Below, one piece after another: positions 1-64,000 of a stretch of DNA of 64,000 nucleotides (within the stretch, counting starts at the first letter, position 1; each line of letters begins with the position of its first letter). This DNA comes from Cloacibacillus sp. An23 (lineage in GTDB: Bacteria > Synergistota > Synergistia > Synergistales > Synergistaceae). The stretch covers positions 186,001-250,000 of the forward strand of contig NZ_NFJQ01000003.1 in the NCBI RefSeq assembly GCF_002159945.1, read 5' to 3'. The notes beneath the pieces were generated by a model. The model made no database searches and was not told the origin of the DNA. It worked only from the letters and a program-made list of their open reading frames with translations. The translations under genes were made by a program, and so were the position numbers.

Positions 1-430
1 CGGCGCGAAGATAACGGACGAAATAACGATCACGCGCGAGGAGACCGAGGCCGTGAAAGAAAGCTTCGCCGAAGCGTACACGGGAGCCGACGGCGTGCTG
101 CTCGGCTGCCCGCACTACTCTCTCGAGCAGATTTACCGAGTCCACAGGCGTCTCGCGGGGCGCAGCGCAAACATCCCGGTCTGGATACTTACCTCGTCGT
201 CGGTCGTCTCGATGATAAACAAACTGCCGCTAGGGCGCGAACTCGCAGAAGCGGGCGTCTCCGTCGTCGGCGACACCTGCGTAGACCAGCCCTGCTGGCA
301 CAAACTGCGCGGCATGAGGCTGCTCACCGACTCGCCGAAATGCTTCTACTACACCTCGAGGCGCAGCCTGCGCTTCTGGGTGATGCCGGCGGAACGCTGC
401 ATAGACGCGGCGCTCGGGCCGAGGAGGTAA
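1..430 (+). CDS. Aconitase X catalytic subunit, C-terminal part
   Basis: The reading frame is open from the left edge of the window (codons from base 2), so this is the C-terminal end of a longer gene; the GTG at 53 is internal. The visible part carries the GVLLGCPHYS and VGDTCVDQPCW motifs typical of the end of the aconitase X (AcnX, formerly DUF521) catalytic domain, whose cysteines ligate the iron-sulfur cluster. Bacterial AcnX proteins are mostly cis-3-hydroxy-L-proline dehydratases, whereas archaeal ones dehydrate mevalonate 5-phosphate. The swivel-domain partner follows after 4 bases, so the enzyme is encoded as two subunits. Family assignment is firm; the substrate is inferred from the family. 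Confidence 0.85.
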   Translation, partial: GAKITDEITITREETEAVKESFAEAYTGADGVLLGCPHYSLEQIYRVHRRLAGRSANIPVWILTSSSVVSMINKLPLGRELAEAGVSVVGDTCVDQPCWHKLRGMRLLTDSPKCFYYTSRRSLRFWVMPAERCIDAALGPRR

Positions 431-434
431 CGCG

Positions 435-842
435 ATGGGAACTCACGTATTTTCATGCAGAAAAATAGCGGCGGGCAAGGCCGAGGGCGAAATACTGATC
501 TCAAAGGACGACATATGCTTCTACCTGACCGACCCCGAAAGCGGAAAAATCATAGAGGAGGGGCACGCGCTCGACGGCGTTGACATATCGGGCAAGATAC
601 TCGTCTTTCCCGCAGGCAAGGGCAGCTCGAGCGTGAACCTCGACGGCCTCTACCAGCTCATGACGCACGGTAAATGCCCCAAAGCGATGATAGTCGAGTA
701 CGCCGACGCGATACTCGTCACCTGCGCGATACTCATGCGCATCCCGACCGTGGACAGAGTCCCCGCCGGATTCTACGAGCTCATCCGCGACGGCGCGCGC
801 TGCCGCGTAGACGCCGGCGGCGGCGAGGTGACGTTGCTGTAA
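435..842 (+). CDS. Aconitase X swivel-domain small subunit
   Basis: A 135-residue protein of the aconitase X swivel-domain family (formerly DUF126). It closes over the catalytic subunit and completes the active site; the family's SSSV segment is present (GKGSSSVNLDG at about residues 56-66) and the CAILMRIPTVDRVP stretch is typical. It starts at ATG 435, four bases after the large-subunit stop, with GAGGAGG just upstream overlapping that stop. Together the pair should dehydrate a hydroxyproline-like substrate; cis-3-hydroxy-L-proline is the likeliest for a bacterium. The pair converges on the betaine/lyase operon that ends at 1114. Confidence 0.85.
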   Translation: MGTHVFSCRKIAAGKAEGEILISKDDICFYLTDPESGKIIEEGHALDGVDISGKILVFPAGKGSSSVNLDGLYQLMTHGKCPKAMIVEYADAILVTCAILMRIPTVDRVPAGFYELIRDGARCRVDAGGGEVTLL

Positions 843-1113
843 GGCGGCGGAGCGGCGGAATTTGATAGACTACTAATAACGAAACACAATCACCCGCGTT
901 TGGCGTGGCATACAGGCGGCATTGGTGTGCTCCCCCGCCCTTTTGCGGCTGAGCCGCGCGCTGAGGTGGTTGCCTGCATCTGCCCGCTTAGACGGCGCTA
1001 GGCGCCAGTTATGAAAGGAGCGCGGAACGAACGCTTTCTGAAAAAACTGGTGCAAAACGGACGCCGGAGAATCAAATCCCCCGGCGCCCATTCGTTTTTT
1101 ATATTTTTCCCGC
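843..1113. other. Convergent intergenic region with several hairpins
   Basis: This space lies between two convergent operons. It is unusually rich in short inverted repeats: GCGGCTgaGCCGC near 943, GGCGCtagGCGCC near 985, and a long one at 1059-1089. A 92-residue minus-strand ORF (873-1151) runs through it but overlaps the lyase stop, has no clear ribosome binding site and looks non-coding. I recognise no tRNA, riboswitch or other known RNA here. Confidence 0.35.
1059..1099. terminator. Probable bidirectional terminator
   Basis: An inverted repeat GGACGCCGG (1059-1067) / CCGGCGCCC (1081-1089) with a partly paired loop is followed on the plus strand by a T-run at 1094-1099. On the minus strand a shorter T-tract follows. 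Its place between convergent genes fits transcription termination, although the spacer before the T-run is longer than usual. Confidence 0.4.
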
Positions 1114-2634
1114 CTATATTCTGTCGCGCACCTCTTTGAGCAGCACGCCATCTTTTATAAATTCATAGGCTTTTTTGATGTCGGGCGAGAGCGGGCGGTC
1201 GCTTTCGTAGAGCGGCAGACGCTTGCGGAACTCCGCAAATGCTGCGCCGGTGCCCTTCCCGAGCGTCAGCTTCTTCTCTCGCATACGCAGCTCTACGGCC
1301 TGGCAGGCGTGCATCATTTCCATGCCGTAGATGTATCTCATGTCGTCGGCTATGCGGCGCAGCTTCTGCACGACGAGCGTCGTGTTGTTCGCGTGGTCCT
1401 CGATGTCGCCGGCGAGCGCCATGAAGTCCGGCGAGCATGGGTTCGCGAGCAGCCGTATCTCGGCGTCGAGCGAGGTGAATGTCTTCTGTATCGTGCCGAA
1501 GCAATGCGACTCGCCGCCGTCGTGGCTGAGGAAGCGCGGCAGCTTGGTCAGCGCCGGGTCTGCGAGCTTTATCATGCGGTAGCAGGACATGTGCGAGAGG
1601 TGCGCGCAGATTATCGCGAGCATTTCGAAGGCGGTCGCGAGCGACGTGACCTCGAAGTTGGAGCCGGCGACCATGCGTTTCTCGTCCGCCAGTACGCAGG
1701 GATTGTCGTCGGTCGAGTTCATCTGAACGTCGAGATATTTGCGCGCGTACTCTATCGCCTCGCGCAGCGTGCCGTTCACGTGGACCGCGCCGCGGTAGCA
1801 GAGCGGGTCCTGAAGCGCGCGCTGTGGGTCGGGCTCGCAGACGTAGCTGCCTTCGAGATATTTTCTGACGCGCGCGGCGCTGTACTGCTGGCCCTCGAGC
1901 TTGCGTTCGCGCAGCGCCGACGGGTCGAGCGGAGAGACGTTGCCGTTGAGCCCTTCGAGCGAGAGCGTCGAAACAAGGTCGCCCGTGTCGGCGAGGTCGC
2001 AGAGTTCTTTGAGAAGCAGCGCGGCCTGCCCCGCCGCGAAGGCGTTGGTACAGACGACGGCGTGCGCGTCCTTCGGGCCGAAGACTATCGGCTCGAGCCC
2101 GGCGTCGGCAAGCGCCTCCGAGGCCGGGACGCGGCGGCCCTTGTAGTCGGCTTCGCCCTCGCCCATCATCGCGATGCCGATGTGAGAGCAGAGCGTGATG
2201 TCCGCCTCGCCGACCGAGCCGCGCTCCGGCATCACGGGATGTATGCCCGCGTTGAGGAATTCCGCGTAGCGTTCGACCACCGCCGGGTCGGCTCCGGTGT
2301 GGGCGCAGAGCAGCGTGTTGAGGCGCACCGCCATGATCGCGCGAACCTCTTCGACCGATGCGTCGGGCGCTATGCCAAGCGTGTGCGAGTATATGAGCTT
2401 GCGGTTGAACTCGCCGAGCTCGTCGTTCTCTATTTTGTGATCCTTGTTCCAGCCAACGCCGCGGTTCAGCCCATAGACCGGCGTGTCGCCGTTTAGAACC
2501 TCCATGACGAAGGAGCGCGCCGCCTCAAGCTTCTTCCGCGCCTCTTCGCTTATCTCGACCTTCGCACCGTTTACCGCTATTTCCCAGACCTGCTCGACCG
2601 TGAGGTCGTTTCCCGTGAGTATGATTTTTTCCAT
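1114..2634 (-). CDS. MIO-less histidine ammonia-lyase homologue (probable ergothionase)
   Basis: This 506-residue protein is a full-length member of the aromatic amino acid lyase family (HAL/PAL fold). It shows the N-terminal Tyr loop (VYGLNRGVG, about 53-61), the helix-bundle motif QMNSTDDNP and EDHANNT near the C-terminal third. The motif that forms the MIO electrophile, normally GSVGASGDL, reads GSVG-EAD-ITL (139-148), so the Ala-Ser-Gly that cyclises is Glu-Ala-Asp. A MIO-less HAL relative with defined activity is ergothionase, which removes trimethylamine from ergothioneine to give thiourocanate and needs no MIO because the leaving group is already quaternary. The BCCT betaine carrier 16 bases upstream supports a trimethylammonium substrate. 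The family is certain; the ergothionase role is inferred. Hercynine or another betaine are alternatives. Confidence 0.7.
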   Translation of the reverse strand: MEKIILTGNDLTVEQVWEIAVNGAKVEISEEARKKLEAARSFVMEVLNGDTPVYGLNRGVGWNKDHKIENDELGEFNRKLIYSHTLGIAPDASVEEVRAIMAVRLNTLLCAHTGADPAVVERYAEFLNAGIHPVMPERGSVGEADITLCSHIGIAMMGEGEADYKGRRVPASEALADAGLEPIVFGPKDAHAVVCTNAFAAGQAALLLKELCDLADTGDLVSTLSLEGLNGNVSPLDPSALRERKLEGQQYSAARVRKYLEGSYVCEPDPQRALQDPLCYRGAVHVNGTLREAIEYARKYLDVQMNSTDDNPCVLADEKRMVAGSNFEVTSLATAFEMLAIICAHLSHMSCYRMIKLADPALTKLPRFLSHDGGESHCFGTIQKTFTSLDAEIRLLANPCSPDFMALAGDIEDHANNTTLVVQKLRRIADDMRYIYGMEMMHACQAVELRMREKKLTLGKGTGAAFAEFRKRLPLYESDRPLSPDIKKAYEFIKDGVLLKEVRDRI

Positions 2635-2650
2635 AATGTCCGCCTGCCTT

Positions 2651-4213
2651 TTAGTCTTCCGGTTCGTCTATAAAGAACACCTTGACATAAGCGACGGCCT
2701 GAATCGCGTAGATGAAGAGCACGACGAAGCCGGCCGCCGAAGCGAGCGCCTTCACGCCGTCTATGCCCTGCGCCCCTCCGCCGTAGGCCGCCATCACTAT
2801 CGCTATCGCCCCGACCGTGACTCCCCACAGCACTTTTATCTTCGCAGGCGGCTCCGTACCTATCGGCACGTCGCGCACGCACATCGAGCCGATGTTGACG
2901 AGCGTAGCGTCCGCGCAGGTGATGAACGAGACCAGTATCACGACTATGTTTACCGGTATCACTATCACGCCGAGGCCGAAGGGCAGGTTCTTGAGGAATT
3001 CCCACAGCGCCATGACCGCGCCGCCGCTCTTTATCGCGCCGACTAAGTCGGCCGTGCCGTTTATCTGCATGTCTATCGCGCTGGCTCCCCATATAGCGAA
3101 CCATATTATGCCGAATACAGCCGGGAGCACCCAGTTGACGATGAGATACTCGCGCACAGTACGTCCGTAGGAAAGTATTGCGAGGAATATTCCCGTGACG
3201 GGCGCGTAGCCTATCATGAAGCAGAAGTCCCACAGAGTCCACGCGCGCGTCAAAGCCGGCCCTCCCACGTCTATCGGGTCGAGCCCCCAGCTCCAGAAGT
3301 TCGTGAGCCAGTGCCCTACTCCCGCCGTGCCCATCCTCGCTATGAACAGGGTCGGCCCAGTCACGAGAAGCAGAACGAGCAGGCCGTAATAGAACCACGC
3401 GTTGAAATTGCCGACTATCTTAAGCCCCTTGTCGAGACCGACGTAAGTCGAGAATGTGAAGCAGAAAATGATAATCACGCCGAGGATGATGAAAAGCGGG
3501 ATAGTCTCCTCCATGCCGTAGGCGCTTTTGAGCCCCGCCATGATAAGAGTGATGCACATAGTAAGCCCCGTAGTAAGACCTATCGTGAGCGCGAGCATCG
3601 AAAGCGTGTCTATGACGGCGGAACAGGCGGGACGGCCGACCTTTTCGCCGAAGAGCGGCTTCAGCGTAGCCGTCACGGTAAGGCTGTCGCGCTTATGATA
3701 ATAGACATAGCCGACGAGAAGTCCGCACATCGCGTAAGCCGAATAAGGGACGAACGACCAGTTATAGAAGACGCGGGCCATAGCGAAGATGGCGGCCTGA
3801 GTGGTACCTGCGGATACGCCGAGAGTATCGAGCTCTCCCCATACGTTGCCGTAATAGATGAGCGGCTCGTTCACGCCCCACGTGACGATGCCCGTGGCGA
3901 TGCCTCCCGTCAGGGCCATAGCGAACCACGTGGCGAAGCTGTACTTGGGCTTCGCGTCCTTTCCGCCTATCCTCATATTCCCGACCTTAGAGAACAACGT
4001 GATCAAAGCCAGAATAGTAGTCACGGTCATCGAAAGCTGGATGAGCCATCCGAAACTGTCGAGAGCCCACTCGCAGAAGGCCCCCATGCCCGAAGTCAGC
4101 AGCTCGCTGTTGGCAAGCCCTATGACCGCCGCGGCGGCGACCACTATGTATGCCGGAGCGAAAACTTCGAGCCGCAGCCCTTTCTTCATGTTTTGTTTCT
4201 GTTCTTCGTTCAC
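2651..4213 (-). CDS. BCCT-family betaine/carnitine-type transporter
   Basis: A 520-residue inner-membrane protein of the betaine-choline-carnitine transporter family with about 12 hydrophobic helices. It carries the family signature GIATGIVTWGVNEPLIYYG (about residues 103-121) and the Trp-rich segment of helix 8 with GRTVREYL. BCCT carriers bind quaternary ammonium compounds in an aromatic box; some, such as CaiT, are substrate/product exchangers. The start is GTG at 4213 behind GGAGGAGG. It sits between the molybdenum hydroxylase genes and the MIO-less lyase in one operon, so it probably imports the lyase substrate. Family sure; substrate inferred. Confidence 0.92.
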   Translation of the reverse strand: MNEEQKQNMKKGLRLEVFAPAYIVVAAAAVIGLANSELLTSGMGAFCEWALDSFGWLIQLSMTVTTILALITLFSKVGNMRIGGKDAKPKYSFATWFAMALTGGIATGIVTWGVNEPLIYYGNVWGELDTLGVSAGTTQAAIFAMARVFYNWSFVPYSAYAMCGLLVGYVYYHKRDSLTVTATLKPLFGEKVGRPACSAVIDTLSMLALTIGLTTGLTMCITLIMAGLKSAYGMEETIPLFIILGVIIIFCFTFSTYVGLDKGLKIVGNFNAWFYYGLLVLLLVTGPTLFIARMGTAGVGHWLTNFWSWGLDPIDVGGPALTRAWTLWDFCFMIGYAPVTGIFLAILSYGRTVREYLIVNWVLPAVFGIIWFAIWGASAIDMQINGTADLVGAIKSGGAVMALWEFLKNLPFGLGVIVIPVNIVVILVSFITCADATLVNIGSMCVRDVPIGTEPPAKIKVLWGVTVGAIAIVMAAYGGGAQGIDGVKALASAAGFVVLFIYAIQAVAYVKVFFIDEPED

Positions 4214-4273
4214 ACCAAGTTCCTCCTCCGCTGATTCAACAGGCGGCGCACGTGCCGCCGTTTGGTTTTTACA

Positions 4274-5140
4274 TTACGCCGCGGCGCGCGGCATAATTTT
4301 CATAAAAACGTCTTCCGCGACTCCGAGCGCGGCCCGTCTCTTGTATGGCATCGACGGGCGGCTAGGTATCGCCTCCTCCACGTCGCGCGCGAGCGCCTCT
4401 CCGAAGGCCGCCGCCGTCTCCGCGGCGAGCGGGCGTCCGTCGAGCGCAGCGGCGGCGCGTTTCGCGAATATAGGCACGCGCGCGATGGCCCCGAGCGTCA
4501 CGACCGGTTTCTCTATCGGCGCGCCGGCTCCCGCGCAGCGGAACGACAGCGCGACGCCGAGCTTCGATATCGTCACCGCGCGGCGCGAGCCAAGCTTCAA
4601 AAAGGCGCTGATACGTCTCTCCTCCGGCAGCGGGAAATTCACGGAGACTATCGCGCGCCCTTTGCCTAGCGGGACGAGCCCTTTGTCTCCGAGCGTCGAG
4701 CGGAACGGGATTTCCGAAACAGTCCCGTCCGCGTCCGCGACGGAGAGCGTCGCGCCGTAGAGCAGCAGCACGGGAAGCATGTCTCCGGCGGGCGAGCCGC
4801 TGCCTATGTTGCCCGCTATCGTGCCTCTGCTGCGTATCTGCTTCGAGCCGACTGTAGAGGCCGCATCCGCGAGAGCGGAGAGCTTCGCGCGTACCTGCTC
4901 CGAGGCGGCGAGCTCGCAGAATGGCGCGGCTCCGCCTATCGCGACGCGCTCCGCCGTGAAGTCTATGGCGCGCATCTCTTTCACGTCGAGGACGTTCACG
5001 AGCAGGTCGGGGGCGATTTTGCCCTCCATTATCGCTATCGTCAGGTCGGTGCCGCCCGCTATGATTCTGCTGCGCTCGGTCATGCGCGTTAACGCGGCGG
5101 ACAGCTCGTTGAGATCCGCCGGACAGAGCATCCTAGACAT
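4274..5140 (-). CDS. Molybdenum hydroxylase FAD-binding subunit (XDH/CoxM type)
   Basis: A 288-residue medium subunit of a xanthine-dehydrogenase-family enzyme. The FAD-binding elements IIAGGTDL (about 25-32) and GSKQIRSRGTIAGNIGSGSP (about 97-116) are clear, and the CO_deh_flav_C-type domain follows. It passes electrons from the 2Fe-2S subunit through FAD to the external acceptor. Its start overlaps the stop of the iron-sulfur gene by 8 bases, so the two are translationally coupled. The order Mo, Fe-S, FAD is normal for the family. Confidence 0.93.
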   Translation of the reverse strand: MSRMLCPADLNELSAALTRMTERSRIIAGGTDLTIAIMEGKIAPDLLVNVLDVKEMRAIDFTAERVAIGGAAPFCELAASEQVRAKLSALADAASTVGSKQIRSRGTIAGNIGSGSPAGDMLPVLLLYGATLSVADADGTVSEIPFRSTLGDKGLVPLGKGRAIVSVNFPLPEERRISAFLKLGSRRAVTISKLGVALSFRCAGAGAPIEKPVVTLGAIARVPIFAKRAAAALDGRPLAAETAAAFGEALARDVEEAIPSRPSMPYKRRAALGVAEDVFMKIMPRAAA

Positions 5141-5615
5141 GGAAGCCGCCCTCCTTCCTGTACGTTTCCGCCGCGTCGAGCACCGCGTCCACTATCGCGC
5201 TGTAGTCCCCGCAGCGGCAGATGTTGCCGGCGAGCGAGATGCGCACGTCGTCCTCCGTGGGCGACGGGTTTTCTATGAGCAGCGCCGCCGCCGACATGAG
5301 CATCCCGGGAGTGCAGTAGCCGCACTGTATCGCGCCGTGGTCTATGAAAGTGCGCTGAAGCGGCGAAAGTTCGCCGCCGCGCGAAAGGCCTTCGACTGTC
5401 AGCAGCCTTTTGCCTTTGATCTGTCCCGCGAGCACGAGGCACGAGTGTACGGCCCTTCCGTCGAGCACGACTGTGCAGGCTCCGCATTCGCCTTCGCCGC
5501 AGCCCTCCTTTGTCCCGGTCAGCCCCATGTCTTCGCGCAGGAAGTCCACTAGGCGCTTGCACGGGTCTGCGTTCTTTACGCGTTTTTCACCGTTGAGCTC
5601 AAATTCGATTCTCAT
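5133..5615 (-). CDS. Molybdenum hydroxylase 2Fe-2S subunit (XDH/CoxS type)
   Basis: A 160-residue small subunit with two [2Fe-2S] clusters. The N-terminal plant-ferredoxin cluster motif is CGEGECGACTVVLDG (39-53) with Cys59, and the C-terminal helical domain has QCGYCTPGM (98-106) and NICRCGDY (131-138). I start it at ATG 5615, whose ATG overlaps the TGA of the molybdenum subunit; a longer open frame upstream only overlaps that gene. It relays electrons from the molybdopterin site to FAD. Confidence 0.95.
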   Translation of the reverse strand: MRIEFELNGEKRVKNADPCKRLVDFLREDMGLTGTKEGCGEGECGACTVVLDGRAVHSCLVLAGQIKGKRLLTVEGLSRGGELSPLQRTFIDHGAIQCGYCTPGMLMSAAALLIENPSPTEDDVRISLAGNICRCGDYSAIVDAVLDAAETYRKEGGFHV

Positions 5616-7879
5616 CGCGCCGCCTCCGCTTTCGTCATGATTTCCGCGATACGCTCCGGCGTGAGCGGGAGCCTGGTTATCTCCGCGCCGAGAGCGTCGC
5701 TGACAGCGCTTGCTATCGCGGCGGCCCCCGCGACGGTCGAGACCTCGCCTATGGTCTTCGCGCCGAACGGCCCCTCGTCGCCGCCCTCCTCGACGAATAT
5801 GACGCGTACTCTTGGCATATCCGCGCTGTTGAGCGTGTGATAGCGGCTCAGCCTGTCGTTCTTCGGCCTGCCGTCCGAGCCTACGGCTATGTCCTCGCAA
5901 AGCGCGTAGCCCGCCGCCATCTGCACGCCGCCCTTGACCTGGTTTTCGCACATCTGACGGTTAAGCGCGAAACCGATGTCGTTGACCGACAGGAAGTCCG
6001 TGACTTTCACGAAGCCCGTCAGCGTGTCCACCTCGACCTCGGCGAAGTTCGCCGCGAACGAGCCGGGGTTCGAGACACCCTTCCAGCTCGCGGAGGCGAA
6101 GAGCGCCGTCCCGTTCTCCACGAGCGCGCGGGATGCGACCTCGCCGTAGCTCAGGTTCGTGTCGAGCCGCGTGCGCGATACGACGAATCCGCCGCAGAGC
6201 TCCAGCTCGTCGGGCGTCAGCGAAAGCAGCTTCGCGGCCTCGTCGAGCAGCACTTTCTTGAGCGCCTCCGCGGCGCGGCGAGCGCACTCGCCCGCGATGA
6301 AGGTCGTTCGGCTGCCGTAGGTGCCGAGGTCGAACTGCGTGTACTTCGTGTCGCCCTCCGTGACGTAAACGTTGTCGGGGTCTATTGACAGCACCTCTCC
6401 GACGATTATCTGCATCGAGCGCAGCGTACCGCAGCCGACCTCGTGGACGGAGGTCTGGAGGCATACGCTGCCGTCCTCGTTCATCTTTATGGTCATAACG
6501 GAAAGATTGCTCGGGCGCGGATAAAAGCCGTTCTGATAGCCCACGTAGGCGACTCCCACGCCGCGGCGGAAACGCCCCGTGTCCTTCACCCGCTTCCTGC
6601 GCTCGTCCCAGCGGAACTCACGCGCGCCTATCGTGAGGCAGTCTTTGCCGCGGCAGTTGCCGAGGGAGAGACCGTGCGCTATCTCGCGCTCGTAGGGCGC
6701 ATATGTGTTGCGCAGCCGCATTTCTACGGGGTCGAGGCCGAGCCGGCGCGCAGCTTCGTTGATGTGTATCTCGAACGGCGTCAGCATCTCCGGCGCGCCC
6801 CAGCCGCGCATCCCGCCGATTACCGGCGAGTTCGTATAATAAGCCGCGCCCTTGAAACGGTAAGAGGGGAACTTGTAGCTCTTCGTCGGCTTCGTCTTTA
6901 TCGTATCGACGAAATTTATCGCTATGCCCGCATAAGCGCCGGAATTCACAAAACTTTCGACGCTGCACGAAACGAAGTCCCCATCGCGCGTGAAGCTTGT
7001 CTCTATCGTCGTTTTGAGAGCAGGGCGCACCGTCGTCGAAATCAGCGACTGCGTGCGCGAGAGATGCAGCTTCACGGGACGGCCCAGACGCATCGCAGCG
7101 CATGCGGCGTGCGGCTCGTACATGAATTCCTGTTTGCCGCCGAATGAGCCGCCCATCGGGACCTTTATGACGCGCACCTTACTGTAGGGCAGGCCGAAAA
7201 GATCGGCGACGACGGTGCGCACGCCGTAAACGCCCTGCGTCGGGCTCCATATCGTCAGCTCGCCGTTAAACCAGTCCGCTAAATATGAGTGTGTCTCCAT
7301 CGCAACGTGGTTCATCTGCTGCGTTTCAAGCGTCGTGCGGACGCTTCCTGTCAGTGTGCCCTTTTCCTCGCCCGTGCCGCAGGAGTAATCTGTCTCGCAT
7401 ATTTTGTTGCCGCCCTCGTGTATCGGGAAACTGTCCTCCGCGGCGCTTGCTTCGAGCGAAGCTGAGACCGGCAGTTCCCTGTACGAGACGCTGAGCCTGC
7501 GCGCGCCTTCCTCGGCTGCGGCCTTGCTCTCTGCGACTACTGCGGCGATCACGTCACCGGTGTAGCGGGCGCGGCTCGTAAAGAGTTCCTGATCCTCCGG
7601 CACGCCCTTCTGGAGCGGAGTCTTGCGGCACTGGTTGAATCTTTTGCGCGTGGTGTTCCACGGCGTCAGCACATCCGCGACGCCGCGCAGCCGAAGCGCT
7701 GCGCGCGCGTCTATCGCCGTTACCTCCGCGTGCGCTCGCTCGCTGCAAACGAGCTCCATGTAGAGCATTCCGGGCAGCATCATATCGGAGGCGTAGACAA
7801 GCCCGCCGCTTGCCTTGTGTTCAGCGTCGTGTACGCTGTATGACCTGCCCGCGTAATTGTAAGAATCCTTCAAAGTCAT
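5612..7879 (-). CDS. Molybdenum hydroxylase large (molybdopterin) subunit, XDH family
   Basis: A 755-residue catalytic subunit of the xanthine dehydrogenase/aldehyde oxidoreductase family. Motifs in order: GGSFGGKQEF of the cofactor region, IGGMRGWGAPE (the xanthine-dehydrogenase-like Arg-Gly loop rather than the CO dehydrogenase loop), and the C-terminal GAKTIGEVSTV holding the base Glu that activates water. Such enzymes hydroxylate or oxidise N-heterocycles or aldehydes. The start MTLKDSY at 7879 has AAGGGGG upstream; an extension to 8641 overlaps the SDR gene and is rejected. Next to a probable thiourocanate-forming lyase, a heterocycle such as the imidazole-thione is an attractive but unproved substrate. 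Confidence 0.92.
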   Translation of the reverse strand: MTLKDSYNYAGRSYSVHDAEHKASGGLVYASDMMLPGMLYMELVCSERAHAEVTAIDARAALRLRGVADVLTPWNTTRKRFNQCRKTPLQKGVPEDQELFTSRARYTGDVIAAVVAESKAAAEEGARRLSVSYRELPVSASLEASAAEDSFPIHEGGNKICETDYSCGTGEEKGTLTGSVRTTLETQQMNHVAMETHSYLADWFNGELTIWSPTQGVYGVRTVVADLFGLPYSKVRVIKVPMGGSFGGKQEFMYEPHAACAAMRLGRPVKLHLSRTQSLISTTVRPALKTTIETSFTRDGDFVSCSVESFVNSGAYAGIAINFVDTIKTKPTKSYKFPSYRFKGAAYYTNSPVIGGMRGWGAPEMLTPFEIHINEAARRLGLDPVEMRLRNTYAPYEREIAHGLSLGNCRGKDCLTIGAREFRWDERRKRVKDTGRFRRGVGVAYVGYQNGFYPRPSNLSVMTIKMNEDGSVCLQTSVHEVGCGTLRSMQIIVGEVLSIDPDNVYVTEGDTKYTQFDLGTYGSRTTFIAGECARRAAEALKKVLLDEAAKLLSLTPDELELCGGFVVSRTRLDTNLSYGEVASRALVENGTALFASASWKGVSNPGSFAANFAEVEVDTLTGFVKVTDFLSVNDIGFALNRQMCENQVKGGVQMAAGYALCEDIAVGSDGRPKNDRLSRYHTLNSADMPRVRVIFVEEGGDEGPFGAKTIGEVSTVAGAAAIASAVSDALGAEITRLPLTPERIAEIMTKAEAAR

Positions 7880-7968
7880 ACCCCCTTGTCCGAACGCAGC
7901 GCCGTGCCGCGAAATTCCGGCGCTCCGGCGTAATCCGGGAAATTTACCTGAAACAGCGAAAAGCCGCC

Positions 7969-8748
7969 TTAGCTGTGGCAGTTCTCGGTAAAGCCGTCTA
8001 TCACCATCACCTGACCGCTGATTTTCGCGCCCATCGGCGAACAGAGGTAGAGGCACATCCCCGCGATGTCTTCGGCGTCGATGAAGGTGTGCAGCGCCGT
8101 CTGGCGCAGATAGCCGTCGCGCACCTCCGCTGGCGTCTGTCCCAGCTTCGCGGCCTCGCGCTCTATGACGCCCTCGATGCGCGGCCCCTCGACGCAGCCC
8201 GGGCATATCGCGTTGGCGCGGATGCCGAACTCGCCGAGCTCGAGAGCCACGGACTTCGTGAAGCCTATGACGGCCCACTTCGAAGCCGCGTAGGGCGTCC
8301 TGAACGGATATGCGAAGAGGCTCGCCGTCGAGCCGAGGTTGACTATCGAGCCGCCGCCCGCCGCGATCATCATCGGCGCGGCGAGCTTCGTGCAGAAGAA
8401 CTGGCTGTCGATGTTCGTCCGTATCGTCTTCGCCCAGTCCTCGACGCCGACCTCGTCCACGCGCGCCGTCGGCCCGGCTATTCCAGCGTTGTTGATGAGG
8501 AAGTCCAGACCGCCGAGCTTGCGCTCCACGTCGCGGAATACTGCCTCGACGTCCTCCCAACGCGCCGCGTCGGCGACGGTGTATGTCAGCCCCGGCAGCT
8601 CCGCCGCGCACTTCTCGAGCTTTTCGAGCGTGCGGCTGCATATATGCACGCGCGCGCCCGCTCCGTGGAACGCGGAGGCTATCGCCTTGCCGATGCCGTC
8701 CGAGCCTGCGGTTATAAGTACTCTTTTGCCTTCAACAGAAAAATTCAT
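7969..8748 (-). CDS. Short-chain dehydrogenase/reductase
   Basis: A 259-residue classical SDR. It has the nucleotide-binding TAGSDGIG loop (13-20), NNAG (about 86-89), the catalytic Ser in NLGSTAS, and YAASK holding the Tyr-Lys pair; the C-terminus keeps a normal SDR end. It is the first gene of the operon, reading from the divergent promoter, with GAGGGG before the ATG. The oxidised or reduced alcohol/ketone is unknown; the position suggests it handles an intermediate of the pathway fed by the BCCT carrier. Confidence 0.9.
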   Translation of the reverse strand: MNFSVEGKRVLITAGSDGIGKAIASAFHGAGARVHICSRTLEKLEKCAAELPGLTYTVADAARWEDVEAVFRDVERKLGGLDFLINNAGIAGPTARVDEVGVEDWAKTIRTNIDSQFFCTKLAAPMMIAAGGGSIVNLGSTASLFAYPFRTPYAASKWAVIGFTKSVALELGEFGIRANAICPGCVEGPRIEGVIEREAAKLGQTPAEVRDGYLRQTALHTFIDAEDIAGMCLYLCSPMGAKISGQVMVIDGFTENCHS

Positions 8749-8820
8749 ACGAAAACCCCTCGCAGCGCCCGCCGCGCCGGACGGGCATTATTAAGTTGTG
8801 TTGTCTGGCTCATTTATATA

Positions 8821-8839
8821 ATGAGACATAATGTCCCAT
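8821..8839. promoter_or_regulatory. Palindromic operator, probable IclR-family site
   Basis: The 19-base sequence ATGAGACATAATGTCCCAT is a near-perfect palindrome: arms match at 8 of 9 positions around a central A. It lies about 8 to 26 bases downstream of the expected start of the minus-strand catabolic operon and between that operon and the divergent IclR gene, a usual place for a local IclR repressor to block transcription. Confidence 0.65.
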
Positions 8840-8853
8840 TCATTGCTGCGAGG

Positions 8854-8882
8854 ATAGTATCACGTTGCGCGCGGAGCGTCAA
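8854..8882 (-). promoter_or_regulatory. Sigma-70-type promoter of the SDR-to-lyase operon
   Basis: On the minus strand TTGACG (8882-8877), a 17-base spacer and TACTAT (8859-8854) make a good housekeeping promoter. The expected start near 8847 places the palindromic operator in the initially transcribed region. A TATAAT at 8935-8940 on the plus strand may serve the divergent regulator but lacks a convincing -35. Confidence 0.6.
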
Positions 8883-8996
8883 GCACGCCGTTTCCCCGTG
8901 TATTGCACTAAGGCGGACGCATAGCGTGTGATATTATAATCGCGGCGCGTTCGGCAGCCGCGGCGCGCCGCAGGCAGGCCTAGGAGGTAATTTGTT

Positions 8997-9758
8997 ATGG
9001 AAATGACGACGATAGACAAGACGGTCGCTCTGATGGAGCTGCTCGCGGTATCGAAAAGCGACATGAGCATCAGAGAAATAGAAAAAGAGTCGAAGGTGCC
9101 GCGCTCCACGGCGCACCGCATATTGCAGAGCCTTCAGAAGCACAACTGGGTCGCGCAGGACGCGGAGACGGAGCGCTACCGCATAGGGCTGCGCTTCCTG
9201 TTTCTCTACAACACCGACTCGTTCTACCGCCACTTCCTCGACACGGCGCGTCCCGTCATCGACGGGCTCGTCGCGGCGACCGGGCAGACGGCGCTGATTT
9301 CTGTGCTCGACGGCGATGAGGGGTACTGCATATACGCGAAGACGCCGTCCGCGCTGCTTCAGTACGCCGCGTACCCCGGAATGCGCTTCCCGATATACGC
9401 GGGCGCTACAGGTAAAATCCTGCTCGCCTTCGCGCCAGAGTGCGTGCGCGAAAAGGTCCTGGCCGAAAGCAAGGTGCGCGTCGCGCCGAATACCGTCGTG
9501 GACGAAGAGCGTCTGCGCGCCGACGTCGCGAAGATAAGGAGGGACGGCTACGCCTTCAGCACGAAGGAGCTTCAGGATCAGACCTCCGGCGTCAGCGTCC
9601 CGCTTCTAGGCCCGCGCGGAGAGCTTGTGGCGCAGTTCGGAATAGCCGGCCCCGCCGCGAACTTCGAGGGGCGCTTCGAGGCTTTCCTAGCCGAAATAAA
9701 AAAAGCCGCGGCGCGCCTGACGGAGGCCCTCTGCACGGAGCGCGGCGCGGATGCGTGA
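8997..9758 (+). CDS. IclR-family transcriptional regulator
   Basis: A 253-residue regulator with an N-terminal winged helix-turn-helix (about 5-60, with IREIEKESKVPRSTAHRIL) and a C-terminal effector-binding IclR domain (about 75-245; GATGKILLAFAP is typical). AGGAGG lies upstream of the ATG. It is divergent from the molybdenum hydroxylase/BCCT/lyase operon and the palindrome at 8821-8839 lies between them, so it is probably the local regulator, with a pathway metabolite as effector. The effector cannot be read from sequence. Confidence 0.93.
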   Translation: MEMTTIDKTVALMELLAVSKSDMSIREIEKESKVPRSTAHRILQSLQKHNWVAQDAETERYRIGLRFLFLYNTDSFYRHFLDTARPVIDGLVAATGQTALISVLDGDEGYCIYAKTPSALLQYAAYPGMRFPIYAGATGKILLAFAPECVREKVLAESKVRVAPNTVVDEERLRADVAKIRRDGYAFSTKELQDQTSGVSVPLLGPRGELVAQFGIAGPAANFEGRFEAFLAEIKKAAARLTEALCTERGADA

Positions 9759-9798
9759 CGCGCGGTTGTCTCCGCAAAGAGATAGAGGCGGAGCAACG

Positions 9799-10018
9799 TT
9801 TTGATACATGGCGCGGTTGTACGAATTCCGCGAATATAGACTGTGAAGCGATATGTGGTGGCTAAAAGCGCGCAAAGGACAAAAAACGAAAAGCTACGGG
9901 ACAAGTAACAAGGTGGTGTGCAAGAAGGGCTGTATGCGCGAGCATACGAGATATTTCATAACGACGCTGACGGACGACAACAATTATTTGATTTGAAAGA
10001 CTAAATGCAGTTGTCAGG
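9799..10018 (+). mobile_element. Decayed ISAs1-family remnant
   Basis: Scattered stretches match the nearly complete element downstream: TTTGATAC near 9799, CCGCGAATA near 9828, then about 50 bases around 9931-9977 matching 10883-10930 with few changes (GAGCATACGAGA, TTCATAACGACGCTGAC), and finally TTTGATTTGAAAGACTAAAT with a degenerate right end near 10018. Large parts of the transposase gene are deleted. It is an older relative of the copy at 10041-11202, which inserted 22 bases beyond it. Confidence 0.65.
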
Positions 10019-10040
10019 CGCGTAATGACCGAGGCGCTGT

Positions 10041-11202
10041 CAGGGCGACAGCATTTACTTTATAGCCCCCACGAGTTACAACTAAAGCATGAGAATAGAA
10101 ACCTTAAAAGAAGAACTTAGCAACATAACGGAACCGAGGCGTACCGGCTTTGGGAATATCAGGCACAAGCTGGAAGATATTATCATCATAGGCCTATGCA
10201 CTGTGATATGCGGCGGAGAAGATTTTGTCGAAATGGAGGAGTTCGGCAAAGCGAGAAAAGAATGGCTCGAGGTCTTCCTCGAACTGCCTAACGGCATACC
10301 GGACAGCGACACATTTCGCCGCGTCTTTGAACGCCTAAACCCTAAAGAGCTCTCACAATGCCTTGTAAACTGGCTTGAAGCTGAACACGCAAAACGTGCA
10401 GTGATCGCAGTCGACGGCAAGACGATATGCGGCAGCGCCAACGCGGAACACAAAGCCTATCACGCAGTCAGCGCCTTTGTCTCTGAAAATCAAATCACAT
10501 TAGGCGAAATAGCCGTGCCTAACAAGACGAACGAAATAACGGCGATACCGGAGCTGCTCGACCTTGTAGATATAAAAGGGCAGATAGTCACAATAGATGC
10601 GGCAGGCTGCCAGAAGAAGATAGCTGAAAAGATAGTGGGGGAAAAAGCAGACTATGTACTAGCCCTAAAAGACAACCAGCCGGAACTGCACGAAAACGTC
10701 AGGCTGTACTTTGATACGTTCAGAAACGAGCTGGAAGAGGAGCGGCGCCCAGACAAATGCCACGGACGGACGGAACGCCGCGAATACAGGCTGCTGACAG
10801 ACATATCGTGGTTGGAAGCACGTAAGGAATGGAAAGGACTCAAAGCCGTCGGCGAGGCAAAAGCGTGGTATATGAAAAAGGCGTGATGCATGAGCATACG
10901 AGACACTTCATAACGACGCTGACCGACGTCGAAGAGTTCGCTCACGCAGTAAGAAGCCATTGGTCGATAGAGAACGGCCTCCACTGGTTTCTGGACGTGA
11001 TATTCAGAGAAGACGCGGCGAGAGCCAGAAAAGACAACTCGCCGCTGAACATGAACGTCCTGAGAAAGACGGCGCTGTCACTGCTCAACAAGGCCAGATA
11101 CGGACGTGTGAGCAAGAGAATAATAAGGTTTAGGGCAGCCATGACTCCTCAGATTATGCTCAACGTCTTGTTTGATTTGAAAAAGTAAATGCTGTCGCCC
11201 TG
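10041..11202 (+). mobile_element. ISAs1-family insertion sequence with intact ends
   Basis: The element has perfect 20-base terminal inverted repeats: CAGGGCGACAGCATTTACTT at 10041-10060 and its exact complement at 11183-11202. It is bounded by identical 10-base direct repeats GAGGCGCTGT (10031-10040 and 11203-11212), the target duplication size expected for this family. Length is 1162 bases. The identical flanks indicate recent insertion. The only transposase frame is broken, so it may depend on copies elsewhere to move. Confidence 0.92.
10089..11188 (+). pseudogene. ISAs1-family transposase, frameshifted
   Basis: Two frames encode consecutive parts of one DDE transposase of the ISAs1/H-repeat type. 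Frame one (10089-10886) has VIAVDGKTICGS and the IDAAGCQKKIAEKI region; frame two (continuing to 11188) has RSHWSIENGLHWFLDVIF with the final catalytic Glu. The join is at the GCAAAAGC run near 10860: reading on in the -1 frame restores the protein. Family members are normally a single ORF of about 370 residues, so loss of one A is likelier than programmed frameshifting, though the A-run would permit slippage. Confidence 0.85.
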
Positions 11203-11215
11203 GAGGCGCTGTTTA

Positions 11216-11244
11216 TTGACTTCTATAGCCCGGCATCTTATGAT
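11216..11244 (+). promoter_or_regulatory. Promoter of the FokI-like operon
   Basis: TTGACT (11216-11221), 17 bases, TATGAT (11239-11244) form a near-consensus promoter 39 bases before the methyltransferase ATG. It begins only 3 bases after the target duplication of the insertion sequence, so the element landed just outside it. Confidence 0.6.
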
Positions 11245-11282
11245 ATACAATAAGGATGTTTTAGGATGTCGGGGTGCATATC

Positions 11283-13232
11283 ATGAGATTTATCGGAAGC
11301 AAAGCAAAATTGCTGAAAAACATTGATATGGTCATATCTGAGAACACAGATGGGAACGAGAAAATTTTCTGCGATATTTTTTCTGGAACTGGGTCTGTCG
11401 CCAGATATTTTAAGCCGCGCTATGAGATCTTATCGAATGACACGCTGTATTTTTCATACGTAATACAGAAAGCCACTATAGAGAACAACTCCAGACCGGA
11501 GTTCTCGAAGCTTAGGAGCATCGGCATCCGCGACCCGTTTAGCTTTTTAGAAGAAACGCAGGTACAAATATTGGATTATGACGACGCCCATTATTTCATA
11601 ACGAAAAATTATACGCCGCATGCCGGCTGCGAAAGGATGTACCTTTCAAACAAAAATGCGGCGAGAGTTGATTTCATCCGCAACACAATCGAAGCATGGA
11701 AACGAGATGGAATGCTCCGCGAACTGGAATATTACTATTTGCTGGCAGGTCTTATAGAGGGCGTGCCGTCTGTTTCAAACATCACTGGCACTTACGGAGC
11801 ATACCTGAAATATTGGGACAAAAGGGCGTTTAAGGATTTGGAACTCTCAAGGCTGGACGTTTTCAATAATCATAGAAACAATACGAGCTACAACAGAGAC
11901 GCGAACGAATTGATCCGCGACCTAAGCGGCGATATTTTATATCTTGATCCGCCGTATAATTCTAGACAGTACGTACCGAACTACCATTTGCTTGAAACAA
12001 TATCAAAATACGATTATCCAGAGATACATGGTATAACGGGGATGCGTCCGTGTAATAACGTAAAATCGCCTTTTTGTATAAAAGGTGAGGTTGCGGATGC
12101 CTTTGAAGACTTAGTAAGCAAGGCTGATTTCCGCAATATTGTAATGAGCTATAGCACGGATGGGCTTATGACGGCCAGCGAGATTGAAAAAATTTTGAAA
12201 AGGCATGGAGTTGAAGAGAGCTACAAAATGTATTCTGTTCCCTATCGGCAGTATATGAGCAAAAAGACCATGCAGAAGGAATATTTATACGAATATATTT
12301 TTTACATAAGAAAAAATATCCCGAAGAAGTTACATTTTGAGTTTTGCGAAACGTCCCGTCCTGACAGCGCAGCAACAGCCGACACAAAAAAATATATCAA
12401 AAGCCCTGTGAATTATATTGGCGGAAAATATAAGCTTCTTCCGCAAATTTTGCCGAATTTTCCCAGATATATAGGTACTTTTGTAGATTTGTTTGCAGGT
12501 GGATGCAACGTTGCAATCAACGTAAACGCCAATAAAATAATCTGTAACGACATAAATACAAAAATAATAGAGATATTCCAGGCATTCAAAGACACCGCCA
12601 TCTCTGAAATATTGCGTCAAATCAAGACGCGCATAGCTGAATACGGCCTTTCAAAGGAGAATGAAGTTGGTTTCAAACAGTTTCGGAACTATTACAATGC
12701 TACACAAAACCCGATAGATTTATATACTCTTGCTTGTTATTCATTCAATTACCAATTCCGCTTTAACAATAATCTTGAGTACAATAACCCTTTCGGGAGA
12801 AACAGAAGCCGTTTCTCCGATAACATGGAACACAACTTGATAACCTTTGTTTTCAAACTTCAAAGATTAAATATCGAATTTTCGAGCATAGACTTCATGC
12901 AGATACCGCTAGACTCATTAGCCTATGACGATTTGATCTACTGTGACCCTCCTTACCTGATAACGACTGGAACGTATAACGACGGCAATAGGGGATTCAA
13001 AGACTGGAAGCTGGAGCAAGAGTCAGCTCTGTATGATTATTTAGATGCGGCAAATGTGCGCGGCATAAAGTTTGCCCTGTCGAACGTCATTGAGCACAAG
13101 GGGAAAGTAAACGAACTCCTCTCTACGTGGGCCTGTAAATATAGGATTATCGATTTGTCTATGAGCTACTCGAATTCAAGCTATAACACAAAGAGAGGAG
13201 AGAGCCGGGAAGTCTTGATAATAAACTACTAA
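11283..13232 (+). CDS. FokI-type double-domain N6-adenine DNA methyltransferase
   Basis: A roughly 650-residue fusion of two D12-class adenine methyltransferases. Counting from the upstream GTG at 11274, domain 1 has DIFSGTGSV (34-42, AdoMet binding) and DPPYNSRQY (225-233, catalytic); domain 2 has DLFAGGCNV (405-413) and DPPYLITTG (558-566). This tandem layout and size are those of M.FokI, in which each half methylates one strand of the asymmetric site GGATG. I prefer ATG 11283 because D12 enzymes start MRFIGSK; GTG 11274 adds three residues. The gene is markedly AT-rich against its neighbours and is followed after 3 bases by the FokI-like nuclease, so it protects host DNA from it. Confidence 0.93.
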   Translation: MRFIGSKAKLLKNIDMVISENTDGNEKIFCDIFSGTGSVARYFKPRYEILSNDTLYFSYVIQKATIENNSRPEFSKLRSIGIRDPFSFLEETQVQILDYDDAHYFITKNYTPHAGCERMYLSNKNAARVDFIRNTIEAWKRDGMLRELEYYYLLAGLIEGVPSVSNITGTYGAYLKYWDKRAFKDLELSRLDVFNNHRNNTSYNRDANELIRDLSGDILYLDPPYNSRQYVPNYHLLETISKYDYPEIHGITGMRPCNNVKSPFCIKGEVADAFEDLVSKADFRNIVMSYSTDGLMTASEIEKILKRHGVEESYKMYSVPYRQYMSKKTMQKEYLYEYIFYIRKNIPKKLHFEFCETSRPDSAATADTKKYIKSPVNYIGGKYKLLPQILPNFPRYIGTFVDLFAGGCNVAINVNANKIICNDINTKIIEIFQAFKDTAISEILRQIKTRIAEYGLSKENEVGFKQFRNYYNATQNPIDLYTLACYSFNYQFRFNNNLEYNNPFGRNRSRFSDNMEHNLITFVFKLQRLNIEFSSIDFMQIPLDSLAYDDLIYCDPPYLITTGTYNDGNRGFKDWKLEQESALYDYLDAANVRGIKFALSNVIEHKGKVNELLSTWACKYRIIDLSMSYSNSSYNTKRGESREVLIINY

Positions 13233-13235
13233 CCC

Positions 13236-15014
13236 GTGAAAAACATGATTTCTATAGTTCCTACGTATAATAGAAAATTCCGTGCTTTTGGTTGGGTGCA
13301 GGATCCGAGTAACCTGCGAAGTCTTTGCGATGTCGTAGCAGTGTTTGCCCCTTGCTCTGCAAAACACAGGGAGATGGTAGACAGCGTTATACCAAGATTA
13401 GTCGCGGAACAGGACGGACGTGGCGCATTCATCGAGGCATTGCGGCTCAGGCCGTTGAAACTAAAATATGCGCACCTTGTCGGCACATCGTTTACCCCAA
13501 GAAGCGCGTCAAGGTGCAATGGCATTATACAGGCGGCTGTCAAGGGGCAAGGGCGGGATTTTATCGTGGACTGGCCCGCTGATAATTTTGTGCGTTGGGC
13601 ACATTGCTTTGGCTTCATCAAATACGACTACGCAGACGATAGTTTCGAAATAACTGACAGCGGACTGGAACTTGTGCGAGCCCGTGGCGCGGAAGAAGCG
13701 TTATCCGAGAAAGAAAAAGAGTTGCTAATAAACGCTGCTTTGGCTTATCCACCTGTGGTGAGGGTATTAAGCTTGTTATCAGAAACGGAAGATACACACC
13801 TCACGAAATTTGAAATAGGACGCCAGTTGGGCTTTATCGGCGAGGACGGCTTCACCAGTATGCCTCAGAAAGTATTTGTACGCTCGTTGGCAAACGCGGA
13901 GGCAACAGAGCGCAGTACCATGAAAGCAAACTGGGAGGGATCGTCGGATAAGTACGCAAGGATGATTGCGAAGTGGCTTGAAAACCTTGGGCTTGTCATG
14001 CGTGTCTCGAAAGAAGTCACGGTTTGGTTAGGCGAAAAGAGCTATACCGATACGATAGCGCATTCGTATATTATCACGGCTCCTGGAATTACAGCGTTAC
14101 GAAGGTCTGTCGGAAAAAGCAGACATAAACGCATTGCGAAAAACGTATGCTGGGAGATGTTAGCGACTAAAGGTGCAGATAGGGAATACTTGCGCACGCG
14201 CCGAGCTCTCATTTTGAAATGTTTATCCGAGAGTTCACGAAGGGTTTCTGACAGTAAAATTATAAATTTTCTTGAATCCAACGGGTTTAAAGAAAATAAC
14301 AATACCGTTGCTGACGATATAAGGGGATTACAGAATATTGGTATTGCAATATCGGTAAAAGACGGCAAATATTTATTTGACGACGTAATCAATGATTTTG
14401 TCATCCCTTTGCCACAGTCGCTTGCAAAATCCGATTTTGTAGAAACGAAAGAGCGGATCAGGGATAAATTATTGCATCTGCCGCATGAGTATCTATCGCT
14501 CATTGACCTTGCATACGATAGTAAGCAGAACCGCTTGTTTGAGATGAAAACGTTAGGTTTGCTGACAGAAGAGTGCGGTTATCATGGTTTGCATTTAGGA
14601 GGAAGCCGTAAGCCTGATGGGATAATCTACACAGATACAGAGAGATATAATTATGGTGTAATTATAGATACAAAAGCATATTCCAGAGGCTATAACCTGC
14701 CCATTTCACAGGCAGACGAAATGGAACGTTATATTGGAGAAAATCAAACGCGGGATGTAAAAATAAACCCGAATAAATGGTGGGAGTACTTTCCCGCTGA
14801 TGTAGAGGAGTTCTATTTTATGTTTGTTTCTGGGCATTTTATCGGTAATTTTAGGTCTCAAATTGAGCGGATAAGTAGGAATAAAGCGATTAATGGAACT
14901 GCTATAGCTGTCGCAAATCTCCTGCTGTGCGTAGAAGCTTATAAAGCGGGAGAACTTACTCATGAGGCAATTAAAACGAAGGTGTTCAATAACGGGGAAT
15001 TTGAACTATCATAA
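13236..15014 (+). CDS. FokI-like type IIS restriction endonuclease
   Basis: This 592-residue protein aligns end to end with R.FokI. The DNA-recognition region keeps FGWVQ (18-22), LVGT (81-84), a Trp at 113, and NWEGSSDKYARMI (232-244); the cleavage domain has GGSRKPDG with Asp461, then DTK with Asp478 and Lys480, the same 17- and 19-residue spacing as FokI Asp450, Asp467 and Lys469. The dimerisation helix QADEMERYIGENQTR keeps Asp494 and Arg498, matching FokI Asp483 and Arg487. It should cut at a fixed distance from its site. One recalled base-contact position, Asn13 of FokI, is Asp23 here, so specificity may differ from GGATG. GTG 13236 or ATG 13245 could start it. AT-rich composition suggests recent transfer. 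Confidence 0.95.
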   Translation: MKNMISIVPTYNRKFRAFGWVQDPSNLRSLCDVVAVFAPCSAKHREMVDSVIPRLVAEQDGRGAFIEALRLRPLKLKYAHLVGTSFTPRSASRCNGIIQAAVKGQGRDFIVDWPADNFVRWAHCFGFIKYDYADDSFEITDSGLELVRARGAEEALSEKEKELLINAALAYPPVVRVLSLLSETEDTHLTKFEIGRQLGFIGEDGFTSMPQKVFVRSLANAEATERSTMKANWEGSSDKYARMIAKWLENLGLVMRVSKEVTVWLGEKSYTDTIAHSYIITAPGITALRRSVGKSRHKRIAKNVCWEMLATKGADREYLRTRRALILKCLSESSRRVSDSKIINFLESNGFKENNNTVADDIRGLQNIGIAISVKDGKYLFDDVINDFVIPLPQSLAKSDFVETKERIRDKLLHLPHEYLSLIDLAYDSKQNRLFEMKTLGLLTEECGYHGLHLGGSRKPDGIIYTDTERYNYGVIIDTKAYSRGYNLPISQADEMERYIGENQTRDVKINPNKWWEYFPADVEEFYFMFVSGHFIGNFRSQIERISRNKAINGTAIAVANLLLCVEAYKAGELTHEAIKTKVFNNGEFELS

Positions 15015-15036
15015 GACAAAAAGCTAGGCTGTAAAT

Positions 15037-15076
15037 AACAACTCCCCGTTGGCTTGCGACATGACGGGGAGTTGTT
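15037..15076. terminator. Bidirectional terminator after the FokI-like operon
   Basis: A perfect 13-base inverted repeat, AACAACTCCCCGT (15037-15049) and its complement (15064-15076), sits between two convergent operons. On the plus strand it ends in TTGTTTCTT, and the A-rich left arm gives T residues on the minus strand. Confidence 0.75.
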
Positions 15077-15089
15077 TCTTCGCGTTGCT

Positions 15090-15527
15090 TTACAGCTTAT
15101 AGATATCTTCCTGCGCGACTATCTTGATTCCGTGTTTTTCGAGGAGCTTTACGGCCTCGTCGATGGATTTGTCCGCGACGCGGAATACCATGTAGGCGCC
15201 CTGGTCTTTGCGCGTGGTGAAGGCGTAGGTGTATTCGATGTTGATGTCGCCCTCGCGCATGGCTTCGAGCATTTCGTAGAGCGCGCCCGGCGTGTCGGAT
15301 ACGGAGATCGCTATCACGGGAGTGACGGAGGCGATGCTGCCCGCTTCCTTCAGCACGCGATGGGCTTTTTCGGGGTCGTCGACTATGACGCGCGCTATGC
15401 CGAAGTCGGAGGCTTCCGCGAGTGAGAGCGCCCTCATGTCTATGCCGTGGCTGCGGAGAAGTTCTACGAACTCGGCGAGCTTGCCCGGCTTGTTTTCAAG
15501 AAAGACGGAAATCTGTTTGACTGTCAT
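15090..15527 (-). CDS. Tandem ACT-domain protein
   Basis: About 145 residues made of two ACT domains (roughly 1-70 and 72-140), the amino-acid-binding regulatory fold. MTVKQISVFLENKPGKL is the usual beginning of this class, so I start at ATG 15527, which has AAGGGGG upstream; ATG 15545 would add six residues and also has a passable site. It lies directly downstream of the phenylacetate-CoA ligase, a pairing common in amino-acid-fermenting anaerobes, so it probably senses an aromatic amino acid or aryl acid. It has no catalytic domain. Confidence 0.88.
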   Translation of the reverse strand: MTVKQISVFLENKPGKLAEFVELLRSHGIDMRALSLAEASDFGIARVIVDDPEKAHRVLKEAGSIASVTPVIAISVSDTPGALYEMLEAMREGDINIEYTYAFTTRKDQGAYMVFRVADKSIDEAVKLLEKHGIKIVAQEDIYKL

Positions 15528-15600
15528 CTCTTTGTCCCCCTTCATGATTTTTGTTCCTTTCCCATATTATATTCAAAAAATCCCGGCCGTGTCCCGCGCG

Positions 15601-16905
15601 TTATATCTTGCGCTTGTCGATGAGGCGGACGGCCTTGCCTTCGCTGCGCGGGATGCTCTTGGGCTCGACGAGGTGGACTCTCGTGTAGATGCCGAGGAAG
15701 CCTTTGAGCGCGTTGACGAGTTCTTTTTCGCGCGCGGTGATTTCGCCGAGGTTGTCGCTGAACATGTCGGGGTTCATTTCGACGTTTATGTCGAGCGTGT
15801 CGGAGTTGTTGACGCGGTCCACGACGAGCTGGTAGTTCGGCGAGTAGCCGTGCTCGATGAGGACGGTCTCGACCTGCGACGGGAAGACGTTGACGCCTTT
15901 GATTATGAGCATGTCGTCGCTGCGGCCCATCGGCTTGGACATGCGGACGTGGGTGCGGCCGCAGGGGCATTTTTCATGCGAGAGGACGCAGATGTCGCGC
16001 GTGCGGTAGCGCACCATCGGGAATGCCTGTTTGTTGAGGGAGGTGAAGACGAGTTCGCCCTTCTCTCCGTCGGGGAGGACTTCGCCGGTGACTGGGTCGA
16101 TTATCTCGGGGATGAACTGATCCTCGCAGATGTGCATGCCGTGCTGGTCGGAGCATTCGTAGCTGACGCCGGGGCCTTCGAGCTCGGTGAGGCCGTAGAT
16201 GTCGTAGGCTTTGATGCGGAGGTTCTTCTCGATGTCGCGGCGCATTTCCTCGCTCCACGCTTCGGCGCCGAATATTCCGGCTTTGAGCTTGATGGTGTCC
16301 TGAAGGCCGCGCTCGACTATCGTCTCTCCGATGTAGGCGGCGTATGACGGCGTGCAGCAGAGTATCGTGGAGCCGAGGTCCTGCATGAACTGTATCTGGC
16401 GGTCGGTTGAGCCGGATGACATGGGCAGGGTCAGCGAGCCGAGCTTGTGCGAGCCGCCGTTGAGCCCCGGGCCGCCGGTGAAGAGACCGTAGCCGTAGCA
16501 GACCTGGACGACGTCGTCCTGAGTGCCGCCGGCGGCGACTATCGCGCGCGCGCATGTCTCGTCCCAGATGTCGATGTCGTGCTGCGTGTAGAAGGCGATG
16601 ACGCGGCGTCCCGTCGTCCCGCTGGTGGACTGGATGCGCACGCAGTCGTGCAGCGGCATGCAGAGAAGGCCGTAGGGGTAGGCCTCGCGAAGGTCGTCCT
16701 TGCAGATGAACGGCAGTTTCGTGATGTCGGCGAGACTCTTGATGTCCTCGGGCTTCACGCCGTGGTCGTCCATCTTTTTGCGGTAGTAGGCGGAGTTCTC
16801 GTAGGCGTGCCTGACGGTGCGGATGAGCCCCTCCGTCTGCCATTTCGTGATCTGTTCGCGCGACGCGCACTCGATCTCGGGCTGATAGTAATTTTCCTTG
16901 TGCAT
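15601..16905 (-). CDS. paaK: Phenylacetate--CoA ligase
   Basis: A 434-residue adenylate-forming enzyme of the PaaK family, normal length. It has the phosphate-binding loop STSGTTGRRV (93-102), the YGLTELEGPG motif, RYRTRD, and the C-terminal GRSDDMLIIKGVNVFPSQVE hinge. It activates phenylacetate or another arylacetate to its CoA thioester with ATP; in aromatic amino acid fermentation the reverse, ATP-forming, direction is possible. The ACT protein follows in the same transcript. A strong promoter, leader ORF and terminator lie upstream, pointing to attenuation control. Confidence 0.92.
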   Translation of the reverse strand: MHKENYYQPEIECASREQITKWQTEGLIRTVRHAYENSAYYRKKMDDHGVKPEDIKSLADITKLPFICKDDLREAYPYGLLCMPLHDCVRIQSTSGTTGRRVIAFYTQHDIDIWDETCARAIVAAGGTQDDVVQVCYGYGLFTGGPGLNGGSHKLGSLTLPMSSGSTDRQIQFMQDLGSTILCCTPSYAAYIGETIVERGLQDTIKLKAGIFGAEAWSEEMRRDIEKNLRIKAYDIYGLTELEGPGVSYECSDQHGMHICEDQFIPEIIDPVTGEVLPDGEKGELVFTSLNKQAFPMVRYRTRDICVLSHEKCPCGRTHVRMSKPMGRSDDMLIIKGVNVFPSQVETVLIEHGYSPNYQLVVDRVNNSDTLDINVEMNPDMFSDNLGEITAREKELVNALKGFLGIYTRVHLVEPKSIPRSEGKAVRLIDKRKI

Positions 16906-16944
16906 CTCTCTCAGTTCCTTCCGTGGATATTTTGTTAAAGCTAT

Positions 16945-16984
16945 AAAAAAAGCAGGCCCCGCACCGAAAATGCGAGCCCTGCTT
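16945..16984 (-). terminator. Intrinsic terminator/attenuator upstream of paaK
   Basis: On the minus strand a 13-base stem, AGCAGGGCTCGCA against TGCGGGGCCTGCT with one mismatch, closes a 7-base loop and is followed by seven T. It lies 39 bases upstream of the paaK ATG and 48 bases after a leader ORF stop, so read-through is needed to reach paaK. Confidence 0.75.
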
Positions 16985-17031
16985 CTACGACAAATACGCG
17001 GATTGCGATTCCGAAACTTTTTTATTCAGAA

Positions 17032-17130
17032 TCAAGCTGTTTTCGCGCAGATCCCGTGAAGAGGACCCGCGCCGGTAAAGGAGAACCGCGTGACATGAAT
17101 ATCGTCAAGCCTCTTATGCATCTCTGTCAT
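17032..17130 (-). CDS. 32-residue leader peptide upstream of paaK
   Basis: A short ORF with a strong ribosome binding site (AAAGGGAGG) starts at ATG 17130 and ends at TGA 17032. It is the first ORF after a near-consensus promoter and precedes an intrinsic terminator. The peptide contains RFSFTGAG but no run of one amino acid, so it is not an obvious Phe or Trp leader. It could act through translation-coupled attenuation, or be a small protein in its own right. I do not recognise it. Confidence 0.5.
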   Translation of the reverse strand: MTEMHKRLDDIHVTRFSFTGAGPLHGICAKTA

Positions 17131-17183
17131 GTCCGTGCCTCCCTTTGTCTAGCCGCCTGCAGCGTAATAATCAAACGCAAAAA

Positions 17184-17212
17184 ATTCTAATTACAAAAAT
17201 TTCCATTGTCAA
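17184..17212 (-). promoter_or_regulatory. Near-consensus promoter of the paaK leader
   Basis: Minus strand TTGACA (17212-17207), 17-base spacer, TAGAAT (17189-17184). Predicted start near 17177, giving a roughly 270-base leader before paaK that contains the small ORF and the terminator. Confidence 0.7.
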
Positions 17213-17253
17213 GAGCGCGCCGCGCGAATACGTATTTTGCGCGGGCGCTCCGT

Positions 17254-18045
17254 TTAGCCGGGATTAGGAGCGAAAGCTGAGACGGCCTCCTCCGTCGTCT
17301 CGAATCTGTACTCGGCTTCAGGCAGAAGACGGCCTATCGCGGCGAAACGCCCGCGCCCGAAAGCGGCCTGCGCCTTCATGTCGCTCGCCGTGTCTCCGAA
17401 GAACACGGGCGACGACGCGCCGAGCCTTTCACAGAGTATCTCAAGCCCCAGCGGCGACGGCTTCTCTATGCCGTGGTCGTAGTGGATTATGCGGGCGTCC
17501 GGGAAATCCTCCCAGCCGAGGCTCTTCTTCGCGAGTTCCCACTCGAAGGCCGTGCGCCCGGAATATATTCCGACCGGCAGGCCGAGCGAATCCCAGCGGC
17601 GGCGAAGCATCGGCTTCTCGAGCCTGTACAGGCCGTTTTCCGGGTCGCCGTAGAGCTTCGCGCACATCGCGCGGCTTTCATCGCGCGGCACGCGGTCTCC
17701 GTACTTGCCGCGCACCCATTCCTGTAACGGCGCGCGGAAATCCGCAAGCTCCTCTGCAAGACGCTCGGGCGAAGGCAGAGCGCGCGACAGCCTGCTCTCG
17801 CCGCTCGCAGCCGCCATCGAGAGCAGCGTCCAAGCGATGTCGAAGTCGTCGTTGAAATTCCCGTGGCGCTTCATCACCCACTCGTGCCCAGGGCCGTATC
17901 CGGCGCAGTCGGACTCGCCGCCGCAGAACTCCTCCCAGCCGTTCGCTATGCCGAGCCGTATCGCCTCGGGGTAGGACTTCGTCACGTCGAGCAGCACCCC
18001 GTCGATGTCGAAAATCAGCGCGTCGGCCTTAAAACTGTCTTTCAT
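17254..18045 (-). CDS. HAD-superfamily phosphatase
   Basis: A 263-residue haloacid-dehalogenase phosphatase. Motif I is FDIDGVLLD (13-21; the acid/base Asp pair), motif II is YSGRTAFE, and motif IV is FFGDTASDM with the metal-binding acids. The long helical cap between motifs I and II suggests a small-molecule substrate. It resembles a HAD-IA subgroup that is often found with histidine-biosynthesis genes, and a HisF-like gene with a His-rich leader is divergent from it, but the substrate is unknown. Confidence 0.85.
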   Translation of the reverse strand: MKDSFKADALIFDIDGVLLDVTKSYPEAIRLGIANGWEEFCGGESDCAGYGPGHEWVMKRHGNFNDDFDIAWTLLSMAAASGESRLSRALPSPERLAEELADFRAPLQEWVRGKYGDRVPRDESRAMCAKLYGDPENGLYRLEKPMLRRRWDSLGLPVGIYSGRTAFEWELAKKSLGWEDFPDARIIHYDHGIEKPSPLGLEILCERLGASSPVFFGDTASDMKAQAAFGRGRFAAIGRLLPEAEYRFETTEEAVSAFAPNPG

Positions 18046-18068
18046 AATTTATATTCCTCCACAGTCGT

Positions 18069-18097
18069 TTGCAAAAATGACAAACCCGTGATATTAT
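18069..18097 (+). promoter_or_regulatory. Promoter of the His-rich leader
   Basis: TTGCAA (18069-18074), 17 bases, TATTAT (18092-18097) on the plus strand. It lies 72 bases before the leader ORF start, in the divergent space shared with the HAD phosphatase gene. Confidence 0.5.
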
Positions 18098-18168
18098 AAG
18101 GCCCGTGATGAAAATCATCAAGCTAGCATTTTAATTGAGTAAAGCGACGGCTGAGGAGGATGGACAAA

Positions 18169-18288
18169 ATGAAGAGACGGTACGACGTTTCGGCTTCAAT
18201 CAAGGCACCAGCGGGGCGCGCGCTCCACGCCCTCCATCCGCATCATACGCCGCGACATTGCGGGCCGTGCCGCGCGGCCTCCCGTTAA
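18169..18288 (+). CDS. His-rich leader peptide
   Basis: A 39-residue ORF with GAGGAGG nine bases before its ATG. Its middle part, LHALHPHHTPRH, contains five His codons within eleven residues, the hallmark of a histidine-sensing leader. The stop lies inside a hairpin (CCCG-ttaaaca-CGGG with flanking GC pairs). The next gene downstream encodes a HisF-like protein. No classical T-run terminator follows immediately, so the attenuation mechanism is not clear. The assignment rests on codon content, ribosome site and context. Confidence 0.5.
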   Translation: MKRRYDVSASIKAPAGRALHALHPHHTPRHCGPCRAASR

Positions 18289-18611
18289 ACACGGGCGCGC
18301 GCAGCATGGCTTAACCCCTCCACATATAATAAAGACAGCATATTACAGGTTTTTTTGCGCTTAGCCGCCGCGCGCGGCGACGCGCGCGCGTACGTCGGGC
18401 TTGCGCGGTTTTCAGCCGTTTGCGGCCGCAGCAGTCGCGTAACAAAATCGTAAAAAATTATGGCGTCGGCGTCCGATTACGGTTTCGCCGCACCTTCGGC
18501 TACGCTTCGCGCGATTTCGCGCGGCGCGTGAAATCGCCGCGCCCCGCCGCCGCTTAACCTGATTACGGCGGAGCCGCATACTTTTATAAATTTAAAGAAA
18601 GAGTGATATGA
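18289..18611 (+). promoter_or_regulatory. Long untranslated region before the HisF-like gene
   Basis: A 323-base region without a credible ORF. It starts with a GC-rich hairpin overlapping the leader stop, has a T-run at 18350-18357 without a strong stem before it, and then several GC-rich inverted repeats (for example around 18510-18545). It could hold the terminator/antiterminator part of a histidine leader; I cannot fold it by eye with confidence. Confidence 0.3.
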
Positions 18612-19385
18612 ATGTACGATAAGAAAATAGTCCCATGCGTGAAGGTAACAAACGGCAAGGCGGTCGAAGGCCCGCTCTACTGCGGCGGACGCGGCCCGTC
18701 CGACCCCGTCGGGTGCGCGGCGGCATACGCGCGCGCGGGCGCGGACGAGGTGCTTTTTCTCGACGTTTCGGCGCGCGGCGACGGTGTGACGGACGTCGTG
18801 CGCCGCGCCTCCGCCGTGCTGCGCGTGCCTGTGGCGGCCGGATGCGCCGGCAACCCCGCAGAGCTGCGCGAACTTCGCCGCTCTGGAGCAGAAAGAGTCG
18901 TCCTCGGCTCCGCCGCCGTAAGGAATCCCGGCCTCATACGCGAAGCGGCCTCGATATTCGGACGCGGAGGCGTCTCAGTCGCGATATGCGCGCGGCGCAA
19001 AGGCGACGGCTACTGGGAAGTCTGCACCGACGGCGGCCTCCGCGACGAAAAGATGGACGCCTACGGCTGGGCCCTCGCGGCGGAATGGCTCGGCGCTGGC
19101 GAGCTGATGCTCGTGAGCATGGAGCGCGGCGGGCGCGTCAAGCCCTGCGACGCGGATTTCGTAAAGCTGATAGCGCCCGCCGTAGGCGTGCCCGTCGCCT
19201 CCGTCTGCGGAGCCTCCGAAAGCCGCGCGCTCTACGGACTGCTCTCCGAAGGCGGAGCGGCCTCGGTAGTCTCGTCCACGCTCTTCCGCCGCAGCGAAAC
19301 GTCGATACTGTCGCTGAAACGCCTCCTCAGCGCGGCGGGAACAGCAGGCGCGGAAACGCCAGAGCCCCTCTGCGCGGAAGCGTAG
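18612..19385 (+). CDS. HisF-like protein lacking both catalytic Asp residues
   Basis: A 257-residue (beta/alpha)8 protein aligning over its whole length with imidazole glycerol phosphate synthase subunit HisF (IVPCVKV, GADEVLFLD, AAVRNPGLI, WEVCTDGG, GAGELMLVSM). The two Asp residues essential in HisF are replaced: the first (CLDV) is Lys11 and the second (AIDAKR) is Cys126. The phosphate-binding GGG and SGG loops are also changed (AGCAGN, SVCGAS). It should therefore not make imidazole glycerol phosphate by the known mechanism. No HisH partner is adjacent. It may be a regulatory paralogue, act on another sugar-phosphate, or be decaying, although the frame is intact. The His-rich leader upstream suggests histidine-dependent expression. 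Confidence 0.8.
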   Translation: MYDKKIVPCVKVTNGKAVEGPLYCGGRGPSDPVGCAAAYARAGADEVLFLDVSARGDGVTDVVRRASAVLRVPVAAGCAGNPAELRELRRSGAERVVLGSAAVRNPGLIREAASIFGRGGVSVAICARRKGDGYWEVCTDGGLRDEKMDAYGWALAAEWLGAGELMLVSMERGGRVKPCDADFVKLIAPAVGVPVASVCGASESRALYGLLSEGGAASVVSSTLFRRSETSILSLKRLLSAAGTAGAETPEPLCAEA

Positions 19386-19413
19386 CGGAACGGGCGGGAA
19401 TTTGGGGAAAATC

Positions 19414-19456
19414 AAGAGCCGCAGCCGGGACAGCCGGAGGCGGCTCTTCGCATGTT
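19414..19456 (+). terminator. Terminator-like hairpin after the HisF-like gene
   Basis: Perfect 9-base arms AAGAGCCGC (19414-19422) and GCGGCTCTT (19440-19448), with a further short pairing inside, are followed by CGCATGTTTT. The T-tract is short, so termination is only probable. Confidence 0.45.
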
Positions 19457-19531
19457 TTGGCACGCGCGAAACGCGCCGCCTTTGTAATATAATTGTCGCG
19501 TGACGATTTTTCTCGGGGAGGCGGAAATTTT

Positions 19532-20590
19532 ATGAAAAGGCGCGCGCTTTGGATATTCGCCATCGCGGCGGCGTTCGTCTGTCTCGCCGCGCTTTTTGCC
19601 GCGCGTCCGTTCGGCGGCGGAGAGCCGGCGGTTTCCGAAAATTTCCGCCTCGGTACATACGTGCGGCTTTCGCTTTACGATTTCCGCGGCGCGGACGATG
19701 AGCTGAAGGCCGCCGACGATTATATCCGTTCTCTTGAGAATCTCTTTTCCGTCAATATTCCTGCGTCCGACGTCGCGCGGCTGAACGCGTCGCGCGGCGC
19801 GTGGACTGAGATAAGCGCGGAGACTGCGGCTCTGATCGAGAAGTCGCTCGCGCTCGCGCGCTTCACGGACGGCGCTTTCGACCCTGCGATGGGCTGGCTG
19901 ACTTCGCTCTGGAAGATAGGGACGCAGGAGGCGCGCGTGCCGTCGGACGCGGAAATCGCTGAAGCGCTGAAACACATAGATTTCACGAAAATAGAGCTGC
20001 GGCGCGAAGGCGGCGAATTTTTCGCGCGTCTGCCGCTCGGCATGGCGCTCGACCTCGGCGCTGTAGCGAAGGGGCACATCGCCGACCTTCTGAAGGCGCG
20101 GCTCGCCTCTGACGGCGTGCGGCGCGCGATGCTCGACCTCGGCGGCAATCTCGATTTCATCGGCGATTCGCCTCGCGGCGGGCCGTGGCGCGCCGGACTT
20201 CAGCGGCCGGACAGGCCGCGCGGCGAGTATTTCGGCATAGTAGAGGCCTCGGACGTTTCTGTCGTGACCTCAGGCCCTTACGAACGCTATTTTGAAAAGG
20301 ACGGCGTGCGCTATCACCACATACTCGACCCCGCGACGGGGCGGCCGGCGCGTTCGGGCCTATCGTCCGTCACTGTGATAGACGCCGACTCGGCGCGGGC
20401 CGACGCGCTCTGCACGGCGCTCTTTGTGATGGGCGCGGAGCGGGCGCCGGAATTTCTCGCAAGGCGCGGCGATATAAAGGCCGTGCTGCTGACGGAAGAC
20501 GGGCGCGCGCTCGTCACGCCTTCGGCGAAAAATATATTCCGCCTGACGGACGAGGCTCTTTCGCTCTCGTTCATCGGTGAACGCCGGTGA
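19532..20590 (+). CDS. apbE: FAD:protein FMN transferase
   Basis: A 352-residue ApbE-family enzyme that attaches FMN covalently to a Ser/Thr of exported or membrane flavoproteins. It has an N-terminal membrane anchor or signal (about 5-24), the FAD-binding LDLGAVAKGHIAD, LDLGGNL, and the metal-binding YHHILDPATGRPA. Start ATG 19532 has GGGGAGGCGG upstream. It heads a tight cluster with a NusG_II-domain protein and a Gx-family membrane protein, a combination found with Rnf-type or other flavin-based extracytosolic electron transfer systems. Confidence 0.93.
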   Translation: MKRRALWIFAIAAAFVCLAALFAARPFGGGEPAVSENFRLGTYVRLSLYDFRGADDELKAADDYIRSLENLFSVNIPASDVARLNASRGAWTEISAETAALIEKSLALARFTDGAFDPAMGWLTSLWKIGTQEARVPSDAEIAEALKHIDFTKIELRREGGEFFARLPLGMALDLGAVAKGHIADLLKARLASDGVRRAMLDLGGNLDFIGDSPRGGPWRAGLQRPDRPRGEYFGIVEASDVSVVTSGPYERYFEKDGVRYHHILDPATGRPARSGLSSVTVIDADSARADALCTALFVMGAERAPEFLARRGDIKAVLLTEDGRALVTPSAKNIFRLTDEALSLSFIGERR

Positions 20591-20955
20591 AGCGGCTCGA
20601 CCGCATCGCGGCGCTTTTGACCGCTGCGGCGGCGCTCCTCTGTATGATCTACTTCTTCGCCGTCAGGGACGGAGACGAAGCGCGAACCGTCGAGATAGCC
20701 GTAGACGGCGAAGTGGTCGAGCGTCTGCCGCTCGGCGGCCCGGTGCGCGAGTTCACGGTGGACGCGGGCGGCGGGCGCAACGTCGTCCGAGTAGGGGGCG
20801 GGCGCGCCGCCGTCGTCTCGGCCGACTGCCCAGACCGCGTATGCGTGAAAAGCGGCGAAATTTCGCGCCCGGGCGAGGGCGCGGTCTGCCTGCCGCACAG
20901 GCTCGTCGTGCGCATAACGGGAGGCGGCGGCGAGGTGGACGCGGTGAGCCGCTGA
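20587..20955 (+). CDS. NusG_II-domain exported protein
   Basis: A 122-residue protein with one N-terminal membrane helix (about 7-26) and an extracytosolic NusG domain II (DUF1312). The ADCPDRVCVKSGEI segment with its two Cys and LPHRLVV are conserved in the family. GTG 20587 overlaps the apbE stop. Function is not established; the family is regularly linked to ApbE and Gx membrane proteins. Confidence 0.85.
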   Translation: MKRLDRIAALLTAAAALLCMIYFFAVRDGDEARTVEIAVDGEVVERLPLGGPVREFTVDAGGGRNVVRVGGGRAAVVSADCPDRVCVKSGEISRPGEGAVCLPHRLVVRITGGGGEVDAVSR

Positions 20956-21470
20956 TGAAGACGCGCCGCCTCGTGCTCACGGCTCTGCTGACCGCCTGCG
21001 CGCTCGCCGTAAACGTCGCGGAGGGCGCTCTTCCGTCGCCCGCGCCTGGAATCAAGATCGGCGCGGCGAACGTCTTTTCGCTCGCGGCGCTTGTGCTGAT
21101 GGGCGCGCGCGAGGCATACGCCGTGACGCTGATGCGCGTCGCGCTCGCGTGGCTCGCGGCCGGCAACGTCTTCGCGCTCTTTTGCGGCCTCGCTGGGGGG
21201 CTTGCCGCGACCTCGGTGATGGCGCTCGTTTATAAAAAATGGGGCGGCGCGCTCTCTCTGCCGTGGATAAGCGTCGCGGGCGCGTGGGCCTTCAACATCG
21301 GTCAGGTCGCCGCCGTCGCCTTTATGGCCGGCGACAGGCGCGTCGCGCTCTACGTCCTGCCGCTTTTTATCGCGGGAAGCGCGGCGGGCTGGGCCGTCGG
21401 CTGGCTAGCGGATAAAATATGCGCAAGGCTCGAAAAAACCACCTCCGTGAAAGGACGGATACAGAAATGA
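20955..21470 (+). CDS. Gx-family membrane protein (Hpre_diP_synt_I family)
   Basis: A 171-residue integral membrane protein with about five hydrophobic helices, of the family annotated as Gx transporter or heptaprenyl diphosphate synthase component I. The GIKIGAANVFSLAALVLMG stretch (about residues 32-50) is the family signature. Its ATG overlaps the preceding TGA by one base. The old synthase name is probably misleading; the fold resembles substrate-binding membrane subunits. With ApbE and NusG_II it probably supports extracytosolic flavin or quinone electron transfer. Confidence 0.85.
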   Translation: MKTRRLVLTALLTACALAVNVAEGALPSPAPGIKIGAANVFSLAALVLMGAREAYAVTLMRVALAWLAAGNVFALFCGLAGGLAATSVMALVYKKWGGALSLPWISVAGAWAFNIGQVAAVAFMAGDRRVALYVLPLFIAGSAAGWAVGWLADKICARLEKTTSVKGRIQK

Positions 21471-22171
21471 AAATCTCGATAGACGGCAAAATTTTAGAAA
21501 ATTTCCCGGACGCCAAAATAGGCTGGCTGCGCGCGGACATATCGGGCGCGGCGGGCGCGGAGCATACGCGCGCGATGAAAGCCTCACTCGAAGCGCGGCT
21601 TAACGACATGGGCATCTCGGCGGACACAATGATGTCGCACCCCGACGTGCGCCGCTGGCGCGAAGTCTACTCCGCTATGGGCGTCAAGCCGAGCAAATAC
21701 CGCTCGTCGCTCGAGGCGCTGCTGCGCCGCCTCTTCAAAGGCGATCTCTGGGAGGTCTCGCCCGTAGTGGACTGTTACGACTGCGTCTCGGCGCTGAACC
21801 TCCTGCCTATGGGCGCGCACGATATGGAAAAGCTGCGCGGCGGCCTCACGCTGCGCTACGCGGATAACGGCGAAAAATTCTACCCGCTCGGCGCCGGCGA
21901 CTCCGTCGTGGAATGCGCTGAACGTCAGATAGTCTACGCCGACGATGAGAAAATATGCTGCTGGCTCTGGAACTACCGCGACACGCGCGACGCCTGCGTA
22001 GACGACGGGACGCGCGAGGCTCTCTTCATCGTGGACTGCGCCTTCGAGACCGAGTGGCGCAGCGTCGAAGAAGGGCTCGCGGCGCTCGCGTCAGAGCTTT
22101 CGGCGATAGGCTGCCGCGTAGCGAAAAGCGGAGTCGTCGGCGCCGCTGAGCGCGAAGCGGAGACGGAATAG
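21467..22171 (+). CDS. B3/B4 tRNA-binding domain protein
   Basis: A 234-residue stand-alone B3/B4 domain, the editing-type fold of the PheRS beta subunit. Visible are the VKPSKYRSSLEALLRR and NLLPMGAHDMEKL segments common to this family. ATG 21467 (after AAGGACGG) overlaps the preceding stop. Family members may clear mischarged tRNA or non-protein amino acids, but function is not established. Its place in the apbE cluster may be co-transcription only. Confidence 0.8.
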   Translation: MKISIDGKILENFPDAKIGWLRADISGAAGAEHTRAMKASLEARLNDMGISADTMMSHPDVRRWREVYSAMGVKPSKYRSSLEALLRRLFKGDLWEVSPVVDCYDCVSALNLLPMGAHDMEKLRGGLTLRYADNGEKFYPLGAGDSVVECAERQIVYADDEKICCWLWNYRDTRDACVDDGTREALFIVDCAFETEWRSVEEGLAALASELSAIGCRVAKSGVVGAAEREAETE

Positions 22172-22510
22172 ATGGCGAACACGGGCTGCTGCGGAATGGA
22201 CTGCGACGGCTGCGAGGCGCGCCGCGCGACCGCCCGCCGCGACAACGAAACGCTGGCGAAAATCGCGGCTGGGCTCGAAAGCGCCGGACAGGGCTCTTTC
22301 ATTCTTCCCTCGCGGCTGCGCTGCACCGGCTGCCTCGCGCCCGGCGTCAAAAGCGTAAACTGCGCCGAATGCGCGATACGCGAGTGCGCGCTCGAAAACC
22401 AGATACCGCACTGCGGCTTCTGCCCCGAGTTCCCCTGCGAGCTCGGCTCCGCGGTATGGGAGGCCGTGCCGGAATACAAACACAATCTCGAGGTTTTAAG
22501 AAGCAGGTAA
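22172..22510 (+). CDS. DUF3795 Cys-rich protein
   Basis: A 112-residue protein with about 12 cysteines in CxxC-like groups (CCGMDCDGC, RCTGC, NCAEC, CGFCPEFPC), the pattern of the DUF3795 family, probably binding zinc or an iron-sulfur cluster. The start follows the previous stop without a gap. It is the last gene before a terminator. Function unknown. Confidence 0.85.
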   Translation: MANTGCCGMDCDGCEARRATARRDNETLAKIAAGLESAGQGSFILPSRLRCTGCLAPGVKSVNCAECAIRECALENQIPHCGFCPEFPCELGSAVWEAVPEYKHNLEVLRSR

Positions 22511-22531
22511 ATCATTCGACCGCGCCTGACA

Positions 22532-22572
22532 AACGGCGGCTTCGCCCCCAGCGGACGGAGCCGCCGTTTTTT
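22532..22572 (+). terminator. Intrinsic terminator of the apbE cluster
   Basis: Arms AACGGCGGCT (22532-22541) and AGCCGCCGTT (22559-22568), perfect over ten bases, are followed by TTTT. Confidence 0.8.
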
Positions 22573-22589
22573 ACGCCGCGCGGCGGAAA

Positions 22590-22619
22590 TTGCACGGAAC
22601 CGGCAAAACGGCATTGCCG
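22590..22619. repeat. Short repeat with CGGCA-N-TGCCG palindrome, copy 1
   Basis: About 30 bases, TTGCACGGAACCGGCAAAAC then GGCATTGCCG, recur nearly unchanged at 29339-29367. The tail is an 11-base palindrome CGGCATTGCCG. It lies about 100 bases upstream of the Synerg-CTERM protein gene; it could be an operator or a dispersed repeat. Confidence 0.45.
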
Positions 22620-22718
22620 AAAGACGGAGGATGCTAAAAAAACGGCATAAAAATTCCCCGTGAAATATATAATTGTGCCGCTTTATGTTTGTGATGAGAG
22701 CTATAAGGAGGTAAAGAA

Positions 22719-25700
22719 ATGGGAATAAGTTTCGGAAATAAGGGGCCGGGGCGGAGGACGCTTCTCGCGGCTCTTTTCATTGCGGCCGCGGCGCTCGCCT
22801 TCTACTCGTCCGGCAGATTGGAAAGGGCGTCGGCGGACGGTTCCGCCGTCCCCGACGCTCTCGCCGGAGACCCGATGGGCGGCGCGTGGAAGAGCCGCGT
22901 CGTGCCGAAGCAGCGGCTCATGGTGAGCTACCGCAGGGCCGCGAACGACCAGTACGCGATATCGACCTTCGTCGGCACGGGTGAGAAAACATCGGACGGC
23001 GTCGCGTATGAGCACGACCTCAGCTCGGGCTTCCACGCGGCCTACGGGCGCAGCCCGTCCGACAAGGTCTACGTATTCGACGAGGATTCGGCGGAGGGCG
23101 TGATCCCGTCAACCGTGACGATAGACCCCGACTTCTACGCGCAGAAGGAGTTCGAGGTTCCTAAGTACATCCACGTCAACAGCCAGCTTCTGCGCACCGG
23201 CTCGGGCGACCACGACGGAGACGCAGAGCTTTATCTTCAGGTCATCGAGGGCGGCGGCGGCGAGGACGACAAGGACGAAATCAAACTCGTAGGCATAACG
23301 AAGATAGACCTGCGCAACATGTCCATATACGAGAGCGCGCGCTACGACGTGAGCTGGTATGCCGACCTGTCATGGACGCACAAGCCAGAGCAGGACCGCA
23401 ACACGGCGCACGACATAGCCGCCTACGACTGGGACGGCGACGGCTACAGCGACTACCTCGTGACCTTTCTCGGCATAAAGTCGAAGGGCGACCCGGGCAG
23501 CCCGCGTGCGATGCTGATGCTCGTAGACGGAAAAGACCTGTACGACAAGGTGACCGGCAAGACGGACGCGAACCCGATAGCCTATCCCATCAACGGCACG
23601 GAGGGCAGCGAGTTCAGCACGCGCAAAAACGTTTTTGCAGGCGGCTCCGACGTCAAGGTGCCGAACAGCTACCGCATGGCGATAGGCGACTTCGACGGCG
23701 ACGGCAGGGCCGAGGCCGCGATATGCTACACGAAGATACACGGCGCGGGGGCGAACGAGAAGCGCGCCAACTCGCTCGAGATATATGAGATAGACTACAA
23801 CCCGAGCGGTGTGAACGACCTCGGCGGCTCCACTGACATGACGAAGGGCAAGTTTTACGGCCGCCGCGTCTACACCGACGACAACGCCGGCGAGTCCTTC
23901 ATGCAGAACGACAGCGTCGGCATAGCGGCGGGCGACATAAACGGCGACGGCCGCGACGAGCTCGTGCAGATATACGCGCGCGCGAGAGCGTACTACACGC
24001 ATTCCACGCTGCGCATGACCATATACACCTGCGACGCTAGCGGGAGCTACCGCCGCCTTGCGAGCTGCGACCAGCTCGAGCTTCCGAACACGACCTATAA
24101 GATGACGCAGATGGAGCGCACGGTATCGCCGATACACATGGCGATGGCGGACTTCGACGGCGACGGCTTCGACGAGCTCGCGTGGATACAGTCGGACGAC
24201 GGCGACAAGCTCGTGCTGAACCTCAACATCAACGACTGGGACGTTTCCCCCGAGCTGACCTACTCGGGTTACGGCAATCATTACGAGACCAGCCTGCAAA
24301 ACCTATGCGGCTGGCCCAAGATGCAGGGGAGCGACGGCAGCCCCGGCATAAAGACGGCGCTCTGCGCGGGAGTCTTCGACTACCCCAGCTCCGACGGCGC
24401 GGGCGTGAAATACGGCGTCGGCGTCGCGCAGATGAGCGATTCAGGCACGAGCGGCGCGACCGACCTTTACTACGGCGTCGTGTCGTGGAGCAAGGACGGA
24501 GGCTTCACAGTCAACGCGCAGGGCTCGCTCCGCGGCGAGCAGAGCACGGGAAGCTGCTCGCCCGCGGTGGCGGCCGTAGACATCATGCGCGAGAGCATGA
24601 TACTGGGCGAGCCCGCGGTCGTGACTGTGGAGGACAACGTCGAGCTGCACTTCCTCGCTCAGGCCCCGCCGAAGCACTGGGACAGGGTGCTGGCCGAGGG
24701 CAGCGGACTCAAGGCCGACGGACGCGACGGCTACGTTACTGTGGACGCCTTCTCGCGCATCAGCAACTCCGCTCTCGTCTCGGCGGACGGATATTTCACG
24801 AGCGTCAGCAAAGAGACGGGACAGGACTACACATACGCCGAGACGAAGGTCTCCGACGGCACGTGGGGGCTCGACTTCGGCTACGAGCTGAAACAGCGCC
24901 GCGACCTCTTTGACGCTGCGAACCAACTGACGCACAGGGGAAACAACAACAGCAGCGACGACGACCCTCTGCTCGACGTGGGCGTGAGCCACACCGGAGA
25001 GGTCGTAAACAACAACACCAGCAGCTACACGCACAGCGTCTCGTTCGCCTTCAGCGCCGAGGCCGACCGCGACGACCAGCTCTACTACACGATGATGGAC
25101 TACAACATCTGCCGCTATCCCGTAATCTATCCAGAGCGGCTGCGCACTATGCCCGCGCTCGACAACGAGACAGGAAAAGAGATATACGACGACGACGGCA
25201 ATCAGGTGTACATGACGCGCTACGTGCAGTACGTCGTTCCGACGGAGAAGAAGACCGTGTTTTCGAGCACCGGAGGGCGCGGCCTCAGCTGGTACCAGCC
25301 GATGCACGACGGCTTCAACCTCTTCACCTACCCGCGCGAGCTTCGTGAGATAACGGGCTATCCGCAGGGCGAGCAGAATAAGGACGAGGACGACCCGCTG
25401 AAGTACATCAACGGCAGAGTCTACGTCTGGGGCGAGGACCAGGTGATAGGCAACCTCGACGCGACGGCCTACGAAATGTCAGTCGAAGGTTCGGATACCA
25501 CCGAGAAGGAAGACGTGCAGACCTATACGCTCGGCGGGCACGCCTACTATCATCCGATGTTCGGCATCAACTCGCGCCACATGTTCAAAGTCGACCTCAA
25601 CGGCGACTATTCGTGGGAGACCGCCAGCACTACGACGCTGGACACGCACAAAGGTCTCGGCGCGATGGTCAACTGGTCGGGCATAAAGGCCGACTACGAC

Positions 25701-27029
25701 GGGCAGTTCACAGCCGCGGACATGCAGTTCACCGCCGACATAGCCTACTTCACGCAGGACGACGGCGCCTTCGTCGTCGGCTACGCGATACCGAGGATAG
25801 GCAGCGGAGAGAGCGCCTCCGGCAAGCTCTGGGGGCCGCGCAGCCCGTACAATATCCATCCCGACCCGGGACTCATCCTCCCGCTGCGCTGGGGCAACCA
25901 GCTTCAAGTGACGGACGGCGGCACGACGCTGACTGAAAACGAAAACGAGTATCTGCGCTATACGCTGCGCGGGCTGAATTTCACGAAGAGCGGCGGCAAG
26001 AGCGCCTCCACGGGCGAAGACGGGCGCTACCAGCTCCCGATACGCCTGCTCGAACGCGGCGCGGACTACGAGGTCAGCCTGCGCGTCGTAAACTACAGCT
26101 TCGTGCGGACGAAAGAGCCCGTCACAGTAGGATTCTACTGGCAGGGGATAGACGAGACCTCCGCGCTTCCGCTGAACGACGTTGACGAAATTAAGAAGCT
26201 GCCGATGCTCATAACGAGCGATGGCGAAGACGCGAAGATAGAACTCGAAGGCATAGACGGACGCCACGGAAGAAACGGCACGGACAACTGGCAGGATGTG
26301 TCGTTCTACTGGAACGTGCCGGAGGATGAAGAAGACCGCCTCGGCTACGTCCACGCGGTAGTGACCAGCGGCGAAACGCAGCTCAACACGGACAACGACC
26401 ACGGATATGCGCTCATCGGCACCTACGACCCGTCGATATTCGATCTGATAAACGACTATCAGACCGCCTCCGTGGCGGCCTCGCGCGGCGCTTCTGCCGC
26501 CGCCGTCGCGGACTCCGAAAAGCCTAATCTCAGCGTGAGCAACGTGCGCGCCTTCGCGCTGAACGACGACGGCACCGCCGGCGACGAGCTTAAGGGAAGC
26601 GACATAAACCGCTATACGAAGATGCGTATATCCGCGACGGTCTCCTACAAGGCCGGAGAGATCGCGGTCGGAGATAAAACGGTGACGCTCGACAACGCGC
26701 TCCTCGTCCGCATGGCGCTGCTGGCATCGCGCCCCGGCAGCAACCGCGCTGTGCTCGGCGCGCAGGAGCTTCCGCTCATGCCGGACGGCGACAGCTATGA
26801 CTTCTCGTTCGACTACGACCCGTCGAAGACCGACCCGAACCTCGCGCTTACGATAGGCGCGTCCTCGCCGGTACTCTCGCGCTCCATGCAGGCCGACGCC
26901 GGCGACAACGCCGTCACCCTCTGGGAAGCCGCCGAAACGGGCGGCGGAGGCGGCGGATGCTCGCTCGGGTGGGGCGCTCTGGCCCTGCTGGCGCTCGCGC
27001 CGCTCGCTCTGTGGCGCGGCAGAAGATAG
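22719..27029 (+). CDS. Large exported FG-GAP/VCBS protein with Synerg-CTERM anchor
   Basis: A 1436-residue cell-surface protein. Residues about 12-32 form a signal peptide. At least four FG-GAP/VCBS-type calcium-binding motifs follow: DWDGDGYSD (about 236), DFDGDGRAE (about 324), DINGDGRDE (about 406) and DFDGDGFDE (about 478), consistent with an integrin-alpha-like beta-propeller. The middle and C-terminal parts look like beta-sandwich domains without motifs I recognise. The last 29 residues are a glycine run, Cys1414-Ser, a hydrophobic helix and WRGRR, matching the Synerg-CTERM sorting signal, so the mature protein is probably processed and surface-anchored. AAGGAGG precedes the ATG. No catalytic site is visible; adhesion or surface structure is a guess. 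Confidence 0.85.
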   Translation: MGISFGNKGPGRRTLLAALFIAAAALAFYSSGRLERASADGSAVPDALAGDPMGGAWKSRVVPKQRLMVSYRRAANDQYAISTFVGTGEKTSDGVAYEHDLSSGFHAAYGRSPSDKVYVFDEDSAEGVIPSTVTIDPDFYAQKEFEVPKYIHVNSQLLRTGSGDHDGDAELYLQVIEGGGGEDDKDEIKLVGITKIDLRNMSIYESARYDVSWYADLSWTHKPEQDRNTAHDIAAYDWDGDGYSDYLVTFLGIKSKGDPGSPRAMLMLVDGKDLYDKVTGKTDANPIAYPINGTEGSEFSTRKNVFAGGSDVKVPNSYRMAIGDFDGDGRAEAAICYTKIHGAGANEKRANSLEIYEIDYNPSGVNDLGGSTDMTKGKFYGRRVYTDDNAGESFMQNDSVGIAAGDINGDGRDELVQIYARARAYYTHSTLRMTIYTCDASGSYRRLASCDQLELPNTTYKMTQMERTVSPIHMAMADFDGDGFDELAWIQSDDGDKLVLNLNINDWDVSPELTYSGYGNHYETSLQNLCGWPKMQGSDGSPGIKTALCAGVFDYPSSDGAGVKYGVGVAQMSDSGTSGATDLYYGVVSWSKDGGFTVNAQGSLRGEQSTGSCSPAVAAVDIMRESMILGEPAVVTVEDNVELHFLAQAPPKHWDRVLAEGSGLKADGRDGYVTVDAFSRISNSALVSADGYFTSVSKETGQDYTYAETKVSDGTWGLDFGYELKQRRDLFDAANQLTHRGNNNSSDDDPLLDVGVSHTGEVVNNNTSSYTHSVSFAFSAEADRDDQLYYTMMDYNICRYPVIYPERLRTMPALDNETGKEIYDDDGNQVYMTRYVQYVVPTEKKTVFSSTGGRGLSWYQPMHDGFNLFTYPRELREITGYPQGEQNKDEDDPLKYINGRVYVWGEDQVIGNLDATAYEMSVEGSDTTEKEDVQTYTLGGHAYYHPMFGINSRHMFKVDLNGDYSWETASTTTLDTHKGLGAMVNWSGIKADYDGQFTAADMQFTADIAYFTQDDGAFVVGYAIPRIGSGESASGKLWGPRSPYNIHPDPGLILPLRWGNQLQVTDGGTTLTENENEYLRYTLRGLNFTKSGGKSASTGEDGRYQLPIRLLERGADYEVSLRVVNYSFVRTKEPVTVGFYWQGIDETSALPLNDVDEIKKLPMLITSDGEDAKIELEGIDGRHGRNGTDNWQDVSFYWNVPEDEEDRLGYVHAVVTSGETQLNTDNDHGYALIGTYDPSIFDLINDYQTASVAASRGASAAAVADSEKPNLSVSNVRAFALNDDGTAGDELKGSDINRYTKMRISATVSYKAGEIAVGDKTVTLDNALLVRMALLASRPGSNRAVLGAQELPLMPDGDSYDFSFDYDPSKTDPNLALTIGASSPVLSRSMQADAGDNAVTLWEAAETGGGGGGCSLGWGALALLALAPLALWRGRR

Positions 27030-27039
27030 TCAAAAACTC

Positions 27040-27067
27040 AGGGGAGCCGCGCGCTCCCCTGTTTTTT
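27040..27067 (+). terminator. Intrinsic terminator of the Synerg-CTERM gene
   Basis: AGGGGAGC and GCTCCCCT form a perfect 8-base stem with a short loop, followed by GTTTTTT. Confidence 0.85.
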
Positions 27068-27072
27068 ATGGC

Positions 27073-27253
27073 GAATTAACTAAAACAGCAAACATTTATG
27101 TCATTCCGGCAATCTTCCGGCCGGAATCTCCATCCCCAGCACCAAGGCTGAACGAATCGGTATAGAGGCGACGGAGGCTATTGGGCAGGGCCCGCCCCGT
27201 TTCACCGGGCGCAGGAGATTTGCGGGGCGGCATGGTTTTTTAATGTAAAGTTA
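27073..27253. repeat. Dispersed repeat of about 190 bases, copy A
   Basis: This block starts GAATTAACTAAAACAGCAAA and ends near AAAGTTAA. It recurs in the same orientation at 29517-29712 with only scattered differences over its first 110 bases and more divergence in the last part. It contains a hairpin CATTCCGGC/GCCGGAATC. The short TTAACT at one end and AGTTAA at the other are inverted, as in small non-autonomous elements. It encodes no protein. Confidence 0.7.
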
Positions 27254-27298
27254 AAATGCTATATATGTCGGCTGACAAATAGAAACAGACGGTTTTAC

Positions 27299-27385
27299 CG
27301 TCATTCCGCGCCTGACGCAGGGCCGGCGGCTTTTGATTCCTATGCGCCGCGGATGGATGCTGGGTCAAGCCCGGCGTGGCGAAAG
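27299..27385. repeat. Imperfect palindromic intergenic repeat
   Basis: Arms around CGTCATTCCGCGCCTGACGC and the complement of GGGTCAAGCCCGGCGTGGCG pair imperfectly over about 20 bases, a type of intergenic palindrome common in GC-rich genomes. The rest of 27254-27500 shows nothing recognisable apart from a TATAAT-like run near 27415. Confidence 0.4.
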
Positions 27386-27500
27386 GCCGGATTTTCGCAG
27401 TAAAGCCAATCAATTATATTATAAAATTATTCGCCTGCGTTTTCACCGGCGGACGCGCGGCGCATGACGCTGGACAGGCTTCGGCCGCCGCGCTCGGCCT

Positions 27501-29276
27501 TTATTTGCCTATGAAGCGCTTTACGTATCGTTCGAGGACGTAGCAGACCTGCGAATTAAGGAAGGATATGGCGGATGGCGCGCCGTCGTTTTTCAGCACG
27601 TAGACCGCCGAACCCTCCTTCGCTATCACGTCTATCTTGGAGAAGGGGAGCGACGGGCGCCGCACTGCGCGATAGTTCGCCCGCTCCGAGGCGAGGCGGT
27701 CGAGCGCCGCCATATGAGCGTCGTATTCGTCCTTTGTATACGAGGCGGCGAACCCGGCCTCCCACGGCAGCGCTATGCCGGCGGCCCCTGAAGCGATCTC
27801 GGCGGGGGAGAGTGCCGGGAACACTTCGGTAACGCCGACGTGCGCCAGCGATTCCAGGAAGCCGCGCCGCCTCTTTTCGTAATGGCGCGTCAGCAGCGCG
27901 AACGCCTCGCGCGAAGGCGCGATCCTTGTGAATATGCGCGCGGCGAGATTTTCGGGCATAGACTCCATCGTCGGGCGGCGCGTGAGCTTTATCACGTCGC
28001 CGTCCGCGCCGCGGCACGCCTCTATCTCGCGGAAGACCTTGTCCGCGTCGTCCCTTCCGTAGACCGCGACGAGCGGCTTCGAATAGGCGAGCAGCCCCTC
28101 GACCTGCTCGCGGACGAACGCGGCCTCTTCGGGGCTCCTCGAGAAGAATGCGCGCGGCCTGACGCTGCTCCCGCGCAGAGTTGAGAAGCGAAGCGAGCAG
28201 TTTTCGGCCGCGCTCATGTATTCGCTGAAAAGCGAACGGTTGGGCCTCGTCAGGTAGCTCGCCGCGACGCCGCCCGTGAGGAACAGCGGAAGCCAGCTTT
28301 CGATGATGTCGAATATTTCTTCGGCGTCGAAGCCTATGTTATGGACGCTTACGACCCTGTTGCCGCGCTCGAGCATCCTGTGTATCAGCTCGGCGCACGC
28401 TCCGGCGAAGCGCGGCTCGCGCGAGAACCAGCTCAGGTAGGAGGTATAGACGTATATGTCGCGCGGCTCTCCGCCCTCTCCGGCGGCGTCGGCGAATTCC
28501 TCGACCGCCGCGAGCACGCCGCCCGCCCCGGTATAGACGCGCCCCCCGGTCTCGAGAGCGCCGAGGCGCGCGGCGTCCTTGAGCGCGGTCATGGCGCTGT
28601 CGGCGCTTTCCATGTTCTCAAGCAGGCCGTGAGCCAGGTTTCTTCGCTCCTCGCAGTCCTCGCACATCCAGTCGAAAAGCCGCGCGGCGGCGGCCTCCTC
28701 GTCGATGTCTCCCGCGCCGCCGGCGTCGAGCTCTCCGGCCAGCGCCCCGGGGACGCCGCGCGATTTGCATAGAAATGCGAAATAAAGGCATAGGCTGCGC
28801 AGTATCGGGTCGTCGCGCCTCAGGCTCCGCCTGCCTCTGCGGTAGCGCGATATGGACGAGCCGTCTACGTTCGCGTAGCGCGCGAGCTCGGCGTTCGACG
28901 TGCCGAATGCGTCCATGAGAAGCTCGAGCTTCGTCGATACGCCTACGCGCTCCGGCGGCGCGGTCCTGGCGGAGCCTTTTCTCTCGCGCAGCCCGGAGTC
29001 CGCCTCGTTCAGCCATCTTTCGACGGCGTCCTGCGTCTTTTCCCCGCCGCGCGCCGAAGCTGCGCCGCGCAGCGCGTTCAGCTCTTTCTCGCCCGGGGCG
29101 AGCGCCGCCGCGGCGCGCGCGATGCGCGCGACAGTGCCGCTCGAGCGGAAAGGCGCGTTCTTGGCGGAAAGATAGCGGCAAATGCAGGATGGGGCCAGCC
29201 CCGCCTCTTTTGCCAGAGCCGTTCCCGAGGCGGAAACGACCTCTTTGATATAAGCGAGTTTTTCATGAAAAAGCAT
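27501..29276 (-). CDS. Double helix-turn-helix protein with large unknown C-terminal domain
   Basis: A 591-residue protein. Two XRE-like helix-turn-helix segments are visible near the N-terminus: about 18-45 (ALAKEAGLAPSCICRYLSAK) and about 125-155 (NAELARYANVDGSSISRYRR). The remaining 400 residues show no motif I know. ATG 29276 is chosen because GGAGGAGG lies just upstream; nine more codons are open before it. It is transcribed alone and is flanked by the two copies of the 190-base repeat. It is probably a DNA-binding regulator whose large domain senses a signal or binds a partner. Confidence 0.65.
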   Translation of the reverse strand: MLFHEKLAYIKEVVSASGTALAKEAGLAPSCICRYLSAKNAPFRSSGTVARIARAAAALAPGEKELNALRGAASARGGEKTQDAVERWLNEADSGLRERKGSARTAPPERVGVSTKLELLMDAFGTSNAELARYANVDGSSISRYRRGRRSLRRDDPILRSLCLYFAFLCKSRGVPGALAGELDAGGAGDIDEEAAAARLFDWMCEDCEERRNLAHGLLENMESADSAMTALKDAARLGALETGGRVYTGAGGVLAAVEEFADAAGEGGEPRDIYVYTSYLSWFSREPRFAGACAELIHRMLERGNRVVSVHNIGFDAEEIFDIIESWLPLFLTGGVAASYLTRPNRSLFSEYMSAAENCSLRFSTLRGSSVRPRAFFSRSPEEAAFVREQVEGLLAYSKPLVAVYGRDDADKVFREIEACRGADGDVIKLTRRPTMESMPENLAARIFTRIAPSREAFALLTRHYEKRRRGFLESLAHVGVTEVFPALSPAEIASGAAGIALPWEAGFAASYTKDEYDAHMAALDRLASERANYRAVRRPSLPFSKIDVIAKEGSAVYVLKNDGAPSAISFLNSQVCYVLERYVKRFIGK

Positions 29277-29516
29277 ATACCGGCCTCCTCCGTGCAAAGA
29301 CAATTATCTTGTGAAGCCGCCGAAAACACAATGAGATTTTGCACGGAACCGAAAAACGGCACTGCCGTAGGCGTCCGCGCGGCAACGCGCGCGCCTTTGC
29401 GGCCCCGGCGGTTCTTCGCGCGGCCCACGGCCCGCCCTCGTGGACTTCGCCGCGTCGGTATCTCTTTATCCCAATGGCGGCGTCTTCGGCGTGGGCTCGC
29501 AGAGCATACGTATAGT
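29277..29516. other. Upstream region of the double-HTH gene
   Basis: It holds the strong ribosome binding site (29283-29290) and the second copy of the CGGCA-N-TGCCG repeat at 29339-29367. The rest is GC-rich with no ORF or RNA I can support. Confidence 0.3.
29339..29367. repeat. Short repeat with CGGCA-N-TGCCG palindrome, copy 2
   Basis: TTGCACGGAACCGAAAAACG followed by GCACTGCCG differs from the copy at 22590 by a two-base gap and about two substitutions. It lies about 60 bases upstream of the double-HTH gene, a position suited to autoregulation. Confidence 0.45.
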
Positions 29517-29712
29517 GAATTAACTAAAACAGCAAACATTTATGTCATTCCGGCAATCTTCTGGCCGGAATCTCCATCCCCAGCACCGAGGCTGAATGAA
29601 GCGGTATAGAGGCGACGGAGGCTATTAGACATGGGGCGGAGGCCCCCCCCCACAGTTTCACTCACCGTGTGCAGGCGATTTGCGGGGCGACATACATTTT
29701 TTAAAAAGTTAA
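29517..29712. repeat. Dispersed repeat of about 190 bases, copy B
   Basis: Direct-orientation copy of 27073-27253. It begins GAATTAACTAAAACAGCAAA, keeps the CATTCCGGC hairpin, and ends near AAAGTTAA. It carries an extra stretch with a run of about ten C near 29645. Between here and 29773 I see no gene. Confidence 0.7.
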
Positions 29713-29773
29713 TCAAGTATATCATATGACGCCGGACCTTCTTAAAAAAGAAAAATACATAACGGTTATAGGC

Positions 29774-29827
29774 AAAAAAACGCCGCCCCGAACGCGGCCC
29801 GGGAGTCGGGCCTGATTCGGGGCGGCG
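29774..29827 (-). terminator. Intrinsic terminator of the Wzz-type gene
   Basis: On the minus strand a 12-base stem CGCCGCCCCGAA / TTCGGGGCGGCG, with a GC-rich inner region, is followed by seven T. Confidence 0.85.
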
Positions 29828-29857
29828 GAAGACTGCGCCGTATCAAGCTTTCGCGCT

Positions 29858-31171
29858 CTATGCCTTAGCCTCGGCGCGTTTAGCGAACATCTCGGCGACA
29901 AGGGCCGCGGTAGTGCCGAGGAACAGCCCGAGCAGCCCCGCTAGGCAGAGTATCTTGAGGCCGCCGCGCGCTACGGGCTCGCGGGTCAGAATAGGCTTTT
30001 CCACGATCTTTATCGGGTCGGTCGCCTCGACCGTCGCAATACGCGAACGCTGATACTGCTTCGAGAGCGCGGCGTACGACTCCTGGAGCGTCGCCTTCTC
30101 GCGCTGCAGGCGGTCGACCTCCGTCTCGGCGGCGAGTATGCGCGAATTCAGCGCCGCGTAATCGCGCTGCGCCTTCTCTATGCGCGCGCTGAGATCCTTC
30201 AGCGATGCGCGCAGCGACGCTATTTTTATCTCGGCGTTTGAGCGCCGCTCCTTGAGCTCCTTGTGCAGGCTGTTCTGTATCTCGTCGCTGACGTTGAAAG
30301 CTCCGGGCTCCTTCGACGTCCCGGCGGGCTGCGCGGCGAGGTTCCACAGCGCCTCGCGGCTCATGCCGCGCGACAAGGTCTCCGTCTCCGGCTCCTTTGC
30401 GAGCAGCCTCGCGGCGGCCTTCTCCTCCGCCTCCAGCGGCGGCAGAGCCGCGGCCTTCTCGTCGTACTGCGCCAGGAGGCCGGAATATGTCTTCTCAAGC
30501 GCGGCGAGCCTCACCTTCATGAGCGGTATCGCATTCTCCTTCTGATAGACCAGCAGACGGTTCTCCGTCGCTTCAAGGTCGCGCTTCACCGTTTCGACGG
30601 ACTTGCCGAGGAACTCGAACGACGAGCCTGTCCTGTCCACGAAAAGCTGCGCGTTCCTCTGAATAAAGAGCGAACTCCAATTGTTCAGCACCGCCATAGC
30701 CCTCTCGGGCTCCTTCGCGCGGAATGAGACTGTCATCGCCATCTGGTCTGGAACGCCCTGCGCCTTCTCCGAAGACTCCGCGAGCTTCACCTTCAGCCCG
30801 CGCCTCATCGCCTCGACCGACGGAACGTCGTCGCTCGCAGCGCCGGCGTAGGCCGCGGCTATCACGTCGTTCAGCAGGTCGTCCGCCGTCGCCAGCGTGA
30901 AATATGTGTCCGGCGTCAGGACGACGCTCCTGCTTCCCTCATTCTCGATCTCGGGGGGCAGCGGAGGAAGGAAAAGAAGCGTCGTGCGGCTCTCGTAAAC
31001 CCGCGGAGAAAGCGCGAGATAGCCCGCAGCGCACACAAGGCAGGCCGCCGTCACGGCGGCTATAAGCTTCCTGCGCTTCCATAAAGAAGACAGTATATCG
31101 ACGAGGTCTATCTCGGAATAGTCGTCGTTCCACGCATACATGCCGTCGCGCGGAACATTATCGTTGCCCAT
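29858..31171 (-). CDS. Wzz/chain-length-determinant-type polysaccharide protein
   Basis: A 437-residue inner-membrane protein of the Wzz/GumC-like polysaccharide co-polymerase family. An N-terminal Wzz domain begins at SEIDLVDILSSLWKRRK with a helix at about 37-56; a long extracytosolic coiled-coil region (about 180-380) follows; a second helix lies at about 404-425 near the end. It controls chain length or export of a surface polysaccharide. No kinase domain is fused. It stands alone here, with its own terminator, and is divergent from an XRE regulator. Confidence 0.85.
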   Translation of the reverse strand: MGNDNVPRDGMYAWNDDYSEIDLVDILSSLWKRRKLIAAVTAACLVCAAGYLALSPRVYESRTTLLFLPPLPPEIENEGSRSVVLTPDTYFTLATADDLLNDVIAAAYAGAASDDVPSVEAMRRGLKVKLAESSEKAQGVPDQMAMTVSFRAKEPERAMAVLNNWSSLFIQRNAQLFVDRTGSSFEFLGKSVETVKRDLEATENRLLVYQKENAIPLMKVRLAALEKTYSGLLAQYDEKAAALPPLEAEEKAAARLLAKEPETETLSRGMSREALWNLAAQPAGTSKEPGAFNVSDEIQNSLHKELKERRSNAEIKIASLRASLKDLSARIEKAQRDYAALNSRILAAETEVDRLQREKATLQESYAALSKQYQRSRIATVEATDPIKIVEKPILTREPVARGGLKILCLAGLLGLFLGTTAALVAEMFAKRAEAKA

Positions 31172-31325
31172 AGCGTCCAGCTCCCTGACATTTATTCAAA
31201 ACAAACTGCTTAATGGTAAACAGCGGGGTTGATTTTAACAATCAATCATGCGCGTCATAATGACGTTTTAACACGCTTTCATATTTCATATTTAGCGCTA
31301 TTTTTTTAGCAAGAGGTGTTTTGCC

Positions 31326-31745
31326 ATGTCTGTAGGGAAGAGGATAAAAGCGCTCAGAGCAAGAAACGGCATCAGCAACCAGGAAGAGCTCGCGTATCTC
31401 GTCGGCGCGGCGCGCCAGACCGTATCGTCGTGGGAACGCGACGTTTTCCTGCCCGACGGCGCCAACCTGCTGAAACTATCGCAAGTGCTGAACACGTCCG
31501 TAGCCTATATAATGGGCGAAACGGTAGACTCCGGCGCTCCGCAGCGCGACGCACGCCGCTCCGACGACGGCACCGCATACTCGATACGCGCCCACTCTGC
31601 CGGCACGGTAATCATATCAATAGAAAAAAGCGAAAAAGGCAAGACAGTGCGTTACGACCTCCCGCCCGAATATGCGGCTTCGTTCCTTCCGATGGTGGAG
31701 CAGCTCTGGAAAAAAATCGAGTACAAAATGGAAGAGATCCGTTAA
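31326..31745 (+). CDS. XRE-family transcriptional regulator
   Basis: A 139-residue protein with an N-terminal Cro/CI-type helix-turn-helix (about 5-62; NQEELAYLVGAARQTVSSWE) and a short C-terminal region without known fold. Start ATG 31326 follows AAGAGGTG. It is divergent from the Wzz-type gene with a 154-base AT-rich space between, so it may control that gene and itself. Confidence 0.88.
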   Translation: MSVGKRIKALRARNGISNQEELAYLVGAARQTVSSWERDVFLPDGANLLKLSQVLNTSVAYIMGETVDSGAPQRDARRSDDGTAYSIRAHSAGTVIISIEKSEKGKTVRYDLPPEYAASFLPMVEQLWKKIEYKMEEIR

Positions 31746-32268
31746 TCCTGAAAAACGCCCGCGCCGCCCTGGGGTTCGTCAAGCCGCTGATCATCCGATT
31801 GAAAATAAAAAAATTACCCTCCGCCGAGGAGAAGCGTGAGGAGGCTCATCGTTTTCCCACGCAGCTGGGCGAAGGACGCGCGCTTTCGTACGTCATACGT
31901 AATGGAGGCTTGTCGCTGTTTAACCAACAGAAAAACTGATTTCATCGCCGGCCGGCTCATGACGCCGTGCGCCGTCCGCGAAAACGGGCATAAAAAACTC
32001 CGCGGCGCCCGGCGTGACGCCTGGCGCGTTTACAGGCGGACGCGGAATCCATCGTCTCTGATGTCCAATACGTTACGGCATGTGGAGACGCCGGACGCCG
32101 CGCCGGGCATAGCTCTCCCGTCTCGCCGGGCGCGGGCTGTGCGCAAAGGTTATTTTTATGTCCGCATACGCGGACGGAACACAGCGTCTGAGCACGGGAC
32201 GGCGAGAGATACGCTTTTCTTGCAAAACTCAATGACTATATTCGCATCCTAAATGAGCCGCCGCGACG
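31746..32268. other. Gene-free region
   Basis: About 520 bases between a plus-strand regulator gene and the end of a minus-strand HAD gene. A 138-residue plus-strand ORF (31836-32252) exists but has Arg/Pro-rich composition typical of chance frames and no ribosome site. There are several GC-rich inverted repeats; I recognise no RNA gene. Confidence 0.3.
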
Positions 32269-32311
32269 CCGGCGCGTGACGCGTGAAATAACACGCCACG
32301 TCACGCGCCGG
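32269..32311. repeat. Strong 13-base inverted repeat at the end of the HAD gene
   Basis: CCGGCGCGTGACG (32269-32281) and its exact complement (32299-32311) enclose GCGTGAAATAACACGC-like bases that extend the stem. The right arm covers the last codons of the HAD gene. No T-run follows on the minus strand, so it is not a standard intrinsic terminator; it may protect the mRNA 3' end. Confidence 0.55.
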
Positions 32312-33191
32312 CCGAAACGCCGCTCTCTGCCGTCTCGCGGTGTTTTTTCAAAAGCTGCTCGAACTCCCAGTCTGACTTCATCTTGTCGATGATCGTGGCG
32401 ACGACGCCGTAAGTCTCGCCGCCCTCGCGGTAATCGGCTGGACATACGAAATTCACCCGCTCCTCGAGAATCAGACGTTCCGCCGCGCGTCGTTTCGCCT
32501 CGCTGCCGGGCTCGTAGACCGCTATCGAATGGCCGCCGTTCTGCCTCACCATCTTCATGCAAGGGATGTCCGTCTGCCCGTCGCCGAAATAGATCATGCG
32601 GCGGAAAGGCACGGGGCGCTCGTCCTCGCGCATATAGCGGTTGACCTCGCTGTTGTCGCTCACGCTCGTAATGCCCTTGTTTATCTTGAAAAGAAACTGC
32701 GTCTTCGTCGTAAAATCCACAGCGACCGCAGGCCAGACGGCGACGCCGTCGGTATTGTAAAGAAACGAACATGCGTAGATATTCTCGAACTCGCGCGCGA
32801 TGCCCGTCCCCTCTATCATTTCCTTCAGCCCCGAAGAGTTTATATAATGGCGCACCGTCACGCCCTTCGCGCGCCCGTAATCGCCTACCAGCGAAAACCA
32901 CTCCGCAACGCCCGGATAAAGCTCCACCTCGCGCCCGAAACGCTGAAAAGACTCGCGCTTAAGCGAAATATCCTTATGCCGCGCCTCGTCGAGCATCAGC
33001 TTCATATAGCACAAAATGCCGTTGGCGTCGTTGCGCTCGGTCAGCTCGTTCGACTTCCTCCAAAATTCCTCCGGGGTCATCCCGAGCGCCTTGATAAAGC
33101 TGAACTCCTGCATATTCCCCGGCGAAAGCGTCCCGTCGAAATCGTAGATAAGCGCGATGACGGGCCGCGCGGTATCTGGCATTTGAAGCAC
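32301..33191 (-). CDS. HAD-family hydrolase
   Basis: A 296-residue haloacid dehalogenase-type protein. Motif I is YDFDGTLS (16-23), motif II is INSSG (about 116-120), and the C-terminal metal motif is YFGDGQTDIPCM. A cap of about 90 residues sits after motif I. Start ATG 33191 has GGAGGTG at a good distance. It is probably a small-molecule phosphatase; the substrate is unknown. A hypothetical protein gene lies 60 bases upstream in the same direction. Confidence 0.85.
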   Translation of the reverse strand: MLQMPDTARPVIALIYDFDGTLSPGNMQEFSFIKALGMTPEEFWRKSNELTERNDANGILCYMKLMLDEARHKDISLKRESFQRFGREVELYPGVAEWFSLVGDYGRAKGVTVRHYINSSGLKEMIEGTGIAREFENIYACSFLYNTDGVAVWPAVAVDFTTKTQFLFKINKGITSVSDNSEVNRYMREDERPVPFRRMIYFGDGQTDIPCMKMVRQNGGHSIAVYEPGSEAKRRAAERLILEERVNFVCPADYREGGETYGVVATIIDKMKSDWEFEQLLKKHRETAESGVSAGA

Positions 33192-33251
33192 CTCCGTTGA
33201 TTTTCAGTATTTGCGGCGGCTTTCTGATAAATCCCACGCAGCGGGCGGAAC

Positions 33252-33623
33252 CTAAAATTCCTCGGGATAATCCTCCGGCCCGAACCCCGCCTGAAACGCC
33301 ATATTCTCCAGCGTTTCGCGCTCCATTGCGAAGCGTTCGGCGGACTGCATGAAATTTACCTGCGAGGGCTGGGCTTCTATGTCTATGTGCTCGCCGGTCG
33401 CGGCGTCCACCACTTCGAACGTCCCGTCCCAGAGCGCGGCGCGGCGGCGCTGCTTCAAGTCGTCGATGAGCGCGAGCGCCGCGTCGCGAACGGACCCCCA
33501 GTCCTCGACTTCGACCTCCCAGCTTTCAAATACGCCATCTTCCTCGCGCAGTTCTTCGTCGCTTTTGATCTTGCCGTTCTCGTCGGTTATGTTCGCTCGT
33601 CCTATTACTTTGATACGTTTCAT
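33252..33623 (-). CDS. Hypothetical acidic protein
   Basis: A 123-residue protein, rich in Glu and Asp, with no signal peptide, membrane helix or motif I recognise. I choose ATG 33623 (MKRIKVIGRANIT) with GGGAGA upstream rather than the longer frame to 33689. A promoter-like TTGACA is 80 bases upstream. The N-terminal two thirds look globular; the C-terminus is acidic. Confidence 0.65.
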   Translation of the reverse strand: MKRIKVIGRANITDENGKIKSDEELREEDGVFESWEVEVEDWGSVRDAALALIDDLKQRRRAALWDGTFEVVDAATGEHIDIEAQPSQVNFMQSAERFAMERETLENMAFQAGFGPEDYPEEF

Positions 33624-33680
33624 GATTTTCTGATTCTCCCATAGAATTTGCCGCTGCGATAAATTGGTAGATACAAAATT

Positions 33681-33709
33681 ATATTCCACCGCCGCCGCGT
33701 GTATGTCAA
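33681..33709 (-). promoter_or_regulatory. Promoter of the hypothetical/HAD genes
   Basis: Minus strand TTGACA (33709-33704), 17 bases, GAATAT (33686-33681); an overlapping TATAAT (33683-33678) has a 20-base spacing. Either could be the -10 element. Confidence 0.45.
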
Positions 33710-33885
33710 GCGGCGCGGCGCGTACATGTGCTTCGCTCTGCTATAATGATTTCGTTGGCGAATTTCAGAGAAGACCGTTGGGAGACTGCGGCGCTTGAAC
33801 GGATTAGGCAAGAGGGGCAACGTACGGCTATAGCATTTTGCCGCCGTTTTAAGCACGGTACGGGGTGCAGAGGGAAATTAGAAAA

Positions 33886-34857
33886 ATGTCAATTTCACAT
33901 GATTACGACGTAACGGCGTTAGGGGAGCTGCTTGTAGATTTTACGGAGAGCGGAGTCAGCGAGCGCGGTAATTTGTTGTTCGAGGCTAATCCTGGAGGAG
34001 CGCCTTGTAATTTTTTGGCGATGCTCGCGAAGCTGGGACGCAGGACCGCTTTTATCGGAAAAGTCGGAGACGACGTTTTCGGAAGGATGCTTTGCGAACG
34101 TGTCGCAGGATCTGGGATAGACGTTTCCGGCGTCAAATATGATGCTGAGGTTCCGACTACTTTGGCGATAGTGCATAATACGGCGGACGGGGACAGAGAA
34201 TTTGCGTTCTATCGAAATCCTGGGGCGGATCTGACGCTTCGCGCGGAAGAGGTCGATATGGCGAAGATAGCGTCGTCCGGCGTTTTTCATTTCGGCACTC
34301 TGTCTACGACGTCCGCTCCGGCGAGGGCGGCCACTTATGCCGCCGTGGAGTATGCGAAACGCTGCGGCTGTGTAATTTCTTTCGATCCGAATCTGCGCTT
34401 GAATTTATGGCCGGACGCCGAAAGCGCAAGGGAACAAATTGCCTGCGGACTGTCTCGGTGCGACGTTTTAAAAATATCTGACGACGAAGTAGAATTTATG
34501 ACGGGCGAGAAGAATATTTACCGCGGCGTCGAAATCCTTTTGTCCAAATGGAATATCCCTCTCGTGCTGGCCACTATGGGGGCGGGGGGAAGCTGCGCCT
34601 TTTACCGCGGAACGTCCGTATTCGCTCCGCCGTTCCGTATGGACAGCACCGTCGATGCGACCGGAGCGGGAGATACTTTCGGCGGCTGCGCAGTCCATTT
34701 CGTCCTGAAATACGGTTTGGACGCTCTCGACGAGGCCAGGCTGACGGAGATGCTTACTTTCGCTAACGCCGCTGCCGCTTTGATTACGACGCGCCAGGGA
34801 GCGCTCTGCGCGATGCCGGAACCTAAAGAGGTGTTGTCTCTCATAAACTCGCGATAA
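33886..34857 (+). CDS. PfkB-family sugar kinase (fructokinase-like)
   Basis: A roughly 323-residue ribokinase/PfkB-family kinase. It begins with ALGELLVDF, has the glycine motif NPGGAPCNFLAMLAKLG near the N-terminus and the second signature DATGAGDTFGG with the catalytic Asp and anion hole. These features are closest to bacterial fructokinases (ScrK), which make fructose 6-phosphate. ATG 33886 has AGAGGGA upstream; a GTG at 33865 is less likely. It is monocistronic, slightly less GC-rich than its surroundings, and no sugar transporter is adjacent. Confidence 0.88.
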   Translation: MSISHDYDVTALGELLVDFTESGVSERGNLLFEANPGGAPCNFLAMLAKLGRRTAFIGKVGDDVFGRMLCERVAGSGIDVSGVKYDAEVPTTLAIVHNTADGDREFAFYRNPGADLTLRAEEVDMAKIASSGVFHFGTLSTTSAPARAATYAAVEYAKRCGCVISFDPNLRLNLWPDAESAREQIACGLSRCDVLKISDDEVEFMTGEKNIYRGVEILLSKWNIPLVLATMGAGGSCAFYRGTSVFAPPFRMDSTVDATGAGDTFGGCAVHFVLKYGLDALDEARLTEMLTFANAAAALITTRQGALCAMPEPKEVLSLINSR

Positions 34858-34891
34858 TATCGTCTGAATTATATGATTCTCTACAATACGA

Positions 34892-34927
34892 AAAGCGGCC
34901 CGGACTTTCCGAGCCGCTTGTTTTTTT
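34892..34927. terminator. Terminator between sugar kinase and cobalamin operon
   Basis: AAGCGGCCCGG and CCGAGCCGCTT pair around a short loop and are followed by GTTTTTTT on the plus strand. The minus strand has TTTT after the stem, so it may also end the 21-gene cobalamin transcript arriving from the other side. Confidence 0.8.
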
Positions 34928-34948
34928 GTGCCGTCCGTCGATGCGGAC

Positions 34949-36316
34949 TTATTTTAATTTTTTGTATTCCGCGCACTTTTCCACGAACCTTGCCGCGGCT
35001 TTCGGAAATCCCGCGAAGTGGAGGTGGAGGTAGGAGCCGAGGACGCTGCCTTTTGCGTAGCCGGCGGGGTAGGTTTCGCCGGTGCGGGTTTTGGTGAAGA
35101 GGAAGGCGTGCGGGATTTCTTCGAGCGGCTCGGCGCTTGAGAAGTGGAATTCGTGTCCGTGCAGCTCTTCGCCCGCCGCGGCGATTACGGTGTCGCGCAG
35201 GGCTTTCGCCGTGACGTAGCCGACGGTGCGCAGGCGGTCGTTCATTTTGCAGCTCATTGGGATCACGCCGCACATTTCGTGCGCCGCGCCTTCGAAGTCT
35301 TTTATCTCGCGCGTGAGGTACATGAAGCCGCCGCATTCGGCGTATATCGGAACGCCGTCCGACGCGGCGCGCGCTATGGATTCTTTCATGGTTTTGTTGG
35401 CGGTGAGCCGCGCGGCGAATATTTCGGGGAATCCGCCGCCGAAGATGAGGCCGCCGCATTCGGGCGCGCGTTCGTCGTGCAGCGGGCTGAAGGTGACGAT
35501 TTCCGCGCCCGCGGCTTCGAGCGCGGCTATGCTCTCTGGGTAGTAGAAGGAGAAGGCTTCGTCGCGCGCGACGGCTATTCTGACGCGCGGACGCGTGCGG
35601 CGGGGCTCTTCCGCCTCTTCGAGCGCGGGGGCTGAGCGCGCGAGTTCGAGCAGTTTGTCGAAGTTTATCGCGGGCTCTATCATTCTGCGCACGTTTTCTA
35701 TATGTTCGCGGTTGTCGTTTTCTTCTACTGGGAGCAAGCCGAGATGGCGTTCGCGCACTTCGGCGGCTTTGTCGCGCGGCACGGCGCCGGCGACGGGGAG
35801 GCCGAGGCGTTCTATCGCCTCCGTCACCATCGCGCGGTGGCTGTCGGAGCCGTAACGGTTGACGATTACGCCGCAGAGGTTCACCTCGGGGTCGTAGTCG
35901 CGGAAGCCTTTGGCTATCGCGGCGGCGCTTTCGCCCATCGAGCGCACGTCTATGACGAGCAGGACGGGCGCGCGCAGCGCCTTCGCTATCGCCGCGGTGC
36001 TGCTGATTCCGCCGCGTCCGCCGTCGTAGAGGCCCATGACGCCTTCGATGATTGAAACGTCCGCGCCGCGCGAGGACGAGACGAATATTTTTTTCATCGT
36101 CTCTTCGTCGGTGAGCCACGTGTCTAGGTTGTCGGCGCGGCCTCCGGCGGCGAGCGCAAGGTAGCCGGGGTCTATGTAGTCCGGGCCGACCTTGTACGGG
36201 TGGACGCGCAGTCCGCGCGCGGCGAGCGCGGCGACTATCCCGCTCGTCACCGTCGTTTTGCCGCTGCCGCTGTGGACGGCGGCGATGAGTATGCGCGGGC
36301 GCTCCGCCGTCTTCAT
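34949..36316 (-). CDS. cbiA: Cobyrinate a,c-diamide synthase
   Basis: A 455-residue glutamine amidotransferase of the CbiA family. The N-terminal P-loop domain begins with HSGSGKTT (15-22), and the C-terminal class I-like amidotransferase domain has the catalytic Cys in AECGGFMYL (about 335). It amidates the a and c side chains of cobyrinate using Gln and ATP. Last gene of the operon, two bases after cbiP. Confidence 0.95.
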   Translation of the reverse strand: MKTAERPRILIAAVHSGSGKTTVTSGIVAALAARGLRVHPYKVGPDYIDPGYLALAAGGRADNLDTWLTDEETMKKIFVSSSRGADVSIIEGVMGLYDGGRGGISSTAAIAKALRAPVLLVIDVRSMGESAAAIAKGFRDYDPEVNLCGVIVNRYGSDSHRAMVTEAIERLGLPVAGAVPRDKAAEVRERHLGLLPVEENDNREHIENVRRMIEPAINFDKLLELARSAPALEEAEEPRRTRPRVRIAVARDEAFSFYYPESIAALEAAGAEIVTFSPLHDERAPECGGLIFGGGFPEIFAARLTANKTMKESIARAASDGVPIYAECGGFMYLTREIKDFEGAAHEMCGVIPMSCKMNDRLRTVGYVTAKALRDTVIAAAGEELHGHEFHFSSAEPLEEIPHAFLFTKTRTGETYPAGYAKGSVLGSYLHLHFAGFPKAAARFVEKCAEYKKLK

Positions 36317-36317
36317 T

Positions 36318-37826
36318 TTATTTCACTCCCGAGATTTTCACGATGTAGTCGATGTCGAGGTTTTTCCGCGCGTGCGCGGCGAGCGCGTCGTAGGCGGCCT
36401 CTTTCGCGGCGCTCGTGGAGACGGGCGCGCGTTCGGGCAGGCCGCGGCGGCGGCGCAGAGCGTTGAGCCACGCGGCGCGGAAGAGGTCGTTGTGGAAGGC
36501 GTTGTGCAGGTAGCTTCCCGCCGCGCGCAGCTCTGCGTCGGCGAGGCCGTCGGCCCGTCCGTCGAACTCGAAGAGCGGCGCGAAATTCGGGTCGTCGCGC
36601 GTCGGGCGGGTTTCGCCGAAATGTATCTCGTAGCCGTCTACCTGCGTCTCCGTCGTAAAGTACGGGTGTATCGCGCGGCCGCGGCGGCGTATGACGGTCT
36701 TTTCCTCGCCGAAGGTCGTGACGGCGGGCAGAAGGCCGAGGCCCTCTATTTCGGGAATTTGCTCGTTGTCGCGCAGGTGTGAGTCGTCTATCTTTTCGCC
36801 CATCATCTGGTAGCCGCCGCAGAGGCCGTAGACCGTGCCGCCGTTTTCGTAGAAGCGGCGGATTCCGCCGGCGAGGCCGGAGTCGATTAGATATTTCATG
36901 TCGAGCACTGTGCTTTTCGTGCCTGGCAGGACGACCGCGTCGAGGCGCGGAAGCTGCGCGGGCGACGACAGCTCTATTATCTCGACGTCGGGCTCGAAGC
37001 GGAACGCCTCGATGTCGGTGTGGTTCGAGACGCGCGGGAATTTCACTACGCCGACGCGCAGCTTTTCAGCGCAGTCTCCGCTGCCGCTGTTCCAGTTGAG
37101 GCTCAGGATGTCTTCGCCTTCGATGATTATGTCGGTGAGCCACGGCATGACGCCAACGACCTTGACGCCGGTGTATTTTTCGGTCCATTCAACCGCGTCC
37201 TGGAAGAGCGATATGTCGCCGCGGAATTTGTTGAAGATTATGCCTTTGACGCGATGCCTGTCCTCGCCGAGAAGCTCCAGCGTGCCGACGACTGAGGCGA
37301 GCGAGCCGCCGCGGTCGACGTCGGTGACTAAGATTACAGGTACGTCGGCCTCGCGCGCGACGCGCATGTTCGCTATCTCGCCCGCGTTGAGGTTTATCTC
37401 GGCGGGGCTGCCCGCGCCCTCGCAGACCATGAGGTCGAAGTTTTTATCTATTATTGAGAGAGCTTCGCGCACCGTCTCGATGCCGCGGCTCATCGTGAAG
37501 TCCTTGTAATAATTTTTGTCGCAGGGCGCGTCGCAGACTTTGCCCATGAGGACGATCTCAGACGAAACGTCCTTGCGCGGCTTGAGGAGTATCGGGTTCA
37601 TGAAGGCCTGCGGCTCGACGCGCGCCGCCTCGGCCTGCACGCCCTGCGCGCGGCCCATCTCGAGGCCGTCCGCAGTCACGTAGGAGTTGTTGGACATGTT
37701 CTGTGACTTGAAGGGGCAGACTTTGTAGCCCATGTCGGAGAAGATGCGGCAGAGCGCCGTCGCGATGAAGCTCTTTCCGCTGTCGCTGCTCGTACCCTGT
37801 ACCATGACGCCTTTCATATTATCCAC
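36318..37826 (-). CDS. cbiP: Cobyric acid synthase
   Basis: A 502-residue CobQ/CbiP enzyme, normal length. It has the N-terminal VQGTSSDSGKS ATP loop, the CDAPCDKNYYKD-adjacent region, and the amidotransferase Cys in GLCGGYQMMG (about 340). It amidates side chains b, d, e and g of adenosylcobyrinate diamide. It lies between the adenosyltransferase and cbiA genes. Confidence 0.96.
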   Translation of the reverse strand: MDNMKGVMVQGTSSDSGKSFIATALCRIFSDMGYKVCPFKSQNMSNNSYVTADGLEMGRAQGVQAEAARVEPQAFMNPILLKPRKDVSSEIVLMGKVCDAPCDKNYYKDFTMSRGIETVREALSIIDKNFDLMVCEGAGSPAEINLNAGEIANMRVAREADVPVILVTDVDRGGSLASVVGTLELLGEDRHRVKGIIFNKFRGDISLFQDAVEWTEKYTGVKVVGVMPWLTDIIIEGEDILSLNWNSGSGDCAEKLRVGVVKFPRVSNHTDIEAFRFEPDVEIIELSSPAQLPRLDAVVLPGTKSTVLDMKYLIDSGLAGGIRRFYENGGTVYGLCGGYQMMGEKIDDSHLRDNEQIPEIEGLGLLPAVTTFGEEKTVIRRRGRAIHPYFTTETQVDGYEIHFGETRPTRDDPNFAPLFEFDGRADGLADAELRAAGSYLHNAFHNDLFRAAWLNALRRRRGLPERAPVSTSAAKEAAYDALAAHARKNLDIDYIVKISGVK

Positions 37827-37833
37827 CGCCGTT

Positions 37834-38328
37834 TCAGTATTCTATGCCTTCGCGCGCGGGGACTCCGGCGTCGAAGAAATGTTTGACCTTTTCCATGGAA
37901 GTGACGAGCCCCGCGCGCTCCACAAGCTCGCGCGGCGCGCGGCGGCCCGTCATCACTATTTCGGTATTTTCGGGGCGTTCGTCCAGAAGCGCGAGCACCT
38001 CGTCCGTGCTCACGCATTTATGGCGCAGTGCGGCCATTATCTCGTCGAGCACGAGCAGGTCGGGCGCGCCATCTTTGAGCACGCGCTCCGCCTCTTTGAG
38101 CAGCGGGCACGGTTTTGAGCACGGGCCGCTTTTGCGTCCCATCGGGCACTGCGTCACGGGCAGGCCGATTTTTTCAGCCATGACGTGCTCGCCGCAGCGC
38201 TCGGCCTTGAGGAACTGTATGACGCGCGCTTTGTGCCCGTGTCCGAGCGCGCGCAGGCAGAGGCCGAAGGCCGCAGTCGTCTTGCCTTTGCCGTCGCCCG
38301 TGTATATCTGGACTTCGCCCCTGCGCAT
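37834..38328 (-). CDS. cobO: Corrinoid adenosyltransferase
   Basis: A 164-residue CobO/BtuR/CobA-type ATP:corrinoid adenosyltransferase. The unusual P-loop GDGKGKTT (11-18) and the VLDEIMAAL strand are diagnostic. It transfers the 5'-deoxyadenosyl group to cobalt before side-chain amidation by CbiP. An insertion CPMGRKSGPCSKPC carries three Cys. Its start directly abuts the hemL stop. Confidence 0.95.
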   Translation of the reverse strand: MRRGEVQIYTGDGKGKTTAAFGLCLRALGHGHKARVIQFLKAERCGEHVMAEKIGLPVTQCPMGRKSGPCSKPCPLLKEAERVLKDGAPDLLVLDEIMAALRHKCVSTDEVLALLDERPENTEIVMTGRRAPRELVERAGLVTSMEKVKHFFDAGVPAREGIEY

Positions 38329-39690
38329 TTAGAAGCCGTCCGACTCTATCGTCGTCTTCGCCGCGTCGAGGAAATATTCTATATCCTCGTTCGTGTGCGC
38401 GGCGCTGAGGAACATCGCCTCGAACTGCGACGGGGCCATAAGCACGCCGCGCGCGAGCATCCCGTTGAAGAACCGCGCGTAGCGCGCCGTGTCGCATTTT
38501 TTCGCGTCGGCGTAGCTGTATACGGGCGTTTCGGAGAAAAAGACCGTCGAGAGCGACTCTATGCCCTGCACGAAGGCGCGCAGCCCTTTTTCCGCGAACA
38601 TCGTCGCGAGGCCCGCGCCGAGCGAGGCGCGCAGGTAGTTGAGGTCTCTGTATATGTTCGGGTTGTCGCGCAGCGTCTTGAGCGTCGCGAGCCCTGCGGC
38701 CATAGCGAGCGGATTGCCTGAGAGAGTCCCGGCCTGATAGACGGGACCGAGCGGCGCGACGCAGCTCATCACGTCGCGGCGTCCGCCGTAAGCGCCGACC
38801 GGGAGGCCGCCGCCGATTATCTTTCCGAAGGTCGAGAGGTCCGGCGTCACGCCGAAGTAGCCCGAGGCACAGTTTATGCCGAGACGGAAGCCAGTGATGA
38901 CCTCGTCGAATATCAGCAGGGCGCCGTAACGCGCCGTTATCTCGCGCAGCCTTTCGAGGAAGCCTTTTTTCCCTGGGATCAGCCGTCCGCAGTGAGTATG
39001 CTCCTCCCACTCGCCGCAGGCGGGCACTGGGTCGTATCCCTCTTCGGGCAGGACGACGCCCATGTTCGCCGCGACGGGCTCGACTATGACGGCGGCGATG
39101 TGCTCGCCGTGTTCGGCGAATATTTTTTCAAGCCCGTCTGCGTCGTTGTATGCGCAGGTCAGCGTCGTCGCGGCCGTGCCGCGCGTTACTCCCGCGCTGT
39201 CGGGCTGGCCCGCGGTCGCGAGGCCGGAGCCCGCCTTGACGAGCATCGAGTCCGAGTGTCCGTGGTAGCAGCCTTCGAACTTCACGACGAGCTCGCGTCC
39301 CGTGAAGCCGCGCGCGACGCGCAGAGCAGAGAGCACCGCCTCCGTGCCCGACGAGACCATGCGCACCATCTCGACGCCGGGGACGAGCGAGCAGACGAGC
39401 TCCGCCATCTCGACCTCGGCCTCGGTCGGCAGGCCGAAGCTCGCGCCGCGCTCGGCGGCCTTCGTCACGGCCTCTACGATAGGCTCGTAGGCGTGGCCGA
39501 GAATGAGCGGCCCCCACGAGCCGATGTAGTCAGTGTATTTCTTTCCGTTTTCGTCCCAGAGGTACTGCCCTTTGGCGCGCGACGCGAACACAGGCGTGCC
39601 GCCGACGCTTCTGAATGCGCGGACGGGGCTGTTGACGCCTCCGGGGATCACGCGCTCGGCGCGCGCGAAGAGTTCCGCGTTGCGGTCCAT
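38329..39690 (-). CDS. hemL: Glutamate-1-semialdehyde 2,1-aminomutase with Cys/His insertion
   Basis: A 453-residue PLP enzyme converting glutamate 1-semialdehyde to 5-aminolevulinate. The PLP Lys is Lys290 in STFGKIIGGGLPVGAYGG. Typical HemL proteins have about 430 residues; here roughly 20-25 extra residues (about 216-240, containing CGEWEEHTHCG) lie between the VEPVAANMGVV strand and the FLERLREI helix. The Cys/His spacing suggests a possible metal site. The stop of hemB overlaps its ATG by one base. Confidence 0.94.
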   Translation of the reverse strand: MDRNAELFARAERVIPGGVNSPVRAFRSVGGTPVFASRAKGQYLWDENGKKYTDYIGSWGPLILGHAYEPIVEAVTKAAERGASFGLPTEAEVEMAELVCSLVPGVEMVRMVSSGTEAVLSALRVARGFTGRELVVKFEGCYHGHSDSMLVKAGSGLATAGQPDSAGVTRGTAATTLTCAYNDADGLEKIFAEHGEHIAAVIVEPVAANMGVVLPEEGYDPVPACGEWEEHTHCGRLIPGKKGFLERLREITARYGALLIFDEVITGFRLGINCASGYFGVTPDLSTFGKIIGGGLPVGAYGGRRDVMSCVAPLGPVYQAGTLSGNPLAMAAGLATLKTLRDNPNIYRDLNYLRASLGAGLATMFAEKGLRAFVQGIESLSTVFFSETPVYSYADAKKCDTARYARFFNGMLARGVLMAPSQFEAMFLSAAHTNEDIEYFLDAAKTTIESDGF

Positions 39691-40664
39691 TAGAGGCGGC
39701 CCTCCTTCATCATCTTCGCGAGCTCGGGCGCGAAGTAGGTGACGATTATGTCAGCGCCCGCGCGCGCGAGGCAGACGGCGCTCTCCGCGACGACGCGCTC
39801 CTCGTCGAGCCAGCCGTTCGCCGCGGCGGCCTTTATCATCGAGTACTCGCCGCTGACGCAGTACGCGCCGGTCGGCACGTCGAAGGCGTCTTTTACCTTC
39901 GAGAGCACGTCGAGGTAGGGCAGCCCCGGCTTCACCATTATCATGTCCGCGCCTTCCTCGATGTCGAGCTCCGCCTCGCGCAGAGCCTCGCGCACGTTGC
40001 GCGGGTCCATCTGGTAGCTGCGGCGGTCGCCGAAGGCCGGCGTCGAGCCCGCGGCCTCGCGGAACGGGCCGTAGAAGGCCGAGGCGTACTTGACGGCGTA
40101 GGAGAATATTATCGTCTCGTCCATTCCCGCCGCGTCGAGCGCCTCGCGTATCGCGCCGACGCGCCCGTCCATCATGTCGGAGGGAGCGACGACGTCGGCC
40201 CCGGCCTGCGCCTGCGAGAGCGCCGTCTTCGCGAGCAGTTCGACCGTCGGGTCGTTGTCCACCGTCTCGCCTTTGAGCAGTCCGCAGTGTCCGTGCGAGG
40301 TGTACTCGCAGAGGCAGACGTCGCACATAAACGTCATCTCGGGGAAATTTTTCTTTCCGACGCGAAGCGCCTGCTGGATAACGCCGTTCTCGTCCCACGC
40401 GCCGCTTCCGCATTCGTCCTTATGCTCGGGCAGGCCGAAGAGAAGTATCGACTTTATTCCGGCGTTCGCCGTCTCTTCGAGGAATTTCGGGAATGTGTCG
40501 GGGCTGTAGCGCTTCTGTCCCGGCATCGCGGGGATGTCTTCGATTATGTTTTTGCCCTCGCGTATAAAGACCGGATAGACGAGCATCGACGGGGAAAGCC
40601 TCGTCTCCGCCGCCATGTCGCGTATCGCCGCCGTTCTTCTGAGCCTGCGCGGTCTGAATATCAT
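39690..40664 (-). CDS. hemB: Porphobilinogen synthase (ALA dehydratase)
   Basis: A 324-residue HemB. The zinc-binding motif [14 protein letters not shown] gives Cys117, Cys119 and Cys127, so it is of the zinc type; the two Schiff-base Lys are Lys192 (YAVKYAS) and Lys245 (MVKPGLPY). It condenses two 5-aminolevulinate molecules to porphobilinogen. It overlaps the upstream cobA-hemD gene by 4 bases. Confidence 0.97.
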
Positions 40665-42118
40665 CTTTCATCGACCTCCAGTGTTTTTATCAGTGAATCG
40701 AGGGTCGCCTTCGCGGCGGTCCTTATTTCTTCAAAGCCGTGCCTCGCCGCCTCTTCCGCGGTCTGCCGCCCTATGCAGCAGGCGGTCTTCACGACGGGTC
40801 CGCCGAAGGCCGCGACGAAGCCGCGCACCGTGGACGCGCTGGTGAAGAGCGCCGCGTCCGCGTCTTCCGGCAGCGCCGCGGGCTTTTCGTATGTTGTCTC
40901 ATAAAGCGCAAATTCTGTAAAGTCCGCGCCAGCCGCGCGAAGATGCTCCGTCAGCTCGGGCGAGCCGTCCTTCGCGCGAAGCATTAAAATTTTGCCGCCC
41001 GCGGCGAGCGGGGCTAGGCCGTCGGCGAGCGACGCGCCGTCGTAGACCTCGGGCACGTAGTCAACGGCGAGGCCGCGCGCGCGAAGGGCTTCGGCGGTCG
41101 CTTTGCCTATCGCGGCTATCTTCGCGCCGCCCGTCTCGCGCACGTCGCGCCCCTCTTTCGCGAGAAGTTCGAAGAACGTTTCGACGCCCGTCGCGCTCGT
41201 GAAGCCTATCCACGAGTATCCCGAAAGCGGCGGCAGTTTCACGTCGAGCGCGCGCGTCGATATGCAGGGGCACTCGACGACCTCGGCGCCCTTCGCGCGC
41301 AGCTTCGCGGACAGTTTTCCCGCGCGTCCGCGCGGGCGCGTGACTATGAGCTTGCGCCCGGAGAGCGGGAGGAATTTCTTCCATTCAAATTCTTTTCCGA
41401 GAGCCGCGACCGCGCCGACGATTATGACGGCGGGCGAACGAAGCTCCGCGCGCGCCGCGATTTCGGTCAGAGTGGCGAGCGTGCCTTCTATGCGGCGCTG
41501 GCGCGCCGTCGTGCCGCGTTCTACGGCGGCGGCCGGAGTGTCGGGGGACATGCCGGCCTTCGTGAGAGCCGCGCATATTTCGGGAAGCGCCGAGGCCCCC
41601 ATGAGGAAGAGCAGAGTTCCGCCGAGGCGCGCGAGCGCGGCGTAGTCGGTGTCGGCTATGCCGCCCTCCTTCGTGTGCGCCGTGATTATGTGCAGCGAGG
41701 CGGCGAGGCCGCGGTGCGTGACGGGGATGCCCGCCGCGGAAGGCGCGGCTATCGCCGAGGTCACGCCAGGCACGACCTCGAACTCGATATTTTCTTTTTT
41801 GAGCGCCTCGATCTCCTCGCCGCCGCGTCCGAAGACGAATGGGTCGCCGCCCTTGAGGCGCACGACTTTCTTTCCTTCGAGCGCTTTCGCAACGAGTATC
41901 TTTTCTATCTCGCGCTGCGGCACGGGGTGGCGTCCGCCCTCCTTGCCGACGTTTATCTTCTCAGCGTGCTCGGGCATCATCGCGAGCACGCCGTCACCGA
42001 CGAGCCTGTCGAAGACTATCGCGTCGGCCTGCTCCATCACCTCGCGCCCGCGCAGCGTGAGCAGCCCCGCGTCTCCGGGGCCCGCGCCGACGAGCCAGAC
42101 CTTTCCGGCGGTCATCAC
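40661..42118 (-). CDS. cobA-hemD: Fused uroporphyrinogen-III C-methyltransferase/uroporphyrinogen-III synthase
   Basis: A 485-residue fusion. Residues about 5-245 are SUMT ([43 protein letters not shown]), which makes precorrin-2 by two methylations. Residues about 255-480 are HemD ([35 protein letters not shown]), which cyclises hydroxymethylbilane with ring D inversion. The fusion is known in clostridia and relatives. It overlaps hemC and hemB by 4 bases each. Confidence 0.95.
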
Positions 42119-43005
42119 TTTCCCTCCTTCAGACGGCGCGCGAGCGCGCGCGCCATTTCTTCGGCTTCCTCGGGAAGTCCCGAGACGGAGCCTTTCGCGT
42201 ATATCCCGTTCGCTTCGTCGGCGTAGAAGCCGCGAAGCGTCATCTTTCCTTCTTTTATCTCAGCGTATGCCCCGACCGGCGCTGTGCAGCCGCCGCCGAG
42301 CTCCGCGGAAAATCCACGCTCGGCGAGCGCGCAGAACGCCGCGTCCGAACAGCGCACTGCGTCCAGATAGTCGCAGCTCTCGCCCGCGCGTCCCTGGCAG
42401 GCCATGATTCCCTGCCCGGGCGCGGGGATTATCTCGTCCACCGTGAAATATCTGGAAATCCTGCCGTCGAGGCCGATTCGCTTAAGTCCGGCCGCGGCGA
42501 GCACGAGCGCGGAGAACTGCCCCTCGTCGAGCTTGCGCAGCCGCGTGTTGACGTTTCCGCGCACGGGCTCGACGCGCATGTTCGGGAAGAGCTTCGCGAG
42601 CTGAAGGCGGCGGCGCGCCGACGAGCAGCCGAGCGGCAGAGCTTCGGAAATTTCCGCGACGCCACCGGGAAGCACGAGCGCGTCGCGCGCGTCCTCGCGT
42701 TTCGAATAGGCCACTATCGGCAGCTCGTCGTTCGGATACATCGGCACGTCTTTCAAGCTGTGGACGGCGACGTCGATTTCGCCGCTGCGCAGCGCATCTT
42801 CGAGCTCCTGCGTGAAGAGCCCCTTTATGCCGAATTTATCGGAAGCCTCGGAAAAGGGCTTCATGTTCACGTCGCCCGTCGTCGTCATCGGCACGAGCTC
42901 GGCGCGCAAATCGGGGTTAGCGGCCTCGACCGCCTCCATAACCAGGCGCGTCTGCGCGAGCGCGAGCGCGCTCTTGCGGCTTCCGAAACGGATCACTCTT
43001 GTCAT
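42115..43005 (-). CDS. hemC: Hydroxymethylbilane synthase
   Basis: A 296-residue porphobilinogen deaminase. VHSLKDVP holds the catalytic Asp86, and GGGCTAPVGAYA holds Cys240, which carries the dipyrromethane cofactor. The true start is ATG 43005, overlapping the stop of the previous gene; the frame is open much further upstream only because it shadows that gene. It polymerises four porphobilinogens. Confidence 0.96.
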   Translation of the reverse strand: MTRVIRFGSRKSALALAQTRLVMEAVEAANPDLRAELVPMTTTGDVNMKPFSEASDKFGIKGLFTQELEDALRSGEIDVAVHSLKDVPMYPNDELPIVAYSKREDARDALVLPGGVAEISEALPLGCSSARRRLQLAKLFPNMRVEPVRGNVNTRLRKLDEGQFSALVLAAAGLKRIGLDGRISRYFTVDEIIPAPGQGIMACQGRAGESCDYLDAVRCSDAAFCALAERGFSAELGGGCTAPVGAYAEIKEGKMTLRGFYADEANGIYAKGSVSGLPEEAEEMARALARRLKEGK

Positions 43006-44234
43006 TTCGATCCCTCTTCTTCCAATTTCGACTTTTCTTCCGCGACCCACGCGGGCCACACTTCGCGCAGACGGCCGGCGAGGCGGCGCGTCAGCCTCGG
43101 CGAGAGCGCGCCCGCCGACACGCTGACGGCCGTCTCGCCCTCCGTCACGAGCGACGGGAAATAGAACGAGCATTCCTCCGCCGCGTCCGCGACGCTCACG
43201 TGTACGCCGGCGGCCTTCGCCTCCGCGCCTATCTGCGCGTTGAGCGCGCGGTCGTCCGTCGCGGCGATTATGATGAAAGCCCCCGCGCCGTCGGAGGTCT
43301 CCCATTTTTTCCTGTGGAATATGAAGCCTTCGCCGTCGAAGCCCCCGGCGAAATCCGGCGCGACGATGTGGACCTCCGCGCCGCATTTCGCGAGAGTGCG
43401 CGCGCGGCGCAGAGCGACAGCCCCGCCGCCGGCTATGACGGCCTTTCTTTTTTCTATGTCCGTGAGCATCGGGAAGAGCGGCGGACGCGGAGCGCCGAGC
43501 CTGCGCCGCAGCAGAAGCAGCGCCTCGCGCGCCGTGTATCCCTCTTCGTCCGCGCGCCCGACGACTATGAGCCGCGCGCCCGTTTCGCACGCGGCCTCTA
43601 TTTTTTCCGGCATTCCGCCAGCCGCGCCGCCGTCCTTCGTGACGAGCACCGTCGCGCCCGTCATGCGAAGCAGCTCGGCGTTCATCGTTTTCGAGAACGG
43701 GCCGCGCATCGCGATGATCTGTCCCGGCCCGAAGCCGAGCGACGCGCAGCGCTCTATCACTTCCTTCGACGGAAGCACGCGCGGGAAGAGCCGTTCGCGG
43801 TAATCGTGTACTTTTGTGAAAACGTCGAGCTCCTTGCTCCCCGTCGCTATGAGCGCGCGCTCTTCGCACTTGTCGAGCAGCTTGGCAGCTTCGGCGCAGC
43901 TTTCGACGACTACGGCGTCCCCGGGCAGAGGCGTGCGCTCGCGCGCGATTCTCATGTAATCCGCGCCGGTTTCTGCGCAGGCCTTTTTTATCTCAGCGGT
44001 CACGGCGCGCGCGTAGGGATGCGTCGCGTCGGCGGCGACGGTTATTTTCTCCGCGCGCATCAGCGAAGCCATCTCCGCCGCGTCCATGCGCCCAGTCCTA
44101 ACGTCGAGACCCGGCGCGTCGTGAAGCACCTCCGCGCCGTACTCGGTCGCGACGCAGCATATCATAGGCAGGCCGCTTTCGGCTATCTCGCGCGCCTCGG
44201 TCGTGCCGCCGAAGAGCAGGAGCTTTTCCTTCAT
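43002..44234 (-). CDS. cbiJ: Fused cobalt-precorrin-6A reductase/precorrin-2 dehydrogenase
   Basis: A 410-residue two-domain protein. Residues 1 to about 245 match CbiJ/CobK (LLLFGGTTEAREIAE, DATHPYARAVT, MRGPFSK, VTKDGG), which reduces cobalt-precorrin-6A. Residues about 255-405 match the siroheme synthase N-terminal domain (AVIAGGGAVALRRARTL, IIAATDDRALN), which oxidises precorrin-2 to sirohydrochlorin. One polypeptide thus serves an early and a late step. It sits between cbiH and hemC. Confidence 0.9.
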   Translation of the reverse strand: MKEKLLLFGGTTEAREIAESGLPMICCVATEYGAEVLHDAPGLDVRTGRMDAAEMASLMRAEKITVAADATHPYARAVTAEIKKACAETGADYMRIARERTPLPGDAVVVESCAEAAKLLDKCEERALIATGSKELDVFTKVHDYRERLFPRVLPSKEVIERCASLGFGPGQIIAMRGPFSKTMNAELLRMTGATVLVTKDGGAAGGMPEKIEAACETGARLIVVGRADEEGYTAREALLLLRRRLGAPRPPLFPMLTDIEKRKAVIAGGGAVALRRARTLAKCGAEVHIVAPDFAGGFDGEGFIFHRKKWETSDGAGAFIIIAATDDRALNAQIGAEAKAAGVHVSVADAAEECSFYFPSLVTEGETAVSVSAGALSPRLTRRLAGRLREVWPAWVAEEKSKLEEEGSK

Positions 44235-44235
44235 G

Positions 44236-44955
44236 CTAATCCTTGTAGCCGCGCGGCGTTACGAGCCGTCCGCCGAGCTCGCGCGTCGAGCTGTTGCCTA
44301 TTATGACGGTGCAGAACATGTCTATCGGGGCTTTCGGCAGCTCGCCGAGCGTCGTGACGCCGTGAGTCTCCCCGTCGCGCCCCGCGTTGCGCACCCAGCC
44401 GGCCGGCGTCGAAGCGGGCTTTTCATCCATTAATATCGCGCAGGCGCGCGCAAGGTGCTCCGGCCGCCCGCGGCTCGCGGGGTTGTAGAGGCATATAACG
44501 AAGTCCGCCGCGGCCGCCGCGCGAAGGCGCTTCTCGATAAGCTCCCACGGCGTGAGCAGGTCGCTCAGACTTATCACGGCGAAGTCGTGCATCAGCGGCG
44601 CGCCGAGCACCGCCGCCGCGGTCGAGGCCGCCGTCATGCCCGGCACTATCTCTACGTCGGCCTGTCCGTCGGCTATCTCGAGCATGATTCCCGCCATGCC
44701 GTATACGCCGGGGTCGCCGCTCGAAATAAGCGCGACGGTGTGCCCGGCCTTTGAAAGTTCGAGCACCTTGCGGCAGCGCTCCGTTTCTCCCTTCATCGGC
44801 GAGGCGACGAGCTCCTTGCGTCCCTCGAAGAGCGGGCGCACCAGTTCTATGTAAGCCTTATATCCGATTATGATGTCACATTTTTCGAGAGCCGCGAGCG
44901 CGCGCGGCGTCATCTGGTCCTCGTTGCCCGGACCGAGGCCGACTACGTAAATCAT
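44236..44955 (-). CDS. cbiH: Cobalt-precorrin-3B C17-methyltransferase
   Basis: A 239-residue tetrapyrrole methylase. It has YVVGLGPGNEDQMTPRA, ISSGDPGVYGMAG, EIVPGMTAASTAAA and SLSDLLTPWE, the last two typical of CbiH/CobJ. It methylates C17 and drives ring contraction. ATG 44955 (after GAGAGG) overlaps the hemA stop; the open frame further upstream is not used. Confidence 0.94.
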   Translation of the reverse strand: MIYVVGLGPGNEDQMTPRALAALEKCDIIIGYKAYIELVRPLFEGRKELVASPMKGETERCRKVLELSKAGHTVALISSGDPGVYGMAGIMLEIADGQADVEIVPGMTAASTAAAVLGAPLMHDFAVISLSDLLTPWELIEKRLRAAAAADFVICLYNPASRGRPEHLARACAILMDEKPASTPAGWVRNAGRDGETHGVTTLGELPKAPIDMFCTVIIGNSSTRELGGRLVTPRGYKD

Positions 44956-46097
44956 CCTCTCGCCGCCTTCGCGAGCGCGCTGTAGCAATTTTTAGCCATG
45001 TCCATGTCCACCTTTTCCTTCAGCGAAAAAAGAAGCTTGTTTATCATGTTGCGCGACGCTTCGCGCACGGCGTCGCTGTCGCAGGCCGAGCCCGAAAGCT
45101 CCGCCGCCATCTCGCGCTCCGCGAAGGAGCGTATCTCCTCTATCATCGGCATACACTCGTGGATGTGGTGCCACTCGTAGAAGCGCGCGATGTGTTCCTC
45201 CATTATGCGCTCTATCGTCTCTCGCAGCTCCGCGGGCAGCGCGTCGCAGCCGAGCGAGTCCATGTCGTAGAGCGTGACGCGCTCCATCGCGCCTATCGCG
45301 GGCTCCACGTCGCGCGGCACGGCGAGGTCGGCTATCACGACTCCCTCCGCGCGCGGCGCGAAGTCCTTCGCGAGCAGGACGTAGTGCGGACTCGCCGTCG
45401 CTCCGATTATCACGGAGCTTTCGCCCGCCGCCTCATAACGGTCGTCATATGAAATTATTTCGACGCCGCGCGGCGGCTTCGCTCCGTCCTTGCGGCAGCG
45501 GCGGCGCGTCATGCGGACTTCCGCGCCCTCCGCGACGAGCATCGAGGCGCAGAGCATCCCTATCTCTCCGCTGCCGATGACGAGCGCCCGCGCCCCGGCG
45601 AGGCCGCCGAGCGATTCCCTTATCCGGCGCACCGCGCGCTGCGCGACGGAGGTCTCGTGCGGATGTTTCTTGAACTCCGTGCGGATGTCCTTGCCCGCCG
45701 TTATCGCGCCCTGGAAGAGGCGGCTCAGCGTCGGGCCGCAGCTTCCGGCCTCGCGCGATGCGGCGAGCGCCTTCTTCATCTGTCCGAGTATCTGGTCCTC
45801 GACCGGGATCTGCGAGCGCAGCCCCGCCGCGACCTCGAAGACGTGGCGCACGGCCTCCGCGCCCTCGAAGAAAAAGAAATCCGCGCCGCCGCGCGCCTCG
45901 CGCAGCAGCTCGCGCGGGTCTTCGTCGGCGAAAACGAAGAGCTCCGTCCTGTTGCAGGTCGAAAGCAGGATGGCCTCGACGCCGCGCTCCTTCATCGCGC
46001 GCATGAAATCCCCGGCCGCCGACGCGGTGAAGGCGAAGCGCTCGCGCGTGTCGAGCGCCGTTTCACGCTGGTCGAGGCCGGCCGCCATAAGTCTCAT
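44952..46097 (-). CDS. hemA: Glutamyl-tRNA reductase
   Basis: A 381-residue HemA, somewhat shorter than the common 410-430. The catalytic Cys48 lies in LLSTCNRTELF, followed by the VEDQILGQMKKA helix and an NADPH domain (VIGSGEIGMLCA). It reduces glutamyl-tRNA(Glu) to glutamate 1-semialdehyde, the entry step. ATG 46097 follows GGAGG and overlaps the cbiG stop; the open frame to 46205 is a shadow of cbiG. Confidence 0.95.
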   Translation of the reverse strand: MRLMAAGLDQRETALDTRERFAFTASAAGDFMRAMKERGVEAILLSTCNRTELFVFADEDPRELLREARGGADFFFFEGAEAVRHVFEVAAGLRSQIPVEDQILGQMKKALAASREAGSCGPTLSRLFQGAITAGKDIRTEFKKHPHETSVAQRAVRRIRESLGGLAGARALVIGSGEIGMLCASMLVAEGAEVRMTRRRCRKDGAKPPRGVEIISYDDRYEAAGESSVIIGATASPHYVLLAKDFAPRAEGVVIADLAVPRDVEPAIGAMERVTLYDMDSLGCDALPAELRETIERIMEEHIARFYEWHHIHECMPMIEEIRSFAEREMAAELSGSACDSDAVREASRNMINKLLFSLKEKVDMDMAKNCYSALAKAARG

Positions 46098-47038
46098 TGA
46101 ACCTTCCTCCTGTGTTTCGCGAGCGCGAGCGTTACGCCCGGATAGACGGCCTTGCCCCTCATAAGGACGCCCATGCCGGCGGCGAGCACAGCGGCGCGTT
46201 CGCACACGCAGCCGACGCCCGTCTCGCGCTCGACCCTCTCCGAATATGAAAAACGTCCCGGCGCGCCGCGAAGCTCTTCCGCGCCGTAGGTCACGAACGG
46301 GACTTTATATTTTTCCGCCAGCTTTATGATCGCCGGTTCGTCTTTCTTGATGTCTATCGAGGCTACGGCGGCGAGCGAAAGCGGCGAAACTCCCGCGCCT
46401 TCGAGAAAATCTTCCGCGTCCGCCGCGAGCGCCGCGAAATCCGCGCCGCGCTTGCAGCCGACGCCGAGCGTCAGGACGCGCGGACGCAGCCACAGCGTCA
46501 CGGGCCACGGCGCCGGCTGCAGCTCGTCCGTCACAGCGACGCCTATCGCGCGCCCTTCGAGAGCCGCAGATGAAATGTATTTTATAGCGCGGACGTTCTC
46601 GACCGCGCAGTCGTTCGCGACGGCCCACGAATCGACCGCCGTCACGCCGCGCACGTCGGTCGCGGTCGTCACGACGGCGCGTCCTCCCGTCATCGCCGCA
46701 ATCTTCCTCGCGATCTCGTTAGCGCCGCCGAGATGTCCCGACAGGAGCGACACGACGTTCTCGCCTGCCTCGTCGAGGACGACGACGGCGGGGTCCTCCG
46801 CCTTGCTTTTGACGAACGGCGCTATAGCGCGCACAGCGATGCCGCAGGCCGAGACGAAGACGAGCGCGCCGCAGTCCGCGAAGCGTGCGCCGGCCCACTC
46901 GGTCAGGCTTGGCTCGATGACGCGCAGCCCTTCGCGCGCGTAGCGGGCCGGAGCCCAGACCTCCGCGCCTAGGCCGCGCGCGACGCGAAGCGCCAAAGCT
47001 ATGCCCTTTTCGGAAAACGCGGCGACGGCGGCTTTCAT
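46094..47038 (-). CDS. cbiG: Cobalt-precorrin-5A hydrolase
   Basis: A 314-residue CbiG. The N-terminal domain has FVSACGIAVRAIAPF and SLLSGHLGGANEIA; a central linker and the C-terminal CobE-like domain (LTLGVGCKRGA, ASIDIKKDEPAI) follow. It opens the delta-lactone and releases acetaldehyde in the anaerobic pathway, so its presence identifies the oxygen-independent route. Start at ATG 47038 overlaps cbiF. Confidence 0.95.
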   Translation of the reverse strand: MKAAVAAFSEKGIALALRVARGLGAEVWAPARYAREGLRVIEPSLTEWAGARFADCGALVFVSACGIAVRAIAPFVKSKAEDPAVVVLDEAGENVVSLLSGHLGGANEIARKIAAMTGGRAVVTTATDVRGVTAVDSWAVANDCAVENVRAIKYISSAALEGRAIGVAVTDELQPAPWPVTLWLRPRVLTLGVGCKRGADFAALAADAEDFLEGAGVSPLSLAAVASIDIKKDEPAIIKLAEKYKVPFVTYGAEELRGAPGRFSYSERVERETGVGCVCERAAVLAAGMGVLMRGKAVYPGVTLALAKHRRKVQ

Positions 47039-47790
47039 TCCGAGGCCTTGCGGAAGCCGTGGGAGAAATGCTTGTCGTAGAGCTTCGACAGCTCGTACTC
47101 GTCCCCCAAGAAATCTCCGACCATTATCAGCGCCGTGTTTCTTATGCCGGACTTCTCGGCCTCGGCGGGAAGCTCCGCGAGGTTCGAGCGTATCACGCGC
47201 TGCTCGGGCCACGAGGCTTTGTAGACCATCGCGGCCTTGGTCTCGGGCGCGTAGCCGCCCGCGACGAGCTCGGCGCAGAGTTCGCGCACCATGCCCGACG
47301 ACAGGAACATAACCATCGAGGCGCGGTGCGACGCGAGCGAGCGTATCTTTTCCTTTTCCGGCACGGGCGTGCGCCCTTCCATGCGCGTGATGATGACCGT
47401 CTGGCTCACGCCGGGCAGAGTGTACTCGACGCGCGCGGCGGCGGCCGCGGCGCAGAAGGAGCTGACGCCCGGCGTCACGTCGTATTCGATGCCGAGCGCT
47501 TCGAGCCTGTCCATCTGCTCGCGTATCGCGCCGTATACCGACGGGTCGCCCGTGTGGAGGCGCACCGTGTCCACGCCGCTTTCTTCAGCCTCGCGGAATT
47601 TCTCGACGACCTCGTCGAGCGTCATCGAGGCGCTGTCGTATATCGCGCATCCGGGCTTCGCCATTGAGAGCAGTTCCTTGTTCACGAGCGAGCCCGCGTA
47701 AATTATCATGCCGGCCTCGCCGAGCAGCTTCGCGCCGCGCAGCGTTATAAGGTCCGGCGCTCCGGGGCCGGCTCCGACGAAATGTATCAT
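47035..47790 (-). CDS. cbiF: Cobalt-precorrin-4 C11-methyltransferase
   Basis: A 251-residue methylase with the CbiF/CobM features FVGAGPGAPDLITLRG, IYAGSLVN, RLHTGDPSVYGA and VTPGVSSFCAAAA. It methylates C11 of cobalt-precorrin-4. It overlaps both neighbours by 4 bases (ATGA). Confidence 0.96.
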   Translation of the reverse strand: MIHFVGAGPGAPDLITLRGAKLLGEAGMIIYAGSLVNKELLSMAKPGCAIYDSASMTLDEVVEKFREAEESGVDTVRLHTGDPSVYGAIREQMDRLEALGIEYDVTPGVSSFCAAAAAARVEYTLPGVSQTVIITRMEGRTPVPEKEKIRSLASHRASMVMFLSSGMVRELCAELVAGGYAPETKAAMVYKASWPEQRVIRSNLAELPAEAEKSGIRNTALIMVGDFLGDEYELSKLYDKHFSHGFRKASE

Positions 47791-49025
47791 TCCCGCACCT
47801 CTTTCTGAGCTCCGCGCGCAGTCGCGGAGAATATCGCGACGGGGTTCTGAGCGGCCATTACCTCGCTCTCCCCGAGTTTCTTCATTTTGCTGACGTTTAT
47901 CTGAACGGCGTCGAAGTCCGCGAACTTTTCGCCGCCGAGTATCTCAGAAGCGATTCTGAAAGTCTTGAGCGTCACGGCGGAGACCACGACGCGCGCGCCC
48001 TCGAACTCCGCGGCGCGCGAGAGCAGCTCCGGCAGCTCGTTGCCCGAGCCGCCTATGAATATGTGCGTCGGACGCGGAAGTCTGCCTATCGTTTCGAGCG
48101 CGGCGCCGCGGTGCAGCGTCACGTTGAAGAGTCGGAACTTTTTGACGTTCTCGGCCTCGAGCGCGTGGGCTTCGCCGTTCACCTCGACGGCGTGGACTTC
48201 GCCCTCGCGGCATATCATCGCGGCCGCGACGGAGATCGAGCCCGTGCCCGCGCCTATGTCCCAGAGCACGGAATCCTCCGCGAGCCCGAGCTTCGCGAGC
48301 GCGACGGCGCGCACTTCTTCGCGCGTCATCGGTACTTTCGTGCGTATGAAATCCTCGTCGCGCGGCAGCAGCTTCGGCTCCGGCGACGGATCGGGGTTGA
48401 CGGCGAGCACGATTGAAAGGCCGTCGAAATCTTTTTGCGCGAGCTCCGAGGGCCGTCCGCGAGTCACGCGCTTGTCCGCGTAGCTGAGCCGCTCGCCGAC
48501 GGTCACCGTCACGTGGTCCAGGCCGCGCGAGCCGAGCAGTTCGCAGAACCAGCGCGGATTTTTATCCGTTCCGCAGAAGAAGGCCGTTGTCCTGTTCCTG
48601 TCTACGGTTGTGAGGATCTTCGCCTCGCTGATGCCGCGTCCGTGGCCGGACAAAATTTTCACGCTCTCCCACGTTTCGGCGGCCTCGGCGCAGAGGCTCT
48701 GGAGCGAGCTGATTCCTGGCAGAACTTCGAGCGCCGCGCCGGGGAAGCGTTTTTTGAGCAGCGGCATGAGGCTGTATATCCCGGGGTCGCCCGATACTAT
48801 CACCGCGACGTCGCCGAGCTCGAGCTCGCGCGCGATTTCCGCGAAAGTTTCGTCGAATCCGCGCAGAGGCACGGCTTTCGCGCATTTTCCGGCGAGCGGC
48901 AGATGGCGCGGCGCGGCTACGGCGCAGCGGCAGCGCGCTATCGTTTCGCGCGCCGCGGCCGTGAGCTGCGACGGGTCGCCGGGCCCGGCCCCTATAACGT
49001 AAAGTCTGTTCGTCCTCTCCGTCAT
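47787..49025 (-). CDS. cbiET: Fused cobalt-precorrin C5/C15-methyltransferase (decarboxylating)
   Basis: A 412-residue CbiE-CbiT fusion comparable to CobL. CbiE (about 7-205) has YVIGAGPGDPSQLT and VSGDPGIYSL; CbiT (about 225-395) has the Rossmann AdoMet motif LWDIGAGTGSISVAA and FIGGSGNELPELL. It methylates C5 and C15 and removes the C12 acetate carboxyl. Confidence 0.95.
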   Translation of the reverse strand: MTERTNRLYVIGAGPGDPSQLTAAARETIARCRCAVAAPRHLPLAGKCAKAVPLRGFDETFAEIARELELGDVAVIVSGDPGIYSLMPLLKKRFPGAALEVLPGISSLQSLCAEAAETWESVKILSGHGRGISEAKILTTVDRNRTTAFFCGTDKNPRWFCELLGSRGLDHVTVTVGERLSYADKRVTRGRPSELAQKDFDGLSIVLAVNPDPSPEPKLLPRDEDFIRTKVPMTREEVRAVALAKLGLAEDSVLWDIGAGTGSISVAAAMICREGEVHAVEVNGEAHALEAENVKKFRLFNVTLHRGAALETIGRLPRPTHIFIGGSGNELPELLSRAAEFEGARVVVSAVTLKTFRIASEILGGEKFADFDAVQINVSKMKKLGESEVMAAQNPVAIFSATARGAQKEVRE

Positions 49026-49037
49026 CGCGCGCCTCCT

Positions 49038-50129
49038 TTAATTTATCTCTCTCAGCGCCGCGGCGAGCGCCTCTGCGCCGTCGCTGACGCCTAGAATTTT
49101 TCCGTCGTTGTCTACGAAGGCCGCCTCGGCCGGCATTTCACCGAACGACCTGTCGGTGCAGCGCTTCGCCGTGATGCGCGCGAGCGCCGTCCAGAGGCCG
49201 TCGAGGCCGTTGTCGCGGACGATGCGCATAGCGTTCTCCGTCGTCACGCATTCGTAGAGCTCGCGCACTAGCGCCGGCGAAGCTCCCGCAATGGCGGCCT
49301 GAGTGCAGAGCGCTTCTAGCCGCCCGTCTCCGGCGCGGTTGTGCGTGTTGAAGGTCCCCGCCGCTACTTTGAGAAGTTTTCCAGGATGTCCGCAGAGCAG
49401 CGCGCGTTTGAAGCCGAGGCGCGCGGCCTCGTCGAGCATATAGCCAACGTAGTTGCCGCACTGCACGGCGCATCGTCCCTCGAAGCCGAAGGCTTTGCGC
49501 ATCGCCTGCTCGCCGGTGTTGCCGAAGGAGATCGCTATGATTTCCTGCCCCGCCGCGGCGTGCGTGTTGAGCTCGAGCGTCAGAGATTCGAGTATGGATT
49601 CCTCGTTCATAGGGCGCACGATGCCGGTCGTCCCGAGTATCGAGATGCCGCCCGTCACGCCGAGGCGCGGGTTGAACGTGCGCTTCGCCGTCTCTTCGCC
49701 GCCGGGCACGGAAACCGTCACCTTCGCCGCCTGCGCGCCTATGACGGAGCGCAGGGCTTCGGTTATCATCGCGCGCGGCACCGGGTTTATCGCGGGCTCG
49801 CCGGGCGGAATTTTGAGTCCCGGCAGAGTCACGGTGCCGACGCCGGGGCCTCCGGCGAACGTTATATCTCCGGCCCCTCCGCCGAGCTCGACCTCGGCGA
49901 TTATCGTGAGGCCGTCGGTCGCGTCCGGGTCGTCGCCGGCGTCCTTCACGACGCCGCAGCCGCGCGGCGCGTCGAGCACGGGGATGGTCAGCACGCGTCC
50001 TTCCGGCGTCGTTATCTCTACGGACTGCGGGCAGACGCCGTTCAAGAGCTTCAGCGCCGCGCCCTTCGCCGCGGCCGCCGCGCACGAGCCTGTCGATATT
50101 CCTTCGCGGAGATTTTTATTGTATGCCAT
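49038..50129 (-). CDS. cbiD: Cobalt-precorrin-5B C1-methyltransferase
   Basis: A 363-residue CbiD. The N-terminal LREGISTGSCAAAAAKGAA, then GDDPDATDG and GILGTTGIVRP-like segments (ISILGTTGIVRPMNEES), are diagnostic. CbiD is specific to the oxygen-independent route and unrelated in fold to the other methylases. The cbiC stop region overlaps its start by 14 bases. Confidence 0.96.
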   Translation of the reverse strand: MAYNKNLREGISTGSCAAAAAKGAALKLLNGVCPQSVEITTPEGRVLTIPVLDAPRGCGVVKDAGDDPDATDGLTIIAEVELGGGAGDITFAGGPGVGTVTLPGLKIPPGEPAINPVPRAMITEALRSVIGAQAAKVTVSVPGGEETAKRTFNPRLGVTGGISILGTTGIVRPMNEESILESLTLELNTHAAAGQEIIAISFGNTGEQAMRKAFGFEGRCAVQCGNYVGYMLDEAARLGFKRALLCGHPGKLLKVAAGTFNTHNRAGDGRLEALCTQAAIAGASPALVRELYECVTTENAMRIVRDNGLDGLWTALARITAKRCTDRSFGEMPAEAAFVDNDGKILGVSDGAEALAAALREIN

Positions 50130-50724
50130 AGAGCAGAGCGTTCACTATAGCCGAGGCGACCGTCGAGCCGCCCTTGCGTCCCATCGCCGCTATGTACGGC
50201 ACGTCCGTGCGCACGAGAAGCTCCTTCGATTCTACGACGTTGACGAAGCCGACCGGCACGCCTATGACGAGCGCCGGCTTCGCGCGCCCTTCTCTGATCA
50301 ACTCGCAGAGACGTATCAGAGCCGTCGGCGCGTTGCCGATCGCGAATACCGCCTCGGGCGTCTTCTCCGCGGCTATCTCCATGCTGACGACGGCGCGCGT
50401 CACTCCGCGCGCCTGAGCCGCTTCGCGCACCTCGGGGTCGGCCATGCGGCAGACGACCTTGACGCTGAAGCGCGACGCGGAGATTTTATTTATCCCCGCC
50501 GCCGCCATGTTCGTATCTGTGACTACCGTTGCTCCTGCGGCGAGCGCGCGGCGCGCGTTCGCGACTGCGCCGTCCGAGAAGCGCAGATTCTTCACGAAAT
50601 CGAAATCCGCCGTCGTGTGTACGACGCGCTTCACGACCGCGAGATTCTCCTCCGGCCCCGTCCACGGCCCCATCTCGGAACCGATTATCCTCATGCTTTC
50701 CCGTTCTATCTCTTCGGGTCTCAT
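50116..50724 (-). CDS. cbiC: Cobalt-precorrin-8 methylmutase
   Basis: A 202-residue CbiC/CobH. The catalytic His is His36 in KRVVHTTADFDF; SVVTDTNMAAAGIN-like and IGVPVGFVNVVESKE segments are typical. It moves the C11 methyl to C12, producing cobyrinate. I start at ATG 50724, which has GAGAGGTG upstream; the open frame reaches a TTG at 50760. Confidence 0.95.
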   Translation of the reverse strand: MRPEEIERESMRIIGSEMGPWTGPEENLAVVKRVVHTTADFDFVKNLRFSDGAVANARRALAAGATVVTDTNMAAAGINKISASRFSVKVVCRMADPEVREAAQARGVTRAVVSMEIAAEKTPEAVFAIGNAPTALIRLCELIREGRAKPALVIGVPVGFVNVVESKELLVRTDVPYIAAMGRKGGSTVASAIVNALLYGIQ

Positions 50725-50763
50725 TTTATAAAACACCTCTCGTTCCGTACAATTTACCAAACT

Positions 50764-51669
50764 CTACATAATTTCCGCGGCGAGCGGAAGCGCGGCGGCC
50801 GCCAGCGTCAGCAGCGCGAAGAACGAAGTCGTCGCGAAATTCCAGAAGAGCAGGTCCTTAGCCATGTCTCTGGAAAAAAGTCCGAAATAATATCCAGCGT
50901 TCGCGCGGAAGAGCCGCGTCACGATGCCGAGGCTGTTCCCGAACAGCAGCGCGAACACCGCCTGCGCCACCGTCAGCTCGCCCGCCGCGAGGCTTCCGCC
51001 CGCGAGAGCGAGCGCCGCCGAAACGTGCGCTATCGAGGCCGCCGCGACGGTCAGCCCCGCGAGCGGCAGGAAGGCCGTGCCTCCGAGCAGCCATTCGCGC
51101 AGCGCGTTCTCGGCCCACGGCACGAGCGCGTAGGCGACGGCGTAGAAGAACCAAGCGACGGGCAGAGTCTTCAGCATACGCTTGCCGAACTTCACCTTGC
51201 GCGCGGAGCTGGCGGAACTTTCGGTCAGCTCTCCGCTTTCGCCCTCGCCGCGCCGGAGTATCGCCGCGAGCAGCACGAAGCGCGCGGCGCTGCGCGCGAG
51301 CAGAGTCGCGCCGAATATCGCGCCGGGCAGCCCCGCGAGCGAGACCGCCATCACCATCGTCGAGGGCCAGCGGTGCAGGTAGGCCGGGAACGAGAGCATC
51401 AGAGTCCCCCATTTCGCGGGGCGCTCGGAAATCCGCCCTTCGTTCAGAGCCGAGGCGATGACAGCCGCGCCGGCCTTCGCCGAGCCGAGGCTTATCGTCA
51501 GCGCCATGCCGAGCACCGGGCCGATGCCCGCGCGCCGCAGCAGCGGCAGCAGACGCTTCATGAGCCTGTCGGCGAGTCCGCTGCGTATGACCGCGAGGCC
51601 GACTGCGAGCCCGGCCAGTATGTCGAAGGTGAGCCGCAGCTCGCCGCGCAGCAGGCCGCTCCAGTCCAC
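50764..51669 (-). CDS. Gate-domain (nucleoside-recognition) membrane protein in the cobalamin operon
   Basis: A 301-residue integral membrane protein with about eight hydrophobic helices, of the nucleoside-recognition/Gate domain family also seen in spore maturation proteins. Segments LGMALTISLGSAKAGAAVI (about 53-71) and LLFGNSLGIVTRLFRANAGY (about 244-263) look like the paired gate helices. It lies 4 bases from cbiL and 40 bases upstream of cbiC, inside the riboswitch-controlled operon, so its role should be linked to corrinoid or metal handling, for example ion or precursor movement. That is inferred only from context; no substrate can be read from sequence. Confidence 0.75.
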   Translation of the reverse strand: MDWSGLLRGELRLTFDILAGLAVGLAVIRSGLADRLMKRLLPLLRRAGIGPVLGMALTISLGSAKAGAAVIASALNEGRISERPAKWGTLMLSFPAYLHRWPSTMVMAVSLAGLPGAIFGATLLARSAARFVLLAAILRRGEGESGELTESSASSARKVKFGKRMLKTLPVAWFFYAVAYALVPWAENALREWLLGGTAFLPLAGLTVAAASIAHVSAALALAGGSLAAGELTVAQAVFALLFGNSLGIVTRLFRANAGYYFGLFSRDMAKDLLFWNFATTSFFALLTLAAAALPLAAEIM

Positions 51670-51672
51670 GCG

Positions 51673-52362
51673 CTATCTCCAGAGCAGAAGGACGGAGAGG
51701 TATTCCTCCGCAGCGCCGAGCGCCGCGCCGCCCTCTATTATCCTTTCGTCGGGCAGCCCTGCGCGGTCGACGCGGATCATGCGCCGCCACGGGCCGCAGG
51801 CTTCGACCGTCTCGCGCAAAGCGCCGCCGAGCGCGCTCGGCTTGTAGAGCGCCGCCGAGTCCGCTGCCGCGAGCGCTTTCTTTATCTTTTCCGCGTCGCC
51901 GGTGCAGGGGATTATCGAAAGCACCTCCTCCGCCATCGCGATGAACCTGCCCGCGCACGAGGCCGCGAGCTGATGCGCCGAGATGCCCGGCACGAGCGCG
52001 AGCTCAAGCTCCGGCACGAGTCCGCGCCAGACGTCGAAAAGGTACGAGCCCGTCGCGTAAAGCGCCGAGTCCCCGATGACGGGCAGAGCAACGTTCTCCG
52101 CGCCCTCCCAGAGCGCGCGGCTCTCCTCGAGCTGCTCGCGCAGCTTCGAGTCGCGCTTCTCCGCGTCGCTTATCATCGGGAAGAGCAGAGGCAGAGTTTT
52201 TATTTCTCCGAGATTTTCCAGCACTGCGAGCTCGGCGACTCCGGCCTTGCCGTCCTTCGCGCGCGGCACCATCACGAGGTCCGCCTCTTTAAGCGTGTTC
52301 AAAGCCCTCAGCGTCAAAAGGTCCGGCGCTCCGGGGCCGATCCCGACAACAGTAAGTTTCAT
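51673..52362 (-). CDS. cbiL: Cobalt-precorrin-2 C20-methyltransferase
   Basis: A 229-residue methylase with LTVVGIGPGAPDLLTLRA, VIGDSALYATGSYL and LALVPGISAHQLAA, closest to CbiL/CobI. It adds the C20 methyl to cobalt-precorrin-2, the first committed corrin step after cobalt insertion. Confidence 0.93.
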   Translation of the reverse strand: MKLTVVGIGPGAPDLLTLRALNTLKEADLVMVPRAKDGKAGVAELAVLENLGEIKTLPLLFPMISDAEKRDSKLREQLEESRALWEGAENVALPVIGDSALYATGSYLFDVWRGLVPELELALVPGISAHQLAASCAGRFIAMAEEVLSIIPCTGDAEKIKKALAAADSAALYKPSALGGALRETVEACGPWRRMIRVDRAGLPDERIIEGGAALGAAEEYLSVLLLWR

Positions 52363-52366
52363 AAGT

Positions 52367-53230
52367 TCACTCTCCGTAAAATATTTTTATCAGCATCGCG
52401 CCGCCCTCTTTCAGCCCGGAAAGCGAAGGGCGGCTCAGAAGATACTCGGGCACGATGGCGGTCTTCACATTTTCGAGCGCGCGGCTCCACGGGCGCGAGC
52501 GCAGCGATGCTTCGTCCGTCGCGTTCATCGGCCCCTGCTGTACCAAGTACACGTCGAGGCCGGAATTTATGGTTTCGAGCACGCGCTCGAGGCCCCACGG
52601 CGCAATCGAGCTCCCGGCGCGCAGCGGCTTCGCCTCCGCCGCGGCGTTGCGCCCGCCCGCGAGCGCGACGAGATGCGCCGCCCACGAGTCGGGCGAGCAG
52701 GTGTGAAGCTCGCGCGCAGTCGCTTCGACGAAGACGAGCGGGCCGCGCCCGCGCGACATTTTCGCCGCCGCGTCCGAAATTTCCGCGCGCGCCTTCGCTA
52801 GCTCCGCGACCGCTTCGTCTGGCGAAGTTCCCGCAAGCTCCGCTATCTTCCTCAAATAGTCCTCGAAGCCCTCCCACTTCGGCGGGTCTATCACTTCGAC
52901 GCGGACGCCCGCGCGTTCGAGAACTTTCTTAAGCTCCGGGTTCTGGCTGTCGGCGAGCGTGCGCGTCAGCACGAGGTCGGGGCGCAGCGCGAGCAGAGCC
53001 TCCGGCCCCGCCTTCATCGAGAAGCGCGGCACGCCGGGAAGAATTCCTTCGCGGTCGTTTTCGGAAATCCCGATGAGCTTCGCTCCCGCGCCGAGCGCGG
53101 CGACGTTGTCCGTGTGCCCCGGATAAAGCGAGATTATGCGCTCGTAAGCCTCCGCGCGCTGCGCCGCGGCGAGCGCGGAAAATATAAGGACGAAAGCTAA
53201 AGCGAGAAACTTTTCGCGGACGGATGCCAT
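52367..53230 (-). CDS. btuF: BtuF-like periplasmic corrinoid/metal-chelate binding protein
   Basis: A 287-residue class III substrate-binding protein. Signal peptide about 1-28 (ALAFVLIFSALAAAQRAEA), then the two-lobed fold with RIISLYPGHTDNVAALGAG and LRPDLVLT. No lipobox Cys, so it may be soluble or held by an uncleaved helix. Its start lies 34 bases inside the upstream ATPase gene but has GGAGGG before the ATG. A corrinoid substrate is inferred from the operon; iron-siderophore binders look similar. Confidence 0.85.
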   Translation of the reverse strand: MASVREKFLALAFVLIFSALAAAQRAEAYERIISLYPGHTDNVAALGAGAKLIGISENDREGILPGVPRFSMKAGPEALLALRPDLVLTRTLADSQNPELKKVLERAGVRVEVIDPPKWEGFEDYLRKIAELAGTSPDEAVAELAKARAEISDAAAKMSRGRGPLVFVEATARELHTCSPDSWAAHLVALAGGRNAAAEAKPLRAGSSIAPWGLERVLETINSGLDVYLVQQGPMNATDEASLRSRPWSRALENVKTAIVPEYLLSRPSLSGLKEGGAMLIKIFYGE

Positions 53231-53979
53231 GCGCGCCCTCCCTCCTCGGAAACGTATTTTTTGAACTCTATGCCGTAGAGCGGCGCGAGGATGTTTTCGT
53301 CGAGCTCCGAGGCCTCTCCCTGCGCCGCGAGCCCGCCGCCGCGCAGCGCGATGAAGCGGTCGGAGAACGGTATCGCGCCGTTGATGTCGTGAGCCGCGAC
53401 GACGACTGTGCGCCCCTCCGACGCGAGCGCGCGCATGATGGAGAAGATGCGCACCGACTGGTTCGGGTCGAGCGCTGAGGTCGGCTCGTCGAGCAGGAAC
53501 ACCTCCGGCTCCTGCGCGAGCGCGACCGCGACGCAGACGCGCTGCTGCTCGCCGCCCGAGAGCTCCGATGCGCGGCGGAAAAGCAGATGCGAGACGCCCG
53601 CGCGCTCCGCGGCGCGAAGCACAGCCGCGTCGTCCTCGCCGCTGAGCTTCGAGAACAGTCCGCAGTACGGCAGGCGGCCCATCGCTATGACTTCGTAAAC
53701 GGTGAACGGGGTCGTTATCTTCGTCTGCTGCGGCACGAAGCCGACGGCGCGCCCGAACTCCGCGCGCGACATCGAGCGCAGCTCGCGCCCGTCGAGCGCC
53801 GCGCTGCCGACGTAGCCGGCGATTCCTCCGAGAAGCTTGAGCAGAGTGCTCTTGCCGCTGCCGTTCGGCCCGATCAGCGCCGTCAGCGCGCCTCCGCGGA
53901 TTTCAGCGGAAAACCCGTCGAGCACCTTCTTGCCGCCGTAGCCGCAGGAGACCGAGTCAAGTACGAACGAACCGTTCAC
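53197..53979 (-). CDS. btuD: ABC transporter ATPase, BtuD/FecE type
   Basis: A 260-residue ATPase: Walker A GPNGSGKST (about 37-45), signature LSGGEQQRVCVA, Walker B VFLLDEPTSALD and the switch His in VVVAAHDI. It energises the importer with the adjacent permease and binding protein. The 34-base overlap with btuF is unusually long for this operon. Substrate inferred as corrinoid. Confidence 0.92.
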   Translation of the reverse strand: MNGSFVLDSVSCGYGGKKVLDGFSAEIRGGALTALIGPNGSGKSTLLKLLGGIAGYVGSAALDGRELRSMSRAEFGRAVGFVPQQTKITTPFTVYEVIAMGRLPYCGLFSKLSGEDDAAVLRAAERAGVSHLLFRRASELSGGEQQRVCVAVALAQEPEVFLLDEPTSALDPNQSVRIFSIMRALASEGRTVVVAAHDINGAIPFSDRFIALRGGGLAAQGEASELDENILAPLYGIEFKKYVSEEGGRAWHPSAKSFSL

Positions 53980-54998
53980 GCGCCGCGCCTCCTTCCCGCG
54001 AGTATCCAGCAGAAGAACGGGCCGCCGATGAGCGCAGTTATCACGCCGACCGGAAGCTCGCCCATTTTCTGCGCGAGGCCGTCCGCCGCCGAGAGCAGCA
54101 GCGCGCCGCCGAGAAAGCTGAAAACGAGCAGAGGCCTGCTAGACGGGCCGAGAAGCGTCCGCAGCAGATGCGGCACGACGAGGCCGACGAAGCCGATGAT
54201 GCCGAAGCAGCTCACGGCGAGCGCGGTGGCTATCGATGCAAAGAATAAAAGCGTCCTGCGCAGCTTCCGCTCGTCCACGCCGAGCAGCTCGCCGCGCCCC
54301 TCGCCGAGCGAAACGGCGTCGAGCTGCCGTCCGCAGACGAAGGCGGGGATAAAGACGAACGCCGCCCCGGCCCACGCCATGAGCGCCGAGGTTGGCGAAG
54401 CTCCCGACAGGCTGCCCATGAGCCAGAGCACTATCGCGCCGAGCTTGTCGTCGGCGATGGCTTTAAGGAACGTCACGCCCGCCGAGAGCACGGCGTTCGC
54501 TATGATGCCCGCGAGCACGATGTAGGCTCCGCCGCCACCGCTGCGCCACGCGATGACGCCGACGAGCCAGAGCGCGAAGAGCGCGCCGGCGAAGGCCGCC
54601 GGCATGACGGCGAACGAGCCGAAGAAAAATCCGAGAGCGCCGCCGAAGGCCGCGCCCGACGCTATGCCGAGAGTGTAAGGCTCGGCGAGCGGGTTCGAGA
54701 GAAGCCCCTGGAGCACGACGCCAGAGACGGCGAGCAGCCCGCCCGTTCCCGCCGCCGCGAGAAAGCGCGGCAGACGCACCGAGCGCACGACGAGAGCCTC
54801 GGGCGAAGACAGATCCTCGCCCGAGAGGAACGGAGAGATAAGCTCCGCGACGCGCGCGAGCGGTATGTCCCACTCGCCCTGCGTGACGCGCCAGACCGCT
54901 GTGAGCGCGAGCAGCAGAAGCATGGCGAGGCCGAGCCTCGTCCGCTTCGCCGCCGTCTCGCGGCGGTACCGTTGCAGTTCGCGCGCGGAGCCTTCCAT
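53976..54998 (-). CDS. btuC: FecCD/BtuC-family ABC permease
   Basis: A 340-residue permease with about ten membrane helices. VRSVRLPRFLAAAGTGGLLAVSG and GLLSNPLAEPYTLGIASGAA are the typical FecCD motifs, and FFGIIGFVGLVVPHLLR-like coupling region (CFGIIGFVGLVVPHLLR) is present. It forms the pore of the importer. Its stop overlaps btuD by 4 bases; it follows cbiK by 2 bases. Confidence 0.93.
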   Translation of the reverse strand: MEGSARELQRYRRETAAKRTRLGLAMLLLLALTAVWRVTQGEWDIPLARVAELISPFLSGEDLSSPEALVVRSVRLPRFLAAAGTGGLLAVSGVVLQGLLSNPLAEPYTLGIASGAAFGGALGFFFGSFAVMPAAFAGALFALWLVGVIAWRSGGGGAYIVLAGIIANAVLSAGVTFLKAIADDKLGAIVLWLMGSLSGASPTSALMAWAGAAFVFIPAFVCGRQLDAVSLGEGRGELLGVDERKLRRTLLFFASIATALAVSCFGIIGFVGLVVPHLLRTLLGPSSRPLLVFSFLGGALLLSAADGLAQKMGELPVGVITALIGGPFFCWILAGRRRGA

Positions 54999-55000
54999 GT

Positions 55001-55891
55001 TTATTTCATCATGTCCTTTATCTTAGTCACGAAGAGCTCGGCCATGTTCGGGTCTTCGCCGAGACCGACGAGGCGCGTCGAGATGTTCTTGAAGCCCGCG
55101 GCCTTGAGCTGGTTGATCCACGACTCGTCGTCATCGGCGCCCGCGAGGTCGTTGTTCGCGTGGTCGCCCGCGACTATCATCAGCGGAGAGAGCACGAGCG
55201 CCTTCGGCTTCGCCTGCTTGAGGCCCGCTATGACGTTCTCTATCGTCGGGGCGGCCTCGACGGTGCCGAGGAAGAAGCGTCCCGGAGCCGCCGCGTCGAG
55301 CGAAAGCTGGAGCTGGCTGTACATCGCGTTCGCGATGTGCTCCGGCGTGCCGTGTCCCATGAGGACTATCGCCGTGCCCTTCTGCGCGAGCTCCTTCTCA
55401 AAGCGCTTTACGAGGATCTGCGCCATCACGTCGCAGTCCTTGACCGAGGCGAGGTACGGCTGGCCTATGCGCAGCTCCTCGAAGCCGTACTTGCCCTTCA
55501 CCAGCGCGAGGCCGTTCACGAGGCTCGATATGTCGTCGTACTCCTCGCCCGGGATGATGTGCATCGGCATGACATAGACGTGCGTGAAGCCCTCGTCGTT
55601 CATCTGCGCGAGCGCCTCGGCGGGCGTCGGTATCACGACGCTCTGCTCGCGCGCCAGCTTCCTGCGGATGATGTTCGAGGTGTAGGCGACGCGCACCTCT
55701 GTCTCGGGGAACGCTTTCTTCGTGGAATCGACGAGGTTGTCGATAGCCTTCTTCGCCTCTGGCATAGAGGTGCCGAACGAAGCTATCAGTATGCCGCTCT
55801 TGTCCTCTTTGGGCTTCGCCTCCGAGGCGAGAGCGGTCCCCGCGATCATAACGGAAACAAGTAACATAAGCGTAAGTGCAAACATTTTCAT
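55001..55891 (-). CDS. cbiK: Exported sirohydrochlorin cobaltochelatase
   Basis: A 296-residue CbiK. A signal peptide (about 1-22, ending ALASEA) precedes the chelatase fold, as in the periplasmic CbiK(P) of Desulfovibrio. Conserved metal/His positions lie in MPMHIIPG, LMGHGTPEH and VAGDHANND. It inserts cobalt into sirohydrochlorin. It is the first gene after the cobalamin riboswitch and directly precedes the importer genes. Export is puzzling because the other corrin enzymes are cytosolic, and no second chelatase is visible in the operon. Confidence 0.92.
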   Translation of the reverse strand: MKMFALTLMLLVSVMIAGTALASEAKPKEDKSGILIASFGTSMPEAKKAIDNLVDSTKKAFPETEVRVAYTSNIIRRKLAREQSVVIPTPAEALAQMNDEGFTHVYVMPMHIIPGEEYDDISSLVNGLALVKGKYGFEELRIGQPYLASVKDCDVMAQILVKRFEKELAQKGTAIVLMGHGTPEHIANAMYSQLQLSLDAAAPGRFFLGTVEAAPTIENVIAGLKQAKPKALVLSPLMIVAGDHANNDLAGADDDESWINQLKAAGFKNISTRLVGLGEDPNMAELFVTKIKDMMK

Positions 55892-55956
55892 CGCGCTAGG
55901 TTCTTCCTTTCCCGCGCCGTCCTCGCGGCGCTCCGGTCAAAATTCAGGCCTGACCA

Positions 55957-55992
55957 ACAAAAAAAGACCCGGCTTCAAATCCGCCGCGTCTT
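55957..55992 (-). terminator. Riboswitch-associated intrinsic terminator
   Basis: On the minus strand AAGACGCGGC and GCCGGGTCTT form a ten-base stem with one mismatch, followed by seven T. It lies between the B12 box and cbiK, so cobalamin binding probably favours termination. Confidence 0.85.
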
Positions 55993-56067
55993 CACCTCTT
56001 GCAGCCTTCAGGCCATGCTATGTAGCTGCAAAGGCGTTCGTCCGCGCAAACTTTCCCCCTTTCCCTC

Positions 56068-56222
56068 CCGGCGTCAGGTTTCCTGGCTCCTCTTCGTCCT
56101 CCGCCGCGCCTTCCCGAGCTTGTCAGTGGCATATCGCGGCTTCGTCGGAGTTACAGTAGCGGGACTGCTCCGGTCTCTCACCGGATTCCCTCTCGCCGAA
56201 AGCGGCTATTTCATTGTGTCTG
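56068..56222 (-). promoter_or_regulatory. Cobalamin riboswitch
   Basis: The minus strand reads, in order, GGGAATCCGGTGAGAGACCG, GAGCAGTCCCGCTACTGTAA and the B12 box GCCAGGAAACCTGACGCC (56088-56070 region), the conserved core of the AdoCbl-type riboswitch. It precedes a terminator and cbiK and should repress the whole 21-gene operon when cobalamin is plentiful. Confidence 0.96.
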
Positions 56223-56223
56223 G

Positions 56224-57363
<1,140 letters not shown>

Positions 57364-57403
57364 CTTCGTTCCACTCCGTTTCCGTAAATCCGTGCGCGCG
57401 CCG

Positions 57404-58390
57404 TCAGTTCCGCGCCGCCGCCTGTTTGTCTATCTGTCTCTGCCAGAATTTCGCCGCGCCGTAAATCCAGCCTTCGGCGTTCGTGCCGGTTCCGAGGCCG
57501 AAGCCGTGTCCGAGCCCCGCGAATTTATGGAACTCGGCCTCGATTCCCGCCGAGCGCAGGACTTCGGCGCGGCGCGCCATCACGCGCCAGTCGGCTATGC
57601 CGTCGGCGTCGCCGCAGCACATATATGTGGGCGGGTCGTCCCTCGTGCATTCGCGGTGCCCCGTGTACTGCATGACGACCGCGCCGGGGCGCGGCAGCTC
57701 GCCGCCGCCGAAGGCCGCGGGGCCGTAGGAGCCGAGGTATGCCGCCATGCGCGCGCCCGCCGAGCCGCCCCAGAGCGAATAGCACTCAGTGCCGACGCCG
57801 AGCTCCTTCGCGTGTTTGAATACGAATGTTATCGCTCGCGCGAGGTCTTCGCAGGCCGTCTGCGCGCCCGGGCGGTAGATGAGCGCGAAGGCGTTGCAGC
57901 CCATTTTGGAAAGTTCGAGCGCGTGCGGGAAGCTGTCGTGCATCGCGCCGACGTAGGCGAAGCCGCCGCCCGCGCAGCAAATCGCGAAGGGTTTGCCGCG
58001 CCCGCCGCGGAAGAAGAAGAGCCCCGTGTCGCTCTTGCGCGGGTCCGCGGCCTTCTCGGCATCGGTGTATATGTCGTAGAATATCTTTTCGCCCGACGCG
58101 GCGCGCGTTCTGAGATAATTCGCTATCTCGACTGTCTTGTCGGGGTCTATATGGCTGTACCACGTGAGCCGCAGCGCGCCGAGCGTCTCGCCGCTCCAGT
58201 AGCCGCGTTCGGCGGGGAAGATGAGCCTGCCGTGGTTTCCGAACGCGGGGTCGTTCATGACCTCGGTTATGCGAGTCTCGCGCGTGTACGGCTCCTCCGC
58301 GCGTTCCGCGGCTTCGGCGCTGATTGCGGAAAACGCCTGCGCGCAAAGCAGCAGCGCAAAAACGGCGGCGAATATCGCGGCGTTTCTCAT
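57404..58390 (-). CDS. Exported alpha/beta-hydrolase (esterase)
   Basis: A 328-residue protein with a signal peptide (about 1-27) and an alpha/beta-hydrolase fold. The nucleophile is the Ser in LWGGSAGARMA; the acid is probably an Asp in CGDADGIADW and the base the His in GLGHGFG. It resembles acetyl-esterase-type lipolytic enzymes. It lies 40 bases upstream of the aldo/keto reductase and may share its transcript; substrate unknown. Confidence 0.85.
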   Translation of the reverse strand: MRNAAIFAAVFALLLCAQAFSAISAEAAERAEEPYTRETRITEVMNDPAFGNHGRLIFPAERGYWSGETLGALRLTWYSHIDPDKTVEIANYLRTRAASGEKIFYDIYTDAEKAADPRKSDTGLFFFRGGRGKPFAICCAGGGFAYVGAMHDSFPHALELSKMGCNAFALIYRPGAQTACEDLARAITFVFKHAKELGVGTECYSLWGGSAGARMAAYLGSYGPAAFGGGELPRPGAVVMQYTGHRECTRDDPPTYMCCGDADGIADWRVMARRAEVLRSAGIEAEFHKFAGLGHGFGLGTGTNAEGWIYGAAKFWQRQIDKQAAARN

Positions 58391-58434
58391 TTTTCATGAT
58401 TCCTCCTTCTGTGCGTCCGTTTTGCGCAGAGTAT

Positions 58435-58467
58435 AAAAAAATCGAGGCTTCCGCGGAAGTCTCGATT
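58435..58467 (-). terminator. Intrinsic terminator of the LysR gene
   Basis: Minus strand AATCGAGACTTCC and GGAAGCCTCGATT form a 13-base stem with one mismatch, followed by a run of T. Confidence 0.85.
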
Positions 58468-58491
58468 CGTTCGCCACTGTGAACCTTCGGG

Positions 58492-59397
58492 TTATAACCG
58501 TCCGTCGCGCCGGTATATCTCCTCTACCGCCGAGATGCAGTCGCGCACCTGCGGCGAGGCGTCGTGCGCGTGGAGCAGGCCGAAGGGTATCGCGTGATTC
58601 CATTCGACCGGGATTATGCGCAGCAGCGGGTGGACGTTCCGCCAGCTCTCTACAGCCATCAGCAGGCTGTTGCCGTTCTCGCAGCGGTTGAAGACCTCCG
58701 TGTTGTAAAAGTCGAAATCGACGATGCGTATCCGCGGATGATTGCGCGCGAGGTCGTCGCGCAGCGCGTCGGCCTGCTTCATCTGCCCGCGGCTGATGAG
58801 CATGAAGCTTTCGCCGTAGAGGTCCGTCACGGAGAGCCGCTCCTTCGCGGCGAGCGGGTGCGAGAGCGAGACGGCGCAGCAGATAGGCGCGCGGAAGAGC
58901 TCGAGGCCGTCGCACTGCCGGTATTCGAGCAGAGTCTCGTCGAAGATGCCCGCCACCATGTCTATGTCGCGGCCGAGATTTTTCAGTATCTCGCGCGCGT
59001 TCTCGGGCGTGTTCTCAAAGGGGACGACGCGGAATTTCAGTTCGGGCCGCAGCTCGTGGAGCTTCGGCCACAGTTTGACGAGTATCTCCGCTGGCGTCAT
59101 CGGCGAGGTGCCGACGCGTATGACCGCACCGTCGCTGCGCGAAGCCTCGCGCGCGCGTTTGACGGATTCTTTCGAGTACTGGATTATATATTCCGCGTCA
59201 CGGCGCAGCGACTCGCCCGCCGCCGTGAGGACGAGGCCTCGGTGCGTGCGCTCGAAGAGCTTGAGGCCGAGCCGCGCTTCGAGCAGATTCATCTGCTTTA
59301 TGACCGCGGTCGGGGAGATATGGAGCGCGCCGGCGGCCTTCGTGAAACTGCCTGAGTCCGCGACCTTCACGAACGTGTCGAGCTGCGGATTGTACAT
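58492..59397 (-). CDS. LysR-family transcriptional regulator
   Basis: A 301-residue LysR-type regulator: winged helix at about 1-60 (SFTKAAGALHISPTAVIKQM), linker helix, and a periplasmic-binding-protein-like effector domain (about 90-295). It is in the same direction as the esterase and reductase genes but separated by a terminator, so it may regulate them in trans. Effector unknown. Confidence 0.92.
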   Translation of the reverse strand: MYNPQLDTFVKVADSGSFTKAAGALHISPTAVIKQMNLLEARLGLKLFERTHRGLVLTAAGESLRRDAEYIIQYSKESVKRAREASRSDGAVIRVGTSPMTPAEILVKLWPKLHELRPELKFRVVPFENTPENAREILKNLGRDIDMVAGIFDETLLEYRQCDGLELFRAPICCAVSLSHPLAAKERLSVTDLYGESFMLISRGQMKQADALRDDLARNHPRIRIVDFDFYNTEVFNRCENGNSLLMAVESWRNVHPLLRIIPVEWNHAIPFGLLHAHDASPQVRDCISAVEEIYRRDGRL

Positions 59398-59476
59398 TTT
59401 TATCGGCCCCCTCCGCGCGCGGCGCTTTTTTCTAAATTTTATCCGCGCGCCGCCGCCGCGTCCAGAGAGCCGCCAC

Positions 59477-60817
59477 CTACGCCGCGCTCCTTTCCGTCAG
59501 GCGGCGCGCGCGGCGCAGCCAGACCGGCACGAGGAAGGAGAGCGCGCCCATCCACGCGAGCGGCGTCGCGAAGCATATCCCCGCGTAGCCGAAGAAGCGT
59601 GCGAGCAGGAAAGCCGCCGCGACGCGCATCACGAGCTCCGCGACGCAGGCCGCGAACGGCGTGCGCGCGTCGTCCATGCTCTGCAGCGCGGAGCGGTATA
59701 TCACGAGCAGGCCGAGCAGCGGATAGAACGGAACGACGACGAAGAGATAGCCGTAGGCCGCCTCGTTTATCGCCGCGGTCGCGCCCTCGACGAAAAGCGG
59801 CACGACGAAGCGCCGCCCGAGAAGCATCACCGCGCCCATTACTATGTTCGCGGCCTCGAGCTGGAGCAGCGAGGCGCGCACGCCGGCCTTTATCCTGCCG
59901 CCGAGCCCCGCGCCGTAATTCTGCGCGACGTAGCCCGCTATCGCGACGCCGAAAGCTCCGTTGACGAGCACCGAAAGCTGATCGACCTTAGTAGCCGCCG
60001 TGAAGCCCGCGACGACATCCGCGCCGAGGCCGTTGACCGCCGTCTGCATCGCGAGCAGCCCGACGCACATGACCGACATCTGGAAGCCCATCGGGAAGGC
60101 GAGGCGCAGATGGTTCTTAAAGAGCAGCGGCGACCTGTGCCAGTCGTTGCCGAGCACGCGCAGCTCGCGGAAATACTTCACGCCGTAGAGCGCGCAGAGC
60201 GCGGCGGATATGAGCTGCGACAGCACCGTCGCCCACGCCGCGCCCGCGACGCCCATGCCGAAGGGCACGATGAAGACGTAGTCGAGCACGATGTTCAGGA
60301 ACGACGAAAATATAAGGAAATAAAGCGGCGTCCTGCTGTCGCCGAGCGCGCGCAGCACGTTCGAGACGAGGTTGTACGCGACCGTCGCGCCGGTGCCGAG
60401 CATTATGACGAAGAGATAATCGTACGACATGTCGTAAATTTCCGTCGGCGTGTCCATCCATCGTATTATCGGGTGCGCCGCGAAGCAGCCGAATAGCGTC
60501 AGCGCGACGGAGAAGGCGAGCGACAGCAGAGCCGAGGCCGCGATTGAGCGCCGCACGCCGACCTCGCTGCGCGCGCCGAAGCGCTGGCCTATGCAGATGC
60601 CGAAGCCGCCCGTCAGCCCCTGCACGAAGCAGAGTATGAAATATATGAAAGTCCCCGTAGAGCCGACCGCCGCGAGCGCGCCCGCGCCCATCGTGCGTCC
60701 GACTATGATCGTGTCGGCGAGAGTGTAGAAAAGCTGAAAGAGGTTGCCCCCGATGATCGGGAGCGTAAAGGCGAAAACCGTCCTCGCCGGCCCGCCCTGC
60801 GTCAGATCCTTTACCAT
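59477..60817 (-). CDS. MATE-family efflux transporter
   Basis: A 446-residue membrane protein with 12 helices in two MatE repeats (about 1-210 and 230-440). TLPIIGGNLFQLFYTLADTI at the start and RALGDSRTPLYF are typical of the family. ATG 60817 has AAAGGAG upstream; the longer frame to 60967 lacks a site. It exports cationic compounds by Na+ or H+ exchange; substrate unknown. Confidence 0.92.
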   Translation of the reverse strand: MVKDLTQGGPARTVFAFTLPIIGGNLFQLFYTLADTIIVGRTMGAGALAAVGSTGTFIYFILCFVQGLTGGFGICIGQRFGARSEVGVRRSIAASALLSLAFSVALTLFGCFAAHPIIRWMDTPTEIYDMSYDYLFVIMLGTGATVAYNLVSNVLRALGDSRTPLYFLIFSSFLNIVLDYVFIVPFGMGVAGAAWATVLSQLISAALCALYGVKYFRELRVLGNDWHRSPLLFKNHLRLAFPMGFQMSVMCVGLLAMQTAVNGLGADVVAGFTAATKVDQLSVLVNGAFGVAIAGYVAQNYGAGLGGRIKAGVRASLLQLEAANIVMGAVMLLGRRFVVPLFVEGATAAINEAAYGYLFVVVPFYPLLGLLVIYRSALQSMDDARTPFAACVAELVMRVAAAFLLARFFGYAGICFATPLAWMGALSFLVPVWLRRARRLTERSAA

Positions 60818-61316
60818 TCCGTATGCTCCTTTGCCTGTTCCGCGCGCGCCGCGCATCATGCAAAACCGCGCGCGGCCGCGTCCGCGTTTCGCCGGGCCCC
60901 GTTTGTACGGGTTGGGCGCGAAACGCCCGCAGATGGCATATTGTAGTACTGTGCGCCGAAAATTCAAGATGTTTTCGTAAATTCATCGTAAAGGCGGCGA
61001 ATCGCGGAAAAGCGCGCACGCCGGCCGCGCTTTCGGTAAACCGCGGGAAATTCCGCGGCGCTGCGACGCCCGCGCGAAATTGGGGAAACTCCGTCAAACC
61101 GCCGCCACGGCGCGGACGCGCGGCGAGACGGCACAAATCCGCGAAAGCGCCCCCGCGCCGTGCCGCTTCCCGCGGAGCGCCGCCTTGTCCGTGCATCTGC
61201 CCCGCTTCGGCAAATCCCGCGCGCTTGACTTACAGCGCCCTCTAACGGCTATGCTCGGCGGAAAGGGCGCACCGCCGTCAGCCGCGTCCGCATTCATTAT
61301 GAAGGGAGCTGTCGTT
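60818..61316. other. Gene-free divergent region
   Basis: About 500 bases between the MATE gene and the exported DUF362 gene. It is very GC-rich; only long chance frames are open. I see the two ribosome sites at its ends, but no clear promoter, hairpin with T-run or RNA gene. Confidence 0.3.
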
Positions 61317-62249
61317 ATGAAAAAGTTGTTCGTATGCGCCGCGGCGTTTCTTTGCGCCGCGCTCGCCGCCGCCGGAGCCGAGGCCGCAGTCCCGAAGGTC
61401 TACTTCACGAAGGAGATAAGTCCCGAGGGAATAATGAAGGTCTACAACGCGCTCGAGAAGAAGGCCGAAGGGAAGAACGTCGCCGTCAAGATAAGCACGG
61501 GTGAGCCGCCAGCGAGCCATCCGCTTGACGCGAAGCTCATTAAAGAGCTCGTGCAGCACGTGAAGGGTTCCATCGTCGAATGCAACACCGCCTACGGCGG
61601 CGCGCGCGGCGACACCTTCGAGCACATGCGCGTCGCGCTGGAGCGCGGCTACACGAGCATCGCCTACGTGGACATCCTCGACGCAGACGGCTCTATGGCG
61701 CTGCCCGTGAAGAACGGGAAGCATCTGAAAGAAGACCTCGTCGGCTCGCGCTTCAAGAACTACGACTATTACGTCGTACTCTCGCACTTCAAGGGCCACG
61801 CGATGGCGGGCTTCGGCGGCGCGATAAAGAACATCTCGATAGGGCTCGGTTCGCGCCGGGGCAAGGCGCTGATACACAGCGGCGGCAGAAGCACTAGCAA
61901 CGTATGGTGCGGCGAGCAGGACGCATTCCTCGAGTCGATGGCCGAAGCCGGTAAAGCCGTCACGGACGCGCTCGGCGGCAAGATACTCTACGTCAGCGTG
62001 CTGAACAACATCTCCGTGGACTGCGACTGCAACCCGTCGCCGGCGAAGCCTGAGATCCACGACATCGGCGTGCTGGCCTCGACCGACCCCGTGGCGATAG
62101 ACCAGGCGTCGATAGACCTCGCCTTCGCGGCCGAGGGCAGCAGGCCGCTCGTCGAGCGCGTCGAGTCGCGCAGCGGCCTCCACACGCTCGAATACGCGGA
62201 GCAGATAGGGCTCGGCAGCAGGAAGTACGAGCTCGTGAAGCTGGACTGA
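61317..62249 (+). CDS. Exported DUF362 protein
   Basis: A 310-residue DUF362-family protein with a signal peptide (about 1-23). The family core is visible: VAVKISTGEP, ECNTAYGGARGDT, SHFKGHAMAGFGGAIKNISIG and the C-terminal DIGVLASTDPVAIDQASIDL. Some DUF362 proteins carry ferredoxin clusters; this one lacks the 4Fe-4S motif but has CDCNPSP. ATG 61317 has AGGGAG upstream. Function unknown, probably extracytosolic redox-related. Confidence 0.85.
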   Translation: MKKLFVCAAAFLCAALAAAGAEAAVPKVYFTKEISPEGIMKVYNALEKKAEGKNVAVKISTGEPPASHPLDAKLIKELVQHVKGSIVECNTAYGGARGDTFEHMRVALERGYTSIAYVDILDADGSMALPVKNGKHLKEDLVGSRFKNYDYYVVLSHFKGHAMAGFGGAIKNISIGLGSRRGKALIHSGGRSTSNVWCGEQDAFLESMAEAGKAVTDALGGKILYVSVLNNISVDCDCNPSPAKPEIHDIGVLASTDPVAIDQASIDLAFAAEGSRPLVERVESRSGLHTLEYAEQIGLGSRKYELVKLD

Positions 62250-62292
62250 GGGTGTGCGCAGCGCCGCAAATCACGCGGGATTTTCCAAAATG

Positions 62293-62330
62293 AACGCCGC
62301 GCCGTAGATTTTACGGCGCGGCGTTTTTTA
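62293..62330. terminator. Bidirectional terminator
   Basis: AACGCCGCGCCGT and ACGGCGCGGCGTT, perfect over 13 bases around AGATTTT, followed by TTTTT. It lies between the converging DUF362 and FAD oxidoreductase genes. Confidence 0.88.
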
Positions 62331-62368
62331 CGTCGTTCGTGCTGCGTGTGCCGGGACGCGCGGCGGCC

Positions 62369-64000
62369 TTACTTCCTCAGCAGCATGAGCTCGCCGACGG
62401 CGGAGGCGAGCTCGCCCTTCGTCAGTATATCTTCGCCCGTGTATTTCTCCGTCAGCGGGGCGAGCGTCTTCCGCTCGTCCTTGAAGAGCTCGGCGAGCCA
62501 CGCGCCGAATTCGCCGCGCGTCACTGTGTCGAAGCCCCGGCGCGGCGGGAACTCCATGCGGCCGAAGACGCGGCGCAGCGCGTCGCGTACCTCGAGCCAG
62601 TGCATCTCGTCGTCCGCCCCGTAGATGACTTCGGAGGCCGGGTCGAGATAGCCGTAGAGCATCGAGAGTTCGACGCCCTTCCACCACAGCGAATCCTGCG
62701 GCACGTCGTCGAAGCGGTAGAGCGAGAGCCTGTCGCGCGCGTCGAGCAGCAGCGACTGCACGTCGAGCGCGCGCACGTCGCGCGGCTGTACGCCTTCGCG
62801 CACAGACACCGCGGCGAGCGCGCCGGCGGCCTGCCCCGTGAGCATCGTCACGGGCTGGAGGCGAGTCGAGCCGTTGACTATGCGCGAGACGGAGATGTTC
62901 TTCTCAGCGGCGAGCAGGCCGTCGATCTTTTCCGGAATGAGCGCGCCCATCGGTATCTGGAAGAGGCCGCCCTTCCACTCTTTGTCGGGCGGTATGTCCT
63001 CGGCGCGCTCGTCGATGTCCCTGTCGAGGAACTCCTTGTCGCGCAGTCCGTGTATGTCGGTCGGATATTCGCCGAGCGCCACCGCGTTGGACTTGGTCTC
63101 GAGCGTGCGCCCGAGCTTCATGTCGCGTATCACGTCCTTGACGGTCATCGTCTCGACGCCGGCGATGCGGCGGCTTTCTCGTATGTATGGGAACGGCGGA
63201 AAGTGCTTGAGTATCGTCTCGAACTCGGGCGGCATCTCTTTCCATTCGCGCCAGCCGTTGCCGAACCATCCGCCGTAGCCCTGGCGGTCGTCAACCGACC
63301 AGTCGGCGAGGCCGAGCTCGTTCTGCATGTAGAAGAGGAAGCAGAGCGTCTTCGCCATAGCCTCGCGGTCCATCTCGCGGCGGTACTCTTTGTCCTCGAG
63401 ATAGCGCGCCGGCATACCGGCGTGTCCGTCCTGGCGCTCCGGGTAGTCGTTCGCCCAGTTGACGGCGCTGCGCGTGATGAGCGGCCACGTCTCGGGCCGT
63501 CCGCCGTCTATAAGCGGGCTGGCTGGGTTGGATATGTCCGGCATTCCTCTGTATGCCTTGAAGACGTTCGGATTGAAGGGCGCTTCGCCGGGCCAGCCGT
63601 CGCCGCCTACTGCTATGACCTCGCGGAAGTGCGGCGCGTATTTTTCGTATCCGGGCGGGCGGTGCGTGAACCTGAGCTCCTCAGGCACGCCCTCGGGATA
63701 GCGCCTGACTACCGCGACGTATGTGATGTCCTGTATGACTCCGTCGATCTCCGTCGAGGAGTCGCCGTGGCCCGCGCGGTAGCGCGCGCCGGTGAGCGGG
63801 ATGAAGTCTCCCGCCTCTGTCGCGTCGATAAATATCTTCGCGCGGAGCTCGAGCTTCTCGCCCTCTTTGTCGGCGAGCGCGGCTTTCACGACGCCGTCCT
63901 CAAGCTTGGCCTCGGTCACGCGCGTTTTCATAAACAGCGAGATGTTCCCCGTCTCGCGCATCATGTCGAGCAGAGTCATCTGTATCACCCACGGCTCGAA
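62369..64000 (-). CDS. FAD-dependent oxidoreductase with SLH-like C-terminus (N-terminus beyond window)
   Basis: The frame is open through the right edge (residues FEPW precede the GTG at 63988), so the N-terminal dinucleotide-binding loop is missing. The visible 540 residues match the FAD_oxidored family: AKIFIDATEAGDFIPLTGA, the Asp/Trp-rich middle, RRIAGVETMTVKDV, and PIGALIPEKIDGLLAAEKN-like (PMGALIPEKIDGLLAAEKNI) with VTMLTGQAAGALAA binding FAD. The last 110 residues have two segments resembling SLH repeats (VTRGEFGAWLAELF, LTKGELASAVGELM), suggesting cell-surface attachment. Substrate unknown. Confidence 0.85.
   Translation of the reverse strand, partial: FEPWVIQMTLLDMMRETGNISLFMKTRVTEAKLEDGVVKAALADKEGEKLELRAKIFIDATEAGDFIPLTGARYRAGHGDSSTEIDGVIQDITYVAVVRRYPEGVPEELRFTHRPPGYEKYAPHFREVIAVGGDGWPGEAPFNPNVFKAYRGMPDISNPASPLIDGGRPETWPLITRSAVNWANDYPERQDGHAGMPARYLEDKEYRREMDREAMAKTLCFLFYMQNELGLADWSVDDRQGYGGWFGNGWREWKEMPPEFETILKHFPPFPYIRESRRIAGVETMTVKDVIRDMKLGRTLETKSNAVALGEYPTDIHGLRDKEFLDRDIDERAEDIPPDKEWKGGLFQIPMGALIPEKIDGLLAAEKNISVSRIVNGSTRLQPVTMLTGQAAGALAAVSVREGVQPRDVRALDVQSLLLDARDRLSLYRFDDVPQDSLWWKGVELSMLYGYLDPASEVIYGADDEMHWLEVRDALRRVFGRMEFPPRRGFDTVTRGEFGAWLAELFKDERKTLAPLTEKYTGEDILTKGELASAVGELMLLRK

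Follow-up and report, generated by a model that had tools for sequence, protein, structure and literature searches.

Zinc-finger and TALE nucleases owe their nuclease to FokI, and a locus that resembles it in a Synergistota genome raises three questions: whether the system is intact, whether it reads the same site as FokI, and how its expression might be controlled. We addressed them in a stretch of 64,000 nucleotides (the window) and in related loci of other genomes. The following features are concerned:

10089 to 11188, + strand: ISAs1-family transposase gene, frameshifted, in two frames (10089-10886 and 10829-11188), with NCBIfam transpos_ISAs1 on both pieces.
11216 to 11244, + strand: predicted sigma-70 promoter of the M-R operon (TTGACT 11216-11221, 17 nt, TATGAT 11239-11244), with 10/12 matches in a consensus scan whose sites overall were no more numerous than in shuffles.
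11254 to 11268, + strand: tandem GGATG (11254-11258 and 11264-11268, 10 bp start to start), a proposed operator, from conservation.
11283 to 13232, + strand: M, fused two-domain adenine-N6 methyltransferase of the M.FokI type (Pfam MethyltransfD12 twice, PADLOC MTase_II).
13245 to 15014, + strand: R, FokI-type restriction endonuclease, 589 aa from ATG (phmmer, Pfam, structural model).

An intact FokI-family operon, present twice

The open reading frame of R, which may start at an in-frame GTG at 13236 or at ATG 13245 and stops at 15014, matches FokI residues 4 to 577 (phmmer E 2e-160 to 2FOK), with 267/572 residues identical, about 47%. Four Pfam domains, PF02981, PF02980, PF16902 and PF09254 (D1, D2, D3 and the cleavage domain), are found on the single chain, all above cut-off. 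The AlphaFold model of R, built from a 43-sequence alignment, has a mean pLDDT of 92.5 and gives TM values of 0.91-0.96 against 2FOK/1FOK. It superposes on 1FOK with Z 49 and 1.8 Å over 562 residues. Residues D461, D478, T479 and K480 of R (numbered from the GTG) align with FokI D450, D467, T468 and K469, and both dimer-interface residues of FokI, D483 and R487, are retained. The end-to-end alignment, the catalytic spacing and the interface residues described in the note from the sequence alone are thus confirmed. Its description of FokI-like enzymes as a small family does not hold, as 137 relatives were obtained from one scan of species genomes. Equivalents of FokI Q12, R79, Q95, W105, K225 and R228, which we take to be DNA-contact residues, are retained in R and are invariant or nearly so across the family. 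R is an intact, full-length FokI-family type IIS endonuclease. It would bind GGATG through its D1 and D2 subdomains, dimerize through its single-site PD-D..TK nuclease domain, and then cut downstream, at 9/13 by analogy with FokI.

The M gene encodes 649 aa from ATG 11283 to the stop at 13232, with an in-frame GTG at 11274. Pfam finds MethyltransfD12 as two stretches, a DPPY motif is present in each domain, and the PADLOC MTase_II profile matches M over its full length with 912 bits. The two domains share 57% and 62% identity with their counterparts in M.FokI of the FokI source species, in agreement with the double-domain M.FokI type assigned earlier. M is expected to methylate adenine on both strands of GGATG/CATCC. 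The M-R pair is an intact type IIS operon, and these results place it in the FokI family.

With a GC content of 38-48%, the operon is an island in the window, which has about 62%. The GC3 of M and R is 0.44-0.48, compared with 0.81-0.87 in two neighboring genes. The host assignment to Synergistota is consistent with 14 Synergist-CTERM matches in the genome, where 14 control genomes gave none. In the tree of R proteins, that of the window is nested among Clostridia systems, the closest of which are 72-73% identical; the FokI-like R of another member of the host's family (G007) belongs to a distant clade and has separate methylases. Considering the low GC3 and the Clostridia-nested position, horizontal acquisition is the natural reading of the origin of the operon. 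The frameshifted ISAs1 transposase gene is located directly upstream of M-R, and a short duplicate of part of it occurs just upstream of that gene, at window positions 9934-9976. A 44-base ISAs1 3' end is also found elsewhere in the same genome (G000:C10:138901-138944). A search for R in viral contigs and phage records gave no match.

A second complete M and R is located 30 kb upstream on the same contig, outside the window (G000:C3:167138-170897; L008:7138-10897). The two copies are 87-89% identical, and their DNA is 87.5% identical over 3.8 kb. Synonymous divergence between them is 0.60 for M and 0.46 for R, with dN/dS values of 0.10 and 0.13, respectively; judging from these ratios, both copies are under purifying selection. 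The neighbors of the copies are ordinary metabolic genes (some identified from reading their translations). Upstream of the second copy, too, there is an ISAs1-like 3' end. Both copies read as AT-rich imports, with their nearest relatives among Clostridia systems. The low GC shared by the copies and the ISAs1 3' end before both would fit the arrival of one mobile unit on two occasions, or of both copies together.

Residue 13 and the recognition site

The position of FokI N13 is occupied by Asp in R, as the earlier note had observed, and the note suggested that the recognition site may have shifted as a result. The residue matters in FokI, where N13Y is binding-deficient (PMC4081073). Asp13 is present in both copies, and residue 13 covaries with residue 109. 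Among the 86 scorable rows of the family, 33 have D at position 13, 28 have E and 25 have N, and the 13/109 pairs are D-N (33), E-S (28) and N-G (25) with zero exceptions. Of the remaining columns, residue 109 alone fully determines residue 13. The three states require about three changes on the R tree, and the coupling therefore rests on few events. One of these changes, a nested D-to-N replacement in termite-gut Oscillospiraceae, is accompanied by a flip of residue 109. Across it, the N domain of M is without any fixed difference and the C domain has a single conservative one, so that the change in R has no N-domain counterpart in M, which argues against a shift of the site.

Csp12AI provides further evidence against a shift. 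Its R (L067) has Glu13 and Ser109, and its methylases (L198 and L200), located 1.2 Mb away as published, have proven modification of GGATG and CATCC (PMC4752239). GGATG specificity is thus compatible with an acidic residue at position 13, and the proposed shift is unsupported. In addition, D13 and N13 systems have the same tandem GGATG in the M promoter. With D or E common at position 13 and coupled to a compensating change at residue 109, we consider it highly unlikely that the Asn13 to Asp difference has moved the recognition site away from GGATG. The 13/109 pairing suggests three equivalent builds of one base-reading position. Both copies very probably recognize GGATG, as FokI does, and the tandem GGATG in the M promoter supports this specificity.

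The same recognition residues are found in both copies: there are zero differences at the presumed DNA-contact positions, and D2, at 92%, is the most conserved part of R between the copies. The two systems are therefore most likely isospecific. The tandem GGATG stands before each copy, and an identical GGATGTTTTAGGATGT is present in both promoters. Copies that have diverged to this extent (dS 0.46-0.60) and yet remain intact under purifying selection could be explained by two distinct sites. However, the unchanged contact positions, the conservation of D2 and the identical promoter element make a difference in specificity very improbable.

K-mer statistics were obtained for contig C3 only. GGATG is weakly under-represented there (419 seen, 464 expected), and we dropped its depletion as proof of specificity because the effect is too weak. 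In 270 kb of the same contig, the whole window included, the most under-represented 5-mer is GGACC/GGTCC (GGWCC), with 167 seen against 366 expected (z -10), which may be a trace of restriction, past or present, at an AvaII-like site.

The tandem GGATG before the methylase gene

The predicted promoter has its -35 hexamer starting exactly at 11216, the start given in the earlier note, and related loci have the same promoter geometry in front of M. The first GGATG begins 9 nt past the predicted -10 box, and both sites lie directly after it. Within the window, GGATGNNNNNGGATG occurs only once, with 0.06 occurrences expected. Upstream of M, both copies read AAGGATGTTTTAGGATGT, and a slightly longer tandem pattern occurs in the genome exactly twice, once before each copy.

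This arrangement extends to the family. A pair of direct GGATG sites with a spacing of exactly 10 bp is present in 42/43 fused-M loci with a readable upstream region, FokI included, compared with 0/20 split-methylase loci, a contrast that mostly reflects one clade. We rejected the view of this contrast as many independent events for that reason. When the fused-M loci are reduced to <80% identity, the tandem remains in 28/29 loci and is found in 0 of 300 mononucleotide shuffles. Of all combinations of pentamer and spacing, GGATG at 10 ranks first, followed only by pentamers overlapping the same repeat. The 42 tandem pairs are every such pair in 0.92 Mb of family loci, counted on both strands. 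The conservation is confined to GGATG and its nearest flanks, whereas the spacer and the promoter vary. The second GGATG lies 10 to 24 nt from the start codon, depending on the locus, whereas the 10 bp spacing is invariant. In loci whose R converges on M or lies upstream of it (L010 and L011), the tandem still precedes M and not R.

The sole fused-methylase locus without the tandem is L027:2543-4480, in which control may have been lost or the site changed. In a Lactobacillus johnsonii plasmid (L012:3483-5305), R is broken into two frames, and M with its tandem GGATG promoter is intact.

The operator pattern was also searched more widely. In viral contigs it gave 53 matches, most of them the same recurring stretch and 0 on contigs with an M.FokI-type gene; outside promoters, the pattern by itself is therefore not diagnostic. 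The search of 391 Clostridia-class genomes gave 32 matches versus 2 for the reversed control. Three of the 32 precede an M.FokI-type gene (L175, L176 and L185), and most of the rest look like chance or coding sequence.

Promoter-based control by a methylase has precedents. The M gene is controlled by promoter methylation in LlaDII and AhdI, and promoters are switched in CfrBI (PMC12707154). As in these systems, in which the methylase targets one or more of its recognition sites within a promoter of the system, the M promoter region here contains two copies of GGATG, its presumed own site. LlaDII, AhdI and CfrBI differ in not belonging to the FokI family; in the type IIS family studied here, the tandem geometry is conserved and the regulatory role is inferred. 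By this analogy, we somewhat favor the tandem GGATG being an operator through which M regulates its own operon. The two sites, one helical turn apart after the -10 box, would allow M to limit its own operon by methylating or by occupying them. In a naive cell, M would be made freely, and its expression would be damped once the sites were methylated or occupied.

The tandem could alternatively be a translation or leader element, Shine-Dalgarno-like or made of start-stop mini-ORFs, or simply a relic of descent. AAGGATG resembles a Shine-Dalgarno sequence, the second site can lie 10-13 nt before the start codon, and a stop codon follows the second ATG in 27/42 loci; shared descent alone could also retain a short promoter sequence. 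However, a leader element is difficult to reconcile with a start-codon distance that varies while the spacing is fixed, or with the two copies in the present genome, neither of which has an immediate stop codon. The tandem sequence is, moreover, exactly the enzyme's own site, and the variation of the spacer and promoter around it speaks against both a leader and a relic. We therefore regard these explanations as rather unlikely. Another possibility is that the tandem is a target of R, serving as a fail-safe by which R cuts or blocks its own operon when methylation falls. The sites are oriented such that FokI-like cleavage (9/13 by analogy) would run into the start of M, and the presence of more than one site stimulates FokI (PMC4081073). 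Nevertheless, where R is transcribed apart, the tandem is found before M and not before R, and two R molecules on sites 10 bp apart would probably clash. An R target is accordingly a very remote prospect.

Returning to the operator through which M would act, we tentatively extend it to the whole fused-methylase family, a proposal to which we give slightly less than even chances. The family, FokI included, would have an unreported operator composed of two own sites one helical turn apart, perhaps bridged by both domains of one M. Split-methylase relatives would be without it, some having a gene for a helix-turn-helix (HTH) regulator. A small gene of the HTH_26 (Cro/C1-type) family is located directly upstream of M1 in L056, L058, L059 and L074 (tested with Pfam in L056 and L074, assigned by similarity in L058 and L059), all with split methylases and no tandem GGATG. 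This gene is a possible alternative regulator. A full-text literature search, which did not extend to the 1989 FokI papers, found no earlier account of the tandem GGATG or of control of the FokI operon.

Relation to known systems and significance

The closest known system is that of FokI itself (Planomicrobium okeanokoites, L052). Both systems have a fused two-domain m6A methylase, an R with D1, D2, D3 and a PD-D..TK domain, the catalytic and interface residues, and the tandem GGATG 10 bp apart upstream of M. They differ at the 13/109 pair, which is Asn13/Gly109 in FokI and Asp13/Asn109 here, and R shares only about 47% identity; unlike FokI, the present system occurs twice in its genome, in a host of another phylum. 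Csp12AI of Clostridium sp. 12(A) also has a FokI-family R with an acidic residue 13, but this is Glu13 with Ser109, and its two methylase genes are separate and 1.2 Mb from R. The sequence GGATGTNNNNGGATGT is absent from the Csp12AI genome.

A shortened form of R is found on a Staphylococcus haemolyticus plasmid (L015:1529-2470), where only the N-terminal half of the protein is left (313 aa, roughly D1 and D2). It lies next to IS257, and no methylase match was found in that stretch. Half-length matches occur on 8 staphylococcal plasmids. This half R could represent either decay or a separate DNA-binding role.

Considered as a whole, the locus is likely to be a horizontally acquired FokI-family operon with GGATG/CATCC specificity, a second, likely isospecific copy and a putative tandem-GGATG operator. 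The system itself is another FokI-type member of a kind already known, well preserved and present twice in an unusual host. The new element suggested by the comparison is the family-wide tandem self-site as a candidate operator. The 13/109 pairing bears on the re-engineering of specificity. If the proposal is true, a self-site operator would add a family to promoter-methylation control, a mode described in a recent review as "apparently rarely used" (PMC12707154). Since the element is conserved across the fused-methylase family, its role can be tested directly and cheaply in FokI itself. The promoter site may also serve as a computational read-out of specificity in uncharacterized members, in which the site in the promoter should equal the methylated site.
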